DNA of 64,000 nt, from NCBI RefSeq assembly GCF_014773265.1, contig NZ_JACWMY010000002.1, positions 248,001 to 312,000 of the forward strand, in the 5' to 3' direction. This document shows, piece by piece, positions 1 through 64,000 of the stretch (the stretch's first letter is position 1; each line of letters begins with the position of its first letter). The notes beneath the pieces were generated by a model that saw only the letters and a list, made by a program, of their open reading frames with translations, had not been told where the DNA came from and ran no database searches. The position numbers and the translations under genes were made by a program. Source of the DNA: Mucilaginibacter pankratovii (GTDB taxonomy: Bacteria; Bacteroidota; Bacteroidia; Sphingobacteriales; Sphingobacteriaceae).

Positions 1-36
1 ATACAACATCTTGTAATAGAAATAGCCGTACAAAAA

Positions 37-66
37 GAACGCCTCACCCTGATCAGTGAGGCGTTC
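37..66. terminator. Hairpin terminator after the SusD-like gene
   Basis: An 11-bp perfect inverted repeat (GAACGCCTCAC and GTGAGGCGTTC) has an 8-nt loop. It begins 6 bases beyond the stop codon of the minus-strand susD-like gene. A-rich sequence on its left gives a T-tract when read on the minus strand, so it fits a terminator for the TlpA-SusC-SusD operon. It could also work for a gene entering from the left. Confidence 0.75.
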
Positions 67-71
67 TCTAT

Positions 72-1454
72 TTACCTTGGATTTTGAGCGATACCACTTG
101 TATTGATCTCGTTTTCGGGTATAGGAAAAAGGTAACGTAGCGAATTTGGTAATAGCGTGTATTCGCTTCCGCCAATGTTACGTTTGAGCGTTACTGCGAA
201 CCTGCCGTCTTGGTTCAGCCGGCGCAGGTCCGACCAGCGGGTTCCTCTGCCCGGCAGTTCCTTTCTTCTTTCGGTTAATATGGCATTGAGCAGTTGTTCG
301 GGGTCTGTGATAGTTACCGGCGAAAAAGTCCCTGTTTGATAACGTTTGCTTTGTAGTGTGTTCAGGTCTTTCAGCGCATCGGTGATTTTGTTCGTGCGCG
401 CATTAGCCTCAGCCCGTGTCAGGTAGATTTCATCGGTTGCAAGTCCCGCGAATAGTCCGTAAGAAAAGACGTCTCCTGTATAATTTCCTTTAAAATTACG
501 GTCCGGCCCGCTTTGATCGATTAATATCTTTTTTCGCAGATCATTGGCGGCATAGCTGCCTGCCAGTTCTTTGTTAATCACGGTAGAGGGCAGAAAGTAA
601 AAGGAATATAAACTGGCCGTATAGAATAATACCTCCGGGTTGCCGCCTTGAATACTTGCCGGTAGCGGTGCACCGGAGGACGGGTCCAGATCATTATAAT
701 CCAATAATTTGTTATTGCCTTTCAGGCAATCTTCAGCCGCCGCAGCGGCCTGCCCGTATTGCTGCATAGTCAGGTAAGCCCTCGCCAGTAAAGCATAGGC
801 GGCCGCTTGGTTTGGCCTGGTCGGCATACTGGTTGTTACCGGTAACAGTCCCGCCGCGGTTTTCACGTCATCGGTCAACTGCCGGTAAGCTTCTGCCACG
901 GTTCCGCGCCCGGGCCGGTTATTGACATTTGGGGTAAGCGGAACGGGCACGCCGGGATCAGTTGCCGCTGTTGCGGGGTTATAGGGTTTGGCGAATAATT
1001 GCAGCAACTGGTAGAGCGCAAAGCTCCGGTAAAACAGGGCGCTGCCCTTTAGTTGCTTTGCCTGGGTGCTGGTCTGCTCCAGGCTTTTCAGCCCGTCCAG
1101 CACCACGTTCGCGTAAAAGATCTGCTGATATGGCGTATCCCAGTCGGGCGTAACCGCAAAGCCTTCATAAACGTCCGATGCCCACAGGAAGGCATTTTTC
1201 TCCAGGGGAACTTCTACCTGGTCAAGTCCGTCTGCTGTATTATCGAAGTCATCAGATGCGATGACGGTCATTCCGGGGGCGCTGTTCATGGTGGTACTGT
1301 TATCCAATAAAGCCTGAAAATCGCTGAGCGTGGTCGGCACCAGAACGGATTGATTTGGTTTTTTATCCAGGAACTCTTTTTGGCAGGAAGTAAGGCCGAG
1401 GGTCACAATCAGGATCAATATGACGCCGATCAGGATATAGATGCTATATTTCAT
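72..1454 (-). CDS. RagB/SusD-family nutrient uptake outer-membrane lipoprotein
   Basis: A 460-aa surface lipoprotein. An N-terminal hydrophobic segment ends in a lipobox (LGLTSC, Cys about residue 24) and is followed by QKEFLDKKP, a usual SusD beginning. The middle carries helical TPR-like repeats (for example FYRSFALYQLLQLFAKPY around residues 140-160), and the end (RRKELPGRGTRWSDLRRLN, then LFPIPENEI) is typical of the family. SusD proteins cap a SusC TonB-dependent porin and help capture glycans or peptides; the substrate cannot be read from the sequence. The gene starts 7 nt after the susC-like stop, so it is the last gene of a three-gene operon. Confidence 0.93.
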   Translation of the reverse strand: MKYSIYILIGVILILIVTLGLTSCQKEFLDKKPNQSVLVPTTLSDFQALLDNSTTMNSAPGMTVIASDDFDNTADGLDQVEVPLEKNAFLWASDVYEGFAVTPDWDTPYQQIFYANVVLDGLKSLEQTSTQAKQLKGSALFYRSFALYQLLQLFAKPYNPATAATDPGVPVPLTPNVNNRPGRGTVAEAYRQLTDDVKTAAGLLPVTTSMPTRPNQAAAYALLARAYLTMQQYGQAAAAAEDCLKGNNKLLDYNDLDPSSGAPLPASIQGGNPEVLFYTASLYSFYFLPSTVINKELAGSYAANDLRKKILIDQSGPDRNFKGNYTGDVFSYGLFAGLATDEIYLTRAEANARTNKITDALKDLNTLQSKRYQTGTFSPVTITDPEQLLNAILTERRKELPGRGTRWSDLRRLNQDGRFAVTLKRNIGGSEYTLLPNSLRYLFPIPENEINTSGIAQNPR

Positions 1455-1460
1455 TTGCTT

Positions 1461-4400
1461 TTATTTAAGGGTTAAACTGATACCGGCTGATAAAGCGAAC
1501 GGTGGTGCCTGATAAGCCCAGTCCGGATCAATATTCAGTTTCGTCGCTTTCCAGATCAGGCCGATGTTATTGGCGTACAGGAATACTTCGGCATGGCTTG
1601 CCCAGCATCTCGTAAAGTTGATTCCCGGTTGCCAGGATAGCCTCGCATCCTGCAACCGGATGTGGTCACCTTTTTCCACCAGTGTTGATGAATAGGAATA
1701 GAACAGGTCGCGGCCATTGTTACGGCTCTGCGGAGCCGAAGGCACATTCGTTTTCGTTTCGTCACCGGGTACTAGCCAGCGCCGTGCGTAATCTCCATTG
1801 CCATTGCTTAGTCCCATATCGCTGCCATAAATGATTGAGTTCATCCGGAAATAATAACCGAAGCGGTAACTGACCGAAGCGGAAAGTGTGATTTGCTTCC
1901 AGCGTACCGTATTACGCCAGGCACCGAACCATGTGGGACGTGCAGGGCCATGATAGATGACCTGTTCGTCGGGCGTATTGCCTAAAATGGTGCTGTAGTT
2001 CTTGCTGATCACCCCATCCAGTAAGCCCTGCGGATCACCATTTTTAGGGTCCAGTCCTGCCCAGGCATAGCTGTATATCCCGTAAAGCGGTTTGCCTTCC
2101 ACCGGTATGTTTTGCTGCACATAGCTGCTGGCAGATGACTTGAGCAAGAAGCGGGTGACCTTATCGGTCGCATGGCTGACCAGCAGGGTCGATAACCAAG
2201 TGACGTGCTGATTTTCGATGATCCGCCCGTTAAGGTTGATATCGATCCCGTTACCTTCAGTTTGGGCCGTATTCCCCCTAAAGGTAATAATGCCGGAAGA
2301 AGCCGGGTATGGCGCGTCCCCGATAATGTCCGTTCCTTTTTTACGATAGTATTCGATGCTGCCGGAAAGCCGGTTCCCTTTGGTCGAAAAATCCAGGCCG
2401 AAGTTGAGCATGTGAATACGTTCCCAGCGCAGGTCGGGATTGGGTGGATTGACGATGGTGGCGAATGGCAATCCGGTCAGTTGCGAAGCGCCACCGTAAT
2501 AGGTGGCGGTGGTGTATGCGGACAGCGTTCGCTCCAGGTTACCGCTTACGCCATAAGTTGCCCTTAACTTCAGCGATGGTAACCAGTCAACTTTATAAAA
2601 ACTTTCTTTAGTGATATCCCAGGCCAGGCCGGCAGACCAGAGCGGCACACCTTTTTGATTGGTGTTAACACCGAATAGATTGGAACGGTCAAACCTTGCG
2701 CTCCCCGATAAAATATACTTACCATCGTAGGCCCAGGAGGCATTACTGAACCACGATACAAAATTATCCGTCAGCAGATTACTTTTTTCGGGATTGGGGA
2801 TACGGCCGGAAGATGACGGGTTATAATAGAATGGAAAATTGGAAATATAATCAACGGGCTGACTCGTACCGTGTTCTTCGTCATAGCCGTAATAACGGAA
2901 TAGCCGCCCTTCGGTGCCGATGTGGCGAAGTTCGTAACCCGCAAGTACGTTCAGTTCGTTCTTTTCCCCGATCTGTTTGCTGTAGTCCAGTTGCCCTCTC
3001 ACATAATGTGTTTCTGCGTTAGTGTATTCCCCGGTATAGATGCCGCCTGAGGGTAATGGCCGGTTAATCGTCCCATCATCGTTAACGGAAGTATAACGAT
3101 TGACCTGATCACGGGCAATATAGCTACCCGCGCTTTGCAGGTTTGCGCCGGTGGTGTTGTTATGTTCGTACAGGTATCTCAACTGCAAATTCAGCCCCGT
3201 GATGATCCGGTAACCCAATCCGGTGTTGATCCGAAGGTTTTGTGCGGTAATGGTATTGTTTGCCAGCGCAAGATCTTCCAATGGGCGGTATTGCCAGTCC
3301 AGCAGGCCGGCATTCTCTGCACCTTGCAAAAAAGACAGGCGATAGTCTTTGGTGACTGTTGCTGGATTGCCGTTGTTGTCGGCCAGGCTGGCATACGGGT
3401 ACAGCCGCTGTCCGCCGTTCCAGAAGAACGTTCCGGGATTGTTATTCGTGCTGCGTTGGCGGCTGAACAGCATATCACCGCTTAGGGACAGGCGTTGGTT
3501 AAGCAGCCAAACGGTATTACCCGCGTTCACTGTAACCCGTGACAGGTCGTTGCGTAACAAGTTGCTTTGGTTACGGTCGAAACCTGTCGACAAGTGGTAG
3601 CTTTGGTTATCCGAGCCTCCCGTCAGTTGCAGGGCGTATTGCTGGTTTACGCTTTTACGGTACAGGTAACGGCTGTAGTCTTTACGCACATCCTGATTTT
3701 TTAATGCTTCGATCTGTTGCTGTGCCTGGGCTGCGCTGATCTTGCCGTCCCGCTGTGCGATCAGCAGTTCGATCACCGGGGATAGCGCGGGATGATTCGC
3801 CGATGCCTCATCGCTGCTATAGAATTGTTTAGCAAACAGCGTCTTTTCGAGTTCGATGTAATCTGCGCTGCTGATCCTGGGCTGGGCATAAAGATCGGGC
3901 TTATCGCCGGTGGTCACATTAGAGGTTAGCGATACTGTCGGTGCTTGGTTGCGTTTGCCTTTACGGGTGGTGATCACGATCACCCCGTTTCCTGCCCGTG
4001 CACCCCAAATGGAAGCCGCAGCCGCGTCTTTCAGCACGGTTACGCTCTCCACGTCATTGGGGTTGATCGCAGACAAATCGCCTTCATAAGGGAAATTATC
4101 CAATACGATCAGCGGGTTGGCATTGGCGAACAGTGTGCTGCGCCCCCGGATGCTGATCGGGTTGTTTACACCGCCTGCAGTGGAACTCCGGTTAAAGCTT
4201 AACCCAGGCACATTATCTTCCAACCGGCTCAATACATCGGTACTGACACGACGCTGCATGAGCGAACTGTCCACGCGGGAGAACGAGCCGGTGGCACGTT
4301 CTCTGGGCAGGTTCTGGTAACCGGTGCTGATCACGACTTCTTTCAGCCCCGTTTGCTTCTGCTGCATCACGATAGATACTTTTTGCATTTTTAACGGGTC

Positions 4401-4652
4401 GAATGTATAATACGTAGTATCATAGCCGATGAAGGTGACTGTTGCTTTCGTTTTGCCTGCGGGGACATTGATTTGAAACTTGCCATTCATATCCGTAACG
4501 ATACTTTTTTGAAGTGCAGTAATACTTATCGTCGCACCGGGTAAGATTTGTCCATCACTTCCGGTAACTATACCTGTTATATTATATGCTTGCTGGGCTA
4601 AGGCGTGCGTGGCTATAATCAGAGAAAACAAAAAGAGTATAAACTTTTTCAT
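1461..4652 (-). CDS. SusC/RagA-family TonB-linked outer-membrane transporter
   Basis: A 1063-aa TonB-dependent receptor. It has a signal peptide (residues 1-19), then a carboxypeptidase-regulatory-like beta domain (about 22-110, with ITGIVTGSDGQILPGATI). The plug follows (about 115-235), with the family landmarks SIRGRSTLFANANPLIVLDN and VTVLKDAAAASIWGARAGNGVI. The rest is a beta barrel ending in an aromatic-poor strand (ALSAGISLTLK). The protein imports a large ligand across the outer membrane using TonB energy, with the adjacent SusD-like lipoprotein as lid. Its start overlaps the stop of the upstream thioredoxin gene by 4 nt, which indicates translational coupling. Length is normal for the family. 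Confidence 0.95.
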   Translation of the reverse strand: MKKFILFLFSLIIATHALAQQAYNITGIVTGSDGQILPGATISITALQKSIVTDMNGKFQINVPAGKTKATVTFIGYDTTYYTFDPLKMQKVSIVMQQKQTGLKEVVISTGYQNLPRERATGSFSRVDSSLMQRRVSTDVLSRLEDNVPGLSFNRSSTAGGVNNPISIRGRSTLFANANPLIVLDNFPYEGDLSAINPNDVESVTVLKDAAAASIWGARAGNGVIVITTRKGKRNQAPTVSLTSNVTTGDKPDLYAQPRISSADYIELEKTLFAKQFYSSDEASANHPALSPVIELLIAQRDGKISAAQAQQQIEALKNQDVRKDYSRYLYRKSVNQQYALQLTGGSDNQSYHLSTGFDRNQSNLLRNDLSRVTVNAGNTVWLLNQRLSLSGDMLFSRQRSTNNNPGTFFWNGGQRLYPYASLADNNGNPATVTKDYRLSFLQGAENAGLLDWQYRPLEDLALANNTITAQNLRINTGLGYRIITGLNLQLRYLYEHNNTTGANLQSAGSYIARDQVNRYTSVNDDGTINRPLPSGGIYTGEYTNAETHYVRGQLDYSKQIGEKNELNVLAGYELRHIGTEGRLFRYYGYDEEHGTSQPVDYISNFPFYYNPSSSGRIPNPEKSNLLTDNFVSWFSNASWAYDGKYILSGSARFDRSNLFGVNTNQKGVPLWSAGLAWDITKESFYKVDWLPSLKLRATYGVSGNLERTLSAYTTATYYGGASQLTGLPFATIVNPPNPDLRWERIHMLNFGLDFSTKGNRLSGSIEYYRKKGTDIIGDAPYPASSGIITFRGNTAQTEGNGIDINLNGRIIENQHVTWLSTLLVSHATDKVTRFLLKSSASSYVQQNIPVEGKPLYGIYSYAWAGLDPKNGDPQGLLDGVISKNYSTILGNTPDEQVIYHGPARPTWFGAWRNTVRWKQITLSASVSYRFGYYFRMNSIIYGSDMGLSNGNGDYARRWLVPGDETKTNVPSAPQSRNNGRDLFYSYSSTLVEKGDHIRLQDARLSWQPGINFTRCWASHAEVFLYANNIGLIWKATKLNIDPDWAYQAPPFALSAGISLTLK

Positions 4653-5989
4653 TGTTGGCCCCCCTTTGCAGCCGGAGGTGCTGCGTTTACTGCAGGCGCG
4701 TCACGGATAATTAAAAATTCGATTTCCCTCTCTTCCTTATCAAAGTGCAGGTCATACTTGGCCAGTTCCCGGTTAATGGCGTCAAAGTCACCCATGCCGG
4801 CACTGATCTCCAGGTCAACTCTTCCTTTGTAACCGGTTTCGTTAACTACCGCCCGATTGGAATCCATCATATCCAGGTTTACAATCAAATTATTGAGATA
4901 AGCATTTTTTACAGAAGCGTGTATTGGTTCAAAGCTTACAGTTGGAGTTCCACCTTTACTCTGTATCTTATCTGCCGCCGAAGTCCGTTTAAGTACCATA
5001 CAGGTGGCTTTTCTTTTTTCAACCGCAGCACGGTATTGCGGAAAATAAATTTTGAGGTCTTCCCGCATTCGTGGATAGGCTGATTCGACCTTTCCGGCAG
5101 GAAAGTGCAATTCGTAACAATACCCATTACCGGAACTCAACCAGTTAAGATATCGCTCGCCTATTGATCCTGAAGTGACGAGCGTAGTGTCACTAACCTC
5201 ATAGATTACGTTCTTTCCGCCGGCAAATCTCAAACCATAGCCGTAGGCGGTTTCATACAACTGGGCGATGCCTTGATTTCGGGCACTGATCTTGATGCCG
5301 TTCGTGGAATCAATCTTCACAGTAAACCCAAGGGATAGCCCGGGGACATAGCCGCTTAAGATGCTGTGGGCAAAGATCTGTTTTGGCTCGCCGCCATTTC
5401 CATCGAAAAATAAAGGTTTGCTTTTATCATAAGCGACCTCGGCCACTTCGGGCATTTCTTTTTGCTCCGGGTTGGTGCCTTTTAGGTAAGTTGCTATGGT
5501 TTCGTCGTTTACCTGGTCGAAGCTGCTGAAGTTCGTCACAATGCCGTGCTTATTGATCCATACATAATGCGGTAAATACTGATGCGGAAACAGCGTTGAA
5601 AGCGTCCGGTCATCCGTAACCGATGGCACCGCCAGTTTTATCTTTTGCTGTTGCTCGATGCGGCGGTTGAACAGGTCTACGGTTGCGGCAGCCTGGGTGG
5701 AAACGGAGATAAATTGTAACTGGCCCGCATACTTTTTTTGCAGGGAATCCATGCGTGGGATCATCTTCACACAGGGAGTGCACCATGTGGCCCAAAAGTC
5801 GATGATGATGGCTTTGCCTTTGAAAGAGGACAGTTTTAACGTCGGGCTTGAATAATGTTGTACGTTGTTTAAGATGAGTTCCGGAAGGTGGTCACCTATA
5901 GCTATGGGCTTGATTATTTTGTCTTGTGCACTAACCTTTGTGAGGAGGCAAAGCGCGGCCAGGACACTGTAGAGTATCGTTTTTTTCAT
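4649..5989 (-). CDS. TlpA-like thioredoxin with DUF3738-like C-terminal domain
   Basis: A 446-aa exported protein. A signal peptide (residues 1-21) is followed by a TlpA/AhpC-type thioredoxin fold with an intact redox motif WATWCTPC (Cys70 and Cys73). The C-terminal third (about 330-435, including VVNETGYKGRVDLEI and AINRELAKYDLHF, then EFLIIRDAP) resembles the DUF3738 (TIGR03435) family of soil bacteria. The thioredoxin half should exchange disulfides in the periplasm; the role of the tail is unknown. It is the first gene of the operon with susC and susD, so it may service disulfides of the transporter or its cargo. No ECF sigma or anti-sigma gene is next to it. Confidence 0.82.
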   Translation of the reverse strand: MKKTILYSVLAALCLLTKVSAQDKIIKPIAIGDHLPELILNNVQHYSSPTLKLSSFKGKAIIIDFWATWCTPCVKMIPRMDSLQKKYAGQLQFISVSTQAAATVDLFNRRIEQQQKIKLAVPSVTDDRTLSTLFPHQYLPHYVWINKHGIVTNFSSFDQVNDETIATYLKGTNPEQKEMPEVAEVAYDKSKPLFFDGNGGEPKQIFAHSILSGYVPGLSLGFTVKIDSTNGIKISARNQGIAQLYETAYGYGLRFAGGKNVIYEVSDTTLVTSGSIGERYLNWLSSGNGYCYELHFPAGKVESAYPRMREDLKIYFPQYRAAVEKRKATCMVLKRTSAADKIQSKGGTPTVSFEPIHASVKNAYLNNLIVNLDMMDSNRAVVNETGYKGRVDLEISAGMGDFDAINRELAKYDLHFDKEEREIEFLIIRDAPAVNAAPPAAKGGQQ

Positions 5990-6134
5990 GTGTGTTCTAA
6001 TTAAAATCTATAGAAAATAAGGGCACGAAGATGTGATAACAGCTGCCTGCAATGCTTAACTATTAACTGACTGCAGGCTGCCGTCATCGATTGCTCATTC
6101 GGGCGGGCAGATTACGAGGAACCAAATTTCAAGC

Positions 6135-6407
6135 TTAATCGTCGCGCGGCTCATCGGAATTGGATTGATCGTTCAACAATTGCTTTAATTCAGCCTCGTG
6201 ATAAATAAAGCTTACCAGATCGGATAAGCGGGTAAGCCCTTTATCCTGTAATTGTTGAAGATCGATCCCTTTTTCCGAAAGCGAATTATAAAACCAGTCA
6301 TGTAGCTCCTGTTGGAACTGCTCATAAGGAATTTGAGCAAAACGTTCCATTATCCCGGTAAGGCTACCGAAATCAGGTCTGCTGTTGTTTGGTTTTAATG
6401 CATCCAT
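6135..6407 (-). CDS. Small hypothetical protein (90 aa)
   Basis: A 90-aa, acidic, probably helical and cytosolic protein with no signal peptide and no motif I recognise. It begins MDALKPNNSRPDFGSLTGIM and ends in a polar tail rich in Asp, Glu and Ser. It lies 145 nt upstream of the TlpA-like gene on the same strand, so it could be co-transcribed or have its own promoter. Base composition is like the susCD operon, which favours a real gene. Confidence 0.55.
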   Translation of the reverse strand: MDALKPNNSRPDFGSLTGIMERFAQIPYEQFQQELHDWFYNSLSEKGIDLQQLQDKGLTRLSDLVSFIYHEAELKQLLNDQSNSDEPRDD

Positions 6408-6466
6408 TACAATGAGTTTTTGTCATCAGTAAGGAGTCCGCTGAAGGGGATGATCTGTTTAATATA

Positions 6467-6607
6467 CTACAGGCATGGGTCCCAACTTATCGCACCGGAA
6501 GGGTTGACACACCCGTGAACGCAAATAAGAAGGGATACCCATACCTGTAGCATGGGCATTCCTGCTTCTCACCTTGCGTTCATTTGAAAGTGTCAATTTT
6601 CCGATGC
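6467..6607. repeat. Nested and mutually exclusive inverted repeats in a gene-free stretch
   Basis: Three arm pairs nest around one centre: GCACCGGAA 6492-6500 with TTCCGATGC 6599-6607 (one mismatch), TTGACAC 6504-6510 with GTGTCAA 6590-6596, and GAACGCAA 6517-6524 with TTGCGTTC 6574-6581. A small inner stem, CCCAT/ATGGG, sits at 6538-6556. A competing pair, CTACAGGCATGGGT 6467-6480 with ACCCATACCTGTAG 6537-6550 (one mismatch), would disrupt the inner stem. This could be a structured RNA, an attenuator for the minus-strand gene ending the region, or a MITE-like remnant. I do not recognise a known family. Confidence 0.6.
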
Positions 6608-6737
6608 AAGACTCAAAGCGAATGCTTCAATATTTTTAATGAAGATTCGCAAAAATAATACTCGCGTTTAAAAACGCCTATTTATTTCACATAAATCGTA
6701 TATGTCTAATTATCAAATATAAATACTTATTTTAATT

Positions 6738-6757
6738 TTAGGTAAAATTTTACCTAA
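6738..6757. promoter_or_regulatory. Perfect 20-bp palindrome, likely XRE operator
   Basis: TTAGGTAAAATTTTACCTAA is a perfect 20-bp palindrome in AT-rich DNA ending 32 nt before the start codon of the XRE-type regulator. Small Cro/C-type regulators usually bind dyads over their own promoter, so autoregulation is the simplest reading. That role is inferred from position and symmetry only. Confidence 0.6.
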
Positions 6758-6789
6758 TTTTTGAAAATAAATCGGTCTCAATTTGATAC

Positions 6790-7068
6790 ATGGCAAGTCA
6801 GTACCGAGATCAGGAATTTATTAAGAAAGTCTGCGAAAAAATAATAGAAATAAGGAAACGAAAAGGTATCGTTCAAGAAGATTTAGTTGATAGAACTGGA
6901 TTTGGAATAAAACAAATAGGCAATATTGAGCGTGGAGTAAGCAACACGTCAATTAGTAACATCGCTGCAATTGCCAAAGCTTTAGAAGTTCATCCAAGGG
7001 AACTTCTGGATTTTGATTTTGAGATACCTAAATACTCTCCGCTTAGGAAAGATCGAAAGAGCAAATAA
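6790..7068 (+). CDS. XRE-family helix-turn-helix regulator
   Basis: A 92-aa protein that is almost entirely one HTH_3 (Cro/C1) domain. Recognisable parts are the helix-turn-helix around LVDRTGFGIKQIGNIERG (residues 37-54) and the following SNTSISNIAAIAKALEVHPRELLDF. Size and architecture match controller proteins of restriction-modification or mobile-element modules. It is the first plus-strand gene of the accessory island and has a 20-bp palindrome just upstream. No toxin or restriction gene directly follows, so its targets are uncertain. Confidence 0.88.
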   Translation: MASQYRDQEFIKKVCEKIIEIRKRKGIVQEDLVDRTGFGIKQIGNIERGVSNTSISNIAAIAKALEVHPRELLDFDFEIPKYSPLRKDRKSK

Positions 7069-7200
7069 ATAACACCACATTTCGATTTTCTATCTACTAC
7101 GCAAATAGGCTGCGCACGTCTTAGCTTATTTTGTTTTGCCTGGATTTGCGCTGCGCCTTAAAGCTATATTAGCGGAACCCGGAATTAAAAAACTTAAACT

Positions 7201-7854
7201 ATGCAAGATTTTGAAGCTTTCCTCAAAGACCTGAAAGAAATGGTTATCGTTAAAAAGGACCCCGACCTGGGGCAACCCTATGACCTCGCAATCGTTCCGT
7301 CCATCGGTAAACTTAAAACGGAAATACAAAACCAACATCTGGAGCAGCAGAAAATCACAATCAAACGTCAGCAGGCTGTTGCCGATGGTCTGCCGCAGGA
7401 ACTGATAGAAAATCTGGACGAATTTTCGGGCGATTGTGTGGACAATCAGATTTTGCTGGAGCAGCAAATGGCGGTAATAGCCGAAATGAGACTTGTTTAC
7501 CTCTACAAATCATTTGAAATAGAACTGAAGAAGTTATTGAAAAGTGCCTACAATGCACCTGCACGTTCTCTTTCCTCTGCTGATGACCAGATAGCCTTTC
7601 TGAAAACCAAAGGAATAAATGCGCGCCGTATTGCAGGATTTGCGGAGATCAATGAATTACGGACAATCGTCAATAATATCAAACACGGAACCGAATTAAA
7701 TTCTAAAGCAAAACGCATCCCGGAATTTGCGAATTCCGTTCAGGTTATCTTTGACCAGGGAACGACTTTTTACAAGCGGGTAGCGCCAATGGTTAACAAA
7801 CATATTGAAGTACTTTCTGAACAGGTTTTTAAAACACTTTATCCCGGAAGTTAG
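7201..7854 (+). CDS. Hypothetical protein with HEPN-like features (217 aa)
   Basis: A 217-aa, mostly helical cytosolic protein. A coiled-coil-like segment covers about residues 40-75. The stretch MRLVYLYKSFEIELKKLLK (about 97-115) followed 40 residues later by LRTIVNNIKHG resembles the helix pair and N-x-K-H-G end seen in some HEPN-superfamily proteins, several of which are RNases in defence or toxin systems. The usual R-x4-6-H spacing is not exact, so this is only a suggestion. A 93-aa gene follows 32 nt downstream and is probably co-transcribed. Confidence 0.65.
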   Translation: MQDFEAFLKDLKEMVIVKKDPDLGQPYDLAIVPSIGKLKTEIQNQHLEQQKITIKRQQAVADGLPQELIENLDEFSGDCVDNQILLEQQMAVIAEMRLVYLYKSFEIELKKLLKSAYNAPARSLSSADDQIAFLKTKGINARRIAGFAEINELRTIVNNIKHGTELNSKAKRIPEFANSVQVIFDQGTTFYKRVAPMVNKHIEVLSEQVFKTLYPGS

Positions 7855-7886
7855 CGGAATCGAATATTTTTGAGGAAAATTATATT

Positions 7887-8168
7887 ATGGAACCAGCTGA
7901 AACAAACCCGTTCGAATCATTGGAAGCCGTTTGCGCAGATCTTCGTGATTTGACCTATACACCGATAATTTTACCGCAATTGGAATGGTACAACGGAAAA
8001 TTTGCCCTGGTCGTTCAGATCAGGGAGGTCGGGGAAGCCGAAGACAAGGCAGAACTGGAGGAGTTTGCCAAGCAGCATAACCTTGATTTTTCTATGTCTT
8101 TGAGGGTACTGCGTGAAAATGCTGACCCCGAAAATGTTGTATTGTTAAGGCAGCGGACGAAATCTTAA
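7887..8168 (+). CDS. Small hypothetical protein (93 aa)
   Basis: A 93-aa acidic protein (for example VGEAEDKAELEEFAKQ) without signal peptide or membrane segment. It lies 32 nt after the 217-aa HEPN-like gene on the same strand, so the two probably form one transcript. A toxin-antitoxin type relation (helical RNase plus small acidic partner) is possible but not shown by any motif. It converges on the 541-aa nuclease-like gene, leaving a 27-nt gap. Confidence 0.6.
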   Translation: MEPAETNPFESLEAVCADLRDLTYTPIILPQLEWYNGKFALVVQIREVGEAEDKAELEEFAKQHNLDFSMSLRVLRENADPENVVLLRQRTKS

Positions 8169-8195
8169 CAAGGCTTTGCCGGACACATGATTGGC

Positions 8196-9821
8196 TTATT
8201 GGATGGTGTAATAGGGATGTTTTATAGATTTTTTTGACCCGTCCTCAAAATTGGCGGTTACATCGGGAATTGCGTAGCAGTTGTCGATCAGCTCACCTAA
8301 ATGCGTAATGGTTACCGTCTTTATTGTACCGTTCAATATATAAAAGGTCGGGGTATTGACGATAAAAAGTGCGTCTACGTCGAATACCGTCAGGTCAAAA
8401 CCGATCTCTGCCTCCCTTTCAAAATGTTCCTGTAAAAGCGGCAGGTGATCCTTTATAAACTTTACTTTTTTGATTATTTTCGGTTCGTATTCATCACGAA
8501 AGTTTTTAAAGTCAGTTGAAAATCCGACCATTTCGTAGCGTGCGCGATGATACTTACAATCGGTAATTAGTATTTTTTTACAATTCGGATCAACGATAAT
8601 GAAGTCAATCTCTCCCGGCTCTTTGTCGACCCTGATGGCAGGTCCCTTTAACGGAGATAATTGTACGACATGGTGGATGAAAGGAATTCCTCGCGCGGTA
8701 AGTATTTCTTTAACCTTATCTTCAAGGATCTTGTCATGCTCTTCAGATTTGCGGTCAAGATACTTTTTGAAAGCCTCATTTCTTTTCCATTCTTCCGGTG
8801 CATGCTGCCACTGAAAACCGTTCGTCGCCATCACCAGGATACTTTCCTGCCATTTTTCGTCACCTACCAATGCCCTTTCTTCACCGTTTATATTCACGAT
8901 CAGTATGGGGCGGAAAAAATACCTTTTGAGCGAGTGTGATAGGTATACTGACTTTTGTATCGGCAGTTTATTCGCCCTCCATAAAGCCAGCCCCGCATAA
9001 AAATTCTCACTGTTTTCTACACTTACTCCATTGTGCTGCAGATTGATAAGTAAGGCTTCGTACTGGACAGTCTGCATATCCGGTGCCGCAGGTGAAAAAT
9101 ATTTCTTGATCTCCTTGATCTGGCCGCCAGCGAAATCATAGTTGATGCCCATGCATTTCTGTAGTTCTTCACGTAATTCCTTAACAGAATCTTTGTCTAC
9201 CAAGCCGCTTGAAAAACCTTCCTGAAATAGCTTTTCCATGTTGCCGTAGATGGCGTCATAGTGGTATTTACGTTGAATAGTATAGGCGTTTTTTTCTATA
9301 ATGATCTCCATAGGATCTTCCATCATTCTTTGTTCTGCCATATATTCCGCGAAAGCAAACAAACGCTCTCCGACAAAAAGCAGATCTTCCATACGCATCA
9401 GAAATCCCGGCATGACAGAAGGATCAGGATCAATTCTACCTACGTAATCTATATCGCAGGCTTGTTCCAAAGCAAGTTTCAGTATGCGCCTGTTTACGGA
9501 AAGCGTGCTGATGTGAACATCTTTATTTTCCAGGGCGACAGGGTCCGTTTGACTGTGGTAGTAAAGTTTAATGCTGTCTTCGTGAACCTTGAAGAGGTAA
9601 TACAGGAATCGTACATCCTTTTGACTGTGCATGAGTTCCAAAAACGTGTCTGCTGCCCACTCGTAAGAGAATTTTAAGATCTCATGGGTCAATGGCTCCT
9701 GGTCAAATTTCCCTTCGCCAAACTTCCCTAAAAGCGTGTCTACATAGAGCCTGTTATATTTGAAGTACGAACGTTCTCCATATAAAATGTAAAGCATCTT
9801 TCCGTCGATAAAGTTGATCAT
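8196..9821 (-). CDS. Large hypothetical protein with PD-(D/E)XK nuclease-like core
   Basis: A 541-aa protein without signal peptide. The first 350 residues are mostly helical and unrecognised. The C-terminal part has a restriction-endonuclease-like signature: a helix with Glu367 (ILEDKVKEIL), then GEID (Asp406), a hydrophobic strand, and DCK (Asp421, Lys423) in KILITDCKYH. These are the residues expected of a metal-dependent PD-(D/E)XK nuclease. It sits 73 nt downstream of another, differently built PD-(D/E)XK gene on the same strand. The pair may be a restriction or defence module. The substrate is unknown. Confidence 0.75.
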   Translation of the reverse strand: MINFIDGKMLYILYGERSYFKYNRLYVDTLLGKFGEGKFDQEPLTHEILKFSYEWAADTFLELMHSQKDVRFLYYLFKVHEDSIKLYYHSQTDPVALENKDVHISTLSVNRRILKLALEQACDIDYVGRIDPDPSVMPGFLMRMEDLLFVGERLFAFAEYMAEQRMMEDPMEIIIEKNAYTIQRKYHYDAIYGNMEKLFQEGFSSGLVDKDSVKELREELQKCMGINYDFAGGQIKEIKKYFSPAAPDMQTVQYEALLINLQHNGVSVENSENFYAGLALWRANKLPIQKSVYLSHSLKRYFFRPILIVNINGEERALVGDEKWQESILVMATNGFQWQHAPEEWKRNEAFKKYLDRKSEEHDKILEDKVKEILTARGIPFIHHVVQLSPLKGPAIRVDKEPGEIDFIIVDPNCKKILITDCKYHRARYEMVGFSTDFKNFRDEYEPKIIKKVKFIKDHLPLLQEHFEREAEIGFDLTVFDVDALFIVNTPTFYILNGTIKTVTITHLGELIDNCYAIPDVTANFEDGSKKSIKHPYYTIQ

Positions 9822-9894
9822 GTTGTTGTATAACGTTACTGTTCAGGATATTTTTCAGGTAAACAAATGTGATTTTTTAATTAGACTTGTTGAG

Positions 9895-11613
9895 CTATGA
9901 CTCGTACATAAATCCTATTTTTCGGGAAATTTTCTCTTCATAATATCTTTCATTTTCAAATCCAAGGCCTTCGCGGTAAGCCTTTTCAACCGGCGCTGTA
10001 TAGCCGGGTTCCAGGACTACGTAGTCTTCTGCGGCGCTCATCTTTTCATATTGTTGTCTATTAGTCAGAAATAAGCCGAACAATTCAAGTTCATCATCGC
10101 AGATCAAGTGGTTATGATAGTTTTCCCGGTGAGTTAAATAGTCTTTTAAACGCCCCGCACGATGCTTGTTTTCTTTGGCCAGTACCAGCAAAATGGCCTC
10201 CAGATCATCAATATTGACAGCCCAGGGATATTGGTCATCATCATTTATACTGAGCATCGCGCCAAGATCTGTTTCGATCATGCCGAAGCGGGACAATGTT
10301 ACCACCACCGAGAAGACGTCAGGATAGCGCTTAGGATTGACCTTGTACAGCATATTGCCGTTTTTGTCGGTAAGGTTAAATGGCTGCCCAGCCATAAACC
10401 TTGATTTTACCCGGTAGGTTTGATTATAGCCATACTGGACGTTGGCATCAAAATCTGTTTTCAAACGGGTATAGGCTCTGAGCGGATCGCGCAGGGGCTC
10501 ACGGAAGTTGGTGGCTTTACATTCAATGATGAGCGCCAATCCCCGGTGGAGGATCAGTATGTCCTGTTCAGCCTTTCCATCAACATAATACCCTTTATAA
10601 ATAAAAGCCCCGTTCTTAAAGAATTTCTCAAATATTTCAGCCGTTTTTGTTTCGAGTAACGTGTCCCGGTGTTTAGTGACCTGCCCCGGTTCCTTCTTGC
10701 AAAAATTAAATAGCAACTTGTAAGCGGCGTCCAGGATATGTTTCTGAAAAAAAAGCAAATAAGTATCTTCCTCAATTTTAAATACAGGTTTTTCCAAAAG
10801 AGGATTTTCCTTTGTGTAAAAGATGAGTCCATCCGCAGGCAACCGTTGCGATGACAGAAGATCGCTGATGATCCTGAACTTTGCGCGCGTAAATTGCTCA
10901 TCATCAATATCTTCCGTTTTCACAACGATCAGGTAGCCGGGATCCTGCATCAGTTGGGCGTAGGCGTGAATTTCTTCCGGCGCTTCGGCCACCCAGTCTT
11001 TAGGATCATCAAGGCCCTTGGCCAGGCAGGCATCAGTGAACGCTTTCCAGCGATCCGGGTGTGCATAATAAATCGCTTTATTCAGCTTTTTATTCATCAG
11101 GGAATCAAGATGCTCATAATAAGCAACAAAGTCTTGGGGATAAACACCCATTGAGTTATAGATAGTCTTTTCGAAGTGTACGAATGTCCGCATTATTCTT
11201 TCCATCTCCTGTTCCTGGTATGAAAGCGGCCCGCTGCAAAAGTAACTCAAGAAAGTTGGCAACACGACTTTGATCTTTTCATAATCAAGCGGTTCTCCTT
11301 CGATCTGGTAGAAGCCTATATTTTTGGAGTACTCCACCTCAACCGCCTGAAGAAGATCAGCAATTTCATCCCAGGCTTCTTTACTTACATCTGTTCTGGT
11401 TCCCGGCACTTTCGATTGCATATTCAAACTACCCGCGTAAAAAATTTGCCGCAGCGGTGAAAGCAGTTTTCTAAGACCGGGATGCTCTTTTCGTTTGGGT
11501 AAAGCCAGCAGCAAAGATCCCAGATACGTCAAAAAATATGTCGTTTCGTAAGGCGCACATTTCTCCATAAGGAGAGCGGTGATCGATTCTAATTTGGAAG
11601 CGCTGGTATTCAT
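9895..11613 (-). CDS. Large hypothetical protein with NERD-like PD-(D/E)XK nuclease core
   Basis: A 572-aa cytosolic protein. About 310 N-terminal residues are helical and not recognised. A nuclease-like core follows: Glu321/Glu326 helix (DTLLETKTAEIFEKFF), Asp351 in AEQDILILHRG, and ECK (Glu364 to Lys366) in LALIIECKATNF. This spacing is that of NERD-like or Mrr-like PD-(D/E)XK folds. About 200 further residues have no recognised domain. The gene is upstream of the 541-aa nuclease-like gene with a 73-nt gap, which suggests an operon. It could cut foreign DNA or RNA, but nothing in the sequence identifies the trigger. Confidence 0.75.
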   Translation of the reverse strand: MNTSASKLESITALLMEKCAPYETTYFLTYLGSLLLALPKRKEHPGLRKLLSPLRQIFYAGSLNMQSKVPGTRTDVSKEAWDEIADLLQAVEVEYSKNIGFYQIEGEPLDYEKIKVVLPTFLSYFCSGPLSYQEQEMERIMRTFVHFEKTIYNSMGVYPQDFVAYYEHLDSLMNKKLNKAIYYAHPDRWKAFTDACLAKGLDDPKDWVAEAPEEIHAYAQLMQDPGYLIVVKTEDIDDEQFTRAKFRIISDLLSSQRLPADGLIFYTKENPLLEKPVFKIEEDTYLLFFQKHILDAAYKLLFNFCKKEPGQVTKHRDTLLETKTAEIFEKFFKNGAFIYKGYYVDGKAEQDILILHRGLALIIECKATNFREPLRDPLRAYTRLKTDFDANVQYGYNQTYRVKSRFMAGQPFNLTDKNGNMLYKVNPKRYPDVFSVVVTLSRFGMIETDLGAMLSINDDDQYPWAVNIDDLEAILLVLAKENKHRAGRLKDYLTHRENYHNHLICDDELELFGLFLTNRQQYEKMSAAEDYVVLEPGYTAPVEKAYREGLGFENERYYEEKISRKIGFMYES

Positions 11614-11700
11614 GTGTTAATATGGAAAGGTTTAGTCAGTTTTGTTATAACTCAAATCTAAGAGTTAGTTTTTGCATATTTAGACTACCACCCAATCAAC

Positions 11701-12132
11701 ATGCATTATAACGATCGTTCGCAAGGGATATTAGTGACCAGAAAGGGCGAATTCCAGTTTGAGTATTTTCTCCATTTCAATAACACCTACAAATTCGACA
11801 CTTACGCATTTCTGATTTGGGCGGGCGAAGGCGGGCCGGATGAAAATGCGGCTGATTTTAGCCTCCTGATCATGAATGATGATATCCATCTGAAAGTGAT
11901 CGATCTCTTTATGAAACATTACAGCGGTAATGGAATAGCGATTGCCATTATTTTAAAAGCCCGCGAACTTTTTGGAAAAAAGATCATATCATCCTCCAAT
12001 ACCAACAAAAGCTTCACGAGTGAAGCTAACTGGCCTGAAGCAATCCAGCGGGTCTGGCAGCCTTTAGTGGACCAGGGGCTTGCACATTATGATGCGCCTA
12101 ATGACCATTACGTTTTGGTGGATGTCATTTAG
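11701..12132 (+). CDS. Hypothetical protein (143 aa)
   Basis: A 143-aa soluble protein beginning MHYNDRSQGILVTRKGEFQF. It has no recognised domain; the middle alternates strands and helices (FLIWAGEGG, then VIDLFMKHYSGNG) and the end resembles a winged segment (QPLVDQGLAHYDAPNDHYVLVD). It is divergent from the 572-aa nuclease-like gene, with 87 nt between starts, and converges on the DUF4238 gene (9 nt gap). Its position suggests island cargo. No function is proposed. Confidence 0.6.
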   Translation: MHYNDRSQGILVTRKGEFQFEYFLHFNNTYKFDTYAFLIWAGEGGPDENAADFSLLIMNDDIHLKVIDLFMKHYSGNGIAIAIILKARELFGKKIISSSNTNKSFTSEANWPEAIQRVWQPLVDQGLAHYDAPNDHYVLVDVI

Positions 12133-12141
12133 TTGCGGGTA

Positions 12142-13056
12142 TCAAGCCGAGCCAAATCTTTGGTGATGCAGATTCTTTAAGTCCGGATATTCTTTTACCA
12201 TGGCTTTCGCCAGTCTAAATTCGCCTGAACTGCAATAAATACCCCTGAATGATTGGGAAACCTGCATAGAATTGTAGCTGTCAATATCTTCAATATCACG
12301 ATGTACCAAAACCGAGTTTTCTCGGTATTCAAGCTCTTTAAAATAAATACGTTCAAACATGACCAGCAAATGAGTAGCTGATAAAGGAATAGCTATCTCA
12401 ATTCCCTTTGACCTGTAACCCGAGTCGCCCCTGTGCGGCCTGTTGATATGCGGCCGCTTTACGACAGGGTGATCGGATGTATAATAAGGAACAGGTCCGA
12501 GGTTTTTAAACATGATCCAGATGTGGCTGTTTAAAATCTCCTGTATGCTTTTTCTGAAATCTGAGTCAAAAACGATCTGTTCGATCTGGTTCTTTTTTGC
12601 GCGGCTTTTTGTATCGTCCTTCCTTATACTGGCTATCATTTCATCAGACTGCCATCCCGAAGCGGCCATTTGCTCTTGAAACTGGGTTATGCCCTGATAG
12701 ATCGATTCCCTGTGCTCTTTTGTTCTTATAATCTGAAATACGATAAATTCACATAACTTTTCTCTGGTAAACTGGTCAAGCTTTTTAATTTTCCATTGAT
12801 CGACATCTGCCAGGAATTTAGTTAGAAACGGACTGAATGCCGCTTCCAGTTCTCCAAGGTAATTTTCCACAAACTGATTTACCCCGGTGATCTGGTCAAG
12901 TTTCTGGTCATCATAAAAATAACCTTCACTGGCTATATTTGCTACACTTGTCGGGAACGCTTTTTCAGTGTCTTTATGAAATGCCCAGCATTGGCCCTGA
13001 TCATTTTCAAATTGCCGTAAATAAAACCGGGGAACGTAATGCTGATTCTTAACCAT
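12142..13056 (-). CDS. DUF4238 domain-containing protein
   Basis: A 304-aa protein. The beginning MVKNQHYVPRFYLRQFEND is the typical opening of DUF4238 proteins, followed by WAFHKDTEKAFPTSVANIASEGYFYD. The middle (FIVFQIIRTKEHRESI and WIMFKNLGPVPYYTSDHPVV) also fits the family and its usual length of about 300 residues. The biochemical activity of DUF4238 is not established. It is often found in mobile or accessory DNA, as here. A GNAT gene lies 42 nt upstream on the same strand. Confidence 0.85.
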   Translation of the reverse strand: MVKNQHYVPRFYLRQFENDQGQCWAFHKDTEKAFPTSVANIASEGYFYDDQKLDQITGVNQFVENYLGELEAAFSPFLTKFLADVDQWKIKKLDQFTREKLCEFIVFQIIRTKEHRESIYQGITQFQEQMAASGWQSDEMIASIRKDDTKSRAKKNQIEQIVFDSDFRKSIQEILNSHIWIMFKNLGPVPYYTSDHPVVKRPHINRPHRGDSGYRSKGIEIAIPLSATHLLVMFERIYFKELEYRENSVLVHRDIEDIDSYNSMQVSQSFRGIYCSSGEFRLAKAMVKEYPDLKNLHHQRFGSA

Positions 13057-13098
13057 TATAAATTTGCTTTTACTGTTGATCTGGTAGTTTTATAAGTT

Positions 13099-13797
13099 TT
13101 AAAGTTCAGTGATAATGAGGAAAGGATCGTCATAACAGGTGCCTGACCGGAAATTCTTTATTTTATCGCTTCGCAGGGCGATGCCGAATTTGATATGCTC
13201 GATACACCAGTCTTTGTATGCCGGTGTGATAATAGGATTTATTAATTGGTTTGTTCCTGTCCGGTAGCTGACGGGCCATAAAGTTTTCTCATCGCTGCCC
13301 CATTTGTAAATCTGGACGGCTTCACCAGGCGTAACACCGATCTCCTGTGCAGTTGAAAGTATTTTAAATAAAGCTGGAGATCCTTTGCCTGTATAAGCGG
13401 GTATCTCAGGCATTGGCTGAAATCCCATTTTACGCCAGAAATTCTCTGAATTGGCAGGCGCGCATTCCAGGTGAATTGCGGCTAGGCCCTGTAGTTTTAA
13501 ATAGTTCAAAACAGCTTCAACCATAAACCTGCCGGCACCTGATTTGCGGTACGTGGCAGCTATAGCTGCCACAGCGATATGCCCGGACCTTTTGAATATA
13601 TCCCATGTTACAAATCCAATTGCTTCATGATCCCGGGTAATTATTGCCAGTGTGCACTTATCTGCGTGATAGGTAATATTGTCCGGGTAGTGGTACAGCC
13701 CGGTATTTTCCAGGTTTTCGCTAACCATCCAGCTTTTTACCTGTTCTTGCTGCGCGAGGTTTGGTTGAAAATCAACAGTGTATTTCTGTATGCTCAT
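13099..13797 (-). CDS. GNAT-family N-acetyltransferase
   Basis: A 232-aa protein with a GNAT fold in the first 150 residues: AIGFVTWDIFKRSGHIAVAAI (strands 3-4), then the acetyl-CoA-binding turn YRKSGAGRFMVEAVL and the strand-5 region AIHLECAPANSENFWRKMGF. The last 80 residues (from PGEAVQIYKWGSDEK) are extra and unrecognised. It should transfer an acetyl group from acetyl-CoA to an amine; the target is unknown. It is 20 nt downstream of the 236-aa gene on the same strand, suggesting co-transcription. Confidence 0.82.
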   Translation of the reverse strand: MSIQKYTVDFQPNLAQQEQVKSWMVSENLENTGLYHYPDNITYHADKCTLAIITRDHEAIGFVTWDIFKRSGHIAVAAIAATYRKSGAGRFMVEAVLNYLKLQGLAAIHLECAPANSENFWRKMGFQPMPEIPAYTGKGSPALFKILSTAQEIGVTPGEAVQIYKWGSDEKTLWPVSYRTGTNQLINPIITPAYKDWCIEHIKFGIALRSDKIKNFRSGTCYDDPFLIITEL

Positions 13798-13817
13798 TTT
13801 GGTGATTCCTGCCGGTA

Positions 13818-14528
13818 TCAGCAGAAACGCTGCAAGACGGCCTGTTCCGGTGTCAGTCCGACTTCATCAGCAGGTGCATTGATAAAACGGGCCATATTAA
13901 TTTCCAGCCTACCTGTTTCTGTGCCTTTGGACAGATTCGTGAAAAAGATAATAATGTATGAACCACCGGCTTTTCTGAACACATATGCCGGATTGGCGAC
14001 GTAAGGGTTTTTGGTGTTCCAGCAAAAATAGCAAGTGTCGCCTTCATTTATTTCAATTTTTACCCGCTTAATACTGGCATATAATAAGGGCTTGACGCCG
14101 GTTATCTTTTGCCGCCCCTTGTCAATGAGCTGCTTTAACAGCGGATTAAATTTTATGGTTTCTATAAGCGAACCATGGTTGGTTTCAGCCGTGACAATAT
14201 CTTTTATCAGGGTCTTACGATTTTTGCCTGCTGTTGCCCCGTTCCGGAACAGGAACTCTGAACAGATATTTTTTACTGCCATTGGCGTACAAACCCGCCA
14301 GTCTTCGAATGCTCCGTCCGCCCAGAGCTCTTCGGAACTTTTTCCCAAAGAAAAGTCTGTCGGATCATATTCTTCCCTATGCTTATAAATAATACGGTCA
14401 TTGCCTAACCACTGGTCTATTTCCAGTTTACGGAAAACGTAATTGTTCTCCAGATAAGCCATTAAGGCCTGGTACAGTTCCCGGTCCGAATATGGGCGGG
14501 TACGGTGGTAAACAAGTGTTGCTGACAT
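13818..14528 (-). CDS. Hypothetical protein (236 aa)
   Basis: A 236-aa protein without signal peptide or recognised domain. It begins MSATLVYHRTRPYSDRELYQ. A strand-rich C-terminal half (GDTCYFCWNTKNPYVANPAYVF, then SYIIIFFTNLSKG) suggests a small beta domain. It lies just upstream of the GNAT gene on the same strand, and the two probably act together or share a promoter. I cannot suggest a function. Confidence 0.6.
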   Translation of the reverse strand: MSATLVYHRTRPYSDRELYQALMAYLENNYVFRKLEIDQWLGNDRIIYKHREEYDPTDFSLGKSSEELWADGAFEDWRVCTPMAVKNICSEFLFRNGATAGKNRKTLIKDIVTAETNHGSLIETIKFNPLLKQLIDKGRQKITGVKPLLYASIKRVKIEINEGDTCYFCWNTKNPYVANPAYVFRKAGGSYIIIFFTNLSKGTETGRLEINMARFINAPADEVGLTPEQAVLQRFC

Positions 14529-14676
14529 GCTGATGGGATTTAAAAAGGAAATTTACGAATATCAGTGGTATCATCATAAAGGAGTTTTGAACATTCCATA
14601 TGGCGATCCTGCGGCCGGGCTCTTCATTGTATCTGCTGCGCAGGATGCCATTGCGATCCCTATCGCGGGCACCTGA

Positions 14677-15044
14677 TTTTCACCTCCGTTCAAAACAAGT
14701 GCTCTTTAAAGCGCAAAAGCATCACCATTCAGGCAGATAGCCCTGAATACCTCCGCACTTGCGATATACTTATAACAGGTTGTTTTTGGGATTGCTGTTT
14801 CCAAAAGAAGGAGAAAAAGGATGCTAAATTGGGCACTGTTGCTTTAAGAATGCTGATAGTATGCAAAAAGACTACGGCATAAACGGCTGCCTCCCCAAAG
14901 GGTCCCCTCCAATTATTCCGTTTCCTTTTTGCTCTGTTTTCGTGCCCGGCCATTTGCTTTCTTTTTCTCCTTTTTCTTTTGGAAAAAGCTTTCAGGGAAA
15001 GGGTCGGGAAAAGAGAAAAGAAATAACAAATTTTTTAACTCTTA
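14677..15044. other. Gene-free stretch with pyrimidine-rich tract
   Basis: No convincing gene lies between 14529 and 15044. A 48-codon open frame at 14533-14676 has no supporting evidence. The stretch contains a strongly pyrimidine-rich + strand at about 14953-14980 followed by a small inverted repeat (CTTTTTC 14970-14976 and GAAAAAG 14982-14988). It probably holds the promoter and leader of the small-gene cluster that follows. No clean TTTG/TAnnTTTG pair was found. Confidence 0.4.
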
Positions 15045-15056
15045 ATGCTTAACAAA

Positions 15057-15668
15057 ATGAAAACAGCAGAAAAAAATGCAAAGGAAGTACAAGGTACAAA
15101 CGCAAAAAACAACAACGCACCACGAATTGAGAATCGTCCGAACTTAACAGGAAAAGTAGCCAAAACAGATGAATCCGTTAAAGATGAAAAAACCGCCGAG
15201 GCTGCGAAAGCTGAGGCAACCCCAACCCCCGAAGCAAAGACCTATACTACCGCTGCAGTGGATAACCAACACGCTCACGCTGCGCCCTACACAACAGGAC
15301 AGGGATTAGACGAAGCCCCGAAAGCGGAAGAAGCGCCAAAGGCAGAAATAAAATATATCAAACCCGCTTTGAATTTGGAGCAAACCCTGAAATCTGTGGG
15401 CAATCTGCACCGCCTGACGATCCAACGGTTGGCGCTCATTGGTCGCATTAAAACTTTGGAAGATTTTGAGGTGAAACTGGTGGAAGAAAACGACGAGTTG
15501 GAAAACAACCCGTATCAGAGTTGCAAATTGATCATCAAAGATGATAAAGGCCGTGAATTTACCACCAACACCCCGAATCTCATTCGCATGGTTACCCAAT
15601 TCATCTTTGATGCCTGCCATGAGAAATTGGGCGAGATCGAAGCAAACATTGTATTCCCTAACGCTTAA
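15057..15668 (+). CDS. Mobile-element-associated hypothetical protein with disordered N-terminus
   Basis: About 203 aa from the ATG at 15057; an in-frame ATG at 15045 adds four residues. The first 105 residues are low-complexity, rich in Ala, Lys, Glu, Thr and Pro (repeats such as EAPKAEEAPKAE), and look disordered. The last 100 (ALNLEQTLKSVGNLHRLTIQRLALIGRIKTLEDFE onward) look like a compact folded domain. I recall similar proteins beside J-domain and DUF6908 genes in Bacteroidota conjugative elements, but I do not know their function. First gene of a plus-strand run that reaches about 17980. Confidence 0.7.
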   Translation: MKTAEKNAKEVQGTNAKNNNAPRIENRPNLTGKVAKTDESVKDEKTAEAAKAEATPTPEAKTYTTAAVDNQHAHAAPYTTGQGLDEAPKAEEAPKAEIKYIKPALNLEQTLKSVGNLHRLTIQRLALIGRIKTLEDFEVKLVEENDELENNPYQSCKLIIKDDKGREFTTNTPNLIRMVTQFIFDACHEKLGEIEANIVFPNA

Positions 15669-15733
15669 ACGAAGCTATGCCCCGTCTGAATGTCGGGGCA
15701 TGCTTTAAGGCTTTACCTCCAAAATCAACTGTC

Positions 15734-15862
15734 ATGTACGAACTATTTATTGAACTGACCGACCAACTTTTTTATGAGGGTTATGCCGAACAACTGGCTA
15801 AAGAGAACCCGCAAGCATTCCGGTTTGAGTTTAACGAATTCTTAAATAACTACAGCTTATGA
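15734..15862 (+). CDS. Very small hypothetical protein (42 aa)
   Basis: A 42-residue ORF beginning MYELFIELTDQLFYEG. I chose the ATG at 15734 because the upstream in-frame start would add a sequence (ACFKALPPKSTV) that looks non-coding. Its stop codon overlaps the start of the J-domain gene by 4 nt (ATGA), which supports translation and coupling. The composition is acidic and aromatic. Function unknown. Confidence 0.55.
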   Translation: MYELFIELTDQLFYEGYAEQLAKENPQAFRFEFNEFLNNYSL

Positions 15863-16341
15863 AATGGTTTAATGATTGCCCCACGCTCGAAGAAGTGAAG
15901 GCGAAATATAAACAACTGGCTAAGCGGTACCACCCCGATTTAGGGGGTGATACTGCTACGATGCAGGATATCAATAAAGAATATGCATTTGCCGCCGCTA
16001 AAGCGGTTAGGGGCGCAAATCTCTCTGATGAAGAAGCCGAGAACGAAATACTGTCATCAGAGGCCTATCGCATTGCCATAGAACAAATTATTCATTTAGA
16101 AGCTGTCACCATCGAATTGGTAGGCTATTGGATTTGGGTTACAGGCAATACTTACCCGAATAGGGCAACCCTTAAAGCCGCCGGTTTTCTGTTCGCTTCC
16201 AAAAAACAGGCCTGGTATTTCCGTACCGCCGAATACAAAGTAAATAAGAGCAGCAGCAAATCGCTCGAAGAAATAAGGAATAAGTACGGCAGCGAAGTAT
16301 TGAATGAAGACAAACGGGGGCGAAACCGTTTTATCAATTGA
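15859..16341 (+). CDS. J-domain (DnaJ-like) protein
   Basis: A 160-aa protein whose first 45 residues are a J-domain: LEEVKAKYKQLAKRYHPDLGGD contains the invariant HPD (His24-Pro25-Asp26) and is followed by TMQDINKEYAFA. J-domains stimulate DnaK ATPase. No zinc-finger or C-terminal client domain of true DnaJ is present. The remaining 110 residues (WIWVTGNTYPNRATLKAAGFLFASKKQAWYFR) look like a small folded domain. It is part of a compact cluster, so it may recruit host DnaK for element replication or transfer; that role is inferred. Confidence 0.82.
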   Translation: MKWFNDCPTLEEVKAKYKQLAKRYHPDLGGDTATMQDINKEYAFAAAKAVRGANLSDEEAENEILSSEAYRIAIEQIIHLEAVTIELVGYWIWVTGNTYPNRATLKAAGFLFASKKQAWYFRTAEYKVNKSSSKSLEEIRNKYGSEVLNEDKRGRNRFIN

Positions 16342-16381
16342 TCAAGTCGGATGCGCAACCGCACAAAGGGCGCGTTTTAAT

Positions 16382-16831
16382 ATGGAAACACTAAATAAAT
16401 TCAGCACCAAAATATTTTGTGAACTGGTAGATAAGATGCAGGGTAAACAGCATTTGAAAATCTTTAATGAGCCGTTTATGCCGCTTACAATTGAGCGTGC
16501 CGGTACTGTCTATTGGGGTCATGGCGAAATAATCAGTCTATGTCATTATTACAAGCAAAACGGCGACCTGATGCAAGATCCCGAAATGTGCTTTATTATG
16601 ATTGACAAACGGGAAAGCGATAAAAAAGACTTTGAAAAAGTGATGCTGATACCGTACCTGTATCAGCAGGCAAACATGGGCATTTACGAAGAAAGTTTGA
16701 CCTTTAAGAATGAAATCGTAAAAGAATATGACGTGTATTTGCAACAGCAACATGCCGACTTTGCCAATCAGTGGTTGCAGAGTATTGTACAGCAGGGATT
16801 TTTGAAAAGCGGAGATATTCAAAAATTATGA
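16382..16831 (+). CDS. DUF6908-like domain protein
   Basis: A 149-aa soluble protein. The ATG at 16382 (METLNKFSTKIFCELVDKMQ) is preferred over an upstream in-frame start because the sequence before it reads like random translation. The pattern (LKIFNEPFMPLTIERAG, then ISLCHYYKQNGDLMQDPEMCF) resembles DUF6908, a family I associate with Bacteroidota mobile elements. No catalytic motif is visible. It ends in an ATGA overlap with the next small membrane-protein gene. Confidence 0.7.
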   Translation: METLNKFSTKIFCELVDKMQGKQHLKIFNEPFMPLTIERAGTVYWGHGEIISLCHYYKQNGDLMQDPEMCFIMIDKRESDKKDFEKVMLIPYLYQQANMGIYEESLTFKNEIVKEYDVYLQQQHADFANQWLQSIVQQGFLKSGDIQKL

Positions 16832-17058
16832 CTATGAAAAATCTGATTTGCAATCATATTGAAATATTACTGTCGGTAGTCGGTATTTACCTGCGCTTCC
16901 TCATCGGAAAGCGCAGGTTTAACCGCCGTGGCGTTGGAGGTTTACAATATTTTAAATCTTACAGTATAGCGCTGATTACCGCATTTGTTGAAAAATCGGT
17001 AAATATTATAGCGATGCTGATGATCATTACTGCAATCATACTGCTTTTACGCCGCTGA
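16828..17058 (+). CDS. Small membrane protein (76 aa)
   Basis: A 76-aa protein starting in the ATGA overlap with the DUF6908-like gene. Two hydrophobic segments are visible: about residues 10-23 (IEILLSVVGIYLRFLI) and 52-72 (VNIIAMLMIITAIILLL), separated by a basic loop with KRRFNRRG. The orientation would put the basic loop in the cytosol. Function unknown; it belongs to the conjugative-element-like cluster. Confidence 0.55.
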   Translation: MTMKNLICNHIEILLSVVGIYLRFLIGKRRFNRRGVGGLQYFKSYSIALITAFVEKSVNIIAMLMIITAIILLLRR

Positions 17059-17125
17059 TTACCGCAGAAATTGCGAATTGTAAAACCGAAAAGTGATTTA
17101 ACATCTAATTTTAATAAATTTGAAA

Positions 17126-17398
17126 ATGGATAACTTATTAATGCCGGTAAGGCAGGGCCAGATTTGCAAAGTGATTTCTGATGTGCCGGATAAAGAATCA
17201 GAAGAAGTTTTCATTGTAACCGAAGACCCATCTGAATTTGATCCGGAGGATGATATTCTGGTAGTTAACCTTAAAGAGCTGCAAAGGAATATCAAACAGA
17301 CCGAAAATGCAGAAAGAATAGCCGTGCCCAAAAATGAGCTGGTGGTCGTAGGTGAAGACCTTACTTCATACGTACAATCCTGGAATATAAAAAACTGA
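17126..17398 (+). CDS. Small acidic hypothetical protein (90 aa)
   Basis: A 90-aa acidic protein starting MDNLLMPVRQGQICKVISDV. The ATG at 17126 is preferred over a possible TTG two codons earlier. Strand-like segments alternate with acidic loops (EEVFIVTEDPSEFDPEDDILVV). No motif is recognised. The next gene begins 8 nt downstream, so the run 17126-17980 is probably one transcript. Confidence 0.6.
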   Translation: MDNLLMPVRQGQICKVISDVPDKESEEVFIVTEDPSEFDPEDDILVVNLKELQRNIKQTENAERIAVPKNELVVVGEDLTSYVQSWNIKN

Positions 17399-17405
17399 TT
17401 ATCAG

Positions 17406-17684
17406 ATGGAAATCATTCACACTCGCGGGAGTTTCTGGAAAGACAATAATTATGCTTACATCAGAGTAGTGGGAATTTCGGAAGCGGAATTGTTGCAACT
17501 GGCTGAAAATCTGAAACGCAGCGATATTATAGAATGGCTGATGTGGAATGATCGCAATGGTATATATAGCGATGAAGATTCTAAACGGGAGTTCGGCGCG
17601 GTTATGACACGGGAAGAAGGCGTCGAAATAATGCTGCGGCAGGCAGCAGAAAACAGGGTTAATCAATTAACGATAATAAGATGA
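17406..17684 (+). CDS. Small hypothetical protein (92 aa)
   Basis: A 92-aa soluble protein with a strand-helix beginning (GSFWKDNNYAYIRVVGISEAELLQLAENL) and a helical end. No family is recognised. Its stop overlaps the start of the following 99-aa gene by 4 nt (ATGA), indicating translational coupling. It sits in the element-like cluster upstream of the defence genes. Confidence 0.6.
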   Translation: MEIIHTRGSFWKDNNYAYIRVVGISEAELLQLAENLKRSDIIEWLMWNDRNGIYSDEDSKREFGAVMTREEGVEIMLRQAAENRVNQLTIIR

Positions 17685-17980
17685 TTACTGAAATTAAAGA
17701 TATAAAGGACGTGGATTTGTTTTTTCATGACTTGATTGCAGAGGGGGTCAACGCTCATCCGGACGATGACTTTACGCAGTATATCAATATTGAAACCGGA
17801 GAACCTACTTTTACAGCAGAGGGCGCAGTCCTCCGAAATGAGTTGATGTCAAAAGCCCTTGAATTATGTGAAAGTTCAGAGATTGATATTTACGACAGGA
17901 TGCAGGAAGTATACCTGAAGGAAACAGGGCTGGATAAATATATACCGCTGCCATCCCAGGAATATAACGAACAAGAATGA
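17681..17980 (+). CDS. Small hypothetical protein (99 aa)
   Basis: A 99-aa acidic, mainly helical protein that starts in the 4-nt overlap with the preceding gene. It contains DVDLFFHDLIAEGVNAHPDDDF and ends in a polar tail (PSQEYNEQE). No recognised domain. It is the last of the small cluster; the Vsr gene begins 24 nt later, so the defence genes could be partly read through from here. Confidence 0.6.
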   Translation: MITEIKDIKDVDLFFHDLIAEGVNAHPDDDFTQYINIETGEPTFTAEGAVLRNELMSKALELCESSEIDIYDRMQEVYLKETGLDKYIPLPSQEYNEQE

Positions 17981-18004
17981 GGCATTGCCTTTGATATCCC
18001 GATA

Positions 18005-18424
18005 ATGGCAGATGTTCACTCAAAAGAAACCCGAAGTTATAATATGTCGCGCATCCGCGGCAAAAACACGAAGCCGGAAATCCTGGTAAGAAAATATCTC
18101 TTTTCAAAAGGATTCCGCTATCGGCTGCACGATAAAAAACTCCCGGGGAAACCGGATATTATCCTCCCTAAATATAAAACAGTCATATTTATCAACGGTT
18201 GCTTCTGGCATGGCCACCAGAACTGTAAATATTTTACCGTACCCAAATCCCGCACCGAATGGTGGCTGACCAAGATCAGCCGGAATGAAGAAAATGACCG
18301 CGCAGCTTATGGCTTGCTGTTGGAAAAGAATCTCCGCGTGATCACGATCTGGGAGTGTCAATTAAAAAAAAATATAGTGGAAGAAACATTACAGAATTTA
18401 ATTACTACCTTGTATTCAGCCTGA
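18005..18424 (+). CDS. vsr: Very short patch repair (Vsr) endonuclease
   Basis: A 139-aa protein matching the Vsr family along its length: SKETRSYNMSRIRGKNTKPE at the start, FRYRLHDKKLPGKPDIILPKYKTVIFINGCFWHGH in the core (catalytic Asp in KPDII and the zinc/active-site FWHGH), and KISRNEENDR later. Vsr nicks DNA at T:G mismatches made when 5-methylcytosine deaminates. It goes with the cytosine-5 methyltransferase that starts 116 nt downstream, so the pair protects the host from the methylase's own mutagenic side effect. Confidence 0.95.
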   Translation: MADVHSKETRSYNMSRIRGKNTKPEILVRKYLFSKGFRYRLHDKKLPGKPDIILPKYKTVIFINGCFWHGHQNCKYFTVPKSRTEWWLTKISRNEENDRAAYGLLLEKNLRVITIWECQLKKNIVEETLQNLITTLYSA

Positions 18425-18540
18425 AACCTTCTTCTCCATCCCGGCTATGATTTTTTTTCGTTAATTTTCCAAAAAAAAGGAAGGATCTTTTTATGCTTAA
18501 AACGAGCAGAATAAAGGTTTTTTAATGAAAAAGAATTTAC

Positions 18541-19995
18541 ATGCAGCTTAAAATTGATCGGTTTAGGAATGGAGATGGTTTAAGAGTACTTGATTTATTT
18601 TCAGGCTGCGGTGGTTTATCATTGGGTTTTCGTAAGGCAGGCTGCGAAATTATAGGAAATGTGGAGCTCGATCAGGAGGCGGCACGATCACATGCCTTAA
18701 ACTTTCATAAAGGCCATAAATTATTTGAGCAATATGCCAAATCACGGAATATTGAAGACACTTCCCCCGCCGATCTGTTCAGAGACCTGGAAATAACAGG
18801 CCCTATTGATCAGCAGATAGATATCATCATCGGCGGACCACCATGTCAGGCGTTCACTAGGATAGGCAGGGCCAAACTCCGGGAAATTAATGGTGATGCG
18901 CAGGCTTTTCTTAACGACTCACGAAGTCAGTTGTACCGCAGATACCTCGAATATGTCCGTGTACTGCGTCCGATGGCTATTCTGATGGAAAATGTGCCTG
19001 ATATGCTCAATTACGGCGGCACCAATATTGCCGAATTTGTATGCCATGATCTGGAACAATATGGTTATCACTGTAAATATACCCTGCTCAATACTGCTTT
19101 TTTCGGCCTGCCGCAGATGCGGGAAAGGATGTTTTTAATTGCCGTACACAATACCTTTCAGGGTGAAATTTCTTTTCCTGCACCGACCAGATATATCGAA
19201 CTGCCGAGAGGATACAATGGTTCACGCAATGTTGCGTTAAAACATATTGATCTGAATAATCCGGGGCATTTTGAAGCCCTTCAGCTTGATGCCAACCTGC
19301 CTGCTCCGGTCAGTGCTGAAGAAGCCCTTTCCGATCTGCCGATTATTATGGAACATCTGACCTCGAAAATGAAAAGGGGTATCAAAAAACTGAATACCGA
19401 CCGTGCTTATTTGCTAAGCGATCCGGCAAATAATTATCAGCACCTTATGCGCAACTGGCCGGGCTATCAGGCCTCAACAGGAGTTACTGCCAATGTGACC
19501 CGGATATTGCCGAGGGATTATCAGATATTCCGGATCATGGAACCCGGAGATCAATATCCTCAGGCAATCGAAAGAGCCGAAAGACTGCTCGCAGCAAAAC
19601 TGCTCGAAATGAATATCACCGCGGATAACGACCCTGAAGTTCATAAACAGATCAGAAAGAGCATCATACCCCCTTATGATGTCGGGAAATTCCCGAATAA
19701 ATGGCGCAAAATGGAGAGCAATCAGCCAGCCAGAACACTGATGGCACATCTGGGAAAAGACTGTTATTCCCATATACACTATGACAGTGACCAAGCAAGA
19801 ACGATTACTGTACGTGAGGCTGCCCGGCTGCAGTCATTTCCTGACGGCTTTGAGTTTTCAGGAGCGATGAATGCCGCCTTCCGCCAGATCGGAAATGCAG
19901 TACCGCCACTGATGGCCGAAAAACTTGCCGATAAAATAATAAACCTTATCAGAACCGGAATACCATGTCAGATACCGAACTTCCAGATGATGTAG
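18541..19995 (+). CDS. DNA (cytosine-5-)-methyltransferase
   Basis: A 484-aa C5 methyltransferase with the conserved motifs in order: I (VLDLFSGCGGLSLGF, residues 16-30), IV with the catalytic Cys102 (GGPPCQAF), VI (ENVPDM, about 150-155), VIII-X at the end (ARTITVREAARLQSFP and QIGNAVPP). The target-recognition region (about 220-390) is unusually long. It should mark host DNA at a specific site so that the partner system can tell self from non-self. The next gene starts inside its last 31 nt, so the operon is tightly coupled. Confidence 0.95.
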   Translation: MQLKIDRFRNGDGLRVLDLFSGCGGLSLGFRKAGCEIIGNVELDQEAARSHALNFHKGHKLFEQYAKSRNIEDTSPADLFRDLEITGPIDQQIDIIIGGPPCQAFTRIGRAKLREINGDAQAFLNDSRSQLYRRYLEYVRVLRPMAILMENVPDMLNYGGTNIAEFVCHDLEQYGYHCKYTLLNTAFFGLPQMRERMFLIAVHNTFQGEISFPAPTRYIELPRGYNGSRNVALKHIDLNNPGHFEALQLDANLPAPVSAEEALSDLPIIMEHLTSKMKRGIKKLNTDRAYLLSDPANNYQHLMRNWPGYQASTGVTANVTRILPRDYQIFRIMEPGDQYPQAIERAERLLAAKLLEMNITADNDPEVHKQIRKSIIPPYDVGKFPNKWRKMESNQPARTLMAHLGKDCYSHIHYDSDQARTITVREAARLQSFPDGFEFSGAMNAAFRQIGNAVPPLMAEKLADKIINLIRTGIPCQIPNFQMM

Positions 19996-21440
19996 GCGCA
20001 GAAACCATACCGCCGAAGCCCGCTGCGCTGATAGAAACTTTCCGTGCCATAGGATACAATCTTGCGAGCGCAATAGCCGATATTATCGACAACAGCATTT
20101 CTGCTGATGCAGGGAATATTATGGTGAATTTTCAGTGGGAAGAAGAGAAATCGTTTGTAACCATTATTGACGATGGTAGAGGCATGACGGAAGAGGAAAT
20201 GATCGAGGCATTGCGGCCGGGAACATCGAATCCTTTGTCTGACCGCAGGCCATCGGACCTGGGTCGTTTCGGGCTCGGGCTCAAAACTGCTTCGTTTTCC
20301 CAATGCCGTCGACTGACGGTCATTTCAAAAGCTGCCGGAGGGTCAGAACCGGCCTACCGCGGCTGGGACCTAGATTATGTGGTCAGCAAGGATGTCTGGC
20401 AGATCATCCGTTATTTGTCCAAACCGGAGCTGGCTGCGGAACTTGGTGCCCGGGCTTCAGGTACCATTATTTTCTGGGAAAAACTGGACAGGATCATTTT
20501 TGGTCAGAACAAACAACTAATCAGCAAAACAAAATTCTGGGAGGCCGTAAGGGAGGTCGAAAAACACCTTTCCATGGTTTTTCACCGTTTTATAGAAAAA
20601 AAGAAAATTACACTCTCTGTTAACGGCAATCCGGTTCAGCCCTGGAACCCTTTCCTGATTGAAGAACCCGCTACACAATCCTTCCCGGAAGAAATATACG
20701 ATAACGGCCAGATCAGCATCAAAGGTTTTGTATTGCCGCATGTTTCAAAGATCAGTCCGGAAAAATTCAAGACTGCCGGAGGTACCGCCGGCTGGACAGC
20801 GCAGCAGGGATTTTACATATACCGTAACGACAGAATACTTGTGGCAGGCGACTGGCTGGACCTGTTCAGAAAAGACGATTTTACCCGGCTTGCCCGGATC
20901 ATGGTGGAAATTGATTCATCGCTGGATTTCAGCTGGCAGATCGATATACGCAAGTCCAAAGCCCAGCCACCGAAAATGTTCATGGAAAAACTGAAACGAT
21001 ACGGTGCTGAGATCAGAAAAAATGCTGTTGAGGTTTATCGTTACCGAGGTAAACAGAAACAACGGAAGATGGGACGCTCCAGTTTCGAATTTGCCTGGAT
21101 AACCGCGGAGGAACAAGGCCGGGAAGTGTTTAAGATCAACCGGAAACATCCGTCATACCGGATTGTCCGTGATCAGCTTGGAAAAAACGCGCGCGATTTT
21201 GAACGCCTCATCAGCCTGCTGGAAATGACGCTGCCGGTTCAATCCATTGTTTTTAATGAAAACCTGTACGCTGACCAGCCTGCACCACCGCCAGTTGACG
21301 ACCAGGCTGTCGCGGAAATGATGAAAGCGGTTTATAATAAACTGATAAGTGAAGGCTTTTCCCCGCAGAAAGCAAAAGAAGAACTTTATTTCATTGACCC
21401 GTTCAGTAATTATCCCCACCTTACCGAACAATTAACCTGA
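19965..21440 (+). CDS. MutL-like GHKL ATPase of an MZA-type defence system
   Basis: A 491-aa protein with an N-terminal GHKL ATPase domain: N-box ASAIADIIDNSIS (residues 34-46), DDGRGM (69-74) and the lid GRFGLGLKTAS (100-110). These are the MutL/Hsp90-type ATP-binding elements. The C-terminal half (from about 200) has a MutL-like middle domain and a helical tail. Proteins of this type sit between a C5 methylase and Z1/AIPR genes in the MZA antiphage systems reported in defence-gene surveys. It overlaps the methylase gene by 31 nt. Confidence 0.85.
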   Translation: MSDTELPDDVGAETIPPKPAALIETFRAIGYNLASAIADIIDNSISADAGNIMVNFQWEEEKSFVTIIDDGRGMTEEEMIEALRPGTSNPLSDRRPSDLGRFGLGLKTASFSQCRRLTVISKAAGGSEPAYRGWDLDYVVSKDVWQIIRYLSKPELAAELGARASGTIIFWEKLDRIIFGQNKQLISKTKFWEAVREVEKHLSMVFHRFIEKKKITLSVNGNPVQPWNPFLIEEPATQSFPEEIYDNGQISIKGFVLPHVSKISPEKFKTAGGTAGWTAQQGFYIYRNDRILVAGDWLDLFRKDDFTRLARIMVEIDSSLDFSWQIDIRKSKAQPPKMFMEKLKRYGAEIRKNAVEVYRYRGKQKQRKMGRSSFEFAWITAEEQGREVFKINRKHPSYRIVRDQLGKNARDFERLISLLEMTLPVQSIVFNENLYADQPAPPPVDDQAVAEMMKAVYNKLISEGFSPQKAKEELYFIDPFSNYPHLTEQLT

Positions 21441-21442
21441 CA

Positions 21443-21973
21443 ATGAAACAAATAAACCTGAACATTCTCAAAGACGGAACAGTCGGATTATCACCCGGTG
21501 CCGGAGGTAATCTGGCAGAAGCTGCCTCTGTATGTCTCGATTTTAACGGCCATCCGAGGGTGATCGTCATGCCGGCTGAAGGACACTTTGAGGATGATTA
21601 TGAATTTACGTGTAGTGAGGTAAGCGAGATCATGAGGAACAGTTTTAGCGATATGCAGGAAGCCACCGAGTACGGTGCCTGCGGCATTGCCTTGTCTATT
21701 GTAGCTACAGAAACTTCGATGATCGCAAAAAGAAGTGTGAAAGGCACGGGATTCGACTACTGGCTGGGCACACAGACTGAAAGTTTTCCCTTTCAGGAAT
21801 TTGCACGGCTTGAAGTCAGCGGTATTATCACCGGAACAGAACAGCAGACCGGATACCGCCTGACTGAAAAGCTGAAGCAGACAAAAGTGTCTGATGATAA
21901 AGAAACATATCTGCCTGCATACGCGGTGGTAGTCGAATTCAGTAACCCAAGAACATTAAGCGGAATAAGATGA
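21443..21973 (+). CDS. Unknown 176-aa component between MutL-like and Z1 genes
   Basis: A 176-aa protein of alternating strands and helices, without signal peptide or catalytic motif I recognise. It starts 2 nt after the MutL-like gene and its stop overlaps the Z1 gene by 4 nt (ATGA), so it is surely expressed with them. Features include a hydrophobic strand VIVMPAEG, an acidic turn HFEDDYEF, a helix CSEVSEIMRNSFSDMQEATEYG and a C-terminal strand AYAVVVEFSNP. It may correspond to the DUF-type accessory subunit described in MZA loci, but I cannot match it to a named family. Confidence 0.75.
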   Translation: MKQINLNILKDGTVGLSPGAGGNLAEAASVCLDFNGHPRVIVMPAEGHFEDDYEFTCSEVSEIMRNSFSDMQEATEYGACGIALSIVATETSMIAKRSVKGTGFDYWLGTQTESFPFQEFARLEVSGIITGTEQQTGYRLTEKLKQTKVSDDKETYLPAYAVVVEFSNPRTLSGIR

Positions 21974-24900
21974 ACGAGCTCGAAAAAAAGGTTAATGACC
22001 GGCACGAAGAGTCTATGGAATTTGCTGAAATGGCTTTTTCCGCCCGTCGCCGTAAAGAATACAGCATCTATTGTAAACTGATACAGAAAGCGCTTAATCT
22101 TGAAAAGGCAGCGGCAAGGTCGCTGGAAGAAAGAGTAGATGTCGAACCCAGCAGGTCGGTGCTTTATCAGAGTGCCGCCTACCTCGCCTTAAATCTGGAT
22201 GCTTTTGATGAGGCAGAGCAGTTAGTAAAGGAAGCTATGCAGGGAAAGCCGCCGGTAGAGATCGCTGAGGAGTTGAAACAGATGCAACAGGCACTTGCCC
22301 GGAAAAAACAGATCAGAAAAAATGTTTTGCAGACTGCAGAGGGGTTTCTTGAAATGGCTGATGAAACCAATATCGATGATGAAGCGCTGACGCAGGCACT
22401 GGAAGCCGCATTCCGGGGTTTTGATTCATTTTCCGCGGGTAACATTGACTCCCTGCTTAACCGCATCGCCGTTGAAGTAAGTTTCAGGGGTAAACATAAA
22501 GTCAATGCGCCGGATTACCAGATTTTTGACCGGGAAGACATAACAGACCGCTGGACAGTGGATACAGACCGCGCCCCCTGGAGTTTCTGGAAGTTCTATA
22601 AAGAATACCTGCACGGGAAAAACATGCCGGTTCCGGTAATTAAAAAGCTGGACCAGCTAACCGACGATATCCTGACCAGGCTTGGCAATCCGGCCGCGGG
22701 TGGTTCGTGGGACAAAAGAGGAATGATTGTCGGCGATGTGCAGTCAGGAAAGACAGGCAATTATATCGGACTGATTAATAAAGCTGCAGATGCGGGCTAC
22801 CGTATTATCATTGTGCTGTCCGGTCTCTATGAAAACCTGCGTAAACAAACCCAACTACGGGTGGACGAAGGGTTTACCGGGAAGTTTTCACAATCACAGA
22901 CCGTAACCGGAACAGGAGTTTACCGCAAAAGCAACCTGCCCCCGGTGCATACCATCACCCACAGCGGTTCTGACGGTGATATTAAAATGAGAACATTACG
23001 GAATAATCCGTTGAATACAAATGACTACTATGCGCTCGTTATCAAGAAAAACCCTACCGTTCTTAAGAGCTTGCTTTCCTGGTTTGTAAACAGTCCGAAT
23101 GCCGTTGAAAATAACGGCTCACTTATCATCCGTAATATTCCGGTGCTGGTTATTGACGATGAGGCTGATTATGCCTCACTGAACATCAGCAAAGATTCAG
23201 CATCCACCATAAATGCTTGTATCAGAGCATTGCTGGGTCTGTTTGATCAGAGCGCTTTTATAGGCTATACGGCGACACCTTTTGCCAATGTATTTATCGA
23301 TGATATCAACCAGACGGCAGAAAATACACTTGACATCGGTGGGAAAAAGATAAAACTGTGTGAAGATCTTTTTCCCAGAGATTTCATCATTAACCTGCCA
23401 CCGCCTTCCAACTACATCGGCTATCAGAAGGTCTTCCGGACAACCCTGGAAGACCCGGAAAGTGAAACCGAAGGCAATCAGCTGAGTTTTGTAAATTTCA
23501 TCGAGGCGGACAGTCCGGAAATACCTGCCGACCACCGGAAAAATGATGATTTGCCAGAGGCAATTCCGCATAGCCTGAAGCGGGCAGTCTGCTGTTTTAT
23601 CCTGGTATGTGCGATAAGGATGGCCCGCGGTCAGGAAAGAGATCATAATTCTATGCTAGTCCATATTTCCTGGTATATCAGATGGATCAATAAAATAGCA
23701 GAGCTGACCAATGATTATCTTACTGAGCTAAGGAATCTCATTCGCTATGACGAAAGTTTTTTATCCGTTCTTCATGATATCTGGCTGGCAGAATTTGCGG
23801 GAAAGAGCGAGGCGATCATGGCCGGGCTCGGATACGATGACCCCAGGGTGATGGAAAATTCGTGGAATGAGATCATTCCGTATCTTTCTTTTGCTGCTGA
23901 AAAAATAGAAGTCCGCGCTGTCCATGGCCCGCAGAAAGGTCTTTCCTACACAAATACTGCACCGTTGGACTATGAAGAACATCCGGACGGGCTTTGGGTA
24001 ATAGCGGTCGGCGGCAATAAATTATCCAGAGGACTAACGCTGGAAAGTCTTTCGATCAGTTATTTTCTTCGTGCGACAAGATTCTATGACACCCTTCTCC
24101 AGATGGGACGTTGGTTCGGTTACCGCCCGGGGTATGCTGATTTGTGCCGTCTGTTTACAACAGAAGACCTGGTATTATGGTATCAGTATATTGCCAAGGC
24201 TGCTGAGGACCTGAAAGATCAGTTTGATATTATGGAACTTGCTGAGCGGAAACCAAGAAACTACGGTTTGAAAGTCTGGAAAGCCCCTGGTAAAATTTTG
24301 CTGGTATCTTCTCCGGCGAAAACCAGAAGCGGTACTGATCTTGATCTCAGCTATTCCGGAGAACTTCTGGAAACCTATCTGCTTTCCAAATCGCCGCAGA
24401 TTCTGCAAAAAAACCTTGATACTGCTGCCTCTTTAATGGCGGCATTGGGTCAGCCGTCCGGTATTACCAGGCAGGGCCAACACCTGATCTGGGAAAATGC
24501 GGAATTAAGCGTGGTTGACGGTTTTATTAATAATTACAGTACGGGTCAGGCGAATATTTCTCCGGCATATCTGAGAGCATATTTTGCAGCGCAAGCAGCA
24601 AAAAATAATCTGACAAACTGGACCATTGTGCTGATCAGTAACAGTAACGATGAGAATCCTCATCTGTTTGATGTGAATGGTGCCGATGTTGCAGTCGGCA
24701 GAACGCGTCGTCAGGAACGAAGTTTTAAAGATAAGGACGGCAAGGAATATACCAGGCAAGATACTTACTGGATCAGAAAATCCCATATTATCAGTCCGCC
24801 GCACGAGTATCTGGATATGGATGATCAGGACAGCCGGTTCACTGAAGCAAAACGGGCCGCAGCCGAAGTGAATACCAAGGCAGTTGGTAAGTTTGTCCGC

Positions 24901-25134
24901 AAATACCGTGGTGCTAAAAATGCATTGTTGTTGATCTATATTTTAGATCCCGCAGGTTTTGGTGGCACTGATGTGCCGGCAACGGGATATGCCATAAGTT
25001 TACCGGTTGTCACCGGTGACGAACCGATCTCATATCTGGCCAATCCTCAGTTTGTTAAAGAAATCAATGAGCTCTTTCATCAGCCGGATGATGCGGGGGA
25101 GGAACTTCCGGACGACGAAGAGGAGGCGAAATAA
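21970..25134 (+). CDS. Z1-domain helicase-like ATPase
   Basis: A 1054-aa protein. After a helical N-terminus (1-200, possibly TPR-like) comes a SF2-type motor: Walker A GDVQSGKT (255-262), Walker B VIDDEAD (394-400), motif III-like GYTATPFANVF (432-442), and the Z1 domain with GGNKLSRGLTLESLSISYFL and LQMGRWFGYRPGY (about 681-722). Z1 proteins pair with methylases and AIPR proteins in phage defence and probably move along DNA using ATP. The C-terminus is acidic. It begins in a 4-nt overlap with the 176-aa gene and is followed 3 nt later by the AIPR gene. Confidence 0.92.
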   Translation: MNELEKKVNDRHEESMEFAEMAFSARRRKEYSIYCKLIQKALNLEKAAARSLEERVDVEPSRSVLYQSAAYLALNLDAFDEAEQLVKEAMQGKPPVEIAEELKQMQQALARKKQIRKNVLQTAEGFLEMADETNIDDEALTQALEAAFRGFDSFSAGNIDSLLNRIAVEVSFRGKHKVNAPDYQIFDREDITDRWTVDTDRAPWSFWKFYKEYLHGKNMPVPVIKKLDQLTDDILTRLGNPAAGGSWDKRGMIVGDVQSGKTGNYIGLINKAADAGYRIIIVLSGLYENLRKQTQLRVDEGFTGKFSQSQTVTGTGVYRKSNLPPVHTITHSGSDGDIKMRTLRNNPLNTNDYYALVIKKNPTVLKSLLSWFVNSPNAVENNGSLIIRNIPVLVIDDEADYASLNISKDSASTINACIRALLGLFDQSAFIGYTATPFANVFIDDINQTAENTLDIGGKKIKLCEDLFPRDFIINLPPPSNYIGYQKVFRTTLEDPESETEGNQLSFVNFIEADSPEIPADHRKNDDLPEAIPHSLKRAVCCFILVCAIRMARGQERDHNSMLVHISWYIRWINKIAELTNDYLTELRNLIRYDESFLSVLHDIWLAEFAGKSEAIMAGLGYDDPRVMENSWNEIIPYLSFAAEKIEVRAVHGPQKGLSYTNTAPLDYEEHPDGLWVIAVGGNKLSRGLTLESLSISYFLRATRFYDTLLQMGRWFGYRPGYADLCRLFTTEDLVLWYQYIAKAAEDLKDQFDIMELAERKPRNYGLKVWKAPGKILLVSSPAKTRSGTDLDLSYSGELLETYLLSKSPQILQKNLDTAASLMAALGQPSGITRQGQHLIWENAELSVVDGFINNYSTGQANISPAYLRAYFAAQAAKNNLTNWTIVLISNSNDENPHLFDVNGADVAVGRTRRQERSFKDKDGKEYTRQDTYWIRKSHIISPPHEYLDMDDQDSRFTEAKRAAAEVNTKAVGKFVRKYRGAKNALLLIYILDPAGFGGTDVPATGYAISLPVVTGDEPISYLANPQFVKEINELFHQPDDAGEELPDDEEEAK

Positions 25135-25137
25135 GGG

Positions 25138-27177
25138 ATGGCGGCTAATTTTGAAATACAGAATTTCAGCTCACTGCTTTTCCAGAACATCGAGGAGATA
25201 CTGGAAAACAGTAGGGACGGGATGTTCAGAGAGACCGCTTTCACACAGCTGGTCATGGAATATTTTGCCGATTCCGGTGAGACAGGGAACTGCCAGATAT
25301 GTACAAGTGTACATCGAAACAAATCCCAGAACCGTCTTCGTCAGATGAATGGTTATGCCATATGGGATGATTTTGAAACGCTGGACATTTTCATTGCCGA
25401 TTATAAAGGCGATGGCACCATCTATAATATGGAGAAGGCAAGGGTAACCAGCAATCTGAACTTAGGATACAGGTTTCTCAGATATATTGAGAAAGGTGAT
25501 CTAACGCAGACAGAGGAATCAGCCGCCGAAACAGAATTCATCAGCAATTTTCAGGAGTTTAAGACGAAAATAATGCGGACAAGGATAATTCTGCTAACAG
25601 ATGCGCTCACACGCAGTGATTTTGCCCTTCCCAAAACTTCAAAAGATGAAGATATTGTTTTTGAGGTCTGGGATCTGCAACGCATCTATCAGGTATGGTC
25701 ATCACAGGGTAAAAGGGAATCTATCGAAATTGATCTGCCAGAACAATTCGGTCAGAAACTCCGTTTCCTTGCTGTTGAACAGGAAGACGATCAGTACTCT
25801 GCTTATTTAACCGTAGCACCCGCAGGGTTGCTTGCCGACCTTTACAATATTTATGGCACCAGATTATTGGAGCAGAACGTGCGGGTATATCTTCAGAATC
25901 TTGGCAAAGTGAACCGTGAAATCCGTAAAACAATTCTTGACAGTCCAGGCATGTTTATGGCTTATAATAACGGGATATCAGCAACGGCAAGCGACATAAC
26001 TTTTGAAGATGACAGTATTACAGGACTCCCTTTTATCAAACGCATCAATGGTCTTCAGATCGTAAACGGTGGTCAAACCACATCTTCAATATTTTATGCA
26101 AGAAAAAAGGACAGGGCCGAACTACGTAAGGTCAATGTACAGATTAAAATAACCTGCGTTAATAATGCGCGGCAGATGGATCAGATCGTTTCCAAAATAT
26201 CCAAATATGCCAACAGCCAGAATAAAGTGAGCGAAATTGACCTGACATCAAATCAGCCTTTCCAGATCAAACTGGAAGAACTGTCCAGAACTACCTGGGC
26301 CAATCCAGCGGGAAACGGGAATCAGCAGACCCGATGGTTTTATGAACGGGTGAAAGGTCAATACAAAGAAGAGCTGAATAAAGAGCACACCACCACCCGA
26401 AAAAATGCATTCAAATTGAAAAATCCTTCGTGGCAGGTGCTTCGGAAAGAGGAGTTTGCCAAATACAGGAACAGCTGGAAGCTTTTGCCTTACTGGGTGG
26501 CCAGAGGGAGCCAGAAGAACTATCTTCATTTTGTCTGGCAGGAAAAAGATACCGAGCCCTCAAGGCAATATTTCAAGGATAATGTGGCTGTTGCGATTTT
26601 TTTTAAAGCCGCCGAAAGTATTTACGGCAAAAAACCGAACTCGATGGGTGATCTCCGTTATCTGGTGGTACCTTATACAGTTGCATGGATAAATTATCAT
26701 ACCGAAGAACGGCTGAATCTTTCAAAGATCTGGAACGCGCAGCGGTTATCCGACTCGCTATGGCTATTACTGAAAAGCGTACTGCTGAAGATAAATGAGT
26801 TCTTTCAGCAGAAACCGGAGGAATTTGCGCTGATCAGCGAATGGGGAAAACGCGAAGAATGCTGGAAGGCCCTTTCATCAATTGCCCCGGCCGAAATGGG
26901 CATAAACTTTGAACTTATCGCTGCGGACCTTAATGAACCTATTGCAGCCGGTACAGTCCTGAACAGAAATACGGATAACCTGAACGGACTGAAGATTGCA
27001 GATTGGGAGAAAATAGAAACAGAAGGTAGGGAAAGGCTGGGATTTGACCTGTTCCAGATCAATATCATAAGAAACGTGATCCGGCGACTGAAGCTCGACC
27101 GGCAATTGACAGAACAACTGAGCGAACAGGCCGTTGCGTTGCTGGAAATCTATCGCAATGCAGCGGTTACGACGTGA
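25138..27177 (+). CDS. AIPR-family protein (abortive infection type)
   Basis: A 679-aa protein. The AIPR domain is clear from about residue 270 to 560: MAYNNGISATASDITF, then INGLQIVNGGQTTSSIFYA (303-321), the VNVQIKITCVN strand, and VSKISKYANSQNKVSEIDL. The N-terminal 150 residues may include a nuclease-like fold (DDFETLDIFIADYKGDGTI). AIPR proteins are linked to abortive phage infection and to Z1/MutL/C5-methylase operons. It follows the Z1 gene by 3 nt and is the last gene of the operon, overlapping the convergent HNH gene by 28 nt. Confidence 0.9.
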   Translation: MAANFEIQNFSSLLFQNIEEILENSRDGMFRETAFTQLVMEYFADSGETGNCQICTSVHRNKSQNRLRQMNGYAIWDDFETLDIFIADYKGDGTIYNMEKARVTSNLNLGYRFLRYIEKGDLTQTEESAAETEFISNFQEFKTKIMRTRIILLTDALTRSDFALPKTSKDEDIVFEVWDLQRIYQVWSSQGKRESIEIDLPEQFGQKLRFLAVEQEDDQYSAYLTVAPAGLLADLYNIYGTRLLEQNVRVYLQNLGKVNREIRKTILDSPGMFMAYNNGISATASDITFEDDSITGLPFIKRINGLQIVNGGQTTSSIFYARKKDRAELRKVNVQIKITCVNNARQMDQIVSKISKYANSQNKVSEIDLTSNQPFQIKLEELSRTTWANPAGNGNQQTRWFYERVKGQYKEELNKEHTTTRKNAFKLKNPSWQVLRKEEFAKYRNSWKLLPYWVARGSQKNYLHFVWQEKDTEPSRQYFKDNVAVAIFFKAAESIYGKKPNSMGDLRYLVVPYTVAWINYHTEERLNLSKIWNAQRLSDSLWLLLKSVLLKINEFFQQKPEEFALISEWGKREECWKALSSIAPAEMGINFELIAADLNEPIAAGTVLNRNTDNLNGLKIADWEKIETEGRERLGFDLFQINIIRNVIRRLKLDRQLTEQLSEQAVALLEIYRNAAVTT

Positions 27178-28142
27178 TTTTTTTCCTGAAATACCTTCCA
27201 GCGTATTTCCAGCGCCACTGATGAAGGCCTGCAACCTGAATTATTAAGATCAAGGGCTTTACCCTGAAACCCGGCGTAGACAGTATTTGCGATTTCACTG
27301 CCCAGCACAACTGTCAGATCATCCGGGCAGATACCGAGTAGGTCAGCATCGTATAAGGCGTGCAGGTCACGCCTCAATAAAAGCCCGTTTTCGCAATGGT
27401 TGTCTTCATCACCGCGATAGTGGCAGATATGGCTGGCCTCCAGTGCAGTAGCAACTGTACAATTTGTCAGCATACATTTTATGCCGTAATATCCGAACAG
27501 ATCGCTCCTGAATTTACTTTGATCCGGCCGGTAATATGATCTCCCGGTGCGGAATGCCCTTTCGTCTTTTTCTGATGGTTTATAAGGTTCCGTATTGATA
27601 TATGGCCTCAGAACAACTCCTGCAGGTGAGCCCAGCTGTCGCAACAGATCGGGAAACAGCTCCTCCAGGAACGATGGCATTGCGCGCTGAATTGAATAAT
27701 ATCGATTCCGGTTCATATAGTACTTGTTCAGCAATTGGACACTTGTCTTTTCGGGCAGATTGATGAAGCTGGTGCTGTAATCGGCTCGGTATTCGCGAAT
27801 AGGTGTTATTTCTTCCTTTAGCGTTTCAAACTCATGTCCTTTTCTGCATTTGTATTTCGGCGTTTTGTTCTTTCTTGCGGAGTGTTCCTTGATCCCGCAT
27901 ACCGGGCAGCTGTATCGTTTTTTCTCCAGGCCTTCGGTTACAGCTATATGATCAACAACCGCAAAGCCATGCAGATACTTTTTATCTGCAATCAGTACAT
28001 AGTCGCCTTTCCGTAATTTGTTATGGTTAGGCACAAAATTATCATACACATAATAGGCATCAGGTTTGTCATCATACCCGTCATTTCCGCCGAAACTGCT
28101 TTTCTCGCCCTTTGACTTCAATATCCAGAGATTTTGGGACAT
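27150..28142 (-). CDS. HNH endonuclease with EVE/PUA-like N-terminus and zinc ribbon
   Basis: A 330-aa protein. The first 70 residues (NLWILKSKG, then NKLRKGDYVLIADKKYLHGFAVVDHI) look like an EVE/PUA-type module of the kind that can bind modified bases. A zinc ribbon follows (CPVC at 79-82, C99 and H103). The C-terminal HNH domain has Cys223/Cys228, SHIC (His238), HCENGLLLRRDLHALYD (Asn252, His261). It is likely the DNA-cutting partner of the adjacent methylase system, or a modification-dependent nuclease. It converges on the AIPR gene with a 28-nt overlap. Confidence 0.85.
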   Translation of the reverse strand: MSQNLWILKSKGEKSSFGGNDGYDDKPDAYYVYDNFVPNHNKLRKGDYVLIADKKYLHGFAVVDHIAVTEGLEKKRYSCPVCGIKEHSARKNKTPKYKCRKGHEFETLKEEITPIREYRADYSTSFINLPEKTSVQLLNKYYMNRNRYYSIQRAMPSFLEELFPDLLRQLGSPAGVVLRPYINTEPYKPSEKDERAFRTGRSYYRPDQSKFRSDLFGYYGIKCMLTNCTVATALEASHICHYRGDEDNHCENGLLLRRDLHALYDADLLGICPDDLTVVLGSEIANTVYAGFQGKALDLNNSGCRPSSVALEIRWKVFQEKNHVVTAALR

Positions 28143-28235
28143 AGTATAAAATTGGTTTTGTAAATAAAGTTACTGATAAAAATCAATATATCAGACGCTT
28201 TAAAGACCTTTGCATGATAACTTATAACCGGCCCT

Positions 28236-28874
28236 ATGACAACCAATTTTACTTTCAGGGATTTTCTGGTTTATTTAATGACCGGACTATTGCTGCTTAT
28301 CACACTGGGAATTATTTTCTTTCAGATTGTAGTTAATCAGATTTCCTGTATTTCGGTACAGTACACTTTTGTAAAAGACTATGCTGTTATACTGGTCATC
28401 TTTCTTATCCCATTTATTTATATCGTCGGGCATATCGTCAACACCATAGACTTTATCATGATGAAATACTATGTATGGCTTCATCCATTACTTAAAACCA
28501 GCAAATGGTGGCGGTGGTTCCTTAAAATAAACGAATTCCTGTTTTACCGGCACAGGATCGTATTCCAGGTGGTCACATACTGGAAAGGAAATACGACCCC
28601 GAAGGCATTTTCCACAACTGAAGAATTCTGGATATTATGTGCGAAGTTACAGAAGGACAAAAACTATGATAATGCGGGCTACTGGTATATACTCAACGAC
28701 CTTTTCAAAGCGGTATATGTGATTTTCTTTGCGGGATGTCTCATCTCGGCCATTGAACATAAATGGTATGAGCTTTTGTTGTTTTTTGTTCTGTTGATCT
28801 TTGCAAAAATAAGGGCTCATCAGTTTGCCTGTTTTTTTGTTGATACTGTCGCGCGGCTGTCTAAAAGCACATAA
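28236..28874 (+). CDS. Multi-pass membrane protein of unknown function
   Basis: A 212-aa protein with about four membrane segments: residues 8-32 (VYLMTGLLLLITLGIIFFQIVV), 44-66 (YAVILVIFLIPFIYIVGHIV), and two near the end (VYVIFFAGCLISAI and LLFFVLLIFAKI). Between the second and third lies a soluble basic stretch rich in Trp and Lys. No signal peptide or enzyme motif is seen. It is divergent from the HNH gene, with a 93-nt gap, and could be an effector that damages the membrane during infection, but that is speculation from location only. Confidence 0.65.
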   Translation: MTTNFTFRDFLVYLMTGLLLLITLGIIFFQIVVNQISCISVQYTFVKDYAVILVIFLIPFIYIVGHIVNTIDFIMMKYYVWLHPLLKTSKWWRWFLKINEFLFYRHRIVFQVVTYWKGNTTPKAFSTTEEFWILCAKLQKDKNYDNAGYWYILNDLFKAVYVIFFAGCLISAIEHKWYELLLFFVLLIFAKIRAHQFACFFVDTVARLSKST

Positions 28875-29086
28875 ATCTATTTTACAGTTTTTCAATGGTA
28901 GCCGCGGATGGGCTACGTAAATTACCAACCACCAGGAAATCCTTATTCAAATACAGATTAAATCTATTTCAATTAAGAAACAAAATGTGCTTCTGAACTG
29001 ATCGGAATATTCAATACTTTGGAAATTAAGCAATTTTGCCGGGCATCTTGAAATCCATCCGGATCAAAGGTGTTGATGACGGCCTT

Positions 29087-29923
29087 TCAAAACTTCTTCA
29101 ATACCTTAACGCCGAAAGTAATAAATGTCGGGTTCGATTCACTTTGTACACCGCCAATGATACGGGCCGGTTTCAGGCTGGTGGAAGCAGCGCTGAGCGT
29201 AAGTATCCTGACCTCTGGTGTAATACTCAAACTGCCAGTTTCTATTCCCAAGATACCTACTGATAAATAAAGCGTGCTGAGATTTTCATTCCAGCCCTGA
29301 TCGTAATTAAAATCTTTCAATAGCGGGCTTTGGGCCGAACCATTACCGTTGTTTTTGATATGTAGGTATTGCCCGCCAATTGCAACAGAGAATGGTGTAA
29401 GTCGAAGTTTGGGCGATAAAATAAGTTGCCATGACATGCGGATATAGGCGGAAGCGCCTGCGGTCAGTCCGCCTGAAGAAATAGGTTCATCGGTATCCAG
29501 CCAGTGCGCATAGGTTTTTCCCGACGGGCCGATCAATACATCGGCACCTAAATCAAAATCTACAAAGTTGAAGCTTGGGGCATATTCCGTTCCCCTGTAA
29601 TTACCGCTGTAATCATAGTGGTTCACGAAAATACCATCCCTAAGGGCCGGCGTTCCGAAAATGGATTTGCGCTCAATACCAATGGTTATCAAGGTGCGGC
29701 TTTCGTCGTGGCCGAAACCCTGCGAGGCGTCAAAGAAAGGCACGCCGGTCGCCGGCGGCGTCTGATTGTATTTCCATTGGGTGGTAAGGTCCGCATAATA
29801 GATGCCCGGACCAATGTACCAGCCTTTGCGGTCTTTGACGTTTTGGAGTGCCTGCTCTTTGGTTTGCGCCAGCGCCAGTACCGGTAGTGTAGCCAACAGG
29901 ATCAACATTTTCAGCGTTTTCAT
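29087..29923 (-). CDS. Secreted beta-barrel outer-membrane protein (hypothetical)
   Basis: About 278 aa from the ATG at 29923. That start is preferred because it gives a clean signal peptide (MKTLKMLILLATLPVLALAQ), whereas an upstream in-frame start would add a polar sequence first. The rest is a series of amphipathic strands with a C-terminal ending in Phe (FGVKVLKKF), as in outer-membrane barrels. A signature such as GPGIYYADLTTQWKYNQ opens the barrel. Ligand unknown. It follows the response regulator gene and has a regulatory box and a TAATTTTG promoter element upstream, so it is probably controlled by that two-component system. Confidence 0.75.
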   Translation of the reverse strand: MKTLKMLILLATLPVLALAQTKEQALQNVKDRKGWYIGPGIYYADLTTQWKYNQTPPATGVPFFDASQGFGHDESRTLITIGIERKSIFGTPALRDGIFVNHYDYSGNYRGTEYAPSFNFVDFDLGADVLIGPSGKTYAHWLDTDEPISSGGLTAGASAYIRMSWQLILSPKLRLTPFSVAIGGQYLHIKNNGNGSAQSPLLKDFNYDQGWNENLSTLYLSVGILGIETGSLSITPEVRILTLSAASTSLKPARIIGGVQSESNPTFITFGVKVLKKF

Positions 29924-29950
29924 AAGCTTTGATTTTGGTGAGTGATGCAT

Positions 29951-30000
29951 CAAAATTAGCTTGCTGAAGAAAGCGCCTCAATAGAACAAAAGTTACATTT
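29951..30000 (-). promoter_or_regulatory. Promoter of the beta-barrel gene with two-component box
   Basis: On the minus strand a 22-bp box (30000-29979, core GTAACTTTTGTTCTATTG) is followed after exactly 20 nt by TAATTTTG (29958-29951), a perfect Bacteroidota -7 element (TAnnTTTG). The barrel gene starts 27 nt after it. The same box and spacing precede the lipoprotein gene at 32617. The box overlaps the last codon and stop of the response regulator gene. Confidence 0.75.
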
Positions 30001-30613
30001 TTCCGAAGACCTTATTGAGCGCTTCGGTACGGTTTTGCACGTGCAGTTTCTCGTAGATATGATGGATATGCTGCCGGATGGTACCTACGCTCAGGAAAAG
30101 CTGGGCCGCGATCTCTTTGTATAAATAGCCTTTGGATAACAAGGTCAGGACTTCCATTTCTCGGGAGCTGAGCTTATCACCTTCACCCGAGGAGCGGAAG
30201 GAATTGACCACTCTGCGGGCAATAGCGGCGCTCATCGGCGAGCCGCCTTCATATAGTTCCTGCACCGCCGAAATGATCTTTTCCGGTGCTGCGCTTTTCA
30301 GGAGGTAACCGCTTGCCCCGGCGTTCAGCGCCTCAAAAACCTGGTCGCTGTCCTCGTAAACGGTAAACATCAGGAACTGCCCGGCAAATCCCTTACCTTT
30401 TAATCTCCTGATACACGCAATACCCGTTTCGCCGGGTAGCGAAATGTCCATGATCACAATATCTGGCGGGGTTGCCAGCAAACCGGCATAAGCCTCCTCG
30501 CCGCTGCCATAAGCCGCCAAACAACTCAGGCCGGCGGCCTGGCTAACAATAAAACGGAGACCATCCCTGATCTCGGGCAGGTCTTCTACAATACTTACGC
30601 GTATATTTTCCAT
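29993..30613 (-). CDS. LuxR-family response regulator
   Basis: A 206-aa regulator from the ATG at 30613; the longer frame upstream reads through the intergenic box and is not favoured. The receiver domain (1-120) has the acidic pocket VEDLPE, the phospho-acceptor Asp56 (IVIMDISLP) and the Lys near 105. The LuxR/GerE helix-turn-helix is at about 140-200 (LSSREMEVLTLLSKGYLYKEIAAQLFLSVGTIRQHI). It pairs with the histidine kinase gene 46 nt upstream. The same 22-bp box is found upstream of this gene (imperfect), of the barrel gene and of the lipoprotein gene, which suggests it is the binding site. Confidence 0.93.
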   Translation of the reverse strand: MENIRVSIVEDLPEIRDGLRFIVSQAAGLSCLAAYGSGEEAYAGLLATPPDIVIMDISLPGETGIACIRRLKGKGFAGQFLMFTVYEDSDQVFEALNAGASGYLLKSAAPEKIISAVQELYEGGSPMSAAIARRVVNSFRSSGEGDKLSSREMEVLTLLSKGYLYKEIAAQLFLSVGTIRQHIHHIYEKLHVQNRTEALNKVFGKM

Positions 30614-30646
30614 CAGGTAAAGTTCCTGTTTGCTGTTCACATTTAT

Positions 30647-30665
30647 AATAGAACAAAAGTTATAT
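30647..30665 (-). promoter_or_regulatory. Imperfect third copy of the two-component box
   Basis: On the minus strand the sequence TATAACTTTTGTTCTATT lies between the kinase stop and the regulator start, 33 nt before the regulator ATG. It matches the 22-bp box in its core but lacks a good TAnnTTTG at the expected place, so it may be a weaker or autoregulatory site. Confidence 0.5.
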
Positions 30666-32534
30666 AGATATTGGCACCGAAAAACGCAGCAGCGTCGTCC
30701 CTGCTTCACTAACCATTTCAAAATTTCCCCCTATATTTTCCATACGCTGCCGCATATTGCCCAACCCGTTGCCCAAAGCCGTTCCTGCCGTAGCTAAACC
30801 CCGGCCGTTATCCTGCACAGAGACCGCTAATCCCTTCTCCGTAAGGATGGCGATCGTAACAGTGTTTGCCCCTGAATGCTTGCAAGCATTGTGCACGGCT
30901 TCCTTGACTGCTAAGTACATATTCCGCCTGACCTCCTGCGTTAAGATCACGTCCGGCACTTTATCCGGCACTTTAAAGATCATAGCTATACCAGCCGCAT
31001 CCAACATCTCCCCGCAAGCGGCACGCAGGTAAGCGACCAAACTTTCCAGCGTATCCCGCTCGTTGTTCATCATCCAGATCACCTCGTTCATCTGGCGGAT
31101 GAGGCCATTAACAGCATCGCTGATCTTCGGTGCCGCCTCATGGCCGGCTATCAAAGAACGGGTTAGAAAAAGTAAGCGGGTTAATCCCGATCCCATATCA
31201 TCATGCATTTCCTGGCTGATCCGCCGGCGTTCCTGCTGCTCACCGGCCAGCATCGCTTTAACCCGCAAGGTTTCCTGTTTTCGGTAAACCAGCATAAAAA
31301 CCAGCGCCAGCACTGCCAATCCGGCCAGAGAGATCACCAGCCAGCGTTGTTTACCGGCTAACTGCAGGTCTTTCTGTAAAAGCTGTCTTTGTTTTCTCTC
31401 CGACCCATACCGCGCTTCCAGTTCCTGGATGTTTTTTTGCAGTGGCGCATTGAGCAACACATTGCTTACCGAATCATAGCGTCCGCGGTAATCCTGCGAA
31501 GCTTCCGGTCGGCCCAGTCCGATCTGGACATCCGACATCAGCAGCAGCATACGGCTCCAGACTTCCTTCTGGTCGTGCTGCCGGGCAAAAGCGATCGAAG
31601 TGTTCAGCAGTCGTTCCGCTTGAAGATATTCTTTTTGAAAAAACAGGCCCAGGGCTATCCCATGTAAAGCAAAACACTCCCCGGATACATCACTTATTTT
31701 ACGGGCGATGGGCAGGGCCGCTTTAAAAGCCGGCACATATTTCGCCGGTTGCTTAAGGGACAGATAAGCGTCCCCCAGGTTGATCAAGGCCGTTTCCTGT
31801 ATATTATCGTCAGCTAATTTACGGCCAAGTCTTCCTGCCCGTTCAATAGAACTGATCGCTTCCCGTACCTTGCCCAGATCTTTCAAACAGTTGCCCAGGT
31901 TGGTGCTGGCCATAGCGACGGCGTAATCATCCCTGTTCTTTTCGCCGAAAGCCAATGCCAGCTGCGCGTATCGCAAAGCGCTTTGCGGCTGTTTTAAATT
32001 ACGGTAGAGGCCGCATAGATTCCCGTAGGCGATCGAACGTTCCTGTAAACTCCCTATGGAATCGACCAGCGGCAGCGCCTGCAAATAATAATTCACCGCC
32101 TCCCGGTAATGCTCCGTATATTGATAAACGGCCCCGGTATTGTTGAGCGCCTTCATCAACTGCCGCTGCAGACGGCCCTGCCGGGCAATAGCTATGGCCT
32201 TTAAGTTCAGCTGCAATGATTCTTTAAACTTCCCCTGGACATTCAGTACGGCCGTATAGTTGGCGATATAACGTAGAGTGCCCTGTGGGTAATGCAGCGC
32301 TGCACTCAATTTGCCGGCAGCCGCATAATAATACAAAGCCGAATCGGGCCTATTGGTTTCATATTGCTGCCCCAGCCTGATCAGAGTCTGTACCTTACCC
32401 GAATCTGCCCGCATAACCGATAACTTTCTTTTCAGGCTGTCTTTATCCAGTCCCGTTTCCATCTGTGCGAAGGCATTTTCCGCTAAAAAAAGCAGTAACC
32501 AAAACGTTAAATAAGAAATGTATTTAACCTGCAC
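30660..32534 (-). CDS. TPR-containing sensor histidine kinase
   Basis: A 624-aa kinase. A signal peptide (1-23) is followed by a periplasmic array of TPR repeats (about 45-370), one membrane helix (about 397-417, LVISLAGLAVLALVFMLVY), then a HisKA_3-type dimerisation helix with the phospho-acceptor His444 (RRISQEMHDDMGSG) and a HATPase domain with EAVHNACKHS (545-554) and DNGRGL (575-580). It phosphorylates the LuxR-type regulator encoded 46 nt downstream. Such TPR kinases are common in Bacteroidota; the signal sensed is unknown. Its start is 17 nt from the regulatory box shared with the divergent lipoprotein gene. Confidence 0.92.
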   Translation of the reverse strand: MQVKYISYLTFWLLLFLAENAFAQMETGLDKDSLKRKLSVMRADSGKVQTLIRLGQQYETNRPDSALYYYAAAGKLSAALHYPQGTLRYIANYTAVLNVQGKFKESLQLNLKAIAIARQGRLQRQLMKALNNTGAVYQYTEHYREAVNYYLQALPLVDSIGSLQERSIAYGNLCGLYRNLKQPQSALRYAQLALAFGEKNRDDYAVAMASTNLGNCLKDLGKVREAISSIERAGRLGRKLADDNIQETALINLGDAYLSLKQPAKYVPAFKAALPIARKISDVSGECFALHGIALGLFFQKEYLQAERLLNTSIAFARQHDQKEVWSRMLLLMSDVQIGLGRPEASQDYRGRYDSVSNVLLNAPLQKNIQELEARYGSERKQRQLLQKDLQLAGKQRWLVISLAGLAVLALVFMLVYRKQETLRVKAMLAGEQQERRRISQEMHDDMGSGLTRLLFLTRSLIAGHEAAPKISDAVNGLIRQMNEVIWMMNNERDTLESLVAYLRAACGEMLDAAGIAMIFKVPDKVPDVILTQEVRRNMYLAVKEAVHNACKHSGANTVTIAILTEKGLAVSVQDNGRGLATAGTALGNGLGNMRQRMENIGGNFEMVSEAGTTLLRFSVPISI

Positions 32535-32550
32535 GCCTCTAATTTACGTA

Positions 32551-32600
32551 AAATGTAACTTTTGTTCTATTGGTTAAGGAAAAATCCGCCGGTAATTTTG
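32551..32600 (+). promoter_or_regulatory. Promoter of the lipoprotein gene with two-component box
   Basis: The 22-bp box (32551-32572, core GTAACTTTTGTTCTATTG) is followed after exactly 20 nt by TAATTTTG (32593-32600), a perfect TAnnTTTG element. The lipoprotein ATG lies 16 nt further. The box holds a small dyad, AAC-TTTT-GTT, and is the perfect inverse of the copy at 29979-30000. It also lies 17 nt upstream of the divergent kinase gene. Confidence 0.75.
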
Positions 32601-32616
32601 AATAAAAAAACATACC

Positions 32617-33228
32617 ATGAAAAACAAATTGACCATCATCGCCCTGGTTGCCATCTGCGTGCTGGGAGCCTGCAAAAAAGAAGGAAATGATACCAACGGC
32701 AGCGGAGCGCCGATCACCGATGAGACCGGTGCCAAAGCGCTGTTTTCTAAAATGAACAGTTTGTGGACCAATACACTGGGGCCCGCGCTATCCGGAACCA
32801 ACCAGACCTACACCAACAAGGTACTTAACGGTACCTCCGGAACAGCGACTGTGAGCGGCAGTTATAGTGTGACGCGTGCGTCATCATCATCTTCCAGCCT
32901 TAATACTTCTACCGCTGATGTCATTATTACCTTTAAGGATTATGAATCGGACGGGCTGCACATCAACGGAACTATACGCTTCTTTGATTACAGCAACGTT
33001 CGCACCGCCTGCTCCAGTTCAGGCTGCGCCACCTCCAGCCACAGCAGCCTTTCTTACAGGTCTCATGACGGCTCCAACAACAGCTTCGGCCAGGCCAACG
33101 TTCGGTTTGCGTATAATGGGAAAAGTTACCAGGATGCTGTCCTGATGAGTATCGGCAAATCCGACAATTTCCGTTGGTCTATTGAGGTGACTAATAGTAA
33201 CAATCAAACGATCAGTACTTCGTATTAA
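32617..33228 (+). CDS. Secreted lipoprotein, hypothetical
   Basis: A 203-aa lipoprotein: signal peptide with lipobox (CVLGACKKEG, Cys about 19), then a Ser/Thr/Gly-rich mature part that appears beta-rich. Cysteines near residue 130 (ACSSSGCATSS) could form a disulfide or bind metal. No recognised domain. It is divergent from the histidine kinase gene and its promoter has the same 22-bp box as the beta-barrel gene, so it likely belongs to the same regulon and may act at the outer membrane with the barrel protein. Confidence 0.75.
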   Translation: MKNKLTIIALVAICVLGACKKEGNDTNGSGAPITDETGAKALFSKMNSLWTNTLGPALSGTNQTYTNKVLNGTSGTATVSGSYSVTRASSSSSSLNTSTADVIITFKDYESDGLHINGTIRFFDYSNVRTACSSSGCATSSHSSLSYRSHDGSNNSFGQANVRFAYNGKSYQDAVLMSIGKSDNFRWSIEVTNSNNQTISTSY

Positions 33229-33260
33229 TATGCGATGTGCTAACCGGCTAACTGCAGTAT

Positions 33261-33413
33261 TCAACCACTGTTTCCGGTAATACAGACCATTACCAGCAGG
33301 TTCAGTTGTTTACCGATGACTTCGGCAATAGACTTAGCCGCGATCGCTTCTTCCGTGGAAGCATGATAATAACGGCTACCAGGCTTGCGTTCTCTAATTG
33401 AATGGGGTTTACA
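33261..33413 (-). pseudogene. Possible gene remnant (about 50 codons)
   Basis: On the minus strand an open frame without an ATG ends at 33261 and contains a protein-like stretch, RKPGSRYYHASTEEAIAAKS followed by IAEVIGKQLNLL. The composition looks like real protein rather than random translation, but the frame is closed by a stop on its upstream side. It may be the tail of a lost gene. The family is not identified. Confidence 0.35.
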
Positions 33414-33558
33414 TCACTGTGATCGGATCAGGAGTTCCTTCAAGGAAAAGGTGGTTGAAAAACAGAACAGCCATAAGCCTTAATCTTAAAAAGTATGTCT
33501 ATCATTATCAAGTAATTTGCACATGCGCATAGGTTTGGCTCGAATCTATAATTTCATT

Positions 33559-33590
33559 TACACCTTAAAATCAGGTAATTTTAAGGTGTA
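33559..33590. repeat. Perfect 13-bp inverted repeat
   Basis: TACACCTTAAAAT (33559-33571) and ATTTTAAGGTGTA (33578-33590) pair perfectly over a 6-nt loop. No T-run follows on either side, so a classical intrinsic terminator is unlikely; an operator or a small element end is possible. Confidence 0.6.
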
Positions 33591-33646
33591 ACACAAATCT
33601 GGCATCAAGCATTGTGAAAATCAAACAATCAATTTATCGATGATAG

Positions 33647-33669
33647 CCCGGGTTCGGCTCGAACCTGGG
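33647..33669. repeat. 10-bp stem hairpin followed by T-run
   Basis: CCCGGGTTCG (33647-33656) pairs with CGAACCTGGG (33660-33669) with one G-T pair and a 3-nt loop. A run of eight T follows after 7 nt (33677-33684). It may stop transcription before the small RNA promoter just downstream. The GGTTCGAGCC on the minus strand recalls a tRNA T-arm, but it does not fold as one. Confidence 0.5.
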
Positions 33670-33686
33670 ACCCCGATTTTTTTTCC

Positions 33687-33717
33687 TTTGTAAAATATTG
33701 ATTTTTAGGTATTTTTG
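33687..33717 (+). promoter_or_regulatory. Strong Bacteroidota promoter for a small RNA
   Basis: TTTG at 33687-33690, exactly 19 nt, then TATTTTTG at 33710-33717. This equals the Bacteroidota consensus TTTG-N19-TAnnTTTG. Transcription would start near 33724. No ORF follows before the terminator at 33870. Confidence 0.75.
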
Positions 33718-33723
33718 TATTGT

Positions 33724-33868
33724 CAGAGAGGTGAATCCCCAAAGCGGCTACCAAGCCTTTTGTGCACCTCGTAAATGATTGAAATTCAGTACGAAATAGA
33801 GATATAAGTGTAGCCCAGGTGGGCGCACTGATAAAAAGCAGTTACATGAAAATGTAGCTGCTTTTTTT
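33724..33868 (+). ncRNA. Candidate small RNA, about 145 nt, no known family
   Basis: It is bounded by a consensus promoter and a strong intrinsic terminator: an 11-bp stem (33837-33847 with 33852-33862) closed by a GAAA tetraloop and followed by T7. Inside, GAGGTG (33728-33733) pairs with CACCTC (33765-33770) around GGCT/AGCC (33746-33757). A second hairpin, AGTG/CACT with GCCC/GGGC, spans 33807-33829. No ORF of note is present. I do not recognise SRP RNA, 6S RNA, tmRNA or RNase P features. Its neighbour downstream is the RtcB/PrfH operon leader. Confidence 0.65.
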
Positions 33869-33960
33869 GGTATGGAATAGGTACGAAAATATTTGAACCG
33901 GAAGATTTATCCGACAAGAAAGCATAATTGTATATTTCATGGTTAATTCAATTAAAATTC

Positions 33961-33968
33961 TATCTTTG
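33961..33968 (+). promoter_or_regulatory. Likely -7 element of the RtcB/PrfH operon promoter
   Basis: TATCTTTG fits TAnnTTTG exactly. The -33 TTTG is poor at the usual distance. A start near 33975 would give a leader of about 270 nt before the first long gene, carrying the short ORF and hairpins listed next. Confidence 0.5.
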
Positions 33969-34011
33969 CATCCAATTCCTGATTTGTTAATCTTTTAAAT
34001 ATCAAGGAATC

Positions 34012-34059
34012 ATGACAGAGCTACGCTACATATCGCCCCTTTCGCTCATTGCCAATTAG
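34012..34059 (+). CDS. 15-codon leader ORF upstream of the RtcB/PrfH operon
   Basis: ATG at 34012 opens MTELRYISPLSLIAN and ends with TAG at 34057-34059. It sits about 37 nt after the predicted transcription start. Its last codons (ATT GCC AAT TAG) form the left arm of a hairpin with GGCAA at 34063-34067, so ribosome position on this ORF would decide how the leader folds. That is the layout of an attenuation leader peptide. Translation is not proven. Confidence 0.45.
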   Translation: MTELRYISPLSLIAN

Positions 34060-34136
34060 GTAGGCAAACACCATGCTTTTTTTTATTGAAATTATTTAAA
34101 CCGCTTTAGTGGTTATGCTGATTGTTTTTGCCTGCC
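34049..34136 (+). promoter_or_regulatory. Alternative hairpins in the RtcB/PrfH leader
   Basis: The segment GGTAGGCAAA (34059-34068) can pair in two ways: TTGCC with GGCAA (34049-34067), or a 10-bp helix with TTTGCCTGCC (34127-34136), extended past one mismatch. The second encloses a 6-bp hairpin AACCGC-TTTA-GTGGTT (34099-34114) and the T8 run at 34077-34084. The two folds exclude each other. Function is inferred. Confidence 0.5.
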
Positions 34137-34244
34137 GAATTAATTTATTGGGCTTTTGTTGAGCGCTCTTAAAAGGGTATATCCTTACTCAAGGACGAAA
34201 TAGAGATCCAATAACATTTCAAGACAAAATTAAATGGAAGTCCG

Positions 34245-34973
34245 ATGGACATACATGAATGGCCGCGCTGTATCAAATCTGCGCGGCAAAAAAGGCGGCT
34301 CGTAAAAACAGATCGGGATAAGCAACTGATACAGCTTAACAAAAGGCGCGATGAACTTTGGGAACAACAAAGGCTTTTGCCAAAGGTGCGTTTAGAACAC
34401 CCTTATCAGCGCGGTTGGAAACGTTTCTTTGTGCTGCGGGATGATATTAAACGTAGTCCGCAAGCCGATTTTTATGAGGCTTTGCTGGTAAAAATTAACA
34501 CGGTTGAGTATCATCACGATAAATCGTTCAAACGCAAAAAGCGACGTAAAGGGCGCAACGTGTACGTAGTTAAGCAACAGCAATTACAGGAGTTTTATGA
34601 CTACAGCTGGCAAGTTAACCGGATGAAATTAACCGAGAATGAGAAAACCTGCTTTACACGCGTGGAATTTATGAATACGAACCGCAGGTTAGATGTGAAA
34701 TATGTGGTTACCGAACCCTGGCGCTATGTACTGAAAATATTGCCTCGCATAATAACGCATGTTAAATTGATGGATGTAGATATTGAAAAGGAGCTGGCGT
34801 ATATAGATAATCGTATCGATAGCTACTATCTCGAACCGCGTCTCTATCGCTTAACCCGCGGCCGTCGTTACCGCTGGAAAGATGAATTTAACGAGCCCGC
34901 CAAATACATTAACAAATTAAAAAACATACCCGGGTATGCCTATAAAGAAGCCTACCTGGAATTAGAAACATAA
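34245..34973 (+). CDS. Highly basic unknown protein in the RtcB/PrfH operon
   Basis: A 242-aa, strongly basic protein (Lys and Arg clusters such as KSFKRKKRRKGRN and RLTRGRRYRWK) with helical segments and no signal peptide. The charge suggests RNA or ribosome binding. I do not recognise the family. It ends 5 nt before the rtcB start, so it is clearly part of the RNA-repair operon. An overlapping ATG at 34234 in another frame gives only a 23-residue ORF. A role as ribosome-docking or damage-recognition partner is a hypothesis. Confidence 0.7.
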   Translation: MDIHEWPRCIKSARQKRRLVKTDRDKQLIQLNKRRDELWEQQRLLPKVRLEHPYQRGWKRFFVLRDDIKRSPQADFYEALLVKINTVEYHHDKSFKRKKRRKGRNVYVVKQQQLQEFYDYSWQVNRMKLTENEKTCFTRVEFMNTNRRLDVKYVVTEPWRYVLKILPRIITHVKLMDVDIEKELAYIDNRIDSYYLEPRLYRLTRGRRYRWKDEFNEPAKYINKLKNIPGYAYKEAYLELET

Positions 34974-34978
34974 CCCAC

Positions 34979-36379
34979 ATGGGCAATTTAAGAACAAAAG
35001 ATCTAAGTAAAATAGGTTATCATAACGATCAGCTGCGAAGCCTGATAATTGGCATAGCCTCTAAAAATTTCAAGCACTACAGCAACCAGCAATTGCTTGA
35101 CCTGTTGGTGAATATTAAAAATAATCCGGGCGCCTATTTGGATGATGAATTAACAAGCAAGATAGCCGAAAAGGTAATCGGCAAAACGGATGCGCCTCTG
35201 TTTAAAACATTTGAACTGCGGGATGAACCGGTATACTGTAAAACCTATGGCGGCAAGCACATTGAGCAATCGGCAAAAAAACAAATGGAGCTGGCTAACC
35301 TGCTTCCCGTGAGCGTACAAGGTGCATTAATGCCCGATGCGCACATGGGCTTTGGTTTGCCTATTGGTGGCGTATTGGCGACAAATAATGCGGTAATACC
35401 GTATGCTGTAGGTATGGATATTGGCTGCCGCATGGCCCTATCAATTATTGATGAAAGTGATGGTTTCTTAAAGCGATTTGAATATCAAATTAAACAAGCC
35501 CTAAAAACTCATACCCATTTTGGGATGGAAGGTGGTTTGGAAACCAGGCAGGAACACGAAGTTTTAGATAGCCCCGTGTTTAACCAAATTCCATTTTTGA
35601 AACCACTGCGCAGTAAAGCTGTAAGGCAATTAGGCACATCGGGTAACGGCAACCACTTTGTGGAGTTTGGCGAGATCGAATTATTAGCCGATAACACATT
35701 AGGCTTACCGGCTAAAAAGTATGCGGCCCTGCTGACACATTCAGGCAGCCGTGGTTTAGGCTCGGCCATTGCAAGGCATTACACGCAGATAGCCATGAAT
35801 ACCTGCAAACTTCCGCGCCATGCACAGCAATTGGCCTGGTTGGATATGAGTAGCGAAGCGGGGCAGGAATATTGGTTAACTATGACTCTGGCCGGCGATT
35901 ATGCCAAAGCTTGCCACGAACGTATCCATGCTAATCTGTTAAAGGCCTTAGGTTTGAAGGCTCTGCACGTGGTAGAGAACCACCACAACTTTGCCTGGAA
36001 AGACCAGTTGGCTGATGGCCGGGATGTTATTATCCATCGCAAGGGTGCAACACCTGCTCACAAAGGCGAGTTGGGTATTATTCCCGGCAGCATGACCACA
36101 CCGGCTTACCTGGTAGCAGGCAAAGGAACCAGCGATGCATTATACTCCGCATCGCACGGTGCCGGCCGGGCCATGAGCAGGCAAAAGGCTAAGGATAGCA
36201 TGACAGTATCAGCGATGAAAAAAATGCTGACCAATGCCAATGTAAACCTGATTGGCGGCACGGTTGAAGAGAACCCTTTGGCTTACAAGGATATCGAGAC
36301 TGTAATAGCAGCTCAACACGACCTGATAGATATCCAGGGCAAGTTTTATCCACGGATCGTTAGAATGAACAAGGATTAG
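34979..36379 (+). CDS. rtcB: RtcB-family RNA ligase
   Basis: A 466-aa RNA ligase that seals 2',3'-cyclic-phosphate or 3'-phosphate ends to 5'-OH with GTP and Mn2+. Landmarks: DAHMGFGLPIGGVL (120-133), metal Cys150 (GMDIGCRM), GNGNHFVEF (222-230), HSGSRGLG (254-261), ENHHNFAW (333-340), and the guanylylated His393 in SASHGAGR. It is followed at once by the release-factor-like gene prfH; the RtcB2-PrfH pairing is known to repair ribosomes cut in the decoding centre of 16S rRNA. Together with the upstream basic protein this looks like a dedicated rescue operon. Confidence 0.95.
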   Translation: MGNLRTKDLSKIGYHNDQLRSLIIGIASKNFKHYSNQQLLDLLVNIKNNPGAYLDDELTSKIAEKVIGKTDAPLFKTFELRDEPVYCKTYGGKHIEQSAKKQMELANLLPVSVQGALMPDAHMGFGLPIGGVLATNNAVIPYAVGMDIGCRMALSIIDESDGFLKRFEYQIKQALKTHTHFGMEGGLETRQEHEVLDSPVFNQIPFLKPLRSKAVRQLGTSGNGNHFVEFGEIELLADNTLGLPAKKYAALLTHSGSRGLGSAIARHYTQIAMNTCKLPRHAQQLAWLDMSSEAGQEYWLTMTLAGDYAKACHERIHANLLKALGLKALHVVENHHNFAWKDQLADGRDVIIHRKGATPAHKGELGIIPGSMTTPAYLVAGKGTSDALYSASHGAGRAMSRQKAKDSMTVSAMKKMLTNANVNLIGGTVEENPLAYKDIETVIAAQHDLIDIQGKFYPRIVRMNKD

Positions 36380-36381
36380 TG

Positions 36382-36999
36382 ATGAAAAAGATGATGATAC
36401 AAATCACCTCGGGCAAAGGCCCGGCAGAATGCTGCCGGGTTGTAGCCTGCGTGCAAAGCCTGATGATGAAGCAGGCCAAACAACAGGATATCCAAATTGA
36501 AGTGCTGGAAAACAAAGCCGGCGAATTAAACGGCACCTTGTTATCTGCAACCATGATGGCTATGGGTCATAACCTGGATGCATTTGTAAAAGAATGGAGC
36601 GGCACCGTACAATGGATAGCGCAAAGCCCTTATCGTAAATACCACAAGCGCAAGAACTGGTTTGTTGGTGTAGCCGCTTTTGATGTGCAGGAACTGATGC
36701 AATGGAACCCTAAAGATGTAAAGCTGGAAACCTGCCGTTCTTCCGGGCCGGGTGGGCAGAATGTAAATAAGGTGGAAACCGCAGTTCGGGGAACCCATCT
36801 GCCGTCGGGATTGCAAGTTATGGCGATGGATACGCGCTCACAACTGGAGAATAAGAAGCTTTGCCTGGCCCGGCTGGAAGCCAAAATAATGGTTTGGCAA
36901 ACCGAACAACTGATAGCGCAACAGCAAAGCCAGTGGCAGGAACATAACGCCCTGGAGCGGGGCAATCCGGTAAAAACGATAAAGGCTAAATTGTTTTAA
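36382..36999 (+). CDS. prfH: Peptide chain release factor-like protein PrfH
   Basis: A 205-aa release-factor-like protein with the peptidyl-tRNA hydrolysis motif GGQ (124-126, in SSGPGGQNVNKVETAVRG) but no codon-recognition domain. It begins SGKGPAECCRVVACVQ, the typical opening of PrfH. It would free the peptide from a stalled ribosome whose rRNA is damaged, so that RtcB can reseal the RNA. A GTG one codon earlier (36379) overlaps the rtcB stop and could be the true start; coupling is tight in either case. Confidence 0.93.
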   Translation: MKKMMIQITSGKGPAECCRVVACVQSLMMKQAKQQDIQIEVLENKAGELNGTLLSATMMAMGHNLDAFVKEWSGTVQWIAQSPYRKYHKRKNWFVGVAAFDVQELMQWNPKDVKLETCRSSGPGGQNVNKVETAVRGTHLPSGLQVMAMDTRSQLENKKLCLARLEAKIMVWQTEQLIAQQQSQWQEHNALERGNPVKTIKAKLF

Positions 37000-37029
37000 C
37001 CCTTGACGTTATTCAGACTAATAAAACAG

Positions 37030-37062
37030 ACCGCCTCATGATATTTGTGGGGCGGTTTTTTA
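37030..37062 (+). terminator. Intrinsic terminator after prfH
   Basis: ACCGCC (37030-37035) pairs with GGCGGT (37051-37056), followed by a run of T to 37061. It lies 31 nt after the prfH stop and closes the RNA-repair operon. Confidence 0.8.
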
Positions 37063-37140
37063 TTGAATTTTCCGATAAACCAAAGGGCCCGCCGACTAAG
37101 CCGCACACGTAAAATCACATTGATCTCATTTTCCATCATC

Positions 37141-38226
37141 TTAAGCTTTTAAGTTTTCAAAATAGGCGGTGGTTTCTTCAATTAACGCGTGCATTAGTTC
37201 GGCGGCTTTTTTATGTTTCAATACCGGCGCTATCTGCCCACCCCAAAACAAGATCATATCCCATTTTTCCTGTTCGATGGCCGCCTTGCGGATATGCGCC
37301 ATAAACTGTGTTTGCAAAGGGAAAGGCAGAAAATCCTTTTCCTGGTGTACCAGATCCTTTGCAATCCGGCTTGTTATACCTCTGCCCAATCTGCCGGTAA
37401 ATGCCCTCGATAATGTGGTGTATTTGGCTGCGTCAGAAAACAGCATTTGTTTATGAACAGCTGTGGCATTTGATTCATCGGTGGCCAGGAAAGCTGTACC
37501 TATTTGCGCGGCATCGGCGCCAAGCGCCAGCGCTGCGGCTACGCCTTTGCCATTGGCTATACCACCTGCTGCAATTACCGGTGTTTTTACTTTCTCTTTA
37601 ATAAGTTGCAGCAATACAAACGTTCCCACCGTTGACGATTCAGCCGGTGCCAGGAATGATGGCCGGTGGCCGCCCGCCTCAAAACCCGAAGCGATGATCA
37701 TATCCACGCCTGCTGCTTCCAAAGCAATAGCCTCATCAAGCGTGGTTGCGGCACCAATGGTAACAATACCGAGCTTTTTGCTTTGTTCTAAAATATCAGC
37801 AGATGGGGTACCAAACATAAAGCTAAATACCGGTGGTCGCTGGTGCAGGATCACCTCAACCTGGTTTTCGAACCGGGTTTTGAATGGTGCAGGTTTTTCG
37901 GGCAGCTCTATCCCTAACTCATCAAAATAAGGTTTGAATAGTTGTTGCGACCGACTGAACTGCTCGTCGGAGATCGTGCCGTCAACCGCGTCGGTATCAG
38001 ATACCCACAGGTTGATATTGTAGGGCTTATTAGTTGCCGCCTTTATCCGGCGGTCCACTTCGATGATCTCTTGCGGGCTAAGCGTATAAGCGCCGTATCC
38101 GCCAAGTCCGCCCGCATTTGATACAGTTGATACCAGTTGCACAGATGAAAGGTTACCGCCGAACGGCCCTTGCAGGATAGGGTATTGAATACCCAGAATT
38201 TCGGTTGCTTTTGTTTGATACCACAT
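37141..38226 (-). CDS. Nitronate monooxygenase (2-nitropropane dioxygenase family)
   Basis: A 361-aa FMN-dependent TIM-barrel enzyme that oxidises alkyl nitronates. Signature parts: EILGIQYPILQGPFGG at the start, the phosphate/FMN strands AAGVDMIIASGFEAGGHR (with the usual His) and VIAAGGIANGKGVAAALALGADAAQIGTAF. Length is normal. It is the last gene of a five-gene minus-strand operon of redox and detoxification genes, 13 nt after the NTF2-like gene, probably under the CRP/FNR-like sites at 40254-40306. Confidence 0.93.
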   Translation of the reverse strand: MWYQTKATEILGIQYPILQGPFGGNLSSVQLVSTVSNAGGLGGYGAYTLSPQEIIEVDRRIKAATNKPYNINLWVSDTDAVDGTISDEQFSRSQQLFKPYFDELGIELPEKPAPFKTRFENQVEVILHQRPPVFSFMFGTPSADILEQSKKLGIVTIGAATTLDEAIALEAAGVDMIIASGFEAGGHRPSFLAPAESSTVGTFVLLQLIKEKVKTPVIAAGGIANGKGVAAALALGADAAQIGTAFLATDESNATAVHKQMLFSDAAKYTTLSRAFTGRLGRGITSRIAKDLVHQEKDFLPFPLQTQFMAHIRKAAIEQEKWDMILFWGGQIAPVLKHKKAAELMHALIEETTAYFENLKA

Positions 38227-38239
38227 GATGCTGCTATAT

Positions 38240-38692
38240 TTATTGGGCTACGTCTGTTAACATTTTATTGACGATAAACCACTGTCCGTCAATTTTATGA
38301 AAAGACAGAAATTCATCGTAATTGAAATCATACATTTTAACATGTAATTTGGCTACGGCTATAGAATTCACTACATCGATGGAGGTAATTATACCCTTGA
38401 ACGGCTTCCCGGAGTCTTTTACACTCTGGCGGTTTTTTACGCCATCAAGGTATTGTTCGAGCGTTTTAGCGTACGGTACCCCTTTAATATCTCCGAATAC
38501 GAGCGTGCCGGGATGATACACTTTGCGGAGCAGGTTGATATCACCTTCGTATATTCCTTTCAGATAAAGATCCTCCAGTGCCCGGGTGATCGCTAATTTA
38601 TCTTGTTGATCAGTTTCCATTTTGTTTTGAAGTTGTGCTTTAGATACCTGTAATATACAGGACAAAAAAGCTGTTAATAAAAACGTTTTCAC
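38240..38692 (-). CDS. Exported NTF2-like (putative lumazine-binding) protein
   Basis: A 150-aa protein with a signal peptide (MKTFLLTAFLSCILQVSKAQ) and an NTF2-like cone fold: ALEDLYLKGIYEGDINLLRKVYHP, then FGDIKGVPY, and the final strands FLSFHKIDGQWFIVNKML. It resembles the lumazine-binding-2/SnoaL-like group. The start is a GTG directly after the SDR stop codon; an internal ATG (METDQQDK) would lose the signal peptide. Its role in the operon is unknown; such folds often bind small hydrophobic compounds. Confidence 0.78.
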   Translation of the reverse strand: MKTFLLTAFLSCILQVSKAQLQNKMETDQQDKLAITRALEDLYLKGIYEGDINLLRKVYHPGTLVFGDIKGVPYAKTLEQYLDGVKNRQSVKDSGKPFKGIITSIDVVNSIAVAKLHVKMYDFNYDEFLSFHKIDGQWFIVNKMLTDVAQ

Positions 38693-39427
38693 TCAATTTA
38701 AGTTATGGCCCGCTGCCAAACCACCATCTACGTTGATAATGGCGCCGCTGATAAAGTTGCTCTTTGCAACTGTATAAACCATTTCGGCAATGTCTTCCAC
38801 TTCGCCAACACGGTTCAGCAGGTGCAAACCTGCACTATCGTCGGCATCTTTACCATGCATAGGTGTACGGATGGTGCCGGGTGCAACGGTATTTACCCTG
38901 ATGTTGTCTTTACCAAACTCGGCTGCCAGTTGCAGGGTTAGCGCGTGTATTGCCCCTTTTGATGCCATTTGCGCAGTAATAGGTACCCCGCCGAGTGCAT
39001 GGTTTACCAGTGGCGTGCCAATATTAATTACCACACCATCACGCTGTTTCAGCATTTGCGGAATAACGGCCTGGGTGGTGAAGTAAGTACCCTTCAAATT
39101 CGTATTTAAGAAACGGTCGAGGTAGGCTTCATCTACCTCCAGGAAAGGTTTGGTTTCGAAAATACCGGCGTTATTTACCAGTACATCTGCCGAACCGAAT
39201 TTTTCTACAGCGGTTGCCACAAGCCTTTCGCCTGTTTTTTTATCGCTCACATTACCGGCAACCATGGCCAGGTTTTCACCTGCCCCAAGTTCCTGGTAAA
39301 CTTCTTCCAGCTTTTTTGCTGTAAATGAATTGATCACTACATTATCGCCTTTTTCTAAAAAATGGCGGGCTATCTCTTTACCAATGCCAGATGAGGCACC
39401 GGTAACAATTATTGTTTGTTTTTTCAT
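38693..39427 (-). CDS. SDR-family oxidoreductase with replaced catalytic tyrosine
   Basis: A 244-aa short-chain dehydrogenase/reductase fold starting at the ATG 39427 (MKKQTIIVTGASSGIGKEIA). The nucleotide-binding TGASSGIG and NNAG are present. The usual YxxxK is QxxxK (ITAQMASKGA), so the catalytic Tyr is Gln, and the usual catalytic Ser position is also changed (INIGTPLV). The enzyme may therefore act differently or bind NAD(P) without normal reduction. It follows the tautomerase gene by 4 nt and touches the NTF2-like gene, within the same operon. Confidence 0.9.
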   Translation of the reverse strand: MKKQTIIVTGASSGIGKEIARHFLEKGDNVVINSFTAKKLEEVYQELGAGENLAMVAGNVSDKKTGERLVATAVEKFGSADVLVNNAGIFETKPFLEVDEAYLDRFLNTNLKGTYFTTQAVIPQMLKQRDGVVINIGTPLVNHALGGVPITAQMASKGAIHALTLQLAAEFGKDNIRVNTVAPGTIRTPMHGKDADDSAGLHLLNRVGEVEDIAEMVYTVAKSNFISGAIINVDGGLAAGHNLN

Positions 39428-39431
39428 TGTA

Positions 39432-39650
39432 TTATTTTTTTTCGGCAGTAATGCCTTTTTCTCTGAGTACTGATACCTGTTCGCCGGCAAAGCCCCAATC
39501 GTCCAGCTCAATTTCCTGTATCACCACATGGGTTAGCTGCGGGTCTTTATTCAACACATCGGTTATCAAATCTGTTACACCTTTTATCAGTGTTTGCTTT
39601 TGCTCCCTGGTAACTCCTTCGCGGGTTACTTCTATTTTTACGTATGGCAT
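39432..39650 (-). CDS. 4-oxalocrotonate tautomerase family protein
   Basis: A 72-aa small tautomerase. After Met removal the catalytic Pro-1 is exposed (MPYVKIEVTREGVTREQK). The helix QKQTLIKGVTDLITDVL and the strand THVVIQEIELDDWG match the family, whose members convert enol and keto forms of small acids. It lies between YceI and the SDR in a tight operon (4 nt to the SDR start). Substrate unknown. Confidence 0.9.
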   Translation of the reverse strand: MPYVKIEVTREGVTREQKQTLIKGVTDLITDVLNKDPQLTHVVIQEIELDDWGFAGEQVSVLREKGITAEKK

Positions 39651-39679
39651 GGCTTTAATTTTTAAGCTAAAGCTGTTGG

Positions 39680-40198
39680 TTAAACAGCTTTAGCAATAAT
39701 GTTTACATTCAGTTCAAAATCATTGTAGATAAGGGTATCGCCCAGGTTTTGGAAGAAATTTCCTGAGCGGAACTTCATCCCGTATTTGGTACGGTCAACT
39801 ACCACAAGGCCTGTTGCGGTTAATACATCGCCGTTCACATTTACGGCAACATCAAAACCAATAGCATGTGTAATATCTTTAATGGTCAGGTTGCCTTCCA
39901 CATGGTTACCTTCAACCGAGGTTATTTCTAAAACAGCTTCCGGGTATTTCTCCAATGAGAAGAAATCATCAGAAGCCAGGTGTCCCCAAAATTGAGCGTT
40001 TAAATCAGGGTCGGTTACATCCAGTATCTTAATGGAAGTGGTATCGATGATGAATTTACCACCGGCAAGTTTACCGTCGTTTAAAATCACTTCGCCTTCT
40101 TTGATGGCGATGGTACCGTTATGCGCGCCGGTTACTTTTTTTCCCACCCAGCCGATATTACTTTGTGGGGTTACGATCTCGAATTTTTGATTTTTCAT
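39680..40198 (-). CDS. YceI-family protein
   Basis: A 172-aa YceI-like lipocalin-type barrel. Recognisable parts are NIGWVGKKVTGAHNGTIAIKEGEV at the start, KYPEAVLEITSVEG, the NLTIKDITHAIGFDVAV strand, and DRTKYGMKFRSGNFF near the end. YceI proteins bind long isoprenoids. No signal peptide is present, so it may be cytosolic, as in several Bacteroidota. It is the first gene of the five-gene operon and has two CRP/FNR-like sites 56-108 nt upstream. Confidence 0.92.
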   Translation of the reverse strand: MKNQKFEIVTPQSNIGWVGKKVTGAHNGTIAIKEGEVILNDGKLAGGKFIIDTTSIKILDVTDPDLNAQFWGHLASDDFFSLEKYPEAVLEITSVEGNHVEGNLTIKDITHAIGFDVAVNVNGDVLTATGLVVVDRTKYGMKFRSGNFFQNLGDTLIYNDFELNVNIIAKAV

Positions 40199-40253
40199 TT
40201 TATTTATGTTTTAAATTATAGAACAAATTACGGCAGCATTTGGCGGTTATGAA

Positions 40254-40306
40254 GGTGACCTACATCACATTCAAACAAGCAGCCTGTTTATGTGATGTAG
40301 GTCACT
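40254..40306 (-). promoter_or_regulatory. Two CRP/FNR-like sites arranged as a perfect inverted repeat
   Basis: GTGACCTACATCACA (40255-40269) and TGTGATGTAGGTCAC (40291-40305) are perfect inverse copies. Each also fits the CRP/FNR dyad GTGA-N6-TCAC. An inner AAACA/TGTTT pair makes one long hairpin possible. On the minus strand a TAATTTG box lies at 40230-40224; with transcription from about 40219, the nearer site is centred near -42, a common activator position. A Crp/Fnr regulator gene lies 290 nt away. Confidence 0.65.
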
Positions 40307-40326
40307 CCCCTACCCAATTGCCATAC

Positions 40327-40419
40327 TCAATGGCAGCATTTTATAGCGCAGCGTTTAAATGCCCCGCGTATTTCTCCGGCAAAGATTTGGGGTTGTTCCA
40401 GGGCGACAAAGTGACTGCC
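40327..40419 (-). pseudogene. Remnant of an alpha/beta hydrolase C-terminus
   Basis: The minus strand reads GSHFVALEQPQIFAGEIRGA then FKR before a stop at 40327-40329. This is the typical end of an epoxide hydrolase-like alpha/beta hydrolase, including the catalytic His (GSHF). Upstream codons run into a stop within 30 nt, so only about 30 codons remain. The rest of the stretch 40199-40595 has no gene. Confidence 0.55.
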
Positions 40420-40595
40420 TCTGTTTAACTTAAATAATAAATGAATTTAGGATAGGCCCTTTCTGTCTACAAATTTATGGCCGGAGTGGCGCTGCAGAGC
40501 TACTTAAACTTCACTCTTCTACATCAAATTAACAGATCAAAAAATCGGTATAGAGGCAAGTATGCTAAAAGCGAAAGTTTATGAAGATGGTAGGA

Positions 40596-41168
40596 TCAGG
40601 AGGTGTAAAGCCTGCTAAGCGTTTCTCTTGAAACACCCAGGTAGGCGGCAATCAGGTTTTTCGGTACTATATTATACAATTCGGGATATAGTTTTAGCAG
40701 TTCCTCGTATCTATACTTCACATTATTATTCATAAAAGACAGCAGCCTTTTTTGTGCGGCAACGTAACCTCTATTGGTTCGCCACCTAAAAAAGTGCTCC
40801 ACCTGGTGAAGTTCATTGCATAATTTCTCCCTGTCGTCGTTGCTAAGGCAAAGCACCTCGGCATCAGTGATACAATCTACATTGATGGAAGCTTTAGTGT
40901 TGTTATATAAAGCGCTATAGTCCGATGCCCACCAGGTAGGCATGGCAAACTGAAGGATGAACATTTTAATATCTTCGTTGATGTAGAAAGACTTCAAACA
41001 TCCTGAGATCACAAAATATTCACAATTTACGGTGTCGCCCGCGGTAATGATAGCCTGCCCTTTCTTGAAATCCTGTTTTTGAAAATGTGAAAAGAAATAA
41101 TCAAACTGTTCCTCAGTTAGACTGGCTGATTTAGTGACGTGAGTTCGTAACAGTTCTTTGGCTTCCAT
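40596..41168 (-). CDS. Crp/Fnr-family transcriptional regulator
   Basis: A 190-aa regulator from the ATG at 41168 (MEAKELLRTHVTKSASLTEE). A cyclic-nucleotide-binding-like beta roll covers about 25-115 (KGQAIITAGDTVNCEYFVISGCLKSFY). A helical linker and a C-terminal helix-turn-helix follow (IVPKNLIAAYLGVSRETLSRL, about 165-186). No cysteine cluster for an FeS centre is seen. The proteins usually bind GTGA-N6-TCAC dyads; two such sites lie 290 nt downstream, ahead of the YceI operon on the same strand. Confidence 0.9.
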   Translation of the reverse strand: MEAKELLRTHVTKSASLTEEQFDYFFSHFQKQDFKKGQAIITAGDTVNCEYFVISGCLKSFYINEDIKMFILQFAMPTWWASDYSALYNNTKASINVDCITDAEVLCLSNDDREKLCNELHQVEHFFRWRTNRGYVAAQKRLLSFMNNNVKYRYEELLKLYPELYNIVPKNLIAAYLGVSRETLSRLYTS

Positions 41169-41385
41169 AGCTTGTATTACCAATAACACAACAATTTTTA
41201 AATATAAATATTCTTTTAAAAATTGAATATATTAAATAGGGTTCAGCCTGGCAATACGAGCAAGACAAAGGGAAGTAAAACTTAGCCCTCAGGGAGAATC
41301 AATAGCCTTGCAGGGCTCGAACCTGATCCGAAGACCCGTCCCGGTAGCTTCGCCTCTGCCATTTACTACGTGTTACCCAAAAATG

Positions 41386-44300
41386 TTACCTTATCAAAGC
41401 TACATAGCCACTTATCGGGGTCGCTTTTTTATCCAGGTTTATAACATAGTAGTAGGTGCCAAAAGGCAAACGTTTACCTTTTATCGTTCCATCCCAGGTA
41501 CCACTGCCGCCTTTTGAACGGTACACTTCCGATCCCCAGCGATTAAATACTTTAACGTAGGCATCGGGGTAATCTGCCAGGTTGCCAATTTCCCATTTAT
41601 CATTAATGCCGTCGCCGTTTGGCGTAAATGTATTGGGTATGATGAGGTGTGTAAGCACCGTAATTTTTACGGTGGCTGTGTTTACGCAACCCGCTGCTGA
41701 TTGCACTGTTAAGGTGTATAAGGTAGTTTTCTCCGGGTTTGCCGTGGGGGTTAATGTTGTGGTATTATCTAACCCTGCCGAAGGGCTCCAAGTTACATTA
41801 GCGATATTACCCGAGGCGTTTGCGCTTAACGTAACGCTGTTACCTTTTTCGATGGTTTTATCGCCGCCGCCGTTAACCACAGGGAGCGGATTAATAACCA
41901 TAGTTATAGTATTATTACTGGGTACAATTGCGGGCACCGCGCATTTTGCATTACTGGTTAACCGGCAGCTTACCACATCATTATTGGCAAGCGTATTGCT
42001 AACAAACGTATTGCTGTTGGTCCCGGTGCTTACTCCGTTTATCAGCCACTGGTAAGCGGGCGCGTTACCACCATTAATTGGTGTAGCCGTAAAAGTGATC
42101 GAAGTACCATAACAAACATTATTGTTTGAAGCCGCGATAGTTACCGATGGGCTAACCGGCAGGTTTACGGTTACGCTAATGTCGCTGCTTGTGGCTGTAG
42201 AGGTTGTAGTGCAGGCAGCGCTGCTGGTTATAATGCATTTAACTACATCGCCATCTATAAATGTATTACTTGCAAAAGTTGAGTTATTAGAGCCCGCGTT
42301 ATTACCATTGAGCAGCCATTGATAAGCCGGCACCGTGCCGCCGTTTATGGCGACAGCCGTAAAGGTAACTGTTTGGCCCGGGCAAATATTATTGGTAGAT
42401 GCCGCGATACTAACCGAAGGCGTTACATATGGATTTATGATCATGGTAACCGTGTTGCTGCTTACTGCAGCCGGGGTGGCACATAGCGCGGTGCTTGTCA
42501 TTATACAGGTTACCCTGTCGCCGTTGGCAAAAGTGCTGCTGCTAAAGGTTGCGCTGTTGTTGCCGGCATTTACACCGTTTACCGCCCATTGGTATGCAGG
42601 AATGCTGCCGCCGTTTACAGGCGTCGCGGTAAAAGTAATGTTAGTACCCGTGCAAACATCATTTTGTGAAGCCACAATGCTCACAGATGCCGACAGTACC
42701 GGATTTACAACCATGGTAAGCGTGTTACTGGGTACAACTGCAGGTATCGCGCATTTTGCGTTACTGGTTAACCGGCAGCTTACAACATCATTATTGGCAA
42801 GAGTGCTTCTGCTAAAAACATTGCTGTTTGTACCGGCATTTATGCCATTTACCTGCCATTGGTAAATGGGAGCACTACCACCGTTGACAGGTGTAGCTGT
42901 AAATGTGACCGAAGTGCCCGAACAAATGTTATTACCCGAAGCTGTGATAGATACGGATGGGCTAACCGGGGTGTTTACAATTATGTTAATACTATTGCTT
43001 GTGGCAGTAGGTGTGGTAGGGCAAACAGCATTGCTGGTTATGATACAACTTACTACATCGCCGTTTACAAAGGTAGTGCCTGCAAAGGTGGCGCTATTGG
43101 TGCCTGCGTTATTGCCATTTACCTTCCATTGATAGGCGGGGGCTGCGCCGCCGTTTACCGGTGTGGCAGTAAATGTAATGATATCGCCGGGGCAAATATT
43201 ATTTGCTGAAGCTGCAATATTAACAGAAGGGGTTACATAAGGCATTACGATCATAACAACTTCGTTGCTACTTGCAGCAGTCGGCGTGGCGCATATGGCA
43301 TTGCTTTGCATCACGCAAACCACCCTGTCGCCGTTGGTAAGTGTGCTGCTGCTAAAAGTTGGACTGTTTGTGCCGCCATTTACACCGTTTACCCGCCACT
43401 GATAAACCGGCGCGGTGCCACCATTGGTTGGTGTTGCCGTGAAGGTGGCATTAACACCAACGCAAACGTTATTTTGTGAAACCGTAATACTGACCGACAC
43501 CGGCAGATTAGTATTAACAACCATGGCTACCGTATTGCTCGTAATGGCATAAACTGTACCACATGCAGATGTTGTAGTTACGGTACAACTTACCTTGTCG
43601 CCATTTGCGAGCGTACTGCTGCTAAAAGTGAGGCTGTTAGCGCCGGCATTTATACCGTTTACCTGCCATTGATAAGCAGGGCTGCTGCCCGCGTTTGTAA
43701 CCGTTGCGGCAAAACTAACAAATGTACCCTCACAAACGTTGTTATCCGAAGCCGCGATATCAATGGTTGGCGGTACAATGCTGGCAACATTCATGGTAAT
43801 ACTATTGCTTGTAACGCCGGCGGGGGCAGCACATGGCGCGCTACTCGTCATTTTACAGCTTACCTTATCGCCGTTGGCAAGCGCGCTGCTGCTAAACGTG
43901 GGGCTATTGGTACCGGCATTTACGCCGTTAACCTGCCATTGGTAAACGGGGGTAGCGCCGCCATTTACCGGTGTGGCTGTAAACGTTACCAGCGTACCGG
44001 GGCAAATATCATTTGCTGAGGCCGCGATACTGACGGAAGGTGTTATCCCGCCCGAGACCGTTACATGCACCGTAGCAAAATCCACGCAGCCATCGGCAGT
44101 GGTAATTTCAACTGTATAATCTGTTGTGGATGCCGGCGAGGCTGTTGGATTGGCTATATTAGGGTTGTTTAGCCCGGCGGCAGGCGTCCATTTATAGCTT
44201 ACGCCACCATAGGCGGTTAGTTGCACGGGCGAAGACGGACAGGTTTCAAAAGAACTGCTCTCTACATTGCTCGATTTAAAATCTGAAAAGAACCCATACC

Positions 44301-45624
44301 GTGTTCCATCGTCAGTTCCGCCGTTTATAAAACCCAGGGAGAAATTCCCGGTAGAATTTGCAAAATTCAATGCATCGCCAACAGAGGCATTGCCGCTGAG
44401 GTCTATCCTCGAAGTAACATACACCCCGCCCGTACCCGGCACAACGGCAAAATCACTGCTTTTCACAAGTGTACTGTTCCCGTTAACCGTAAAACCGTTC
44501 TGATTGCCATTTTTTGTGGTGATCATCACCGCGAACAAGCCTTCGTTGCTTCGTACCACGCTTACCGACCTTGAGCCCGTACAATTTAATTTCGGGATAA
44601 TTGCCGACCCTGCCTCGCAACCATTCCCTGTTAGGTGATAAACATATATTTTTTTGTCGGCCCGAATGTAAACATTGGGGTTGGTCAGATCGAGGATAGC
44701 CGACTGCCCTTTAGCTAACACCGCTACTGGAGATGTATTGCCATCAATATAAACAGATGTATTGTTTTCAACAGCCATCACGTAAATGTTATCAATCGGC
44801 TGCAAAAAACCTTTCGTAACAATATATTCTGTGCCCAATACAGTGGTGGGTACGGTTTGGTCGCCAATAAGGTCGGCGCAGCTGGAGATCTGCACCAGGT
44901 CGTCTTTAATGGTAACCGCAATAGGATTGTCTGATGATATGTACGAACCCTGAAGATGCCCGCTGGCAGCGCTGCTTGATGCCACTGCCGAAAATGTTTG
45001 CCCCCTGTTTAAGGTGATAGTGAACGGGATATTGGCGTTATGGCCAACAATGTTGTTGGTGGGGGTAATGGTAACGTGTGTATTATCCGTAGTTGCCACA
45101 ATATCAAACGCGTTTGTACCCGGGTAACTGGTAGATTCATTATAGGTATACTGCGATGATATAAAGAACTCTTTACCCAATGCATTTTTGCCTTTAAGAG
45201 AAAATATTTCGGGGTTACATTTGCAAAAACCGCTTACTACTTCATAATAAGCCGTAATATCTGCTGTAGATGTTATTAAAAGGCCCTTATCCAACGTGGT
45301 ATTTGCCGGAGTATTTTGCAGCTGATCCACCCAGGTGCTTAAGTCTACACTGATATTTTCGTTGGCACCAACATCCCTTGTAATGGGGGTAAAAGATGGA
45401 TTGGCCGGTATTGAGATAGTTACCGTGGCCGGTGACGCCAGGGTTGTTATGCGCAAGGTAATGGGCAGGTTAAACTGTCTCGAACCTTCCGCATGTACAT
45501 TAGGTGCAACAAACCAGAATTCCTTATCTATTTGTGCCGATGCCAGTTTGGGCAGAAGAAAAATAATGCAGAATAAAAACAGCCGGACAATCTGGAGTAA
45601 AAGGCACGGTTTAGAAGATTCCAT
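41386..45624 (-). CDS. Giant surface protein with eight Ig-like repeats and T9SS type B sorting domain
   Basis: A 1412-aa secreted protein. A signal region (1-30) is followed by an IgGFc-binding-like domain (about 31-450, EFWFVAPNVHAEGSRQFNLP), a PKD-like domain (about 455-525), then eight Ig-like repeats of exactly 90 residues (527-1246; each with a Cys pair and YQW...VNG...G). Another PKD-like domain (1250-1325) and the gliding-motility-associated C-terminal domain follow (FTPNGDGINDKWEI, ending ISGYVALIR). It should be exported by the type IX system and attached to the cell surface, perhaps for adhesion. No cleavage or catalytic motif is seen. Confidence 0.9.
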   Translation of the reverse strand: MESSKPCLLLQIVRLFLFCIIFLLPKLASAQIDKEFWFVAPNVHAEGSRQFNLPITLRITTLASPATVTISIPANPSFTPITRDVGANENISVDLSTWVDQLQNTPANTTLDKGLLITSTADITAYYEVVSGFCKCNPEIFSLKGKNALGKEFFISSQYTYNESTSYPGTNAFDIVATTDNTHVTITPTNNIVGHNANIPFTITLNRGQTFSAVASSSAASGHLQGSYISSDNPIAVTIKDDLVQISSCADLIGDQTVPTTVLGTEYIVTKGFLQPIDNIYVMAVENNTSVYIDGNTSPVAVLAKGQSAILDLTNPNVYIRADKKIYVYHLTGNGCEAGSAIIPKLNCTGSRSVSVVRSNEGLFAVMITTKNGNQNGFTVNGNSTLVKSSDFAVVPGTGGVYVTSRIDLSGNASVGDALNFANSTGNFSLGFINGGTDDGTRYGFFSDFKSSNVESSSFETCPSSPVQLTAYGGVSYKWTPAAGLNNPNIANPTASPASTTDYTVEITTADGCVDFATVHVTVSGGITPSVSIAASANDICPGTLVTFTATPVNGGATPVYQWQVNGVNAGTNSPTFSSSALANGDKVSCKMTSSAPCAAPAGVTSNSITMNVASIVPPTIDIAASDNNVCEGTFVSFAATVTNAGSSPAYQWQVNGINAGANSLTFSSSTLANGDKVSCTVTTTSACGTVYAITSNTVAMVVNTNLPVSVSITVSQNNVCVGVNATFTATPTNGGTAPVYQWRVNGVNGGTNSPTFSSSTLTNGDRVVCVMQSNAICATPTAASSNEVVMIVMPYVTPSVNIAASANNICPGDIITFTATPVNGGAAPAYQWKVNGNNAGTNSATFAGTTFVNGDVVSCIITSNAVCPTTPTATSNSINIIVNTPVSPSVSITASGNNICSGTSVTFTATPVNGGSAPIYQWQVNGINAGTNSNVFSRSTLANNDVVSCRLTSNAKCAIPAVVPSNTLTMVVNPVLSASVSIVASQNDVCTGTNITFTATPVNGGSIPAYQWAVNGVNAGNNSATFSSSTFANGDRVTCIMTSTALCATPAAVSSNTVTMIINPYVTPSVSIAASTNNICPGQTVTFTAVAINGGTVPAYQWLLNGNNAGSNNSTFASNTFIDGDVVKCIITSSAACTTTSTATSSDISVTVNLPVSPSVTIAASNNNVCYGTSITFTATPINGGNAPAYQWLINGVSTGTNSNTFVSNTLANNDVVSCRLTSNAKCAVPAIVPSNNTITMVINPLPVVNGGGDKTIEKGNSVTLSANASGNIANVTWSPSAGLDNTTTLTPTANPEKTTLYTLTVQSAAGCVNTATVKITVLTHLIIPNTFTPNGDGINDKWEIGNLADYPDAYVKVFNRWGSEVYRSKGGSGTWDGTIKGKRLPFGTYYYVINLDKKATPISGYVALIR
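41887..44046 (-). repeat. Eight tandem 270-bp repeats with an 810-bp block duplication
   Basis: The DNA encodes eight Ig-like domains at an exact 90-codon period. Units 3-4-5 (43506-42697) match units 6-7-8 (42696-41887) in order: the same C-terminal details recur (AKCAIPAVVPSN and AKCAVPAIVPSN; VTPSVNIAASANNICPG and VTPSVSIAASTNNICPG). So a three-domain block of 810 bp was duplicated after the single domains had diverged. Confidence 0.8.
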
Positions 45625-45733
45625 CAGGGGCTAACATGATAACAAAGCATTACAATAATAACACTTATTCGATTATAATACCTACATTTCAATAAAAACT
45701 GTTTGCCTTTAACAAATACAAAGACACATCGAT

Positions 45734-46129
45734 ATGGAAATAAAACGCATTGGAACGCAGCCTTCAGGAAAAGGCCCCGCCGAATATTTTACCGGAACGG
45801 TTAGGATAGACCCACTGATCAATCCGCCCGAACCCTCGCGCATAGCTATGGCGCTGGTTACTTTTGAACCGGGTGCCCGCACCGCCTGGCATACCCACCC
45901 TTTTGGGCAAACTCTTATTGTTACCGCAGGCGCGGGATGGGTACAGCAGGAGGGCGAAGCGAGGCAGGACATCCGCCAGGGCGATGTGGTATATTTTACG
46001 CCGGGCGAAAAGCACTGGCACGGCGCTACCGCCACCACCGCCATGAGCCATATAGCGATACAGGAAAAACTAAACGGTTCGCCGGTAGACTGGATGGAAC
46101 AGGTTACCGACGAACAATACAACGGATAA
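45734..46129 (+). CDS. Cupin-domain protein
   Basis: A 131-aa single-domain cupin. Motif 1 is [20 protein letters not shown] (metal His51 and His53, Gln57) and motif 2 is [16 protein letters not shown] (His97). It resembles the small (R)-mandelonitrile lyase-like or carboxymuconolactone-decarboxylase-associated cupins. A metal-bound fold is clear; the reaction is not. It sits between two giant surface-protein genes, and directly upstream of an AraC-like remnant that may once have regulated it. Confidence 0.9.
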
Positions 46130-46142
46130 GCTATCCCCCGGG

Positions 46143-46259
46143 GAAGCCGATATAACCGGGTTCAACAATAAAACCTATTTCTTCCGGGAGTTTAAAAAGA
46201 TCTACAGCTGCTCGCCAAACGAGTACCGGGCCAAACATCGCTTGCCTGTAGCAAAATAA
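46143..46259 (+). pseudogene. Remnant of an AraC-family regulator
   Basis: In frame with a stop at 46257-46259 the plus strand reads ITGFNNKTYFFREFKKIYS, then CSPNEYRAKHRLPVAK. This is the second helix-turn-helix end of an AraC-type regulator (pattern GFxxxxYFFREFKKxxxxSPxEYR). Only about 38 codons are left and there is no start, so it is a truncated gene just after the cupin gene. Confidence 0.75.
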
Positions 46260-46288
46260 GTAAGCGCGATTGTCCATAGTTAAATCTA

Positions 46289-49200
46289 TTAACGGATAAG
46301 TGCTACCCAGCCGCTTATAACCGGTTGGCCGTCTTTGGGGTTTATGACGTAATAATAGGTACCGCTGGGCAAAAAGGCATCCTTGTATTTGCCATCCCAG
46401 GGTACGGCGTACCCTATGGATGAATAAACTTTATCGCCCCACCTGTTTAATACGCTTACTGTGGCTTTTGGGTATCCCTGCAAAAACGAGAGGTTCCAGG
46501 TATCGTTTACGCCATCGCCATTGGGCGTAAAAGTATTGGGGATAGCTACCAGCGTTATAGCCGGCTTAATAGTTAATACGCCGGGCAGGTAGCTAAGAGT
46601 GTAATTTAAAGCCGCCGCATCGCTGACAATTATGGCGTAATCTCCCGGTTCGGATGTAGTGGTTGCGCTGGTAGACACACTGGGTTGGCGGGTAAGCTTG
46701 GTGGCGTTATCGTTGTTTACAAAACCGCTGTAGCTTACCGTGAGCGCCGGGTTTACCTCGCCAAAGGCTTTGGCTTTATTATCCGCAGTGATCATTAGCG
46801 GGGCGGGCGTTACCGTACTATTGGGTATTACCACCGTTGCAGATGTAGCAGCACTTACGCTCACCAAAATATCGCCCCCGTATGTACCAACGGCTGCTTT
46901 TGATGTCAGCCTGATATATACTGGCTTTGCCGGAATGGTGCCGGTGCCCGCTACGGCAGCCGTGCTGCTAAACGTAAGGTTATCGGTGCTTACTTCAAAC
47001 CCGGCGGGCGCGGCAATTGAAATACCCGAAATAATATTTGTACCAGATACGGTAAAACTCTCTGATGACGACGATGTGCCATATACCGTGGTTAGCGGCA
47101 AAAGCGTACCCGATGCGGATAAGGTGGGTGGTGGGGTGGGATTCACGGTGATGGTAAAACTAACCGGATCGCTGGTGCACGTTTGGTTTTGGGAAATAAT
47201 GGTAATAGTAGCAACAACTGTACCCGTACCTGTATTTTGGGCAGTGAACGCTCCGATATTACCCGTGCCGCTGGCGGCCAGTCCGATAGAGGGGGTGTTG
47301 TTTATCCAGGTAAACGTAGTGCCCGTTCCGGTAAAATTAATTGCAGTGGTTACAGCGCCATTTACCACGCTTTGATTGCCCGGATCATTAACGGTAGGCA
47401 GCGCATTAATAAAAGCAGCAACACGAACAGGAATATTTTCTGCGCCAACTGAACTTAAAATAACATCACCCGAAACAGCACCCGGGATATTAGAAGCTGC
47501 CGACCGTACGTATACGATAATGTCGTTTACCTTTCCGTTGGTATGGGGCATGGTAACAGTTGCTCCATAACCCCCAGTAGCGGTCAGCGATATTTCGAAC
47601 CCAGCCGGCGCGTTGCCAGTGATACCTGCGGATAAATTAATGCCTGATACATTAAACTGCTGGATATTGGTGCCGGCTGATACATTGCCCGTGCAGACAG
47701 ATATTGTACCCGTTGCAGGTGTAGCTGTTATAAGTGGCACGGTTGGATTAACCGTTATGCTAAAATCTACAGGCACACCAGGGCAGCCGGTGCTTTCCTT
47801 AATAAAATTACCTATTGCATATGGGTGATCGCCTACCGGGATGGTAGCTACCACCGTATTGTTAGCCGTATTGATAACAGACATGCTATTATCCAGCGTA
47901 TTGGCCACAAATAACCGTGTACCATCAGAGCTTACCGTTACACCCATCGGGGCATTGCCGGTAGGGATACTGGCTATTACCGAGTTAGTGACGGTACTGA
48001 TAACCGATACCGTATTAGACATTACATTGGTTACATAAACCAGGCTGCCATCAGGTTTAATAGCAATATTTTCGGGCGCGCTGCCAACGGGTATCTCGGC
48101 TATAACCTTGTTGGTTGCTGTATTGATAACCAAAACACTGCCGGAATTTTCGTTAACCACATATACCCTGCTATCATCCGGGCTAATACAAATGCCCTGG
48201 GGCAAGTCTCCTATAGGTATGGTAGCTATTACTGTCTTGCTACCTGTATTGACCACCGAAAGGCTGTTCCCTGAATAATTCACTACATACAACCGCTTTC
48301 CATCGTGGCTGATGGTTATCCCATTGGGGTTTTCGCCAACAACGAAAGTGGCAACCACCTGCTGGGTTAACGTCGCAATAACCGACACAGTTTTCTGCCC
48401 AAAATTAGTAACATATAAACTAAGCCCATCGGGCGACATTACTATCCCTGTTGGCCTGTAGCCAACACCGATAGTGTATGTAACTTTGTTAAGAAATGTA
48501 TTTATCGCTGAAACATTACCGGAGCCGGTATTGGTGACATACATCATACTACCATCGCGGCTTGCGGCAACGCCAACGGGGTTGGTACCCACCGGGATAG
48601 TTTTGATAACCGAATTATTGGCCGTGTTGATCACCGATACATCGTTGCTGTTAAAATTGGTGACATACCCCAGCTGCGCCGACACCGGGGTGACTTTAAT
48701 ATTGGCTTTAACGGCTGTTTTACCGGTGTTTATCGCCATAAAGGATGCAATATCTCCAACGCCATTTGCAGCCAGGCCGATGGATGGATTATCGTTTGTC
48801 CACTCGAAAAAATTACCTGTCCCCTCGAAAACAATTGCGGCTGATACTGCCCCGTTATCAACTGTTTTATCGCCCGGGTTATTAACAAAAGGCAGTTCGT
48901 TTACGTAGCCGGATACGTTTACATTTTGCAAGGGCGCATCACCCGATGTAAGTGATACGTTGCCTTGGATGTAACCAAGGGGAGCAGACGCTGCCGACCG
49001 TACATAAACAATAACATCGGTTACCTTACCACCACTTTGCGGAATACTTACAGCATTGCCATAAGCGCTACCGGCACTAAGCGATAGTTCGAAACCCGCC
49101 GGGGCCGTTGCCGTGATTTGCTCCGTTAGAAAAGTGCCCAAAACCTTAAACTGCTGAATATTAGGGCTAACCGAAGCACTACCTACACACGCAGAAATTT

Positions 49201-51925
49201 TACCCGTTACAGCGGTAGTTGTAATTGCTGTTAAAGTAGGGTTTACGGTTATCTTAAAATCAATTGGCTGGCCGTCGCAACCGGGGTTTTCCTTTATAAA
49301 ATTACCAATAACGAATGGGGACTTGCCAACAGCTATTTTGCTAACGACAGCATTGGTCGTAACATTCACCACCAACAAATTATTTTGATAATCAATGGGT
49401 ACAATTAATAGCTGGCCGTCGGCAGATAAGGCGAGCCCTGACTGCGTTGGGGAAGTGAATGTATTAGTTTTCTTTGTACCTGTAGGTATGTCCAATACCT
49501 GCCCGCTGCCCCCATATAGCGTATTTCCGTCGGGGCTTATACCGATAAACCCAAGCCCCCCGGGCGCTGGTATTTTTGTTTCTAAAGTATTCGTTACGGT
49601 ACTAAATACTAATACATTGTCGAAACTATTGATCGATACATATAACCTGCTGTCATCCGGGCTTATACAAATATCCCTGACCGCTCCGTTTATTCCGGTC
49701 ATAGTTGCCACTATGGTGTTCGAGGCCACATCTACAACAGAAATGGAAAAGCTGCTGTAATTTAAAACATAAAGCCGTGTACCATCATGGCTAACAGCCA
49801 GCCCGTCCGGGTTTTCTCCAACCGTTATAATATCCAGCGTTTGAAAGTTAGAGGTACTGATAACCGCAACCTTGTTGGTGCCGTTATTAGCCACATATAA
49901 CTTGCTCCCGTCTGTAGATACCGCCACCGCCGACGGATTCTTCCCTACCGCGATTGTATTGATAACTTTGTTTGAAAAAGTACTGATCACCGATATGTTA
50001 TCCGAATCATAATTGGCGACAAATACCATGCTCCCGTCCCGGGCAACGGCTATCCCAGTTGGGCTTTTACCCACCGGAATCGTTGTCAATACCCTGCTCC
50101 CGGCAATATCAACCACCGAAACAGTGTTATCATTGTAGTTTGAAATATAGGCCAGCTGCGCCGGCACGGGCGTTACCCTAATGTTGGCCACAACCGGGGT
50201 ACTACCGGTATTGATAGCCGTAAACGATGTAATATCCCCCTCCCCGCTTGCCGCAAGGCCAATGGATGGATTGTCGTTGGTCCATCGGTAAATATTTGCA
50301 GTGCCTGTTAAATTAATAACCGGCAGTGTTTCTCCTTTTGCAACAAATTTGTCGTCCGGGTTATTTACCGCGGGCAATTTATTTACCCAACCGTTCACGC
50401 CCACATATTTTACAGGCGTTCCCGCCGATGCCAAAGCCACCGAACCGGATATATAGCCACTATTTGCCGTGGCGGCAGATCTTACGTAAACCCTCACCTC
50501 GCTTACCTTACCGCCACTCTGCGGAACGCTCACCGAATTTCCATAGCCGCTTGCTGGGGCAAGTGACAGCTCGAAACCCGTTGGGGCGGTGGCGGTAATA
50601 TTATCAGTTAAGCCCGTGCCCGAAACTTTAAATTGCTGTATAAACGGGCTTGCAGAAGCCGCGCCAATACATGCGCTTATGTCGCCACTAACCGGTCCGT
50701 TGGTTATAGTGGTAGTTGATGCCGGGTTAACAGTAATAGTAAATGTTACGGGACTGGCCGTGCAGGGCTGGCTCTTTTTAATGAAATTACCAAATACCAA
50801 ACCAGCACCTACATGTATTTGGCCACCATAGGAAAAATCGGCATTGTAATAGTTGAGGTTGCCGCCTGCAGCATCTGTTATATAAATTGTGCCATCAGGA
50901 GCAATGGCTATAGTTTGCGGGTTAGAGGGCGTAGACCGGGTGGAAACCGTGCCGCTAACAAGATCTATTATAGCCGTTGCACCCGTGGTTAAAGCCACAT
51001 AAGCTTTACTGCCATCGGGAGATATTGCTATCCCCCATGAATTGGAGCCTACTTCTATTTTTTTTATGATGCTATTGGTTATCGCGTTAATTACGGTTAC
51101 CGTTGTCCCTCCCCCGTTAGTTGCATATAAGGTTTTACCATCGGGACTAACGGCAAGGAAGTTGGAGAATTTCTCTATCGGGATGGTGGCTATGACGCTG
51201 TTATCCGAAAGTGCTATAACCGATACCGAACCTCCGTTGGTATTTGCTACGTATAATTTACTGCCATCGGGGCTTATAACCATACCCACCGGCGTTTGCC
51301 CTGTTGGGATAGTGGCTATTACGTAATTATTTGCTGCATCAATTACCGACACGTTATCCGAATTGGAATTTGCTACATAAACGCGGCTCCCATCGGCACC
51401 AACCACTATACCGCGCGGGCCTTCTCCAACAAAAACACCTGCAACTACTTTGTTGGTGGCCGTACTGATAACCGAAACAGTGTTTCCGATAGCATTAGCG
51501 TCGGCATTAGTGACATAAACCAAAGTACCCTGAGGGTTTACCGCTACGCCGGAAGGCGCGTTTCCCACAGGGATGTTTGCCACAACGCTGTGGGTTGCAA
51601 TGCTGATAACCGAAACGCTATTGGTGGAACTAACGGGAACGTAGGCAAAATCAGATGCAACAGGCTCTGCCGTAAAAGTGGCTACAACCGGGATTGGCAG
51701 TGTATTGATAGCTTTAAAAGGCGCTATGTTACCGGTTCCGCCCGCGGCACTCAGTCCAACAAAGGGGTTGCTGTTGGTCCACCGGTAAACGCAGTTTCCG
51801 CCCGGGAACTCAACGGGTTTGGTGAAATCGCCGGTAGTTACGGTTTGGCTTTCCTGCGCAATTACACCGCCAGGGATAAGGAATAAGGCTGTTAAAAAAA
51901 ATACGACAAGTAAAAGTTTCCTCAT
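46289..51925 (-). CDS. Giant surface protein with three YVTN beta-propeller modules and T9SS type B sorting domain
   Basis: A 1878-aa secreted protein. After a signal peptide (1-23), three similar modules of about 495 residues follow. Each has a short PKD/Ig-like part, a YVTN-type beta propeller (about 90-378, 588-874, 1083-1374; repeats such as IPVGNAPSGVAVNPQGTLVYV) and a closing GNFIK...C...ITVNP segment. A fourth Ig-like region, an MBG-like domain (about 1707-1790, ITADNKAKAFGEVNPALT) and the T9SS C-terminal domain (FTPNGDGVNDTW, ending ISGWVALIR) complete it. A surface adhesion or scaffold role is likely. It would be exported by the type IX system. Confidence 0.9.
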   Translation of the reverse strand: MRKLLLVVFFLTALFLIPGGVIAQESQTVTTGDFTKPVEFPGGNCVYRWTNSNPFVGLSAAGGTGNIAPFKAINTLPIPVVATFTAEPVASDFAYVPVSSTNSVSVISIATHSVVANIPVGNAPSGVAVNPQGTLVYVTNADANAIGNTVSVISTATNKVVAGVFVGEGPRGIVVGADGSRVYVANSNSDNVSVIDAANNYVIATIPTGQTPVGMVISPDGSKLYVANTNGGSVSVIALSDNSVIATIPIEKFSNFLAVSPDGKTLYATNGGGTTVTVINAITNSIIKKIEVGSNSWGIAISPDGSKAYVALTTGATAIIDLVSGTVSTRSTPSNPQTIAIAPDGTIYITDAAGGNLNYYNADFSYGGQIHVGAGLVFGNFIKKSQPCTASPVTFTITVNPASTTTITNGPVSGDISACIGAASASPFIQQFKVSGTGLTDNITATAPTGFELSLAPASGYGNSVSVPQSGGKVSEVRVYVRSAATANSGYISGSVALASAGTPVKYVGVNGWVNKLPAVNNPDDKFVAKGETLPVINLTGTANIYRWTNDNPSIGLAASGEGDITSFTAINTGSTPVVANIRVTPVPAQLAYISNYNDNTVSVVDIAGSRVLTTIPVGKSPTGIAVARDGSMVFVANYDSDNISVISTFSNKVINTIAVGKNPSAVAVSTDGSKLYVANNGTNKVAVISTSNFQTLDIITVGENPDGLAVSHDGTRLYVLNYSSFSISVVDVASNTIVATMTGINGAVRDICISPDDSRLYVSINSFDNVLVFSTVTNTLETKIPAPGGLGFIGISPDGNTLYGGSGQVLDIPTGTKKTNTFTSPTQSGLALSADGQLLIVPIDYQNNLLVVNVTTNAVVSKIAVGKSPFVIGNFIKENPGCDGQPIDFKITVNPTLTAITTTAVTGKISACVGSASVSPNIQQFKVLGTFLTEQITATAPAGFELSLSAGSAYGNAVSIPQSGGKVTDVIVYVRSAASAPLGYIQGNVSLTSGDAPLQNVNVSGYVNELPFVNNPGDKTVDNGAVSAAIVFEGTGNFFEWTNDNPSIGLAANGVGDIASFMAINTGKTAVKANIKVTPVSAQLGYVTNFNSNDVSVINTANNSVIKTIPVGTNPVGVAASRDGSMMYVTNTGSGNVSAINTFLNKVTYTIGVGYRPTGIVMSPDGLSLYVTNFGQKTVSVIATLTQQVVATFVVGENPNGITISHDGKRLYVVNYSGNSLSVVNTGSKTVIATIPIGDLPQGICISPDDSRVYVVNENSGSVLVINTATNKVIAEIPVGSAPENIAIKPDGSLVYVTNVMSNTVSVISTVTNSVIASIPTGNAPMGVTVSSDGTRLFVANTLDNSMSVINTANNTVVATIPVGDHPYAIGNFIKESTGCPGVPVDFSITVNPTVPLITATPATGTISVCTGNVSAGTNIQQFNVSGINLSAGITGNAPAGFEISLTATGGYGATVTMPHTNGKVNDIIVYVRSAASNIPGAVSGDVILSSVGAENIPVRVAAFINALPTVNDPGNQSVVNGAVTTAINFTGTGTTFTWINNTPSIGLAASGTGNIGAFTAQNTGTGTVVATITIISQNQTCTSDPVSFTITVNPTPPPTLSASGTLLPLTTVYGTSSSSESFTVSGTNIISGISIAAPAGFEVSTDNLTFSSTAAVAGTGTIPAKPVYIRLTSKAAVGTYGGDILVSVSAATSATVVIPNSTVTPAPLMITADNKAKAFGEVNPALTVSYSGFVNNDNATKLTRQPSVSTSATTTSEPGDYAIIVSDAAALNYTLSYLPGVLTIKPAITLVAIPNTFTPNGDGVNDTWNLSFLQGYPKATVSVLNRWGDKVYSSIGYAVPWDGKYKDAFLPSGTYYYVINPKDGQPVISGWVALIR

Positions 51926-52124
51926 GCAATAGGGTGTAGGTACATATCAAATCAATCCTACCAAATTTATAAATATTAAGGATATTAAGCCATACTAATT
52001 TGCATCAAAAAAAGTGTCAATTAAATTGTTGGTACTTTCTTAGCATTTTGTTTACAAATAAACCTGCGCGCTTGTGTTTCGTCTACGCAGGCATTATACT
52101 TGTATCAACCAATTGATAGAACCT

Positions 52125-53228
52125 ATGGCAACCCGTATGCGTTTATTTATGCTGTCGTTTATCGCGATTTTTTTATTTGGATCGTGTGATGCACAACCCA
52201 AAACCGATACACTTAAAGCGGAACAATTAAAGCCCTACGGCCGCTACTTATTCAACCAGCAGCATAAGCTGGAACTGATCAGCTCGGCAGTGCATTTTGG
52301 CTTCAGCTTTACCGGTGAAAAATGCGAACTACATGTAAGCCTTGCCGATGCAAACGCGCATAATTATATTCAATATGAGTTGGATGGGGTTTATCAAAAA
52401 CGACTGCGTATTGAAGGTAATTCAAACGCCCCTATCGTGATCAACACAAAACCCGGCAAACATACCATCTGGATCTATAAAACCACCGAAGCGCATACCG
52501 GGGCAGTTATTATTGAGAAGATTGCCGCCGATAAAGTAGCGCCCTTATCGGTCCAAAAGCTGCCTTTAATTGAGTTTATTGGCAACAGCATCACCTGCGG
52601 TGCCGCGGCAGATGCATCCGAAGTGCCTTGCGGAACAGGAGCCTATCACGATCAGCATAACGCTTATATGGCCTATGGGCCGAGGGTGGCCCGGGCGCTT
52701 AAAACCAATTTTATTTTAAGCAGCGTAAGCGGCATTGGCATCTACCGCACCTGGAACATGGATAGCCCTTCGATGCCGCAGGTTTATGAGAATGTAGATT
52801 TCCAGGTGAATCAGCAGCAGAAATGGGATTTCAGCACTTACAGCCCCAAAATTGTAAGCATCGCCCTGGGCACCAACGATATCAGCAAAGGTGATGGCGT
52901 ACATCCCCGCAAACCTTTTGATACCGCAGTGTACCAGGGGAATTTTGTAAAATTCATCCAATCGGTAAAAAGTAAATACCCTAAAGCACAGATAGCTCTA
53001 TTGAGCAGCCCGATGGTGAAGGGAGAGTCCGGTAAGATCTTAGAGAATTGCCTAACGGCCATTAAAGCCAAAATCGACGCGCTTTATCCAAAAGATAAAC
53101 CCGTGGCCACATTCTTTTTCCCGCCGATGGACCCGCGCGGTTGCAGTGGCCACCCCAGCGTGGAGGACCATGCCATTTTAGCGGAACAGCTTAACCCCTT
53201 CTTCAGGAAGCTGTTGAAAGACCAATAG
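52125..53228 (+). CDS. SGNH/GDSL-family hydrolase (CE2-like esterase)
   Basis: A 367-aa exported esterase from the ATG at 52125 (MATRMRLFMLSFIAIFLF, possible lipoprotein ending GSC at 19-21). A beta-sandwich (about 35-140) precedes the SGNH domain: Ser155 in FIGNSITCG, ALGTNDIS (Asn of block III), and DPRGCSGHPSVEDH with catalytic His near the end. This two-domain order is that of CE2 acetyl-xylan esterases, so removal of acetyl groups from polysaccharide is likely. Its 3' end overlaps the convergent BASS gene by 26 nt. Confidence 0.88.
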   Translation: MATRMRLFMLSFIAIFLFGSCDAQPKTDTLKAEQLKPYGRYLFNQQHKLELISSAVHFGFSFTGEKCELHVSLADANAHNYIQYELDGVYQKRLRIEGNSNAPIVINTKPGKHTIWIYKTTEAHTGAVIIEKIAADKVAPLSVQKLPLIEFIGNSITCGAAADASEVPCGTGAYHDQHNAYMAYGPRVARALKTNFILSSVSGIGIYRTWNMDSPSMPQVYENVDFQVNQQQKWDFSTYSPKIVSIALGTNDISKGDGVHPRKPFDTAVYQGNFVKFIQSVKSKYPKAQIALLSSPMVKGESGKILENCLTAIKAKIDALYPKDKPVATFFFPPMDPRGCSGHPSVEDHAILAEQLNPFFRKLLKDQ

Positions 53229-54324
53229 GTTTAGCTTCCGTTTCTTCGTCGTCTTTTGGCGGTTTACCATGCCACCAGGTAGATAATGATGAGCCGGAGA
53301 TATTCATTACCGGGCCGAAGATAACCGCGGCCAGCCCAACGGTGCCCATCCCGCCCATCAGCAAGGCTAAACCGGCTGCGAGGCCGCTGTTTTGCATACC
53401 TACTTCCAGCGATATGGTGCGGCAATCCCTTTCTTTAAAGCGCAATAAGCGACTAAACCAATAGCCCAGCGTATAGCCCAAAACGTTGTGAATAAACACC
53501 GCTACGAATAATAAAAAGCCCACTTTAATAAGGCTATCACGCCCGGCGGCGGTGATCACCACGATGATGAGGCCGATACCGGCCATCGAGATCACGGGCA
53601 TCAGCTTATCCAGCCATTTTAAGCGGCCACGCAACAGCTTATCAAACAACAGCCCGGCCAGTATGGGGATGATCACCACGCGGGTAGTATCCCAGGCCAT
53701 ATCCCAAAAATCTACCTTTATAAATTTGCCCGCCAGCAAACGCATCAGCAAGGGTGTAAATAAGGGTGCCAGCAAGGTAGATACTGTGGTTACCGCCACA
53801 GATAGCGCCAGGTTTGCGCGTGCTAAATAAGCCATCACGTTTGACGCCAATCCGCTGGGGCAGCATCCCACCAAAATAATACCGGCGGCAATCTCCTTCG
53901 GAAAGCTGAAGATATTGGCCAGCCCGAAGCCTATCAGCGGCATAATGGTGTAATGGCAAATTACGCCAACCAGGATTCCTTTAGGCATTTTAACGATGGC
54001 CGCGAGTTCTTTAAAACTGAGCTCGCTGCCCATGCCAAACATAATTACCTGCAGCAGCGGGATAATGAGCAAGGACAATTTAAACCCGCCTACGCTTATA
54101 AAATATTGCGGGTAGTACATGGCCACAATAAAGGCCGCGAAGATCATCATGGTGAACGAAAAGCCTTTTAGTTTGGGGTAGCGCCTGAACGAGACGCCCA
54201 GCGATATAAAAGCCAGCGTAAGCATCCAGCCGGCAACGGGTTTGTGTAAAATACTAAGAACGATGAAGGCCGCCAGGCAAAGTAAGGGTATCAGTAATAA
54301 TTGCCAGTTTTTGCTGCTCAGCAT
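53203..54324 (-). CDS. Bile acid:sodium symporter (BASS) family transporter
   Basis: A 373-aa membrane protein with about ten helices. It matches the BASS family: GMGSELSFKELAAIVKMPKGILVG, the crossing region AAGIILVGCCPSGLASNVMAYLARANLALSVAV, and EVGMQNSGLAAGLALLMG (conserved Glu and Asn-Ser). BASS proteins import organic anions with sodium; the substrate is not clear. An 80-nt gap separates it from the divergent HAD gene. Confidence 0.9.
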   Translation of the reverse strand: MLSSKNWQLLLIPLLCLAAFIVLSILHKPVAGWMLTLAFISLGVSFRRYPKLKGFSFTMMIFAAFIVAMYYPQYFISVGGFKLSLLIIPLLQVIMFGMGSELSFKELAAIVKMPKGILVGVICHYTIMPLIGFGLANIFSFPKEIAAGIILVGCCPSGLASNVMAYLARANLALSVAVTTVSTLLAPLFTPLLMRLLAGKFIKVDFWDMAWDTTRVVIIPILAGLLFDKLLRGRLKWLDKLMPVISMAGIGLIIVVITAAGRDSLIKVGFLLFVAVFIHNVLGYTLGYWFSRLLRFKERDCRTISLEVGMQNSGLAAGLALLMGGMGTVGLAAVIFGPVMNISGSSLSTWWHGKPPKDDEETEAKPIGLSTAS

Positions 54325-54409
54325 TGCATAAAAGGTTTAAATTTAGCTTGATGTGCAACGGGATTTTGAAGCCGTTTGCACATATTTGCCATCAAATTAC
54401 AACATATTT

Positions 54410-55042
54410 ATGCAAAACATCAAAAACATCATATTCGATTACGGTAACGTTATCTTTAGTATCGATTTCCGCATAGCGCAGCAGGAATTTAAAAAGCTGG
54501 GCGTTACCGATGCAGAAGGCTTTTTCGGCCACAGCCAGCAGGATCAGATCTTTGATAAGTTCGACCGCGGCGAAGTTACTGCCGATGAGTTCCGTGCGTA
54601 TGTAAAAAAGCACATAGGAAACGCCGATGTAACCGACCAGCAAATCACCGATGCCTGGAACAGCCTTTTGTTAGGTATCGCCCCCGGCAATCACGACCTG
54701 TTGCTGAAGCTGAAAGACAAATACCGCACGTTTTTGCTGAGCAATATCAACGATATCCACTACACCTATATCATGAAGTACCTGAAGGATGAATTTGGGT
54801 TTGATGATAACGAGCACTTGTTCGAGAAAACCTATTATTCGCACCTGGTAGGCAAGCGCAAGCCCGAACTGCATATTTTTGAACAAGTGCTGAAAGAGAA
54901 CAACCTTATCGCCGCCGAAACGTTGTTTATAGACGATAGTCCGCAGCACCTGGAAGCAGCTAAAACATTAGGCATCCAAACCTTTTTAATGACCGCGCCA
55001 GATACCCTGCAGGCCTTCGCCCAACGCGAACATTTAATTTAA
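54410..55042 (+). CDS. HAD-superfamily hydrolase
   Basis: A 210-aa HAD hydrolase. The ATG at 54410 places motif I at the beginning (IIFDYGNVIF, nucleophile Asp10). Motif II is FLLSNIND (Ser about 107), motif III the Lys in GKRKPELHIFEQ, and motif IV LFIDDSPQHLEAA. This is the YihX/epoxide-hydrolase-like N-terminal phosphatase type, acting on small phosphate esters. The DinB gene begins 5 nt later, so the two form an operon. Confidence 0.92.
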   Translation: MQNIKNIIFDYGNVIFSIDFRIAQQEFKKLGVTDAEGFFGHSQQDQIFDKFDRGEVTADEFRAYVKKHIGNADVTDQQITDAWNSLLLGIAPGNHDLLLKLKDKYRTFLLSNINDIHYTYIMKYLKDEFGFDDNEHLFEKTYYSHLVGKRKPELHIFEQVLKENNLIAAETLFIDDSPQHLEAAKTLGIQTFLMTAPDTLQAFAQREHLI

Positions 55043-55047
55043 CTCGT

Positions 55048-55524
55048 ATGTATACCACCCTGCTACATCAGTATCAATTAGTGCTTTCGGCGCGCAACGC
55101 GCTGTTTGATTATTGCGAAACTGTAAAAACGGAAGATCTGCTTAGGCCGCTCCCATCATTCAATAATGAGAGCATGATAACGCAAATGATGCATGTAGCC
55201 AACTGCTACCTGTTCTGGCTCTCAAAAAGTGTAATGCAGCAGCAGCGCCCCTATTTTAAAAACGAAGAGCACCAGAACTTTGTTTCCGTTCGCAACGCTT
55301 ACGGGCAGGTAGATTTGGTGATGAATGAATTTCTGCATCATTTTACTAATACCTTGGGCCAGCAGATATTAATCACCCGGCCCGATGGTAGCCAACTTAC
55401 CCGTTCGCCATTTGAGATCTTCACCCACGCCATCACCCACGAATTTCACCACAAAGGGCAGGTGGTGAATATGAGCAGGCAATTAGGTTATGTGCCGGTG
55501 GATACGGATGTGGTGAGGGAATGA
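55048..55524 (+). CDS. DinB-family protein
   Basis: A 158-aa four-helix-bundle protein of the DinB type. The metal-binding His residues are visible: MMHVANCYLFWL (His about 50) and THAITHEFHHKGQVVNMSRQLGY (His about 132 and 136). Such proteins include thiol-dependent transferases, but the activity of this one cannot be read. It is 5 nt downstream of the HAD gene and probably co-transcribed. Confidence 0.9.
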   Translation: MYTTLLHQYQLVLSARNALFDYCETVKTEDLLRPLPSFNNESMITQMMHVANCYLFWLSKSVMQQQRPYFKNEEHQNFVSVRNAYGQVDLVMNEFLHHFTNTLGQQILITRPDGSQLTRSPFEIFTHAITHEFHHKGQVVNMSRQLGYVPVDTDVVRE

Positions 55525-55534
55525 TCATCCCCAG

Positions 55535-55630
55535 CGTCATTGTGAGGCACGAAGCAATCTCTAAGCTTGCAAAGCAGACTCGCAAGGAGGCTCTACTCAT
55601 CGGGAGATTGCTTCGTTCCTCGCAATGACG
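55535..55630. repeat. Dispersed-type palindromic element (about 96 bp)
   Basis: Two 27-nt arms pair with a few mismatches: 55535-55561 (CGTCATTGTGAGGCACGAAG...) and 55604-55630 (...CGTTCCTCGCAATGACG). I recognise this arm type as a common dispersed intergenic hairpin of Sphingobacteriaceae. It lies after the DinB gene, between convergent genes, and may also stop transcription. Confidence 0.75.
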
Positions 55631-55680
55631 ATGTGACGAAATTGAATCTGCACATCTAAAATCTGCACATTTGAAATCTT

Positions 55681-56850
55681 CTATCCTCTTCTTTTCTTTT
55701 CCTTAACAATCAAACTCAGCTCCCTACTCATTTGGCCGGCTATAGCGGTATTCTCCTGCGCGCGGCGGAACAGGTACGGCAACACAGCTTTTATAGGCCC
55801 ATAAGGCACGTATTTGGCCACATTGTAACTGCCGTCGGCAAGGTTAAAGCTCAGGTTATCGCTCATGCCCAGCAGTTGCGAAAAACACACATGAGGGTTG
55901 TTGTGGGCTATTTTCTTTTCGTCCAGCAAGTCGGCAAGCAGGCGGCAGCTGTCTTCGTTATGGGTACCGGCAACAATGGCTATTTTATCTACATGGTCGG
56001 CGCAGAACACAAGAGCATCGTTATAATCGCGGTCGGTAGCCGCTTTATCCGGCTGTATGGGCGATGGATAGCTGCGTTCCTCGGCGCGTTTGCGTTCTTT
56101 TTCCATGTAGGCTCCTCGAACGATCTTTGCACCTAAAATAAAGCCTTCATCCTCGGCAACGGTAAAATCGGTAATAATGGAAGCCAGTTTATCGTGGCGG
56201 TACATTTGGTAGGTATTATAAACAATGGCTTGCTCTTTATTAAAAAAGCGCATCATGTTAATGGCCAGGTGGTCGATAGTTTTTTGGATCCAGCTTTCTT
56301 CGGCATCAATCATCACCGGTACGTTTTCAGAGTGCGCCATTTCGCAGATCTCCAGCACGCGGTCCTGCACTTTTTGCCATTCTATCTGCTCGTCCATGTT
56401 TAATTTCAGGCCTTCGTCCAGTTTCTCCAGCAAAGAAAAACGGCCAACACCGGTAACTTTAAACACGGTAAGGGGGATGGCCTTATCTTTAGAGGCCCGC
56501 ACAATGGTACGGATGATCTCATCGCGCGTGTTATCAAAAACACTCTCATCATCTTCCCCTTCTATCGAATAATCGAGGATGGTACCTACCCTGCCATCGG
56601 CCAGGTTTTTGATGGTTTTATCGCACTCCTGGATGGTTTCGCCGCCGCAGAAATGTTTAAATATGGTAGCTTTTATGAGGCTTTTGATAGGCAGGCCTAT
56701 CTTCATAAAAAAGTTGGTGATGGGCGGGCCTATCTTTACCAAAAAGTTCACGTTAATAACCTTAAAAAGCCAGTAGGCGCGGTTAAGGTCGGTATTGCTG
56801 GAGTGTTTAAAAGCGATCTCGGTATTTTCGAAGGACAGTTTTTCGTTCAT
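55681..56850 (-). CDS. Proline dehydrogenase
   Basis: A 389-aa FAD-dependent proline dehydrogenase (proline to pyrroline-5-carboxylate). The (beta-alpha)8 barrel shows the family motifs: VPVMIDAEESWIQ, YQMYRHD (the FAD-contacting strand), GFILGAKIVRGAYMEKER, VAGTHNEDS, and the C-terminal helix with FRRAQENTAIAGQMSREL (substrate-binding Arg pair). Length fits the monofunctional enzyme, without the P5C dehydrogenase half of PutA. It is convergent with DinB. Confidence 0.95.
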   Translation of the reverse strand: MNEKLSFENTEIAFKHSSNTDLNRAYWLFKVINVNFLVKIGPPITNFFMKIGLPIKSLIKATIFKHFCGGETIQECDKTIKNLADGRVGTILDYSIEGEDDESVFDNTRDEIIRTIVRASKDKAIPLTVFKVTGVGRFSLLEKLDEGLKLNMDEQIEWQKVQDRVLEICEMAHSENVPVMIDAEESWIQKTIDHLAINMMRFFNKEQAIVYNTYQMYRHDKLASIITDFTVAEDEGFILGAKIVRGAYMEKERKRAEERSYPSPIQPDKAATDRDYNDALVFCADHVDKIAIVAGTHNEDSCRLLADLLDEKKIAHNNPHVCFSQLLGMSDNLSFNLADGSYNVAKYVPYGPIKAVLPYLFRRAQENTAIAGQMSRELSLIVKEKKRRG

Positions 56851-56889
56851 GTACTTTAGTTCGTGGGTGATGATTCATGGTTCATAGAT

Positions 56890-56947
56890 GATAGTTCATG
56901 GCAGTTTCGAGCTTACCATTAACTATGAACCATTAACTATGAACTGC
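56890..56947. repeat. Short direct and inverted repeats upstream of proline dehydrogenase
   Basis: CCATTAACTATGAA occurs twice in tandem (56916-56929 and 56930-56943). Partial inverted copies (TAGTTCATGGCAGTT, 56892-56906) lie just before. The element is in the intergenic region between the divergent proline dehydrogenase and S4 genes and looks like a small dispersed repeat. Confidence 0.6.
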
Positions 56948-57011
56948 CAACAGGCTGCAAAATTATAAAATGATAACCCATTATTGCACGAATAGTTTAT
57001 TTTTGCCACCC

Positions 57012-57218
57012 ATGATAGAATTTAAGGTAGAGGGCGACTATATCCCCATGATACAACTGCTAAAAGCGACCGGGCTGGTACAAACCGGCGGCGAGGCGCA
57101 AATAGCCGTACAATATGGCGAAGTTAGCTATAATGGCACCATCGACTACCGCAAACGCCTGAAGGTTAAACCGGGCGATTTGGTTGAATTCAGAGGTCAG
57201 CAGATCAAGGTGATATAA
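57012..57218 (+). CDS. S4-domain RNA-binding protein
   Basis: A 68-aa protein that is a single S4 domain: VEGDYIPMIQLLKATGLVQTGGEAQIAVQYGEVSYNG, then KRLKVKPGDLVEF. The ATG at 57012 is chosen because the earlier in-frame start adds an unrelated sequence. It belongs to the YbcJ-like group of small RNA-binding proteins, possibly ribosome-associated. Its stop precedes the aroB ATG by 1 nt, so both are expressed together. Confidence 0.9.
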   Translation: MIEFKVEGDYIPMIQLLKATGLVQTGGEAQIAVQYGEVSYNGTIDYRKRLKVKPGDLVEFRGQQIKVI

Positions 57219-57219
57219 C

Positions 57220-58278
57220 ATGAACACGATACAAAGCGACGGCTACCAGATATTTTTTGAAGACAGCTTAACCCAACTGGTTAATTTTATAAAAGAGGGC
57301 AAATACTCGCGCAGTTTTGTTTTAACCGACGAGAACACCGCCGTGCATTGCCTGCCCCTGTTGCAGCAATACCTTGGCGAAGCGGATAATTTCGATATCA
57401 TCGAGATAAACGCCGGCGAAGAAAGCAAGAACCTTGATTTTTGTATAGGCGTTTGGAAGATGCTGATTGATTTTGGTGCCGACCGCAAAGCCCTGATGAT
57501 AAACCTTGGCGGCGGTGTAGTTACCGATCTTGGTGGTTTTGTAGCCTCTACCTACAAGCGCGGTATCGATTTTGTGCAGGTGCCCACTACCCTGCTTTCG
57601 CAGGTGGACGCTTCCGTTGGTGGTAAAACCGGGGTTGACCTGGATAGCATCAAAAACATCATCGGCACATTTACCCAGCCAAAAGCGGTGTTTATGGTGT
57701 CCGATTTCTTTAAAACCCTGCCCGAGCGCCAGATCCTTTCCGGCCTTGCCGAAATGTTGAAGCATGGGCTGATATGCGATGCTGCGTATTGGGACAAATT
57801 AAAAACCAGCGATCTGAGCCTTCCAGCTCTCGAGCTGGTACACCGTTCGGTAGAGATCAAAAATGAAGTGGTGATCGAAGATCCGCACGAAAAAGGAATC
57901 CGCAAGGCTTTAAATTTTGGCCACACGGTTGGCCACGCGGTGGAAACCTACTCTATGCTGAACGACAGCAACCCGCTAACCCATGGCGAAGCCATTGCTG
58001 TTGGTATGGTATGCGAGGCATGGCTCTCCAACAAAAAAGTTGGGTTGCCAGATGAGCAGCTTGCTGAGATAGCCGAAGTACTAACAAAGCTTTACCCTAA
58101 ACATTCTATAGCCGGTGATTGTTATCCTGCATTGTTCCAACTCATGCAAAAGGATAAGAAAAATCAAAACGGCCAAATAAATTGCACCCTGCTGACAAGC
58201 ATAGGGCGATACAGTATTGATAATATCTGCACGGAGCAAGAACTTTGCGAGAGTTTGAGATATTACACTACTTTATAG
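57220..58278 (+). CDS. aroB: 3-dehydroquinate synthase
   Basis: A 352-aa enzyme of the shikimate pathway that converts DAHP to 3-dehydroquinate with NAD and a divalent metal. Family motifs: NLGGGVVTDLGGFVASTYKRGIDFVQVPTTLLSQVDASVGGKTGVDL (in parts), GLAEMLKHGLI, and the metal histidines in LNFGHTVGHAVE and LTHGEAIAVGM. The length is normal. It is preceded by the S4 gene (1 nt) and followed at 4 nt by the desaturase-like gene, forming one operon. Confidence 0.96.
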   Translation: MNTIQSDGYQIFFEDSLTQLVNFIKEGKYSRSFVLTDENTAVHCLPLLQQYLGEADNFDIIEINAGEESKNLDFCIGVWKMLIDFGADRKALMINLGGGVVTDLGGFVASTYKRGIDFVQVPTTLLSQVDASVGGKTGVDLDSIKNIIGTFTQPKAVFMVSDFFKTLPERQILSGLAEMLKHGLICDAAYWDKLKTSDLSLPALELVHRSVEIKNEVVIEDPHEKGIRKALNFGHTVGHAVETYSMLNDSNPLTHGEAIAVGMVCEAWLSNKKVGLPDEQLAEIAEVLTKLYPKHSIAGDCYPALFQLMQKDKKNQNGQINCTLLTSIGRYSIDNICTEQELCESLRYYTTL

Positions 58279-58282
58279 AAAA

Positions 58283-59173
58283 ATGCCCCCTTTAGATGCC
58301 CGAAACGAAGCTGTAGTGATACTGGTAGGTTTGCTGGTACTCCTTACTTTAACCGAGATGTGGTTTAGCTACCGCGAAAATCGCCATTACTACGAAAAGC
58401 GCGATACGCTGACCAACATCTACCTCACCACGCTCACATTTTTTGTAAACCTGCTGGTTAACGGCACGGCCTTTTTCCTGCTGAGCTATGCCTACCAATA
58501 CCGGTTTGTGCAGATAAGCAACGCTTTTGTATACTGGTTTGTGCTGGTTGTAGCGCAGGATTTTTTATACTGGGTGCTGCATTATACCGGGCATTATTGC
58601 CGCATGTTTTGGGCCATGCACGTAACGCATCATTCTTCCGAACATTTTAATTTTAGCACGGGTTTCCGCTCTACCGTGTTCGAGCCGCTATACCGTACCT
58701 TCTTTTACATGCCGCTGGCACTGTTTGGCTTTAACGCGGTGGATATTTTATACGCTTACCTGCTTACGCAGCTTTACGGCAATTTAGTGCATACGCAGTA
58801 CCACATCCCGCTGCCTAAATGGTACGGCTATATTTTTGTAACGCCCGCCCATCACCGGGTACACCATGCCTCCAACATCCCCTACCTGGATAAAAACATG
58901 GGGATGATGTTTATCGTGTGGGATAGGCTCTTCGGCACCTTCCACGATGAAGACCCTGCAGAACCTGTAAAATACGGCCTCACCCACCAGCCGGAAGACT
59001 TAGGCCCGGTAAATATCCTCTTCCACGAATGGAAAGCTTTGTTACGCGATGTAAAGCACGCGCCAGGCTTTAAGAATAAGCTTTTGTATTTTATTAACCC
59101 GCCCGGCTGGAGCCATGATGGCAGCACGCAAACGGCGAGAGTGATGCAGAAGGAGTATAGATCTGGTAAGTAA
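58283..59173 (+). CDS. Sterol desaturase / fatty acid hydroxylase family protein
   Basis: A 296-aa integral membrane di-iron enzyme. About four membrane helices are visible, with the histidine boxes HYTGH (HxxxH), HVTHH (HxxHH) and HRVHH. The family adds hydroxyl groups to or desaturates lipids; the lipid here is unknown. It starts 4 nt after aroB, so it shares its transcript, although a metabolic link is not obvious. Confidence 0.92.
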   Translation: MPPLDARNEAVVILVGLLVLLTLTEMWFSYRENRHYYEKRDTLTNIYLTTLTFFVNLLVNGTAFFLLSYAYQYRFVQISNAFVYWFVLVVAQDFLYWVLHYTGHYCRMFWAMHVTHHSSEHFNFSTGFRSTVFEPLYRTFFYMPLALFGFNAVDILYAYLLTQLYGNLVHTQYHIPLPKWYGYIFVTPAHHRVHHASNIPYLDKNMGMMFIVWDRLFGTFHDEDPAEPVKYGLTHQPEDLGPVNILFHEWKALLRDVKHAPGFKNKLLYFINPPGWSHDGSTQTARVMQKEYRSGK

Positions 59174-59231
59174 GCATTTTAATTATTGGCCGCAATAATT
59201 TATATTTAAACCGAAATCCTAAACCGATTGA

Positions 59232-59726
59232 ATGAAAAAGAAAATATTATACCCGTTTCTGCCCCTCCTCCTGCTGCTATTTTTTTCGTGCGCACAAAAA
59301 ATCGTATCCAACAAGGCCACCGACTACAATAAGAAGCCAAAGAAAATATTTGTACTTACCACCTGTACAAAAGACGGAAAAAAGGCTGGTAAGGAATTGT
59401 CGTTGGCTTTACAACAGCAATTTAAACTCAAAAACATTGCCTGCACCGGCTATGAGCATGACGACCAGTCTTTCGATACCGGGGAAGACATCAACAAAAA
59501 AGTATCCGCCTACGCCCCCGAAGCAATTTTATTGATAACGCAGACGGATACAGATCTCAAATCCGGCGAGGGAATTTTCTTCCTTACATTGCAAGATGCC
59601 CAAACAAAAAGATCTGTATGGAAAAGCAGCGTCAACGTAGGCATGAGCGCTATTTACCACGACGAAACCCTCCCTATAACTGTCGATTCCATCATCAAAA
59701 AACTTATAGCCGACGGCTTAATTTAA
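59232..59726 (+). CDS. Small lipoprotein, hypothetical (paralogue 1)
   Basis: A 164-aa lipoprotein (lipobox LFFSCAQK, Cys about 20). The mature part begins VSNKATDYNKKPKKIFVLTT and contains GEDINKKVSAYAPEAILLITQTDTD, strands and helices like a small alpha/beta domain. It is clearly similar to the next gene (SNK...Y.KK.KK.F, D.DI.K....Y.PEA....I.QT, K..VWK), so the two are tandem paralogues. Function unknown. Confidence 0.78.
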   Translation: MKKKILYPFLPLLLLLFFSCAQKIVSNKATDYNKKPKKIFVLTTCTKDGKKAGKELSLALQQQFKLKNIACTGYEHDDQSFDTGEDINKKVSAYAPEAILLITQTDTDLKSGEGIFFLTLQDAQTKRSVWKSSVNVGMSAIYHDETLPITVDSIIKKLIADGLI

Positions 59727-59749
59727 TAACCCCCAATAAACTATTTGAT

Positions 59750-60253
59750 ATGATTAAAAAACTACTATTTACTACTGTATTAACTACTGCGTTTTTGTTA
59801 CAGGCCTGTGTAACGGCCAAGATCACCTCTAACAAACAGGAGGGCTACGACAAAAAGATCAAGAAATTTTTCATCCTGATTAATGGCTCCAGGGAAGCCA
59901 AAAACTTCTTCACTTACTTTTCGCAAGGCTTAAAAAGCAAACTTGCTACAGGCCAGGTAGAATCGACCACCTATGTAAGAAACGAGCTAAGCCTGGACAG
60001 CGAAGGAGACATTGATAAACAAATTACCGAGTACAAACCCGAAGCTTTAATGGTGATAAGGCAAACGGTTGTACACTCTACAAACAAGATGGTAGATGGC
60101 GGCACATTCGAGATAACCATTATAGACGGTGAAACCAAAAAACCGGTTTGGAAGGGTGCTTTTGAAGTATATGGCCAATTTGGCATAACAGAGGCGGCAC
60201 AAACCGGTGTAGATAAGCTGTACGCTAAGCTATTAGAGGATAAGCTGATATAA
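59750..60253 (+). CDS. Small lipoprotein, hypothetical (paralogue 2)
   Basis: A 167-aa lipoprotein from the ATG at 59750 (lipobox LLQACVTA, Cys about 20). It shares the plan of its upstream paralogue: ITSNKQEGYDKKIKKFFIL, GDIDKQITEYKPEALMVIRQT and TKKPVWKGAF. The gap between them is 23 nt and a terminator follows, so they form a two-gene unit. Tandem duplication is the likely origin. Function unknown. Confidence 0.78.
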   Translation: MIKKLLFTTVLTTAFLLQACVTAKITSNKQEGYDKKIKKFFILINGSREAKNFFTYFSQGLKSKLATGQVESTTYVRNELSLDSEGDIDKQITEYKPEALMVIRQTVVHSTNKMVDGGTFEITIIDGETKKPVWKGAFEVYGQFGITEAAQTGVDKLYAKLLEDKLI

Positions 60254-60274
60254 CCTTATGTATAATTTTATTTT

Positions 60275-60313
60275 AACCGCCTGTTTAAGCGAGCGCTTGA
60301 ATCGGCGGTTTTT
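60275..60313 (+). terminator. Intrinsic terminator after the lipoprotein pair
   Basis: AACCGCC (60275-60281) pairs with GGCGGTT (60304-60310), with a second inner pair AAGCG/CGCTT, and is followed by T-rich sequence. It lies 22 nt after the stop of the second lipoprotein gene. Confidence 0.75.
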
Positions 60314-60348
60314 GTTTATGAGGTTATCTCATTCATTAACGCCCGGGC

Positions 60349-60392
60349 AAGCGTCCACGCTTGACTGTAGAAATTCGTAAGCGTCCACGCTT
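60349..60392. repeat. Two copies of a 14-bp palindrome
   Basis: AAGCGTCCACGCTT occurs at 60349-60362 and 60379-60392, 30 bp apart. Each is a 6-bp inverted repeat around CC. It lies just beyond the stop of the dicarboxylate symporter gene, between convergent genes. Confidence 0.65.
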
Positions 60393-60405
60393 ACTTGCAT
60401 ACAGG

Positions 60406-61629
60406 CTACCCCTCCTCCGGCACCAGTTTCCCTTCCGCAAATCTATTGATCATCATTGCCGCAACATTATCGCCTGTGGCGTTTAATAATGTAGCAACCG
60501 GATCTATCAGGGTACCGATGATAATGGCAGGTGGCAATGCTTCGGGCGGGAAACCGTAGGCTGAGATAAAAAGCAGTTCGCCGATGTAGCCGCCGTTGGG
60601 TATGCCGCCTTCTACAATGCTTACCAAAACCGTCATGCCCAGAGCTATGATAATAACGCCGGGGCTATCAAAGCTTTTGCCGAACATAGCAAAAACCACC
60701 GCCATTTTCAATATGGATGATACACTGGAACCATCCTTATGCAAAGGGCCGCCTAATGGTATGGTGATGCCCGCTATTACATCGCTTACCCCCATCTTTT
60801 TTGCAGCGTCGATATTGGCGGGGATGGTGGCTATACTACTGCAGGTGGCAACTGCTGTGGCCGATGGTATAATATTGTTTTTCCAGAACCGCCTGATACC
60901 TTTTACGCCGCCGGCTATAAAAGCATACAGGCTATAGAATACGGCGTAGTAAAACAGGCTCACCCCATAGCCAATACCCAAAGTATGCGCATACGTACCA
61001 AACAAAGCCGGGCCGAATTCAGCTACCTGGTAGGCAAAATAGGCCCCCAGGCCAACCGGGCCGGCTTTCATGATGATGATGAACACCTGCTTAAAAGCTT
61101 CGTTACCGGCATTTAAAAAATCACTGAAGGCTTTCCCCTTTTCCCCGGCACGCAATGCGCCAAAGCCCACCAGTATGGCAAAGATGATCATGGCCAGCAT
61201 ATTTTTACGGGATAGCAAATTGAAGAATTCGCTGGTGGTAAATAGCTGCACGATGGAATCGCCCGAAAATTTCTTACCGGCATCCTGCGAAACATCTACA
61301 GCAGCTTTTGCCATGCTGTTATCCAGGGGCAATATCCAAAGCGCTGTAATAGTTAATATGGCGGCCATGAGTATCATCCCCAGGAAAACCGCCGTCATGA
61401 TCCACATAATGCGGCCGAGCTTCTGCGTTCCCTGCAGGTTTGCAATTGCCGAAGCGATGGCGAAGAACACCAACGGTATCACGGCAACAAATAACAAGTT
61501 GAGGAAAATATCGCCAATGGGCTTTAACACTTCCGCATCCTTACCTAACACTACGCCTGCTACAGAGCCGGCAACAATGCTGCCGAGCAGCCATATAATA
61601 CTACTATAATTTTTAAACCAGTTATTCAT
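60406..61629 (-). CDS. Dicarboxylate/amino acid:cation symporter
   Basis: A 407-aa DAACS-family transporter (Glt/DctA type). Eight membrane helices and two re-entrant hairpins are indicated; the serine-rich tip is ATAVATCSSIATIPANIDAAKKMGV and the substrate hairpin is TLIDPVATLLNATGDNVAAMMINRFAEG. ITIPLGGPLHKDGSSVSSILK is also typical. It brings in dicarboxylates or acidic amino acids with Na+ or H+. Monocistronic, convergent with the lipoprotein pair. Confidence 0.93.
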   Translation of the reverse strand: MNNWFKNYSSIIWLLGSIVAGSVAGVVLGKDAEVLKPIGDIFLNLLFVAVIPLVFFAIASAIANLQGTQKLGRIMWIMTAVFLGMILMAAILTITALWILPLDNSMAKAAVDVSQDAGKKFSGDSIVQLFTTSEFFNLLSRKNMLAMIIFAILVGFGALRAGEKGKAFSDFLNAGNEAFKQVFIIIMKAGPVGLGAYFAYQVAEFGPALFGTYAHTLGIGYGVSLFYYAVFYSLYAFIAGGVKGIRRFWKNNIIPSATAVATCSSIATIPANIDAAKKMGVSDVIAGITIPLGGPLHKDGSSVSSILKMAVVFAMFGKSFDSPGVIIIALGMTVLVSIVEGGIPNGGYIGELLFISAYGFPPEALPPAIIIGTLIDPVATLLNATGDNVAAMMINRFAEGKLVPEEG

Positions 61630-61854
61630 AAGTAAACACCGCTAACGGCAATGGTGAAAGGTAGAGATTTTATCGGATTATTTTCCTCTTGCAGCAGAAA
61701 ACAGTGTAATCGTGTTCAATAATCAATCATAATTAACCACAGCCCACCATCCATACGCACAAGATTTGCCAATTTGAAAAATTGACAAACCTGCAAGCTA
61801 TCTACCGGGCATTTACTACTTTTGCGCCTCAGCAAACAGCACAACATATACACT

Positions 61855-62433
61855 ATGGAAACTACTTTCGCAACCGTTGCCAATAATATCAAAGCACGCC
61901 GCACCATCAAGCCGTCTACCATGAACGGTAACAAAATACCAAACGGCCACGTGGCCTCTATTTTAGAGCTTGCCGACTGGGCGCCCACCCACGGACTTAC
62001 CGAACCATGGCGTTTTATTGTATTTGAAGAGCCTTTGAAATATTGCGCGCAGCACGCCGAGATCTACAAAGCCGGCACTACCGAAGAAACTTTTAATGCA
62101 ACCACCTTTGCCAACTTAAGCAGCCAGGGTAATAATACATCACATGTAGTTATCGCCTACCAAAAACGCGGCGATCTGCCAAAGATCCCCCAATTTGAAG
62201 AAGTTATTTCGGCATCATGCGCGGTACAAAACATGCTTTTAGGCGCTACCGCCTTAAACATCGGCGCGTTTTGGAGCACCGGCGGTATGGCCTTAAAACC
62301 TGCCTTTGCAGAACATTTTGGCCTTGGCCCCGAGGATAGCGTTTTAGGCGTTATCTATTTAGGTTACACCGAAACCCAGCCAGCCGGTGTACGCAAAACC
62401 CCGATAGAAGAAAAGATCACCTGGAATAAATAA
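61855..62433 (+). CDS. Nitroreductase-family protein
   Basis: A 192-aa FMN-dependent nitroreductase-like enzyme. The ATG at 61855 gives METTFATVANNIKARRTIKP; ADWAPTHGLTEPWRFIVFEEP (FMN phosphate side), ASCAVQNMLLGATALNIGAFWSTGG and LGVIYLGYTETQPA follow in family order. It reduces nitro groups or quinones with NAD(P)H; the true substrate is not known. A terminator follows 28 nt after the stop. Confidence 0.92.
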   Translation: METTFATVANNIKARRTIKPSTMNGNKIPNGHVASILELADWAPTHGLTEPWRFIVFEEPLKYCAQHAEIYKAGTTEETFNATTFANLSSQGNNTSHVVIAYQKRGDLPKIPQFEEVISASCAVQNMLLGATALNIGAFWSTGGMALKPAFAEHFGLGPEDSVLGVIYLGYTETQPAGVRKTPIEEKITWNK

Positions 62434-62461
62434 TAACAAAACGCAGCGTTTCTGCGTATAA

Positions 62462-62511
62462 AAAACCTCATTCGAACCCATTATTTATATGGATTTGAAT
62501 GAGGTTTTTTT
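62462..62511 (+). terminator. Intrinsic terminator after the nitroreductase gene
   Basis: AAAACCTCATTC pairs with GAATGAGGTTTT over a 25-nt loop that is partly paired itself, followed by a T-run. It begins 28 nt after the stop codon. Confidence 0.8.
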
Positions 62512-62699
62512 GTTATTACAAAAGCTTTGAATTAACTTTATTGAAACAAATTATCATTAAACTACACAATTGCTTTGCAATGACAATATTTTTAACTAAT
62601 TTGCGTATATTTGTTCTAACAAATCACAATTTGTAAACCAACAAATCCTCGGCCTGCGTTCCCTGACTTGATTAAACTATTGGATTAAACTATATAATT

Positions 62700-63503
62700 A
62701 TGAGAAAACATCTTTGGTGGGCTATTTGCGTTTTATTGTTAATTTCTACAACTGTTATCAGTTGGAAACCTTCAAACGCATCAAAAAATATTGAAGTAAA
62801 AACCGTTACCGTAGGTGCGAAAGAATATTTTGCGCAATACGTAAACGATATTTACCAGGCTGCGCAACTGCAGCAAACGGGTATGGATGTTGCCGTGTTT
62901 CAGAAAGCGATCACCGGCTATTTAAACCTGAAACTGGCTAACAAACTGCCCAAAAACAGCAATATTATTACCGTGATAGATTTTAATAAATCGAGCCGCG
63001 AAAAACGGATGTGGATCATCGACGTGGTTAACAAAACCTTGTTGCTGAACACCCTCGTTGCTCACGGGCAAGGCAGTGGTAATGATATGGCAACCGCTTT
63101 TTCAAACAACAACGAATCGCACCAGAGCAGCCTTGGTTTTTACTTAACCGATGATGTTTACATGGGCAAACACGGTCGTTCGTTACGTTTAAATGGGTTA
63201 GACCAGGGCATCAACAGTGGTGCCTTAGCACGTGGTATTGTAGTACACGCTGCAGATTACGTAAGCCAGGGCACTATTAACGCCATTGGCCGCTTAGGCC
63301 GCAGCTTTGGCTGCCCGGCGGTAAGTCCTGCCGTATCCGATATGGTTATTAATACCATTAAAGGGCATTCGATGATGTTTATCAATGGCAGCAGCAGCAA
63401 TTACACATCTAAATTTTTGGATGAAACTGCACCCTTAAACTACCTGATGCCTGTTGGCACCGATACTGTAAAAGCAGATTCGGGCCGCGTTGCAAGCCTT
63501 TAA
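62700..63503 (+). CDS. Murein L,D-transpeptidase catalytic domain family protein
   Basis: A 267-aa exported protein (signal/anchor residues 5-21). The catalytic region has the YkuD-like pair His183 (GIVVHAADYV) and Cys205 (GRSFGCPAVSP), which are the residues of L,D-transpeptidases. The domain type is the one in PF13645 (wall-associated proteins of Bacteroidota and Proteobacteria). It should form or change peptidoglycan cross-links, or anchor proteins to it. A terminator follows. Another L,D-transpeptidase-like gene lies at the right edge. Confidence 0.92.
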   Translation: MRKHLWWAICVLLLISTTVISWKPSNASKNIEVKTVTVGAKEYFAQYVNDIYQAAQLQQTGMDVAVFQKAITGYLNLKLANKLPKNSNIITVIDFNKSSREKRMWIIDVVNKTLLLNTLVAHGQGSGNDMATAFSNNNESHQSSLGFYLTDDVYMGKHGRSLRLNGLDQGINSGALARGIVVHAADYVSQGTINAIGRLGRSFGCPAVSPAVSDMVINTIKGHSMMFINGSSSNYTSKFLDETAPLNYLMPVGTDTVKADSGRVASL

Positions 63504-63527
63504 TACTACTAACCAATTATAAATAAG

Positions 63528-63559
63528 AAGCCCGGGATCAGCTATGATACCGGGCTTTA
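63528..63559 (+). terminator. Intrinsic terminator after the L,D-transpeptidase gene
   Basis: AAGCCCGG (63528-63535) pairs with CCGGGCTT (63550-63557), followed by TTATTATTTT-like sequence. It starts 25 nt after the stop codon. Confidence 0.75.
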
Positions 63560-63640
63560 TTATTTTATGGGATTTCACTGATTGTAGGGATTGATTACAC
63601 CGATTCTCGCAATCAATCGGCTTTGTTCGAAATAATCAAT

Positions 63641-63736
63641 CTATCGGTGTAATCGATTTTAAATCTGTGAAATCGGTGCCTATAGCAATCCTATCGGTGT
63701 AATCAATTTTAAATCCGTGAAATCGGTGCTTATAGC
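63641..63736. repeat. Two tandem 50-bp repeats
   Basis: A unit starting CTATCGGTGTAATC and ending GGTGCCTATAGCAATC occurs at 63641-63690 and again at 63691-63736 with few changes. The second copy includes the stop and the last codons of the partial minus-strand gene. It may be a slipped-strand or dispersed-repeat product. Confidence 0.75.
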
Positions 63737-64000
63737 TTCGCTAACTGGTCATTAGTTGCCAAAAACTTTTGCAAGTGCCCATACAACACTATATCCAACC
63801 CGTACACATCCGGGCGGAACTGGATAATGCCATTGCTATCTGCCCAGCAAGTGATATAGGTAATGTACACAGCCGTTTTAGACGGTACTGCGATGGTGGT
63901 TGGCTCCGGGTTGTCCTCGCTCATTGCCTTGGCTATCCTGTCGAAAGTTGGGCCCTGACCGAACAACTGCTGCGCCAGGCCCTGCGGATCGCCAAGGCGA
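63730..64000 (-). CDS. L,D-transpeptidase (YcbB/ErfK type), C-terminal part, cut by the window edge
   Basis: The frame stays open from the stop at 63730 to the end of the window, so only about 89 C-terminal residues are seen. RLGDPQGLAQQLFGQGPTFD follows the usual catalytic HGC-R region (which must lie outside), and TAVYITYITCWADSNGIIQFRPDVYGLD is typical of the YcbB-like L,D-transpeptidase tail. The enzyme makes 3-3 cross-links in peptidoglycan in the periplasm. The beginning of the gene is off the right edge. Confidence 0.8.
   Translation of the reverse strand, partial: RLGDPQGLAQQLFGQGPTFDRIAKAMSEDNPEPTTIAVPSKTAVYITYITCWADSNGIIQFRPDVYGLDIVLYGHLQKFLATNDQLAKL

Follow-up and report, generated by a model that had tools for sequence, protein, structure and literature searches.

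The window, by which we mean the whole stretch of 64,000 nt analysed here, carries three closely packed genes on its forward strand. The first (34245–34973, +; ATG start, 242 aa) encodes a basic protein, hereafter X, of what appears to be an undescribed RtcB-associated family; the second (34979–36379, +; 466 aa) is an rtcB2-like RNA ligase gene; and the third (36379–36999, +; 206 aa) is prfH, which encodes a peptide chain release factor H with a GGQ motif. Only 5 nt separate the stop codon of X from the ATG of rtcB, and rtcB and prfH overlap by 1 base (36379), the final base of the rtcB stop codon being the first base of the prfH GTG; on inspection of the ORF, prfH starts either at this GTG or at the ATG at 36382. 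A Lys/Arg-rich gene of this length and spacing before rtcB, with prfH directly next, had been reported in the preliminary description, and the ORFs agree with it to the exact base.

RtcB is a clear member of Pfam family PF01139 (E 4.6e-76), and its translation holds GMDIGC, GNH, THSGSRG, HHN and SHGAGR, which we take to be the active-site motifs. PrfH scored 245 bits against a cut-off of 166.65 for NCBIfam TIGR03072, and RtcB fell below the cut-off of NCBIfam TIGR03073, a narrower model of prfH-linked RtcB (149.8 versus 271.8 bits). Judged from sequence, the operon would be classed as RtcB2-PrfH-like with a divergent RtcB, and rRNA re-ligation is its predicted function. The source genome holds a second RtcB gene on another contig; no Archease was found in the whole of that genome, and X has no match to PF01951. 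The accessible part of one report describes a two-gene operon (PMC1586002), and that of another states that RtcB2 and PrfH protect E. coli ATCC25922 from colicin E3 (PMC9223846). As in RtcB2-PrfH of E. coli ATCC25922, rtcB in the window lies directly before prfH with the ends touching, its product belongs to the RtcB family and PrfH exceeds the TIGR03072 cut-off, whereas the window differs in the third gene in front, in a leader with a short upstream ORF (uORF) and in an RtcB below the TIGR03073 cut-off. In the titles and opening lines of abstracts, most subscription papers being outside reach, we found no literature on a third gene of the rtcB-prfH operon.

Sequence and predicted structure of X

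The net charge of X is +22 and K+R make up 23% of its residues, which bears out its earlier description as strongly basic. The basic cluster SFKRKKRRKGR occupies residues 94–104 and is missing from the Opitutia relatives L034 and L035; the charge was positive in all 16 of the 16 family members measured (+9 to +29). A chance ORF was considered and rejected: where relatives from Mucilaginibacter and Pedobacter carry an unbroken RtcB, the X frame stays open at 45–73% identity, with RtcB at 66–94%, so X changes faster than RtcB without losing its frame. Across 19 X sequences (from the window, its relatives, Opitutia and viruses) 13 positions are invariant, PYQRGW among them; the nearer members of the family share the motif PYQ(R/K)GW, and among the matches listed the motif is varied in more distant members, for example L126 and L153.

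No Pfam or NCBIfam family matched X over its cut-off, and the X of the window had nothing at E ≤ 0.1 in PHROGs or PADLOC; no profile of a known RNA-binding or nuclease family in these four collections matched it at these thresholds. Searches of the window X against plasmid records and of the viral X against phage records were likewise without match. The AlphaFold2 model of X, built from 19 aligned sequences, is confident, with a mean pLDDT of 81.5 and values that exceed 80 between residue 21 and roughly residue 200, mostly exceeding 90 there. The core runs in the order long helix, long strand, helix, short strands, two short helices, two strands, long strand and helices, and the model of a viral X (L119, pLDDT 81.3) has the same order of core elements, the two models not being independent because their alignments share rows. 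Foldseek returned no match to the X model at E ≤ 0.001 in PDB or BFVD; the best VIA-align result (Z 5.7, rmsd 4.4 over 67 residues) is at a level that the notes of that program call common, and the best E against PDB sequences was 0.57. No fold or PDB-sequence match from PDB, BFVD or VIA-align hints at RNA binding by X. The modelled fold is without a match in these searches, which does not by itself prove the fold to be new. X is unrecognised, as had been proposed, with no family over cut-off and no significant structural match, and the concern that its structure might belong to an unrelated known family found nothing in Foldseek searches of PDB and BFVD.

Two leader types before the operon

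A conserved leader, absent from the preliminary description, lies upstream of X. In 22 aligned loci about 230 bases upstream of X are conserved, from just after a promoter-like TATCTTTG (33961–33968, +); this element fits TAnnTTTG, which we take to be the Bacteroidetes −7 promoter consensus, and most of the 22 loci have a similar one. RNAalifold of 45 leaders predicts a 5′ hairpin, AATTCCTGAT / ATCAAGGAATC (33974–34011, +), whose six core pairs are formed in 41–45 of the 45 and whose 3′ arm contains the SD-like AAGGA of the uORF. This uORF (34012–34059, +), found by pattern search, has 15 codons and is predicted to be translated into the leader peptide MTELRYISPLSLIAN. The 45 leaders were picked by their uORF, after the false hit L106 and the duplicates L116–L118 had been dropped, and hence provide no test of uORF retention.

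The codons of the uORF also take part in a long-range helix: in the alignment of 45 leaders its 5′ strand is CCCCTTTCGCTCA (34036–34048, +) and its 3′ strand TGAGCG ... AAAGGG (34160–34177, +), so that the codons CCCCUUUCGCUCA pair with UGAGCG...AAAGGG about 110 bases downstream. Pair probabilities are 0.88–0.9998, and 11 of the 12 pairs are formed in 35–45 of the 45 leaders, the remaining one in 25. Both-sided changes occur in a few sequences, for example CCCAUU/AAUGGG in L012–L014, and because the helix is mostly invariant, covariation support is confined to these few. A further hairpin, TCCTT-ACTC-AAGGA after GGGTATA (34182–34195, +), has its pairs formed in 39–45 of 45, several of them with both-sided changes. 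We rejected a known Rfam RNA, since Rfam had nothing at the leaders, and also a simple intrinsic-terminator attenuator, since terminator-like hairpins (−5 kcal/mol or lower) in the leader type of the window were hardly above shuffles (24% versus 17.5%).

Of 149 genomes of the genus, 35 contain the nucleotide pattern of the uORF, at 36 places in all (L009, L072, L075 and L082 were checked apart from the other 32 places), and a reversed-pattern control gave 0. Behind the uORF lies rtcB at 35 of the 36 places, and at the 36th (G007) the contig ends inside X. Between uORF and rtcB, X is present at 21 places (G007 included), a remnant of it at 1, and no X match at 14. These 14 leaders with rtcB behind and no X match between rule out the leader as a part of X and assign it to the repair operon.

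In a further genus of the family (g55) this leader occurs alongside a second type. The second type has a different uORF, mostly of 24–28 codons, which heads most g55 operons without the leader type of the window and all 10 of the 10 fetched X operons of two other families. In 20 of 26 loci this uORF stands just before a strong hairpin with a T-run, with a gap of 15–24 bases in 19; uORF plus terminator was missing from L096, L097, L107, L110, L111 and L113, of which L097 shows one in the pairing analysis, and the uORF assigned to L146 in this survey is probably in the wrong frame. In the 11 correctly parsed loci (L101, L104 and L146, with strand or uORF misassigned, were left out), four segments, namely the bases ahead of the uORF, the 3′ end of the uORF and each arm of the hairpin, can form the pairings 1:2, 2:3 and 3:4, whose predicted energies are similar. 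The predicted layout is that of a classical attenuator with an intrinsic terminator and an antiterminator.

A parallel exists in P. aeruginosa, where, according to the available portions of two papers, ribosomes stalled on the leader peptide PA5471.1 keep a terminator from forming and so switch on armZ (PA5471, RtcB-like), next to prfH (PA5470) (PMC13041342, PMC12057347). On the same partial sources, PA5471.1-armZ-PA5470 and the operons described here share a short leader ORF before an rtcB-like gene adjoining prfH, and the likeness to the PA5471.1 attenuator extends to uORF, mutually exclusive pairings and terminator for the second leader type only. The leader of the window corresponds to the PA5471.1 type in having a short ORF before an rtcB operon and a pairing between uORF and downstream bases, but differs in having no recognisable intrinsic terminator and in the presence of X. 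The leader peptides differ between leader types and lineages within the phylum. On leader peptides or attenuation at rtcB or prfH, the literature found (most subscription papers being outside reach) consisted of the P. aeruginosa papers and general reviews. By analogy with the second leader type and PA5471.1, ribosomes that start but do not finish the uORF would raise expression of the operon, which suggests that bacteria may sense broken ribosomes through their failure on a tiny leader gene. If this is true, two leader designs in one phylum, together with that of P. aeruginosa, would mean that this mode of rRNA repair control has arisen more than once.

X might itself regulate the operon, for example by binding its own leader RNA or promoter, as it is the first gene behind a structured leader, and as a related leader still precedes X in L030, a locus where no rtcB flanks it. 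However, at 14 of 36 places (and at one more with a remnant) the leader of the window stands before an operon without X and so has no need of it, and the second leader type is on paper a complete switch without any protein. We consider a regulatory role of X distinctly unlikely.

X as a companion of rtcB

Among 100 relatives, X was matched in 17, all within the genus and some partial or interrupted. Named genome records gave 17 X loci, from Mucilaginibacter, Pedobacter, Bacteroidetes bins and two Opitutia, and rtcB follows X in 14 of these 17, directly or one gene on (one gene on in L035). Two of the other three reach a contig edge, and the third (L030, Pedobacter UBA5917) has an intact X with no rtcB within about 5 kb, the one RtcB gene of that genome being on another contig. 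In G042 X is broken by a TAG, and the short locus has no rtcB. An even sample of the phylum gave X matches in 13 of 395 genomes, and in 12 of 12 genomes with an intact X, from three families, it heads an rtcB-prfH operon; G541, an X fragment with stops, was left out of these operon-context counts. Taken together, these sequences point to an undescribed protein family whose genes accompany rtcB, both in three taxonomic families of this phylum and in a second phylum, and this runs against the concern that homologues would lie mostly away from rtcB and prfH.

Patchy presence, losses with remnants and HNH genes near some X relatives would fit a selfish or passenger gene (a homing-type element or toxin) lodged in the operon. 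But its position in the operon is the same in three families, its core is conserved and no nuclease family in the profile collections searched matches it, and we regard a selfish X as highly improbable.

The converse association is looser. In 251 genomes of the family, PrfH exceeded its cut-off at 49 places, of which 10 have a full X and 39 have none. Co-occurrence of X with rtcB-prfH, which the preliminary description had offered for checking, therefore holds in one direction, from intact X to the operon, and not in the other. Remnants of X were found in front of rtcB in 11 of 28 X-less loci, a sample that takes in four close relatives (L092, L093, L094 and L098), with matches to an end of X far above shuffles: the threshold was a score of 39 or more at either end, and 0 of 200 mononucleotide shuffles reached 39. 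Because the bases before rtcB still match an end of X, X was once present in these loci and then lost, and these remnants, together with the 39 of 49 loci without X, indicate that RtcB2-PrfH works without it.

Loss of the release factor gene is also seen. In L024, L025, L026 and L029, X stands with an intact 466-aa RtcB, and prfH is truncated, decayed or gone; no PrfH over cut-off was found anywhere in these four Pedobacter genomes. A fifth locus without a full prfH (L194) was left out, since that genome also carries a second operon that is complete. L190 combines an intact X with an rtcB whose reading frame ends at 291 codons. The four Pedobacter genomes rule out that X is specific to PrfH, and since X and rtcB persist without prfH, X follows the ligase more than the release factor.

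These observations bear on whether X is a factor of the PrfH branch that binds ribosomes and recognises 70S particles with a cut in the decoding centre. Such a factor would suit both the finding that prfH accompanies every intact X in the phylum sample (12 genomes) and the very basic nature of X, which many ribosome-associated proteins share; it fits poorly with the four Pedobacter genomes that keep X and rtcB, with the 39 of 49 rtcB-prfH loci without X, and with the loci of the Opitutia and viral X relatives, which have no PrfH match. We consider it unlikely.

Distant relatives and the proposed role of X

Opitutia is a class of Verrucomicrobiota. In a sample of this class X was found in 4 of 188 genomes, and each of the four has an RtcB gene no more than about 2 kb from X (83 nt downstream in L126), with 7–25 tRNA genes in the fetched stretch. 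Another Opitutia locus, L034, has a TROVE (Ro60) gene and an HNH gene upstream of X, and 1 tRNA gene by ARAGORN or 3 by Rfam. Two viral contigs also carry X, one (L119) with 7 tRNA genes and a Band-7 gene (Band_7, E 3.6e-25) and the other (L120) with 26 tRNA genes. Hence at least 7 tRNA genes are present in the fetched stretch of 6 of the 7 distant loci, L034 being the seventh, and X near tRNA genes is found mostly with RtcB, once with Band-7 and once with TROVE. A comparative review of RNA repair reportedly covers Ro60(TROVE)/RtcB, Band-7/RtcB and tRNA-array stress loci, and the distant X relatives, near TROVE, Band-7, HNH or RtcB and tRNA genes, resemble these. Their neighbours suggest that, in some hosts, the RNA on which X acts is tRNA or resembles it.

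On this ground X could belong to translational-stress islands as a tRNA-binding protein whose target is tRNA and not rRNA, and could have joined rtcB-prfH secondarily. The tRNA genes at 6 of 7 distant loci (1 or 3 in L034) agree with this, and so does Anabaena, where, in the part of PMC10272220 available, one repressor relieved by translation stress controls a tRNA array together with rtcB, HNH and slipin genes; that part of the paper fits a tRNA role and does not name an X-like protein. Against it, X in the phylum of the window sits with rtcB-prfH and no tRNA array, and unlike the Anabaena trn/TrcR regulon the window has 0 tRNA genes. We regard this reading as quite improbable.

The reading that we prefer, and hold with about even confidence, is that of a three-gene RNA-repair operon in which X is an optional basic accessory, most likely RNA-binding, that works with RtcB. 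Behind it stand the co-inheritance and tight spacing of X and rtcB, a core and a charge that are conserved, the retention of both genes where prfH is missing, and relatives in tRNA-gene and RNA-repair loci. X would then probably partner RtcB, though not in every operon, and would not be a factor for PrfH or the ribosome. RtcB2 would re-seal the cut RNA and PrfH would free the stuck ribosome, as in their E. coli homologues, and X may offer broken rRNA or tRNA to the ligase or keep hold of the RNA ends, through predicted RNA binding and contact with RtcB. The more specific role at a damaged decoding centre that had been proposed for X is less likely than one with RtcB and its RNA substrate, because four Pedobacter genomes that keep X and an intact rtcB have no PrfH over the cut-off, and distant relatives lie near RtcB, Band-7 or TROVE and tRNA genes with no PrfH match in their loci. 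A bolder version, which we put forward tentatively and lean somewhat against, is that X represents a new family, unmatched in fold, whose members serve RtcB as dedicated RNA-binding cofactors in Bacteroidota rRNA-repair operons, Verrucomicrobiota tRNA-array stress islands and phages alike, and that the operons are switched on by damaged ribosomes via at least two leader-peptide devices.

The new findings are how widely the X family is spread, the pattern in which X has been lost, the independence of X from prfH, and the existence of two leader types. RtcB gains a candidate partner family open to purification and testing, and X and the leader together make RNA repair in this bacterial group testable in new ways. 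Among the matches listed, some operons of the two other families add a zinc-finger-like, nucleotidyltransferase-like or TPR protein. The genome of L153 carries two copies of X.

Inverted repeats and a potential hairpin

Directly upstream of rtcB, the RNA ligase gene of the operon, an inverted repeat is often present (e.g. CCAGGTA...TACCTGG), and in the window it lies at about 34925-34960. Several loci that lack X (the 242-aa basic protein), for example L074, L082 and L083, also have inverted repeats before rtcB, which by eye are similar yet different. As judged by eye from the sequences, the start codon of X may itself be enclosed by a small hairpin, at 34236-34250 in the window and in the loci of alignment A2, and both arms of this potential hairpin vary among those loci (GTCC-GAT-GGAC versus GTGT-GATGA-ACAC).

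Gene neighbours of X and of rtcB-prfH operons

In loci L125-L128 an RtcB gene is located beside X, and in these loci and L130 between 7 and 43 tRNA genes are clustered in arrays. X is also adjoined by HNH and sigma-70-like genes in L035 and L128, and by an HNH gene in L127. Close to the TROVE (Ro60) gene of L034 there are sub-threshold matches to YrlA, a Y RNA-like RNA. In loci of other families (L145-L154), some rtcB-prfH operons contain additional genes, encoding a TPR protein, a zinc-finger-like protein (weak) and a nucleotidyltransferase-like protein (weak Lnu-type match); L153 has two X paralogues. A group II intron match above the Rfam threshold (L106:7170-7246) adjoins an rtcB-prfH operon.

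X apart from rtcB and doubled operons

Locus L030 has an intact X and a related leader, the conserved upstream region, with rtcB not nearby. In genome G042 (L015/L036) X carries an internal TAG, and there is no rtcB nearby. Genome G905 has two X-rtcB operons (L186 and L194) with leaders identical in type, one with full prfH and the other with just the first ∼20 prfH codons.
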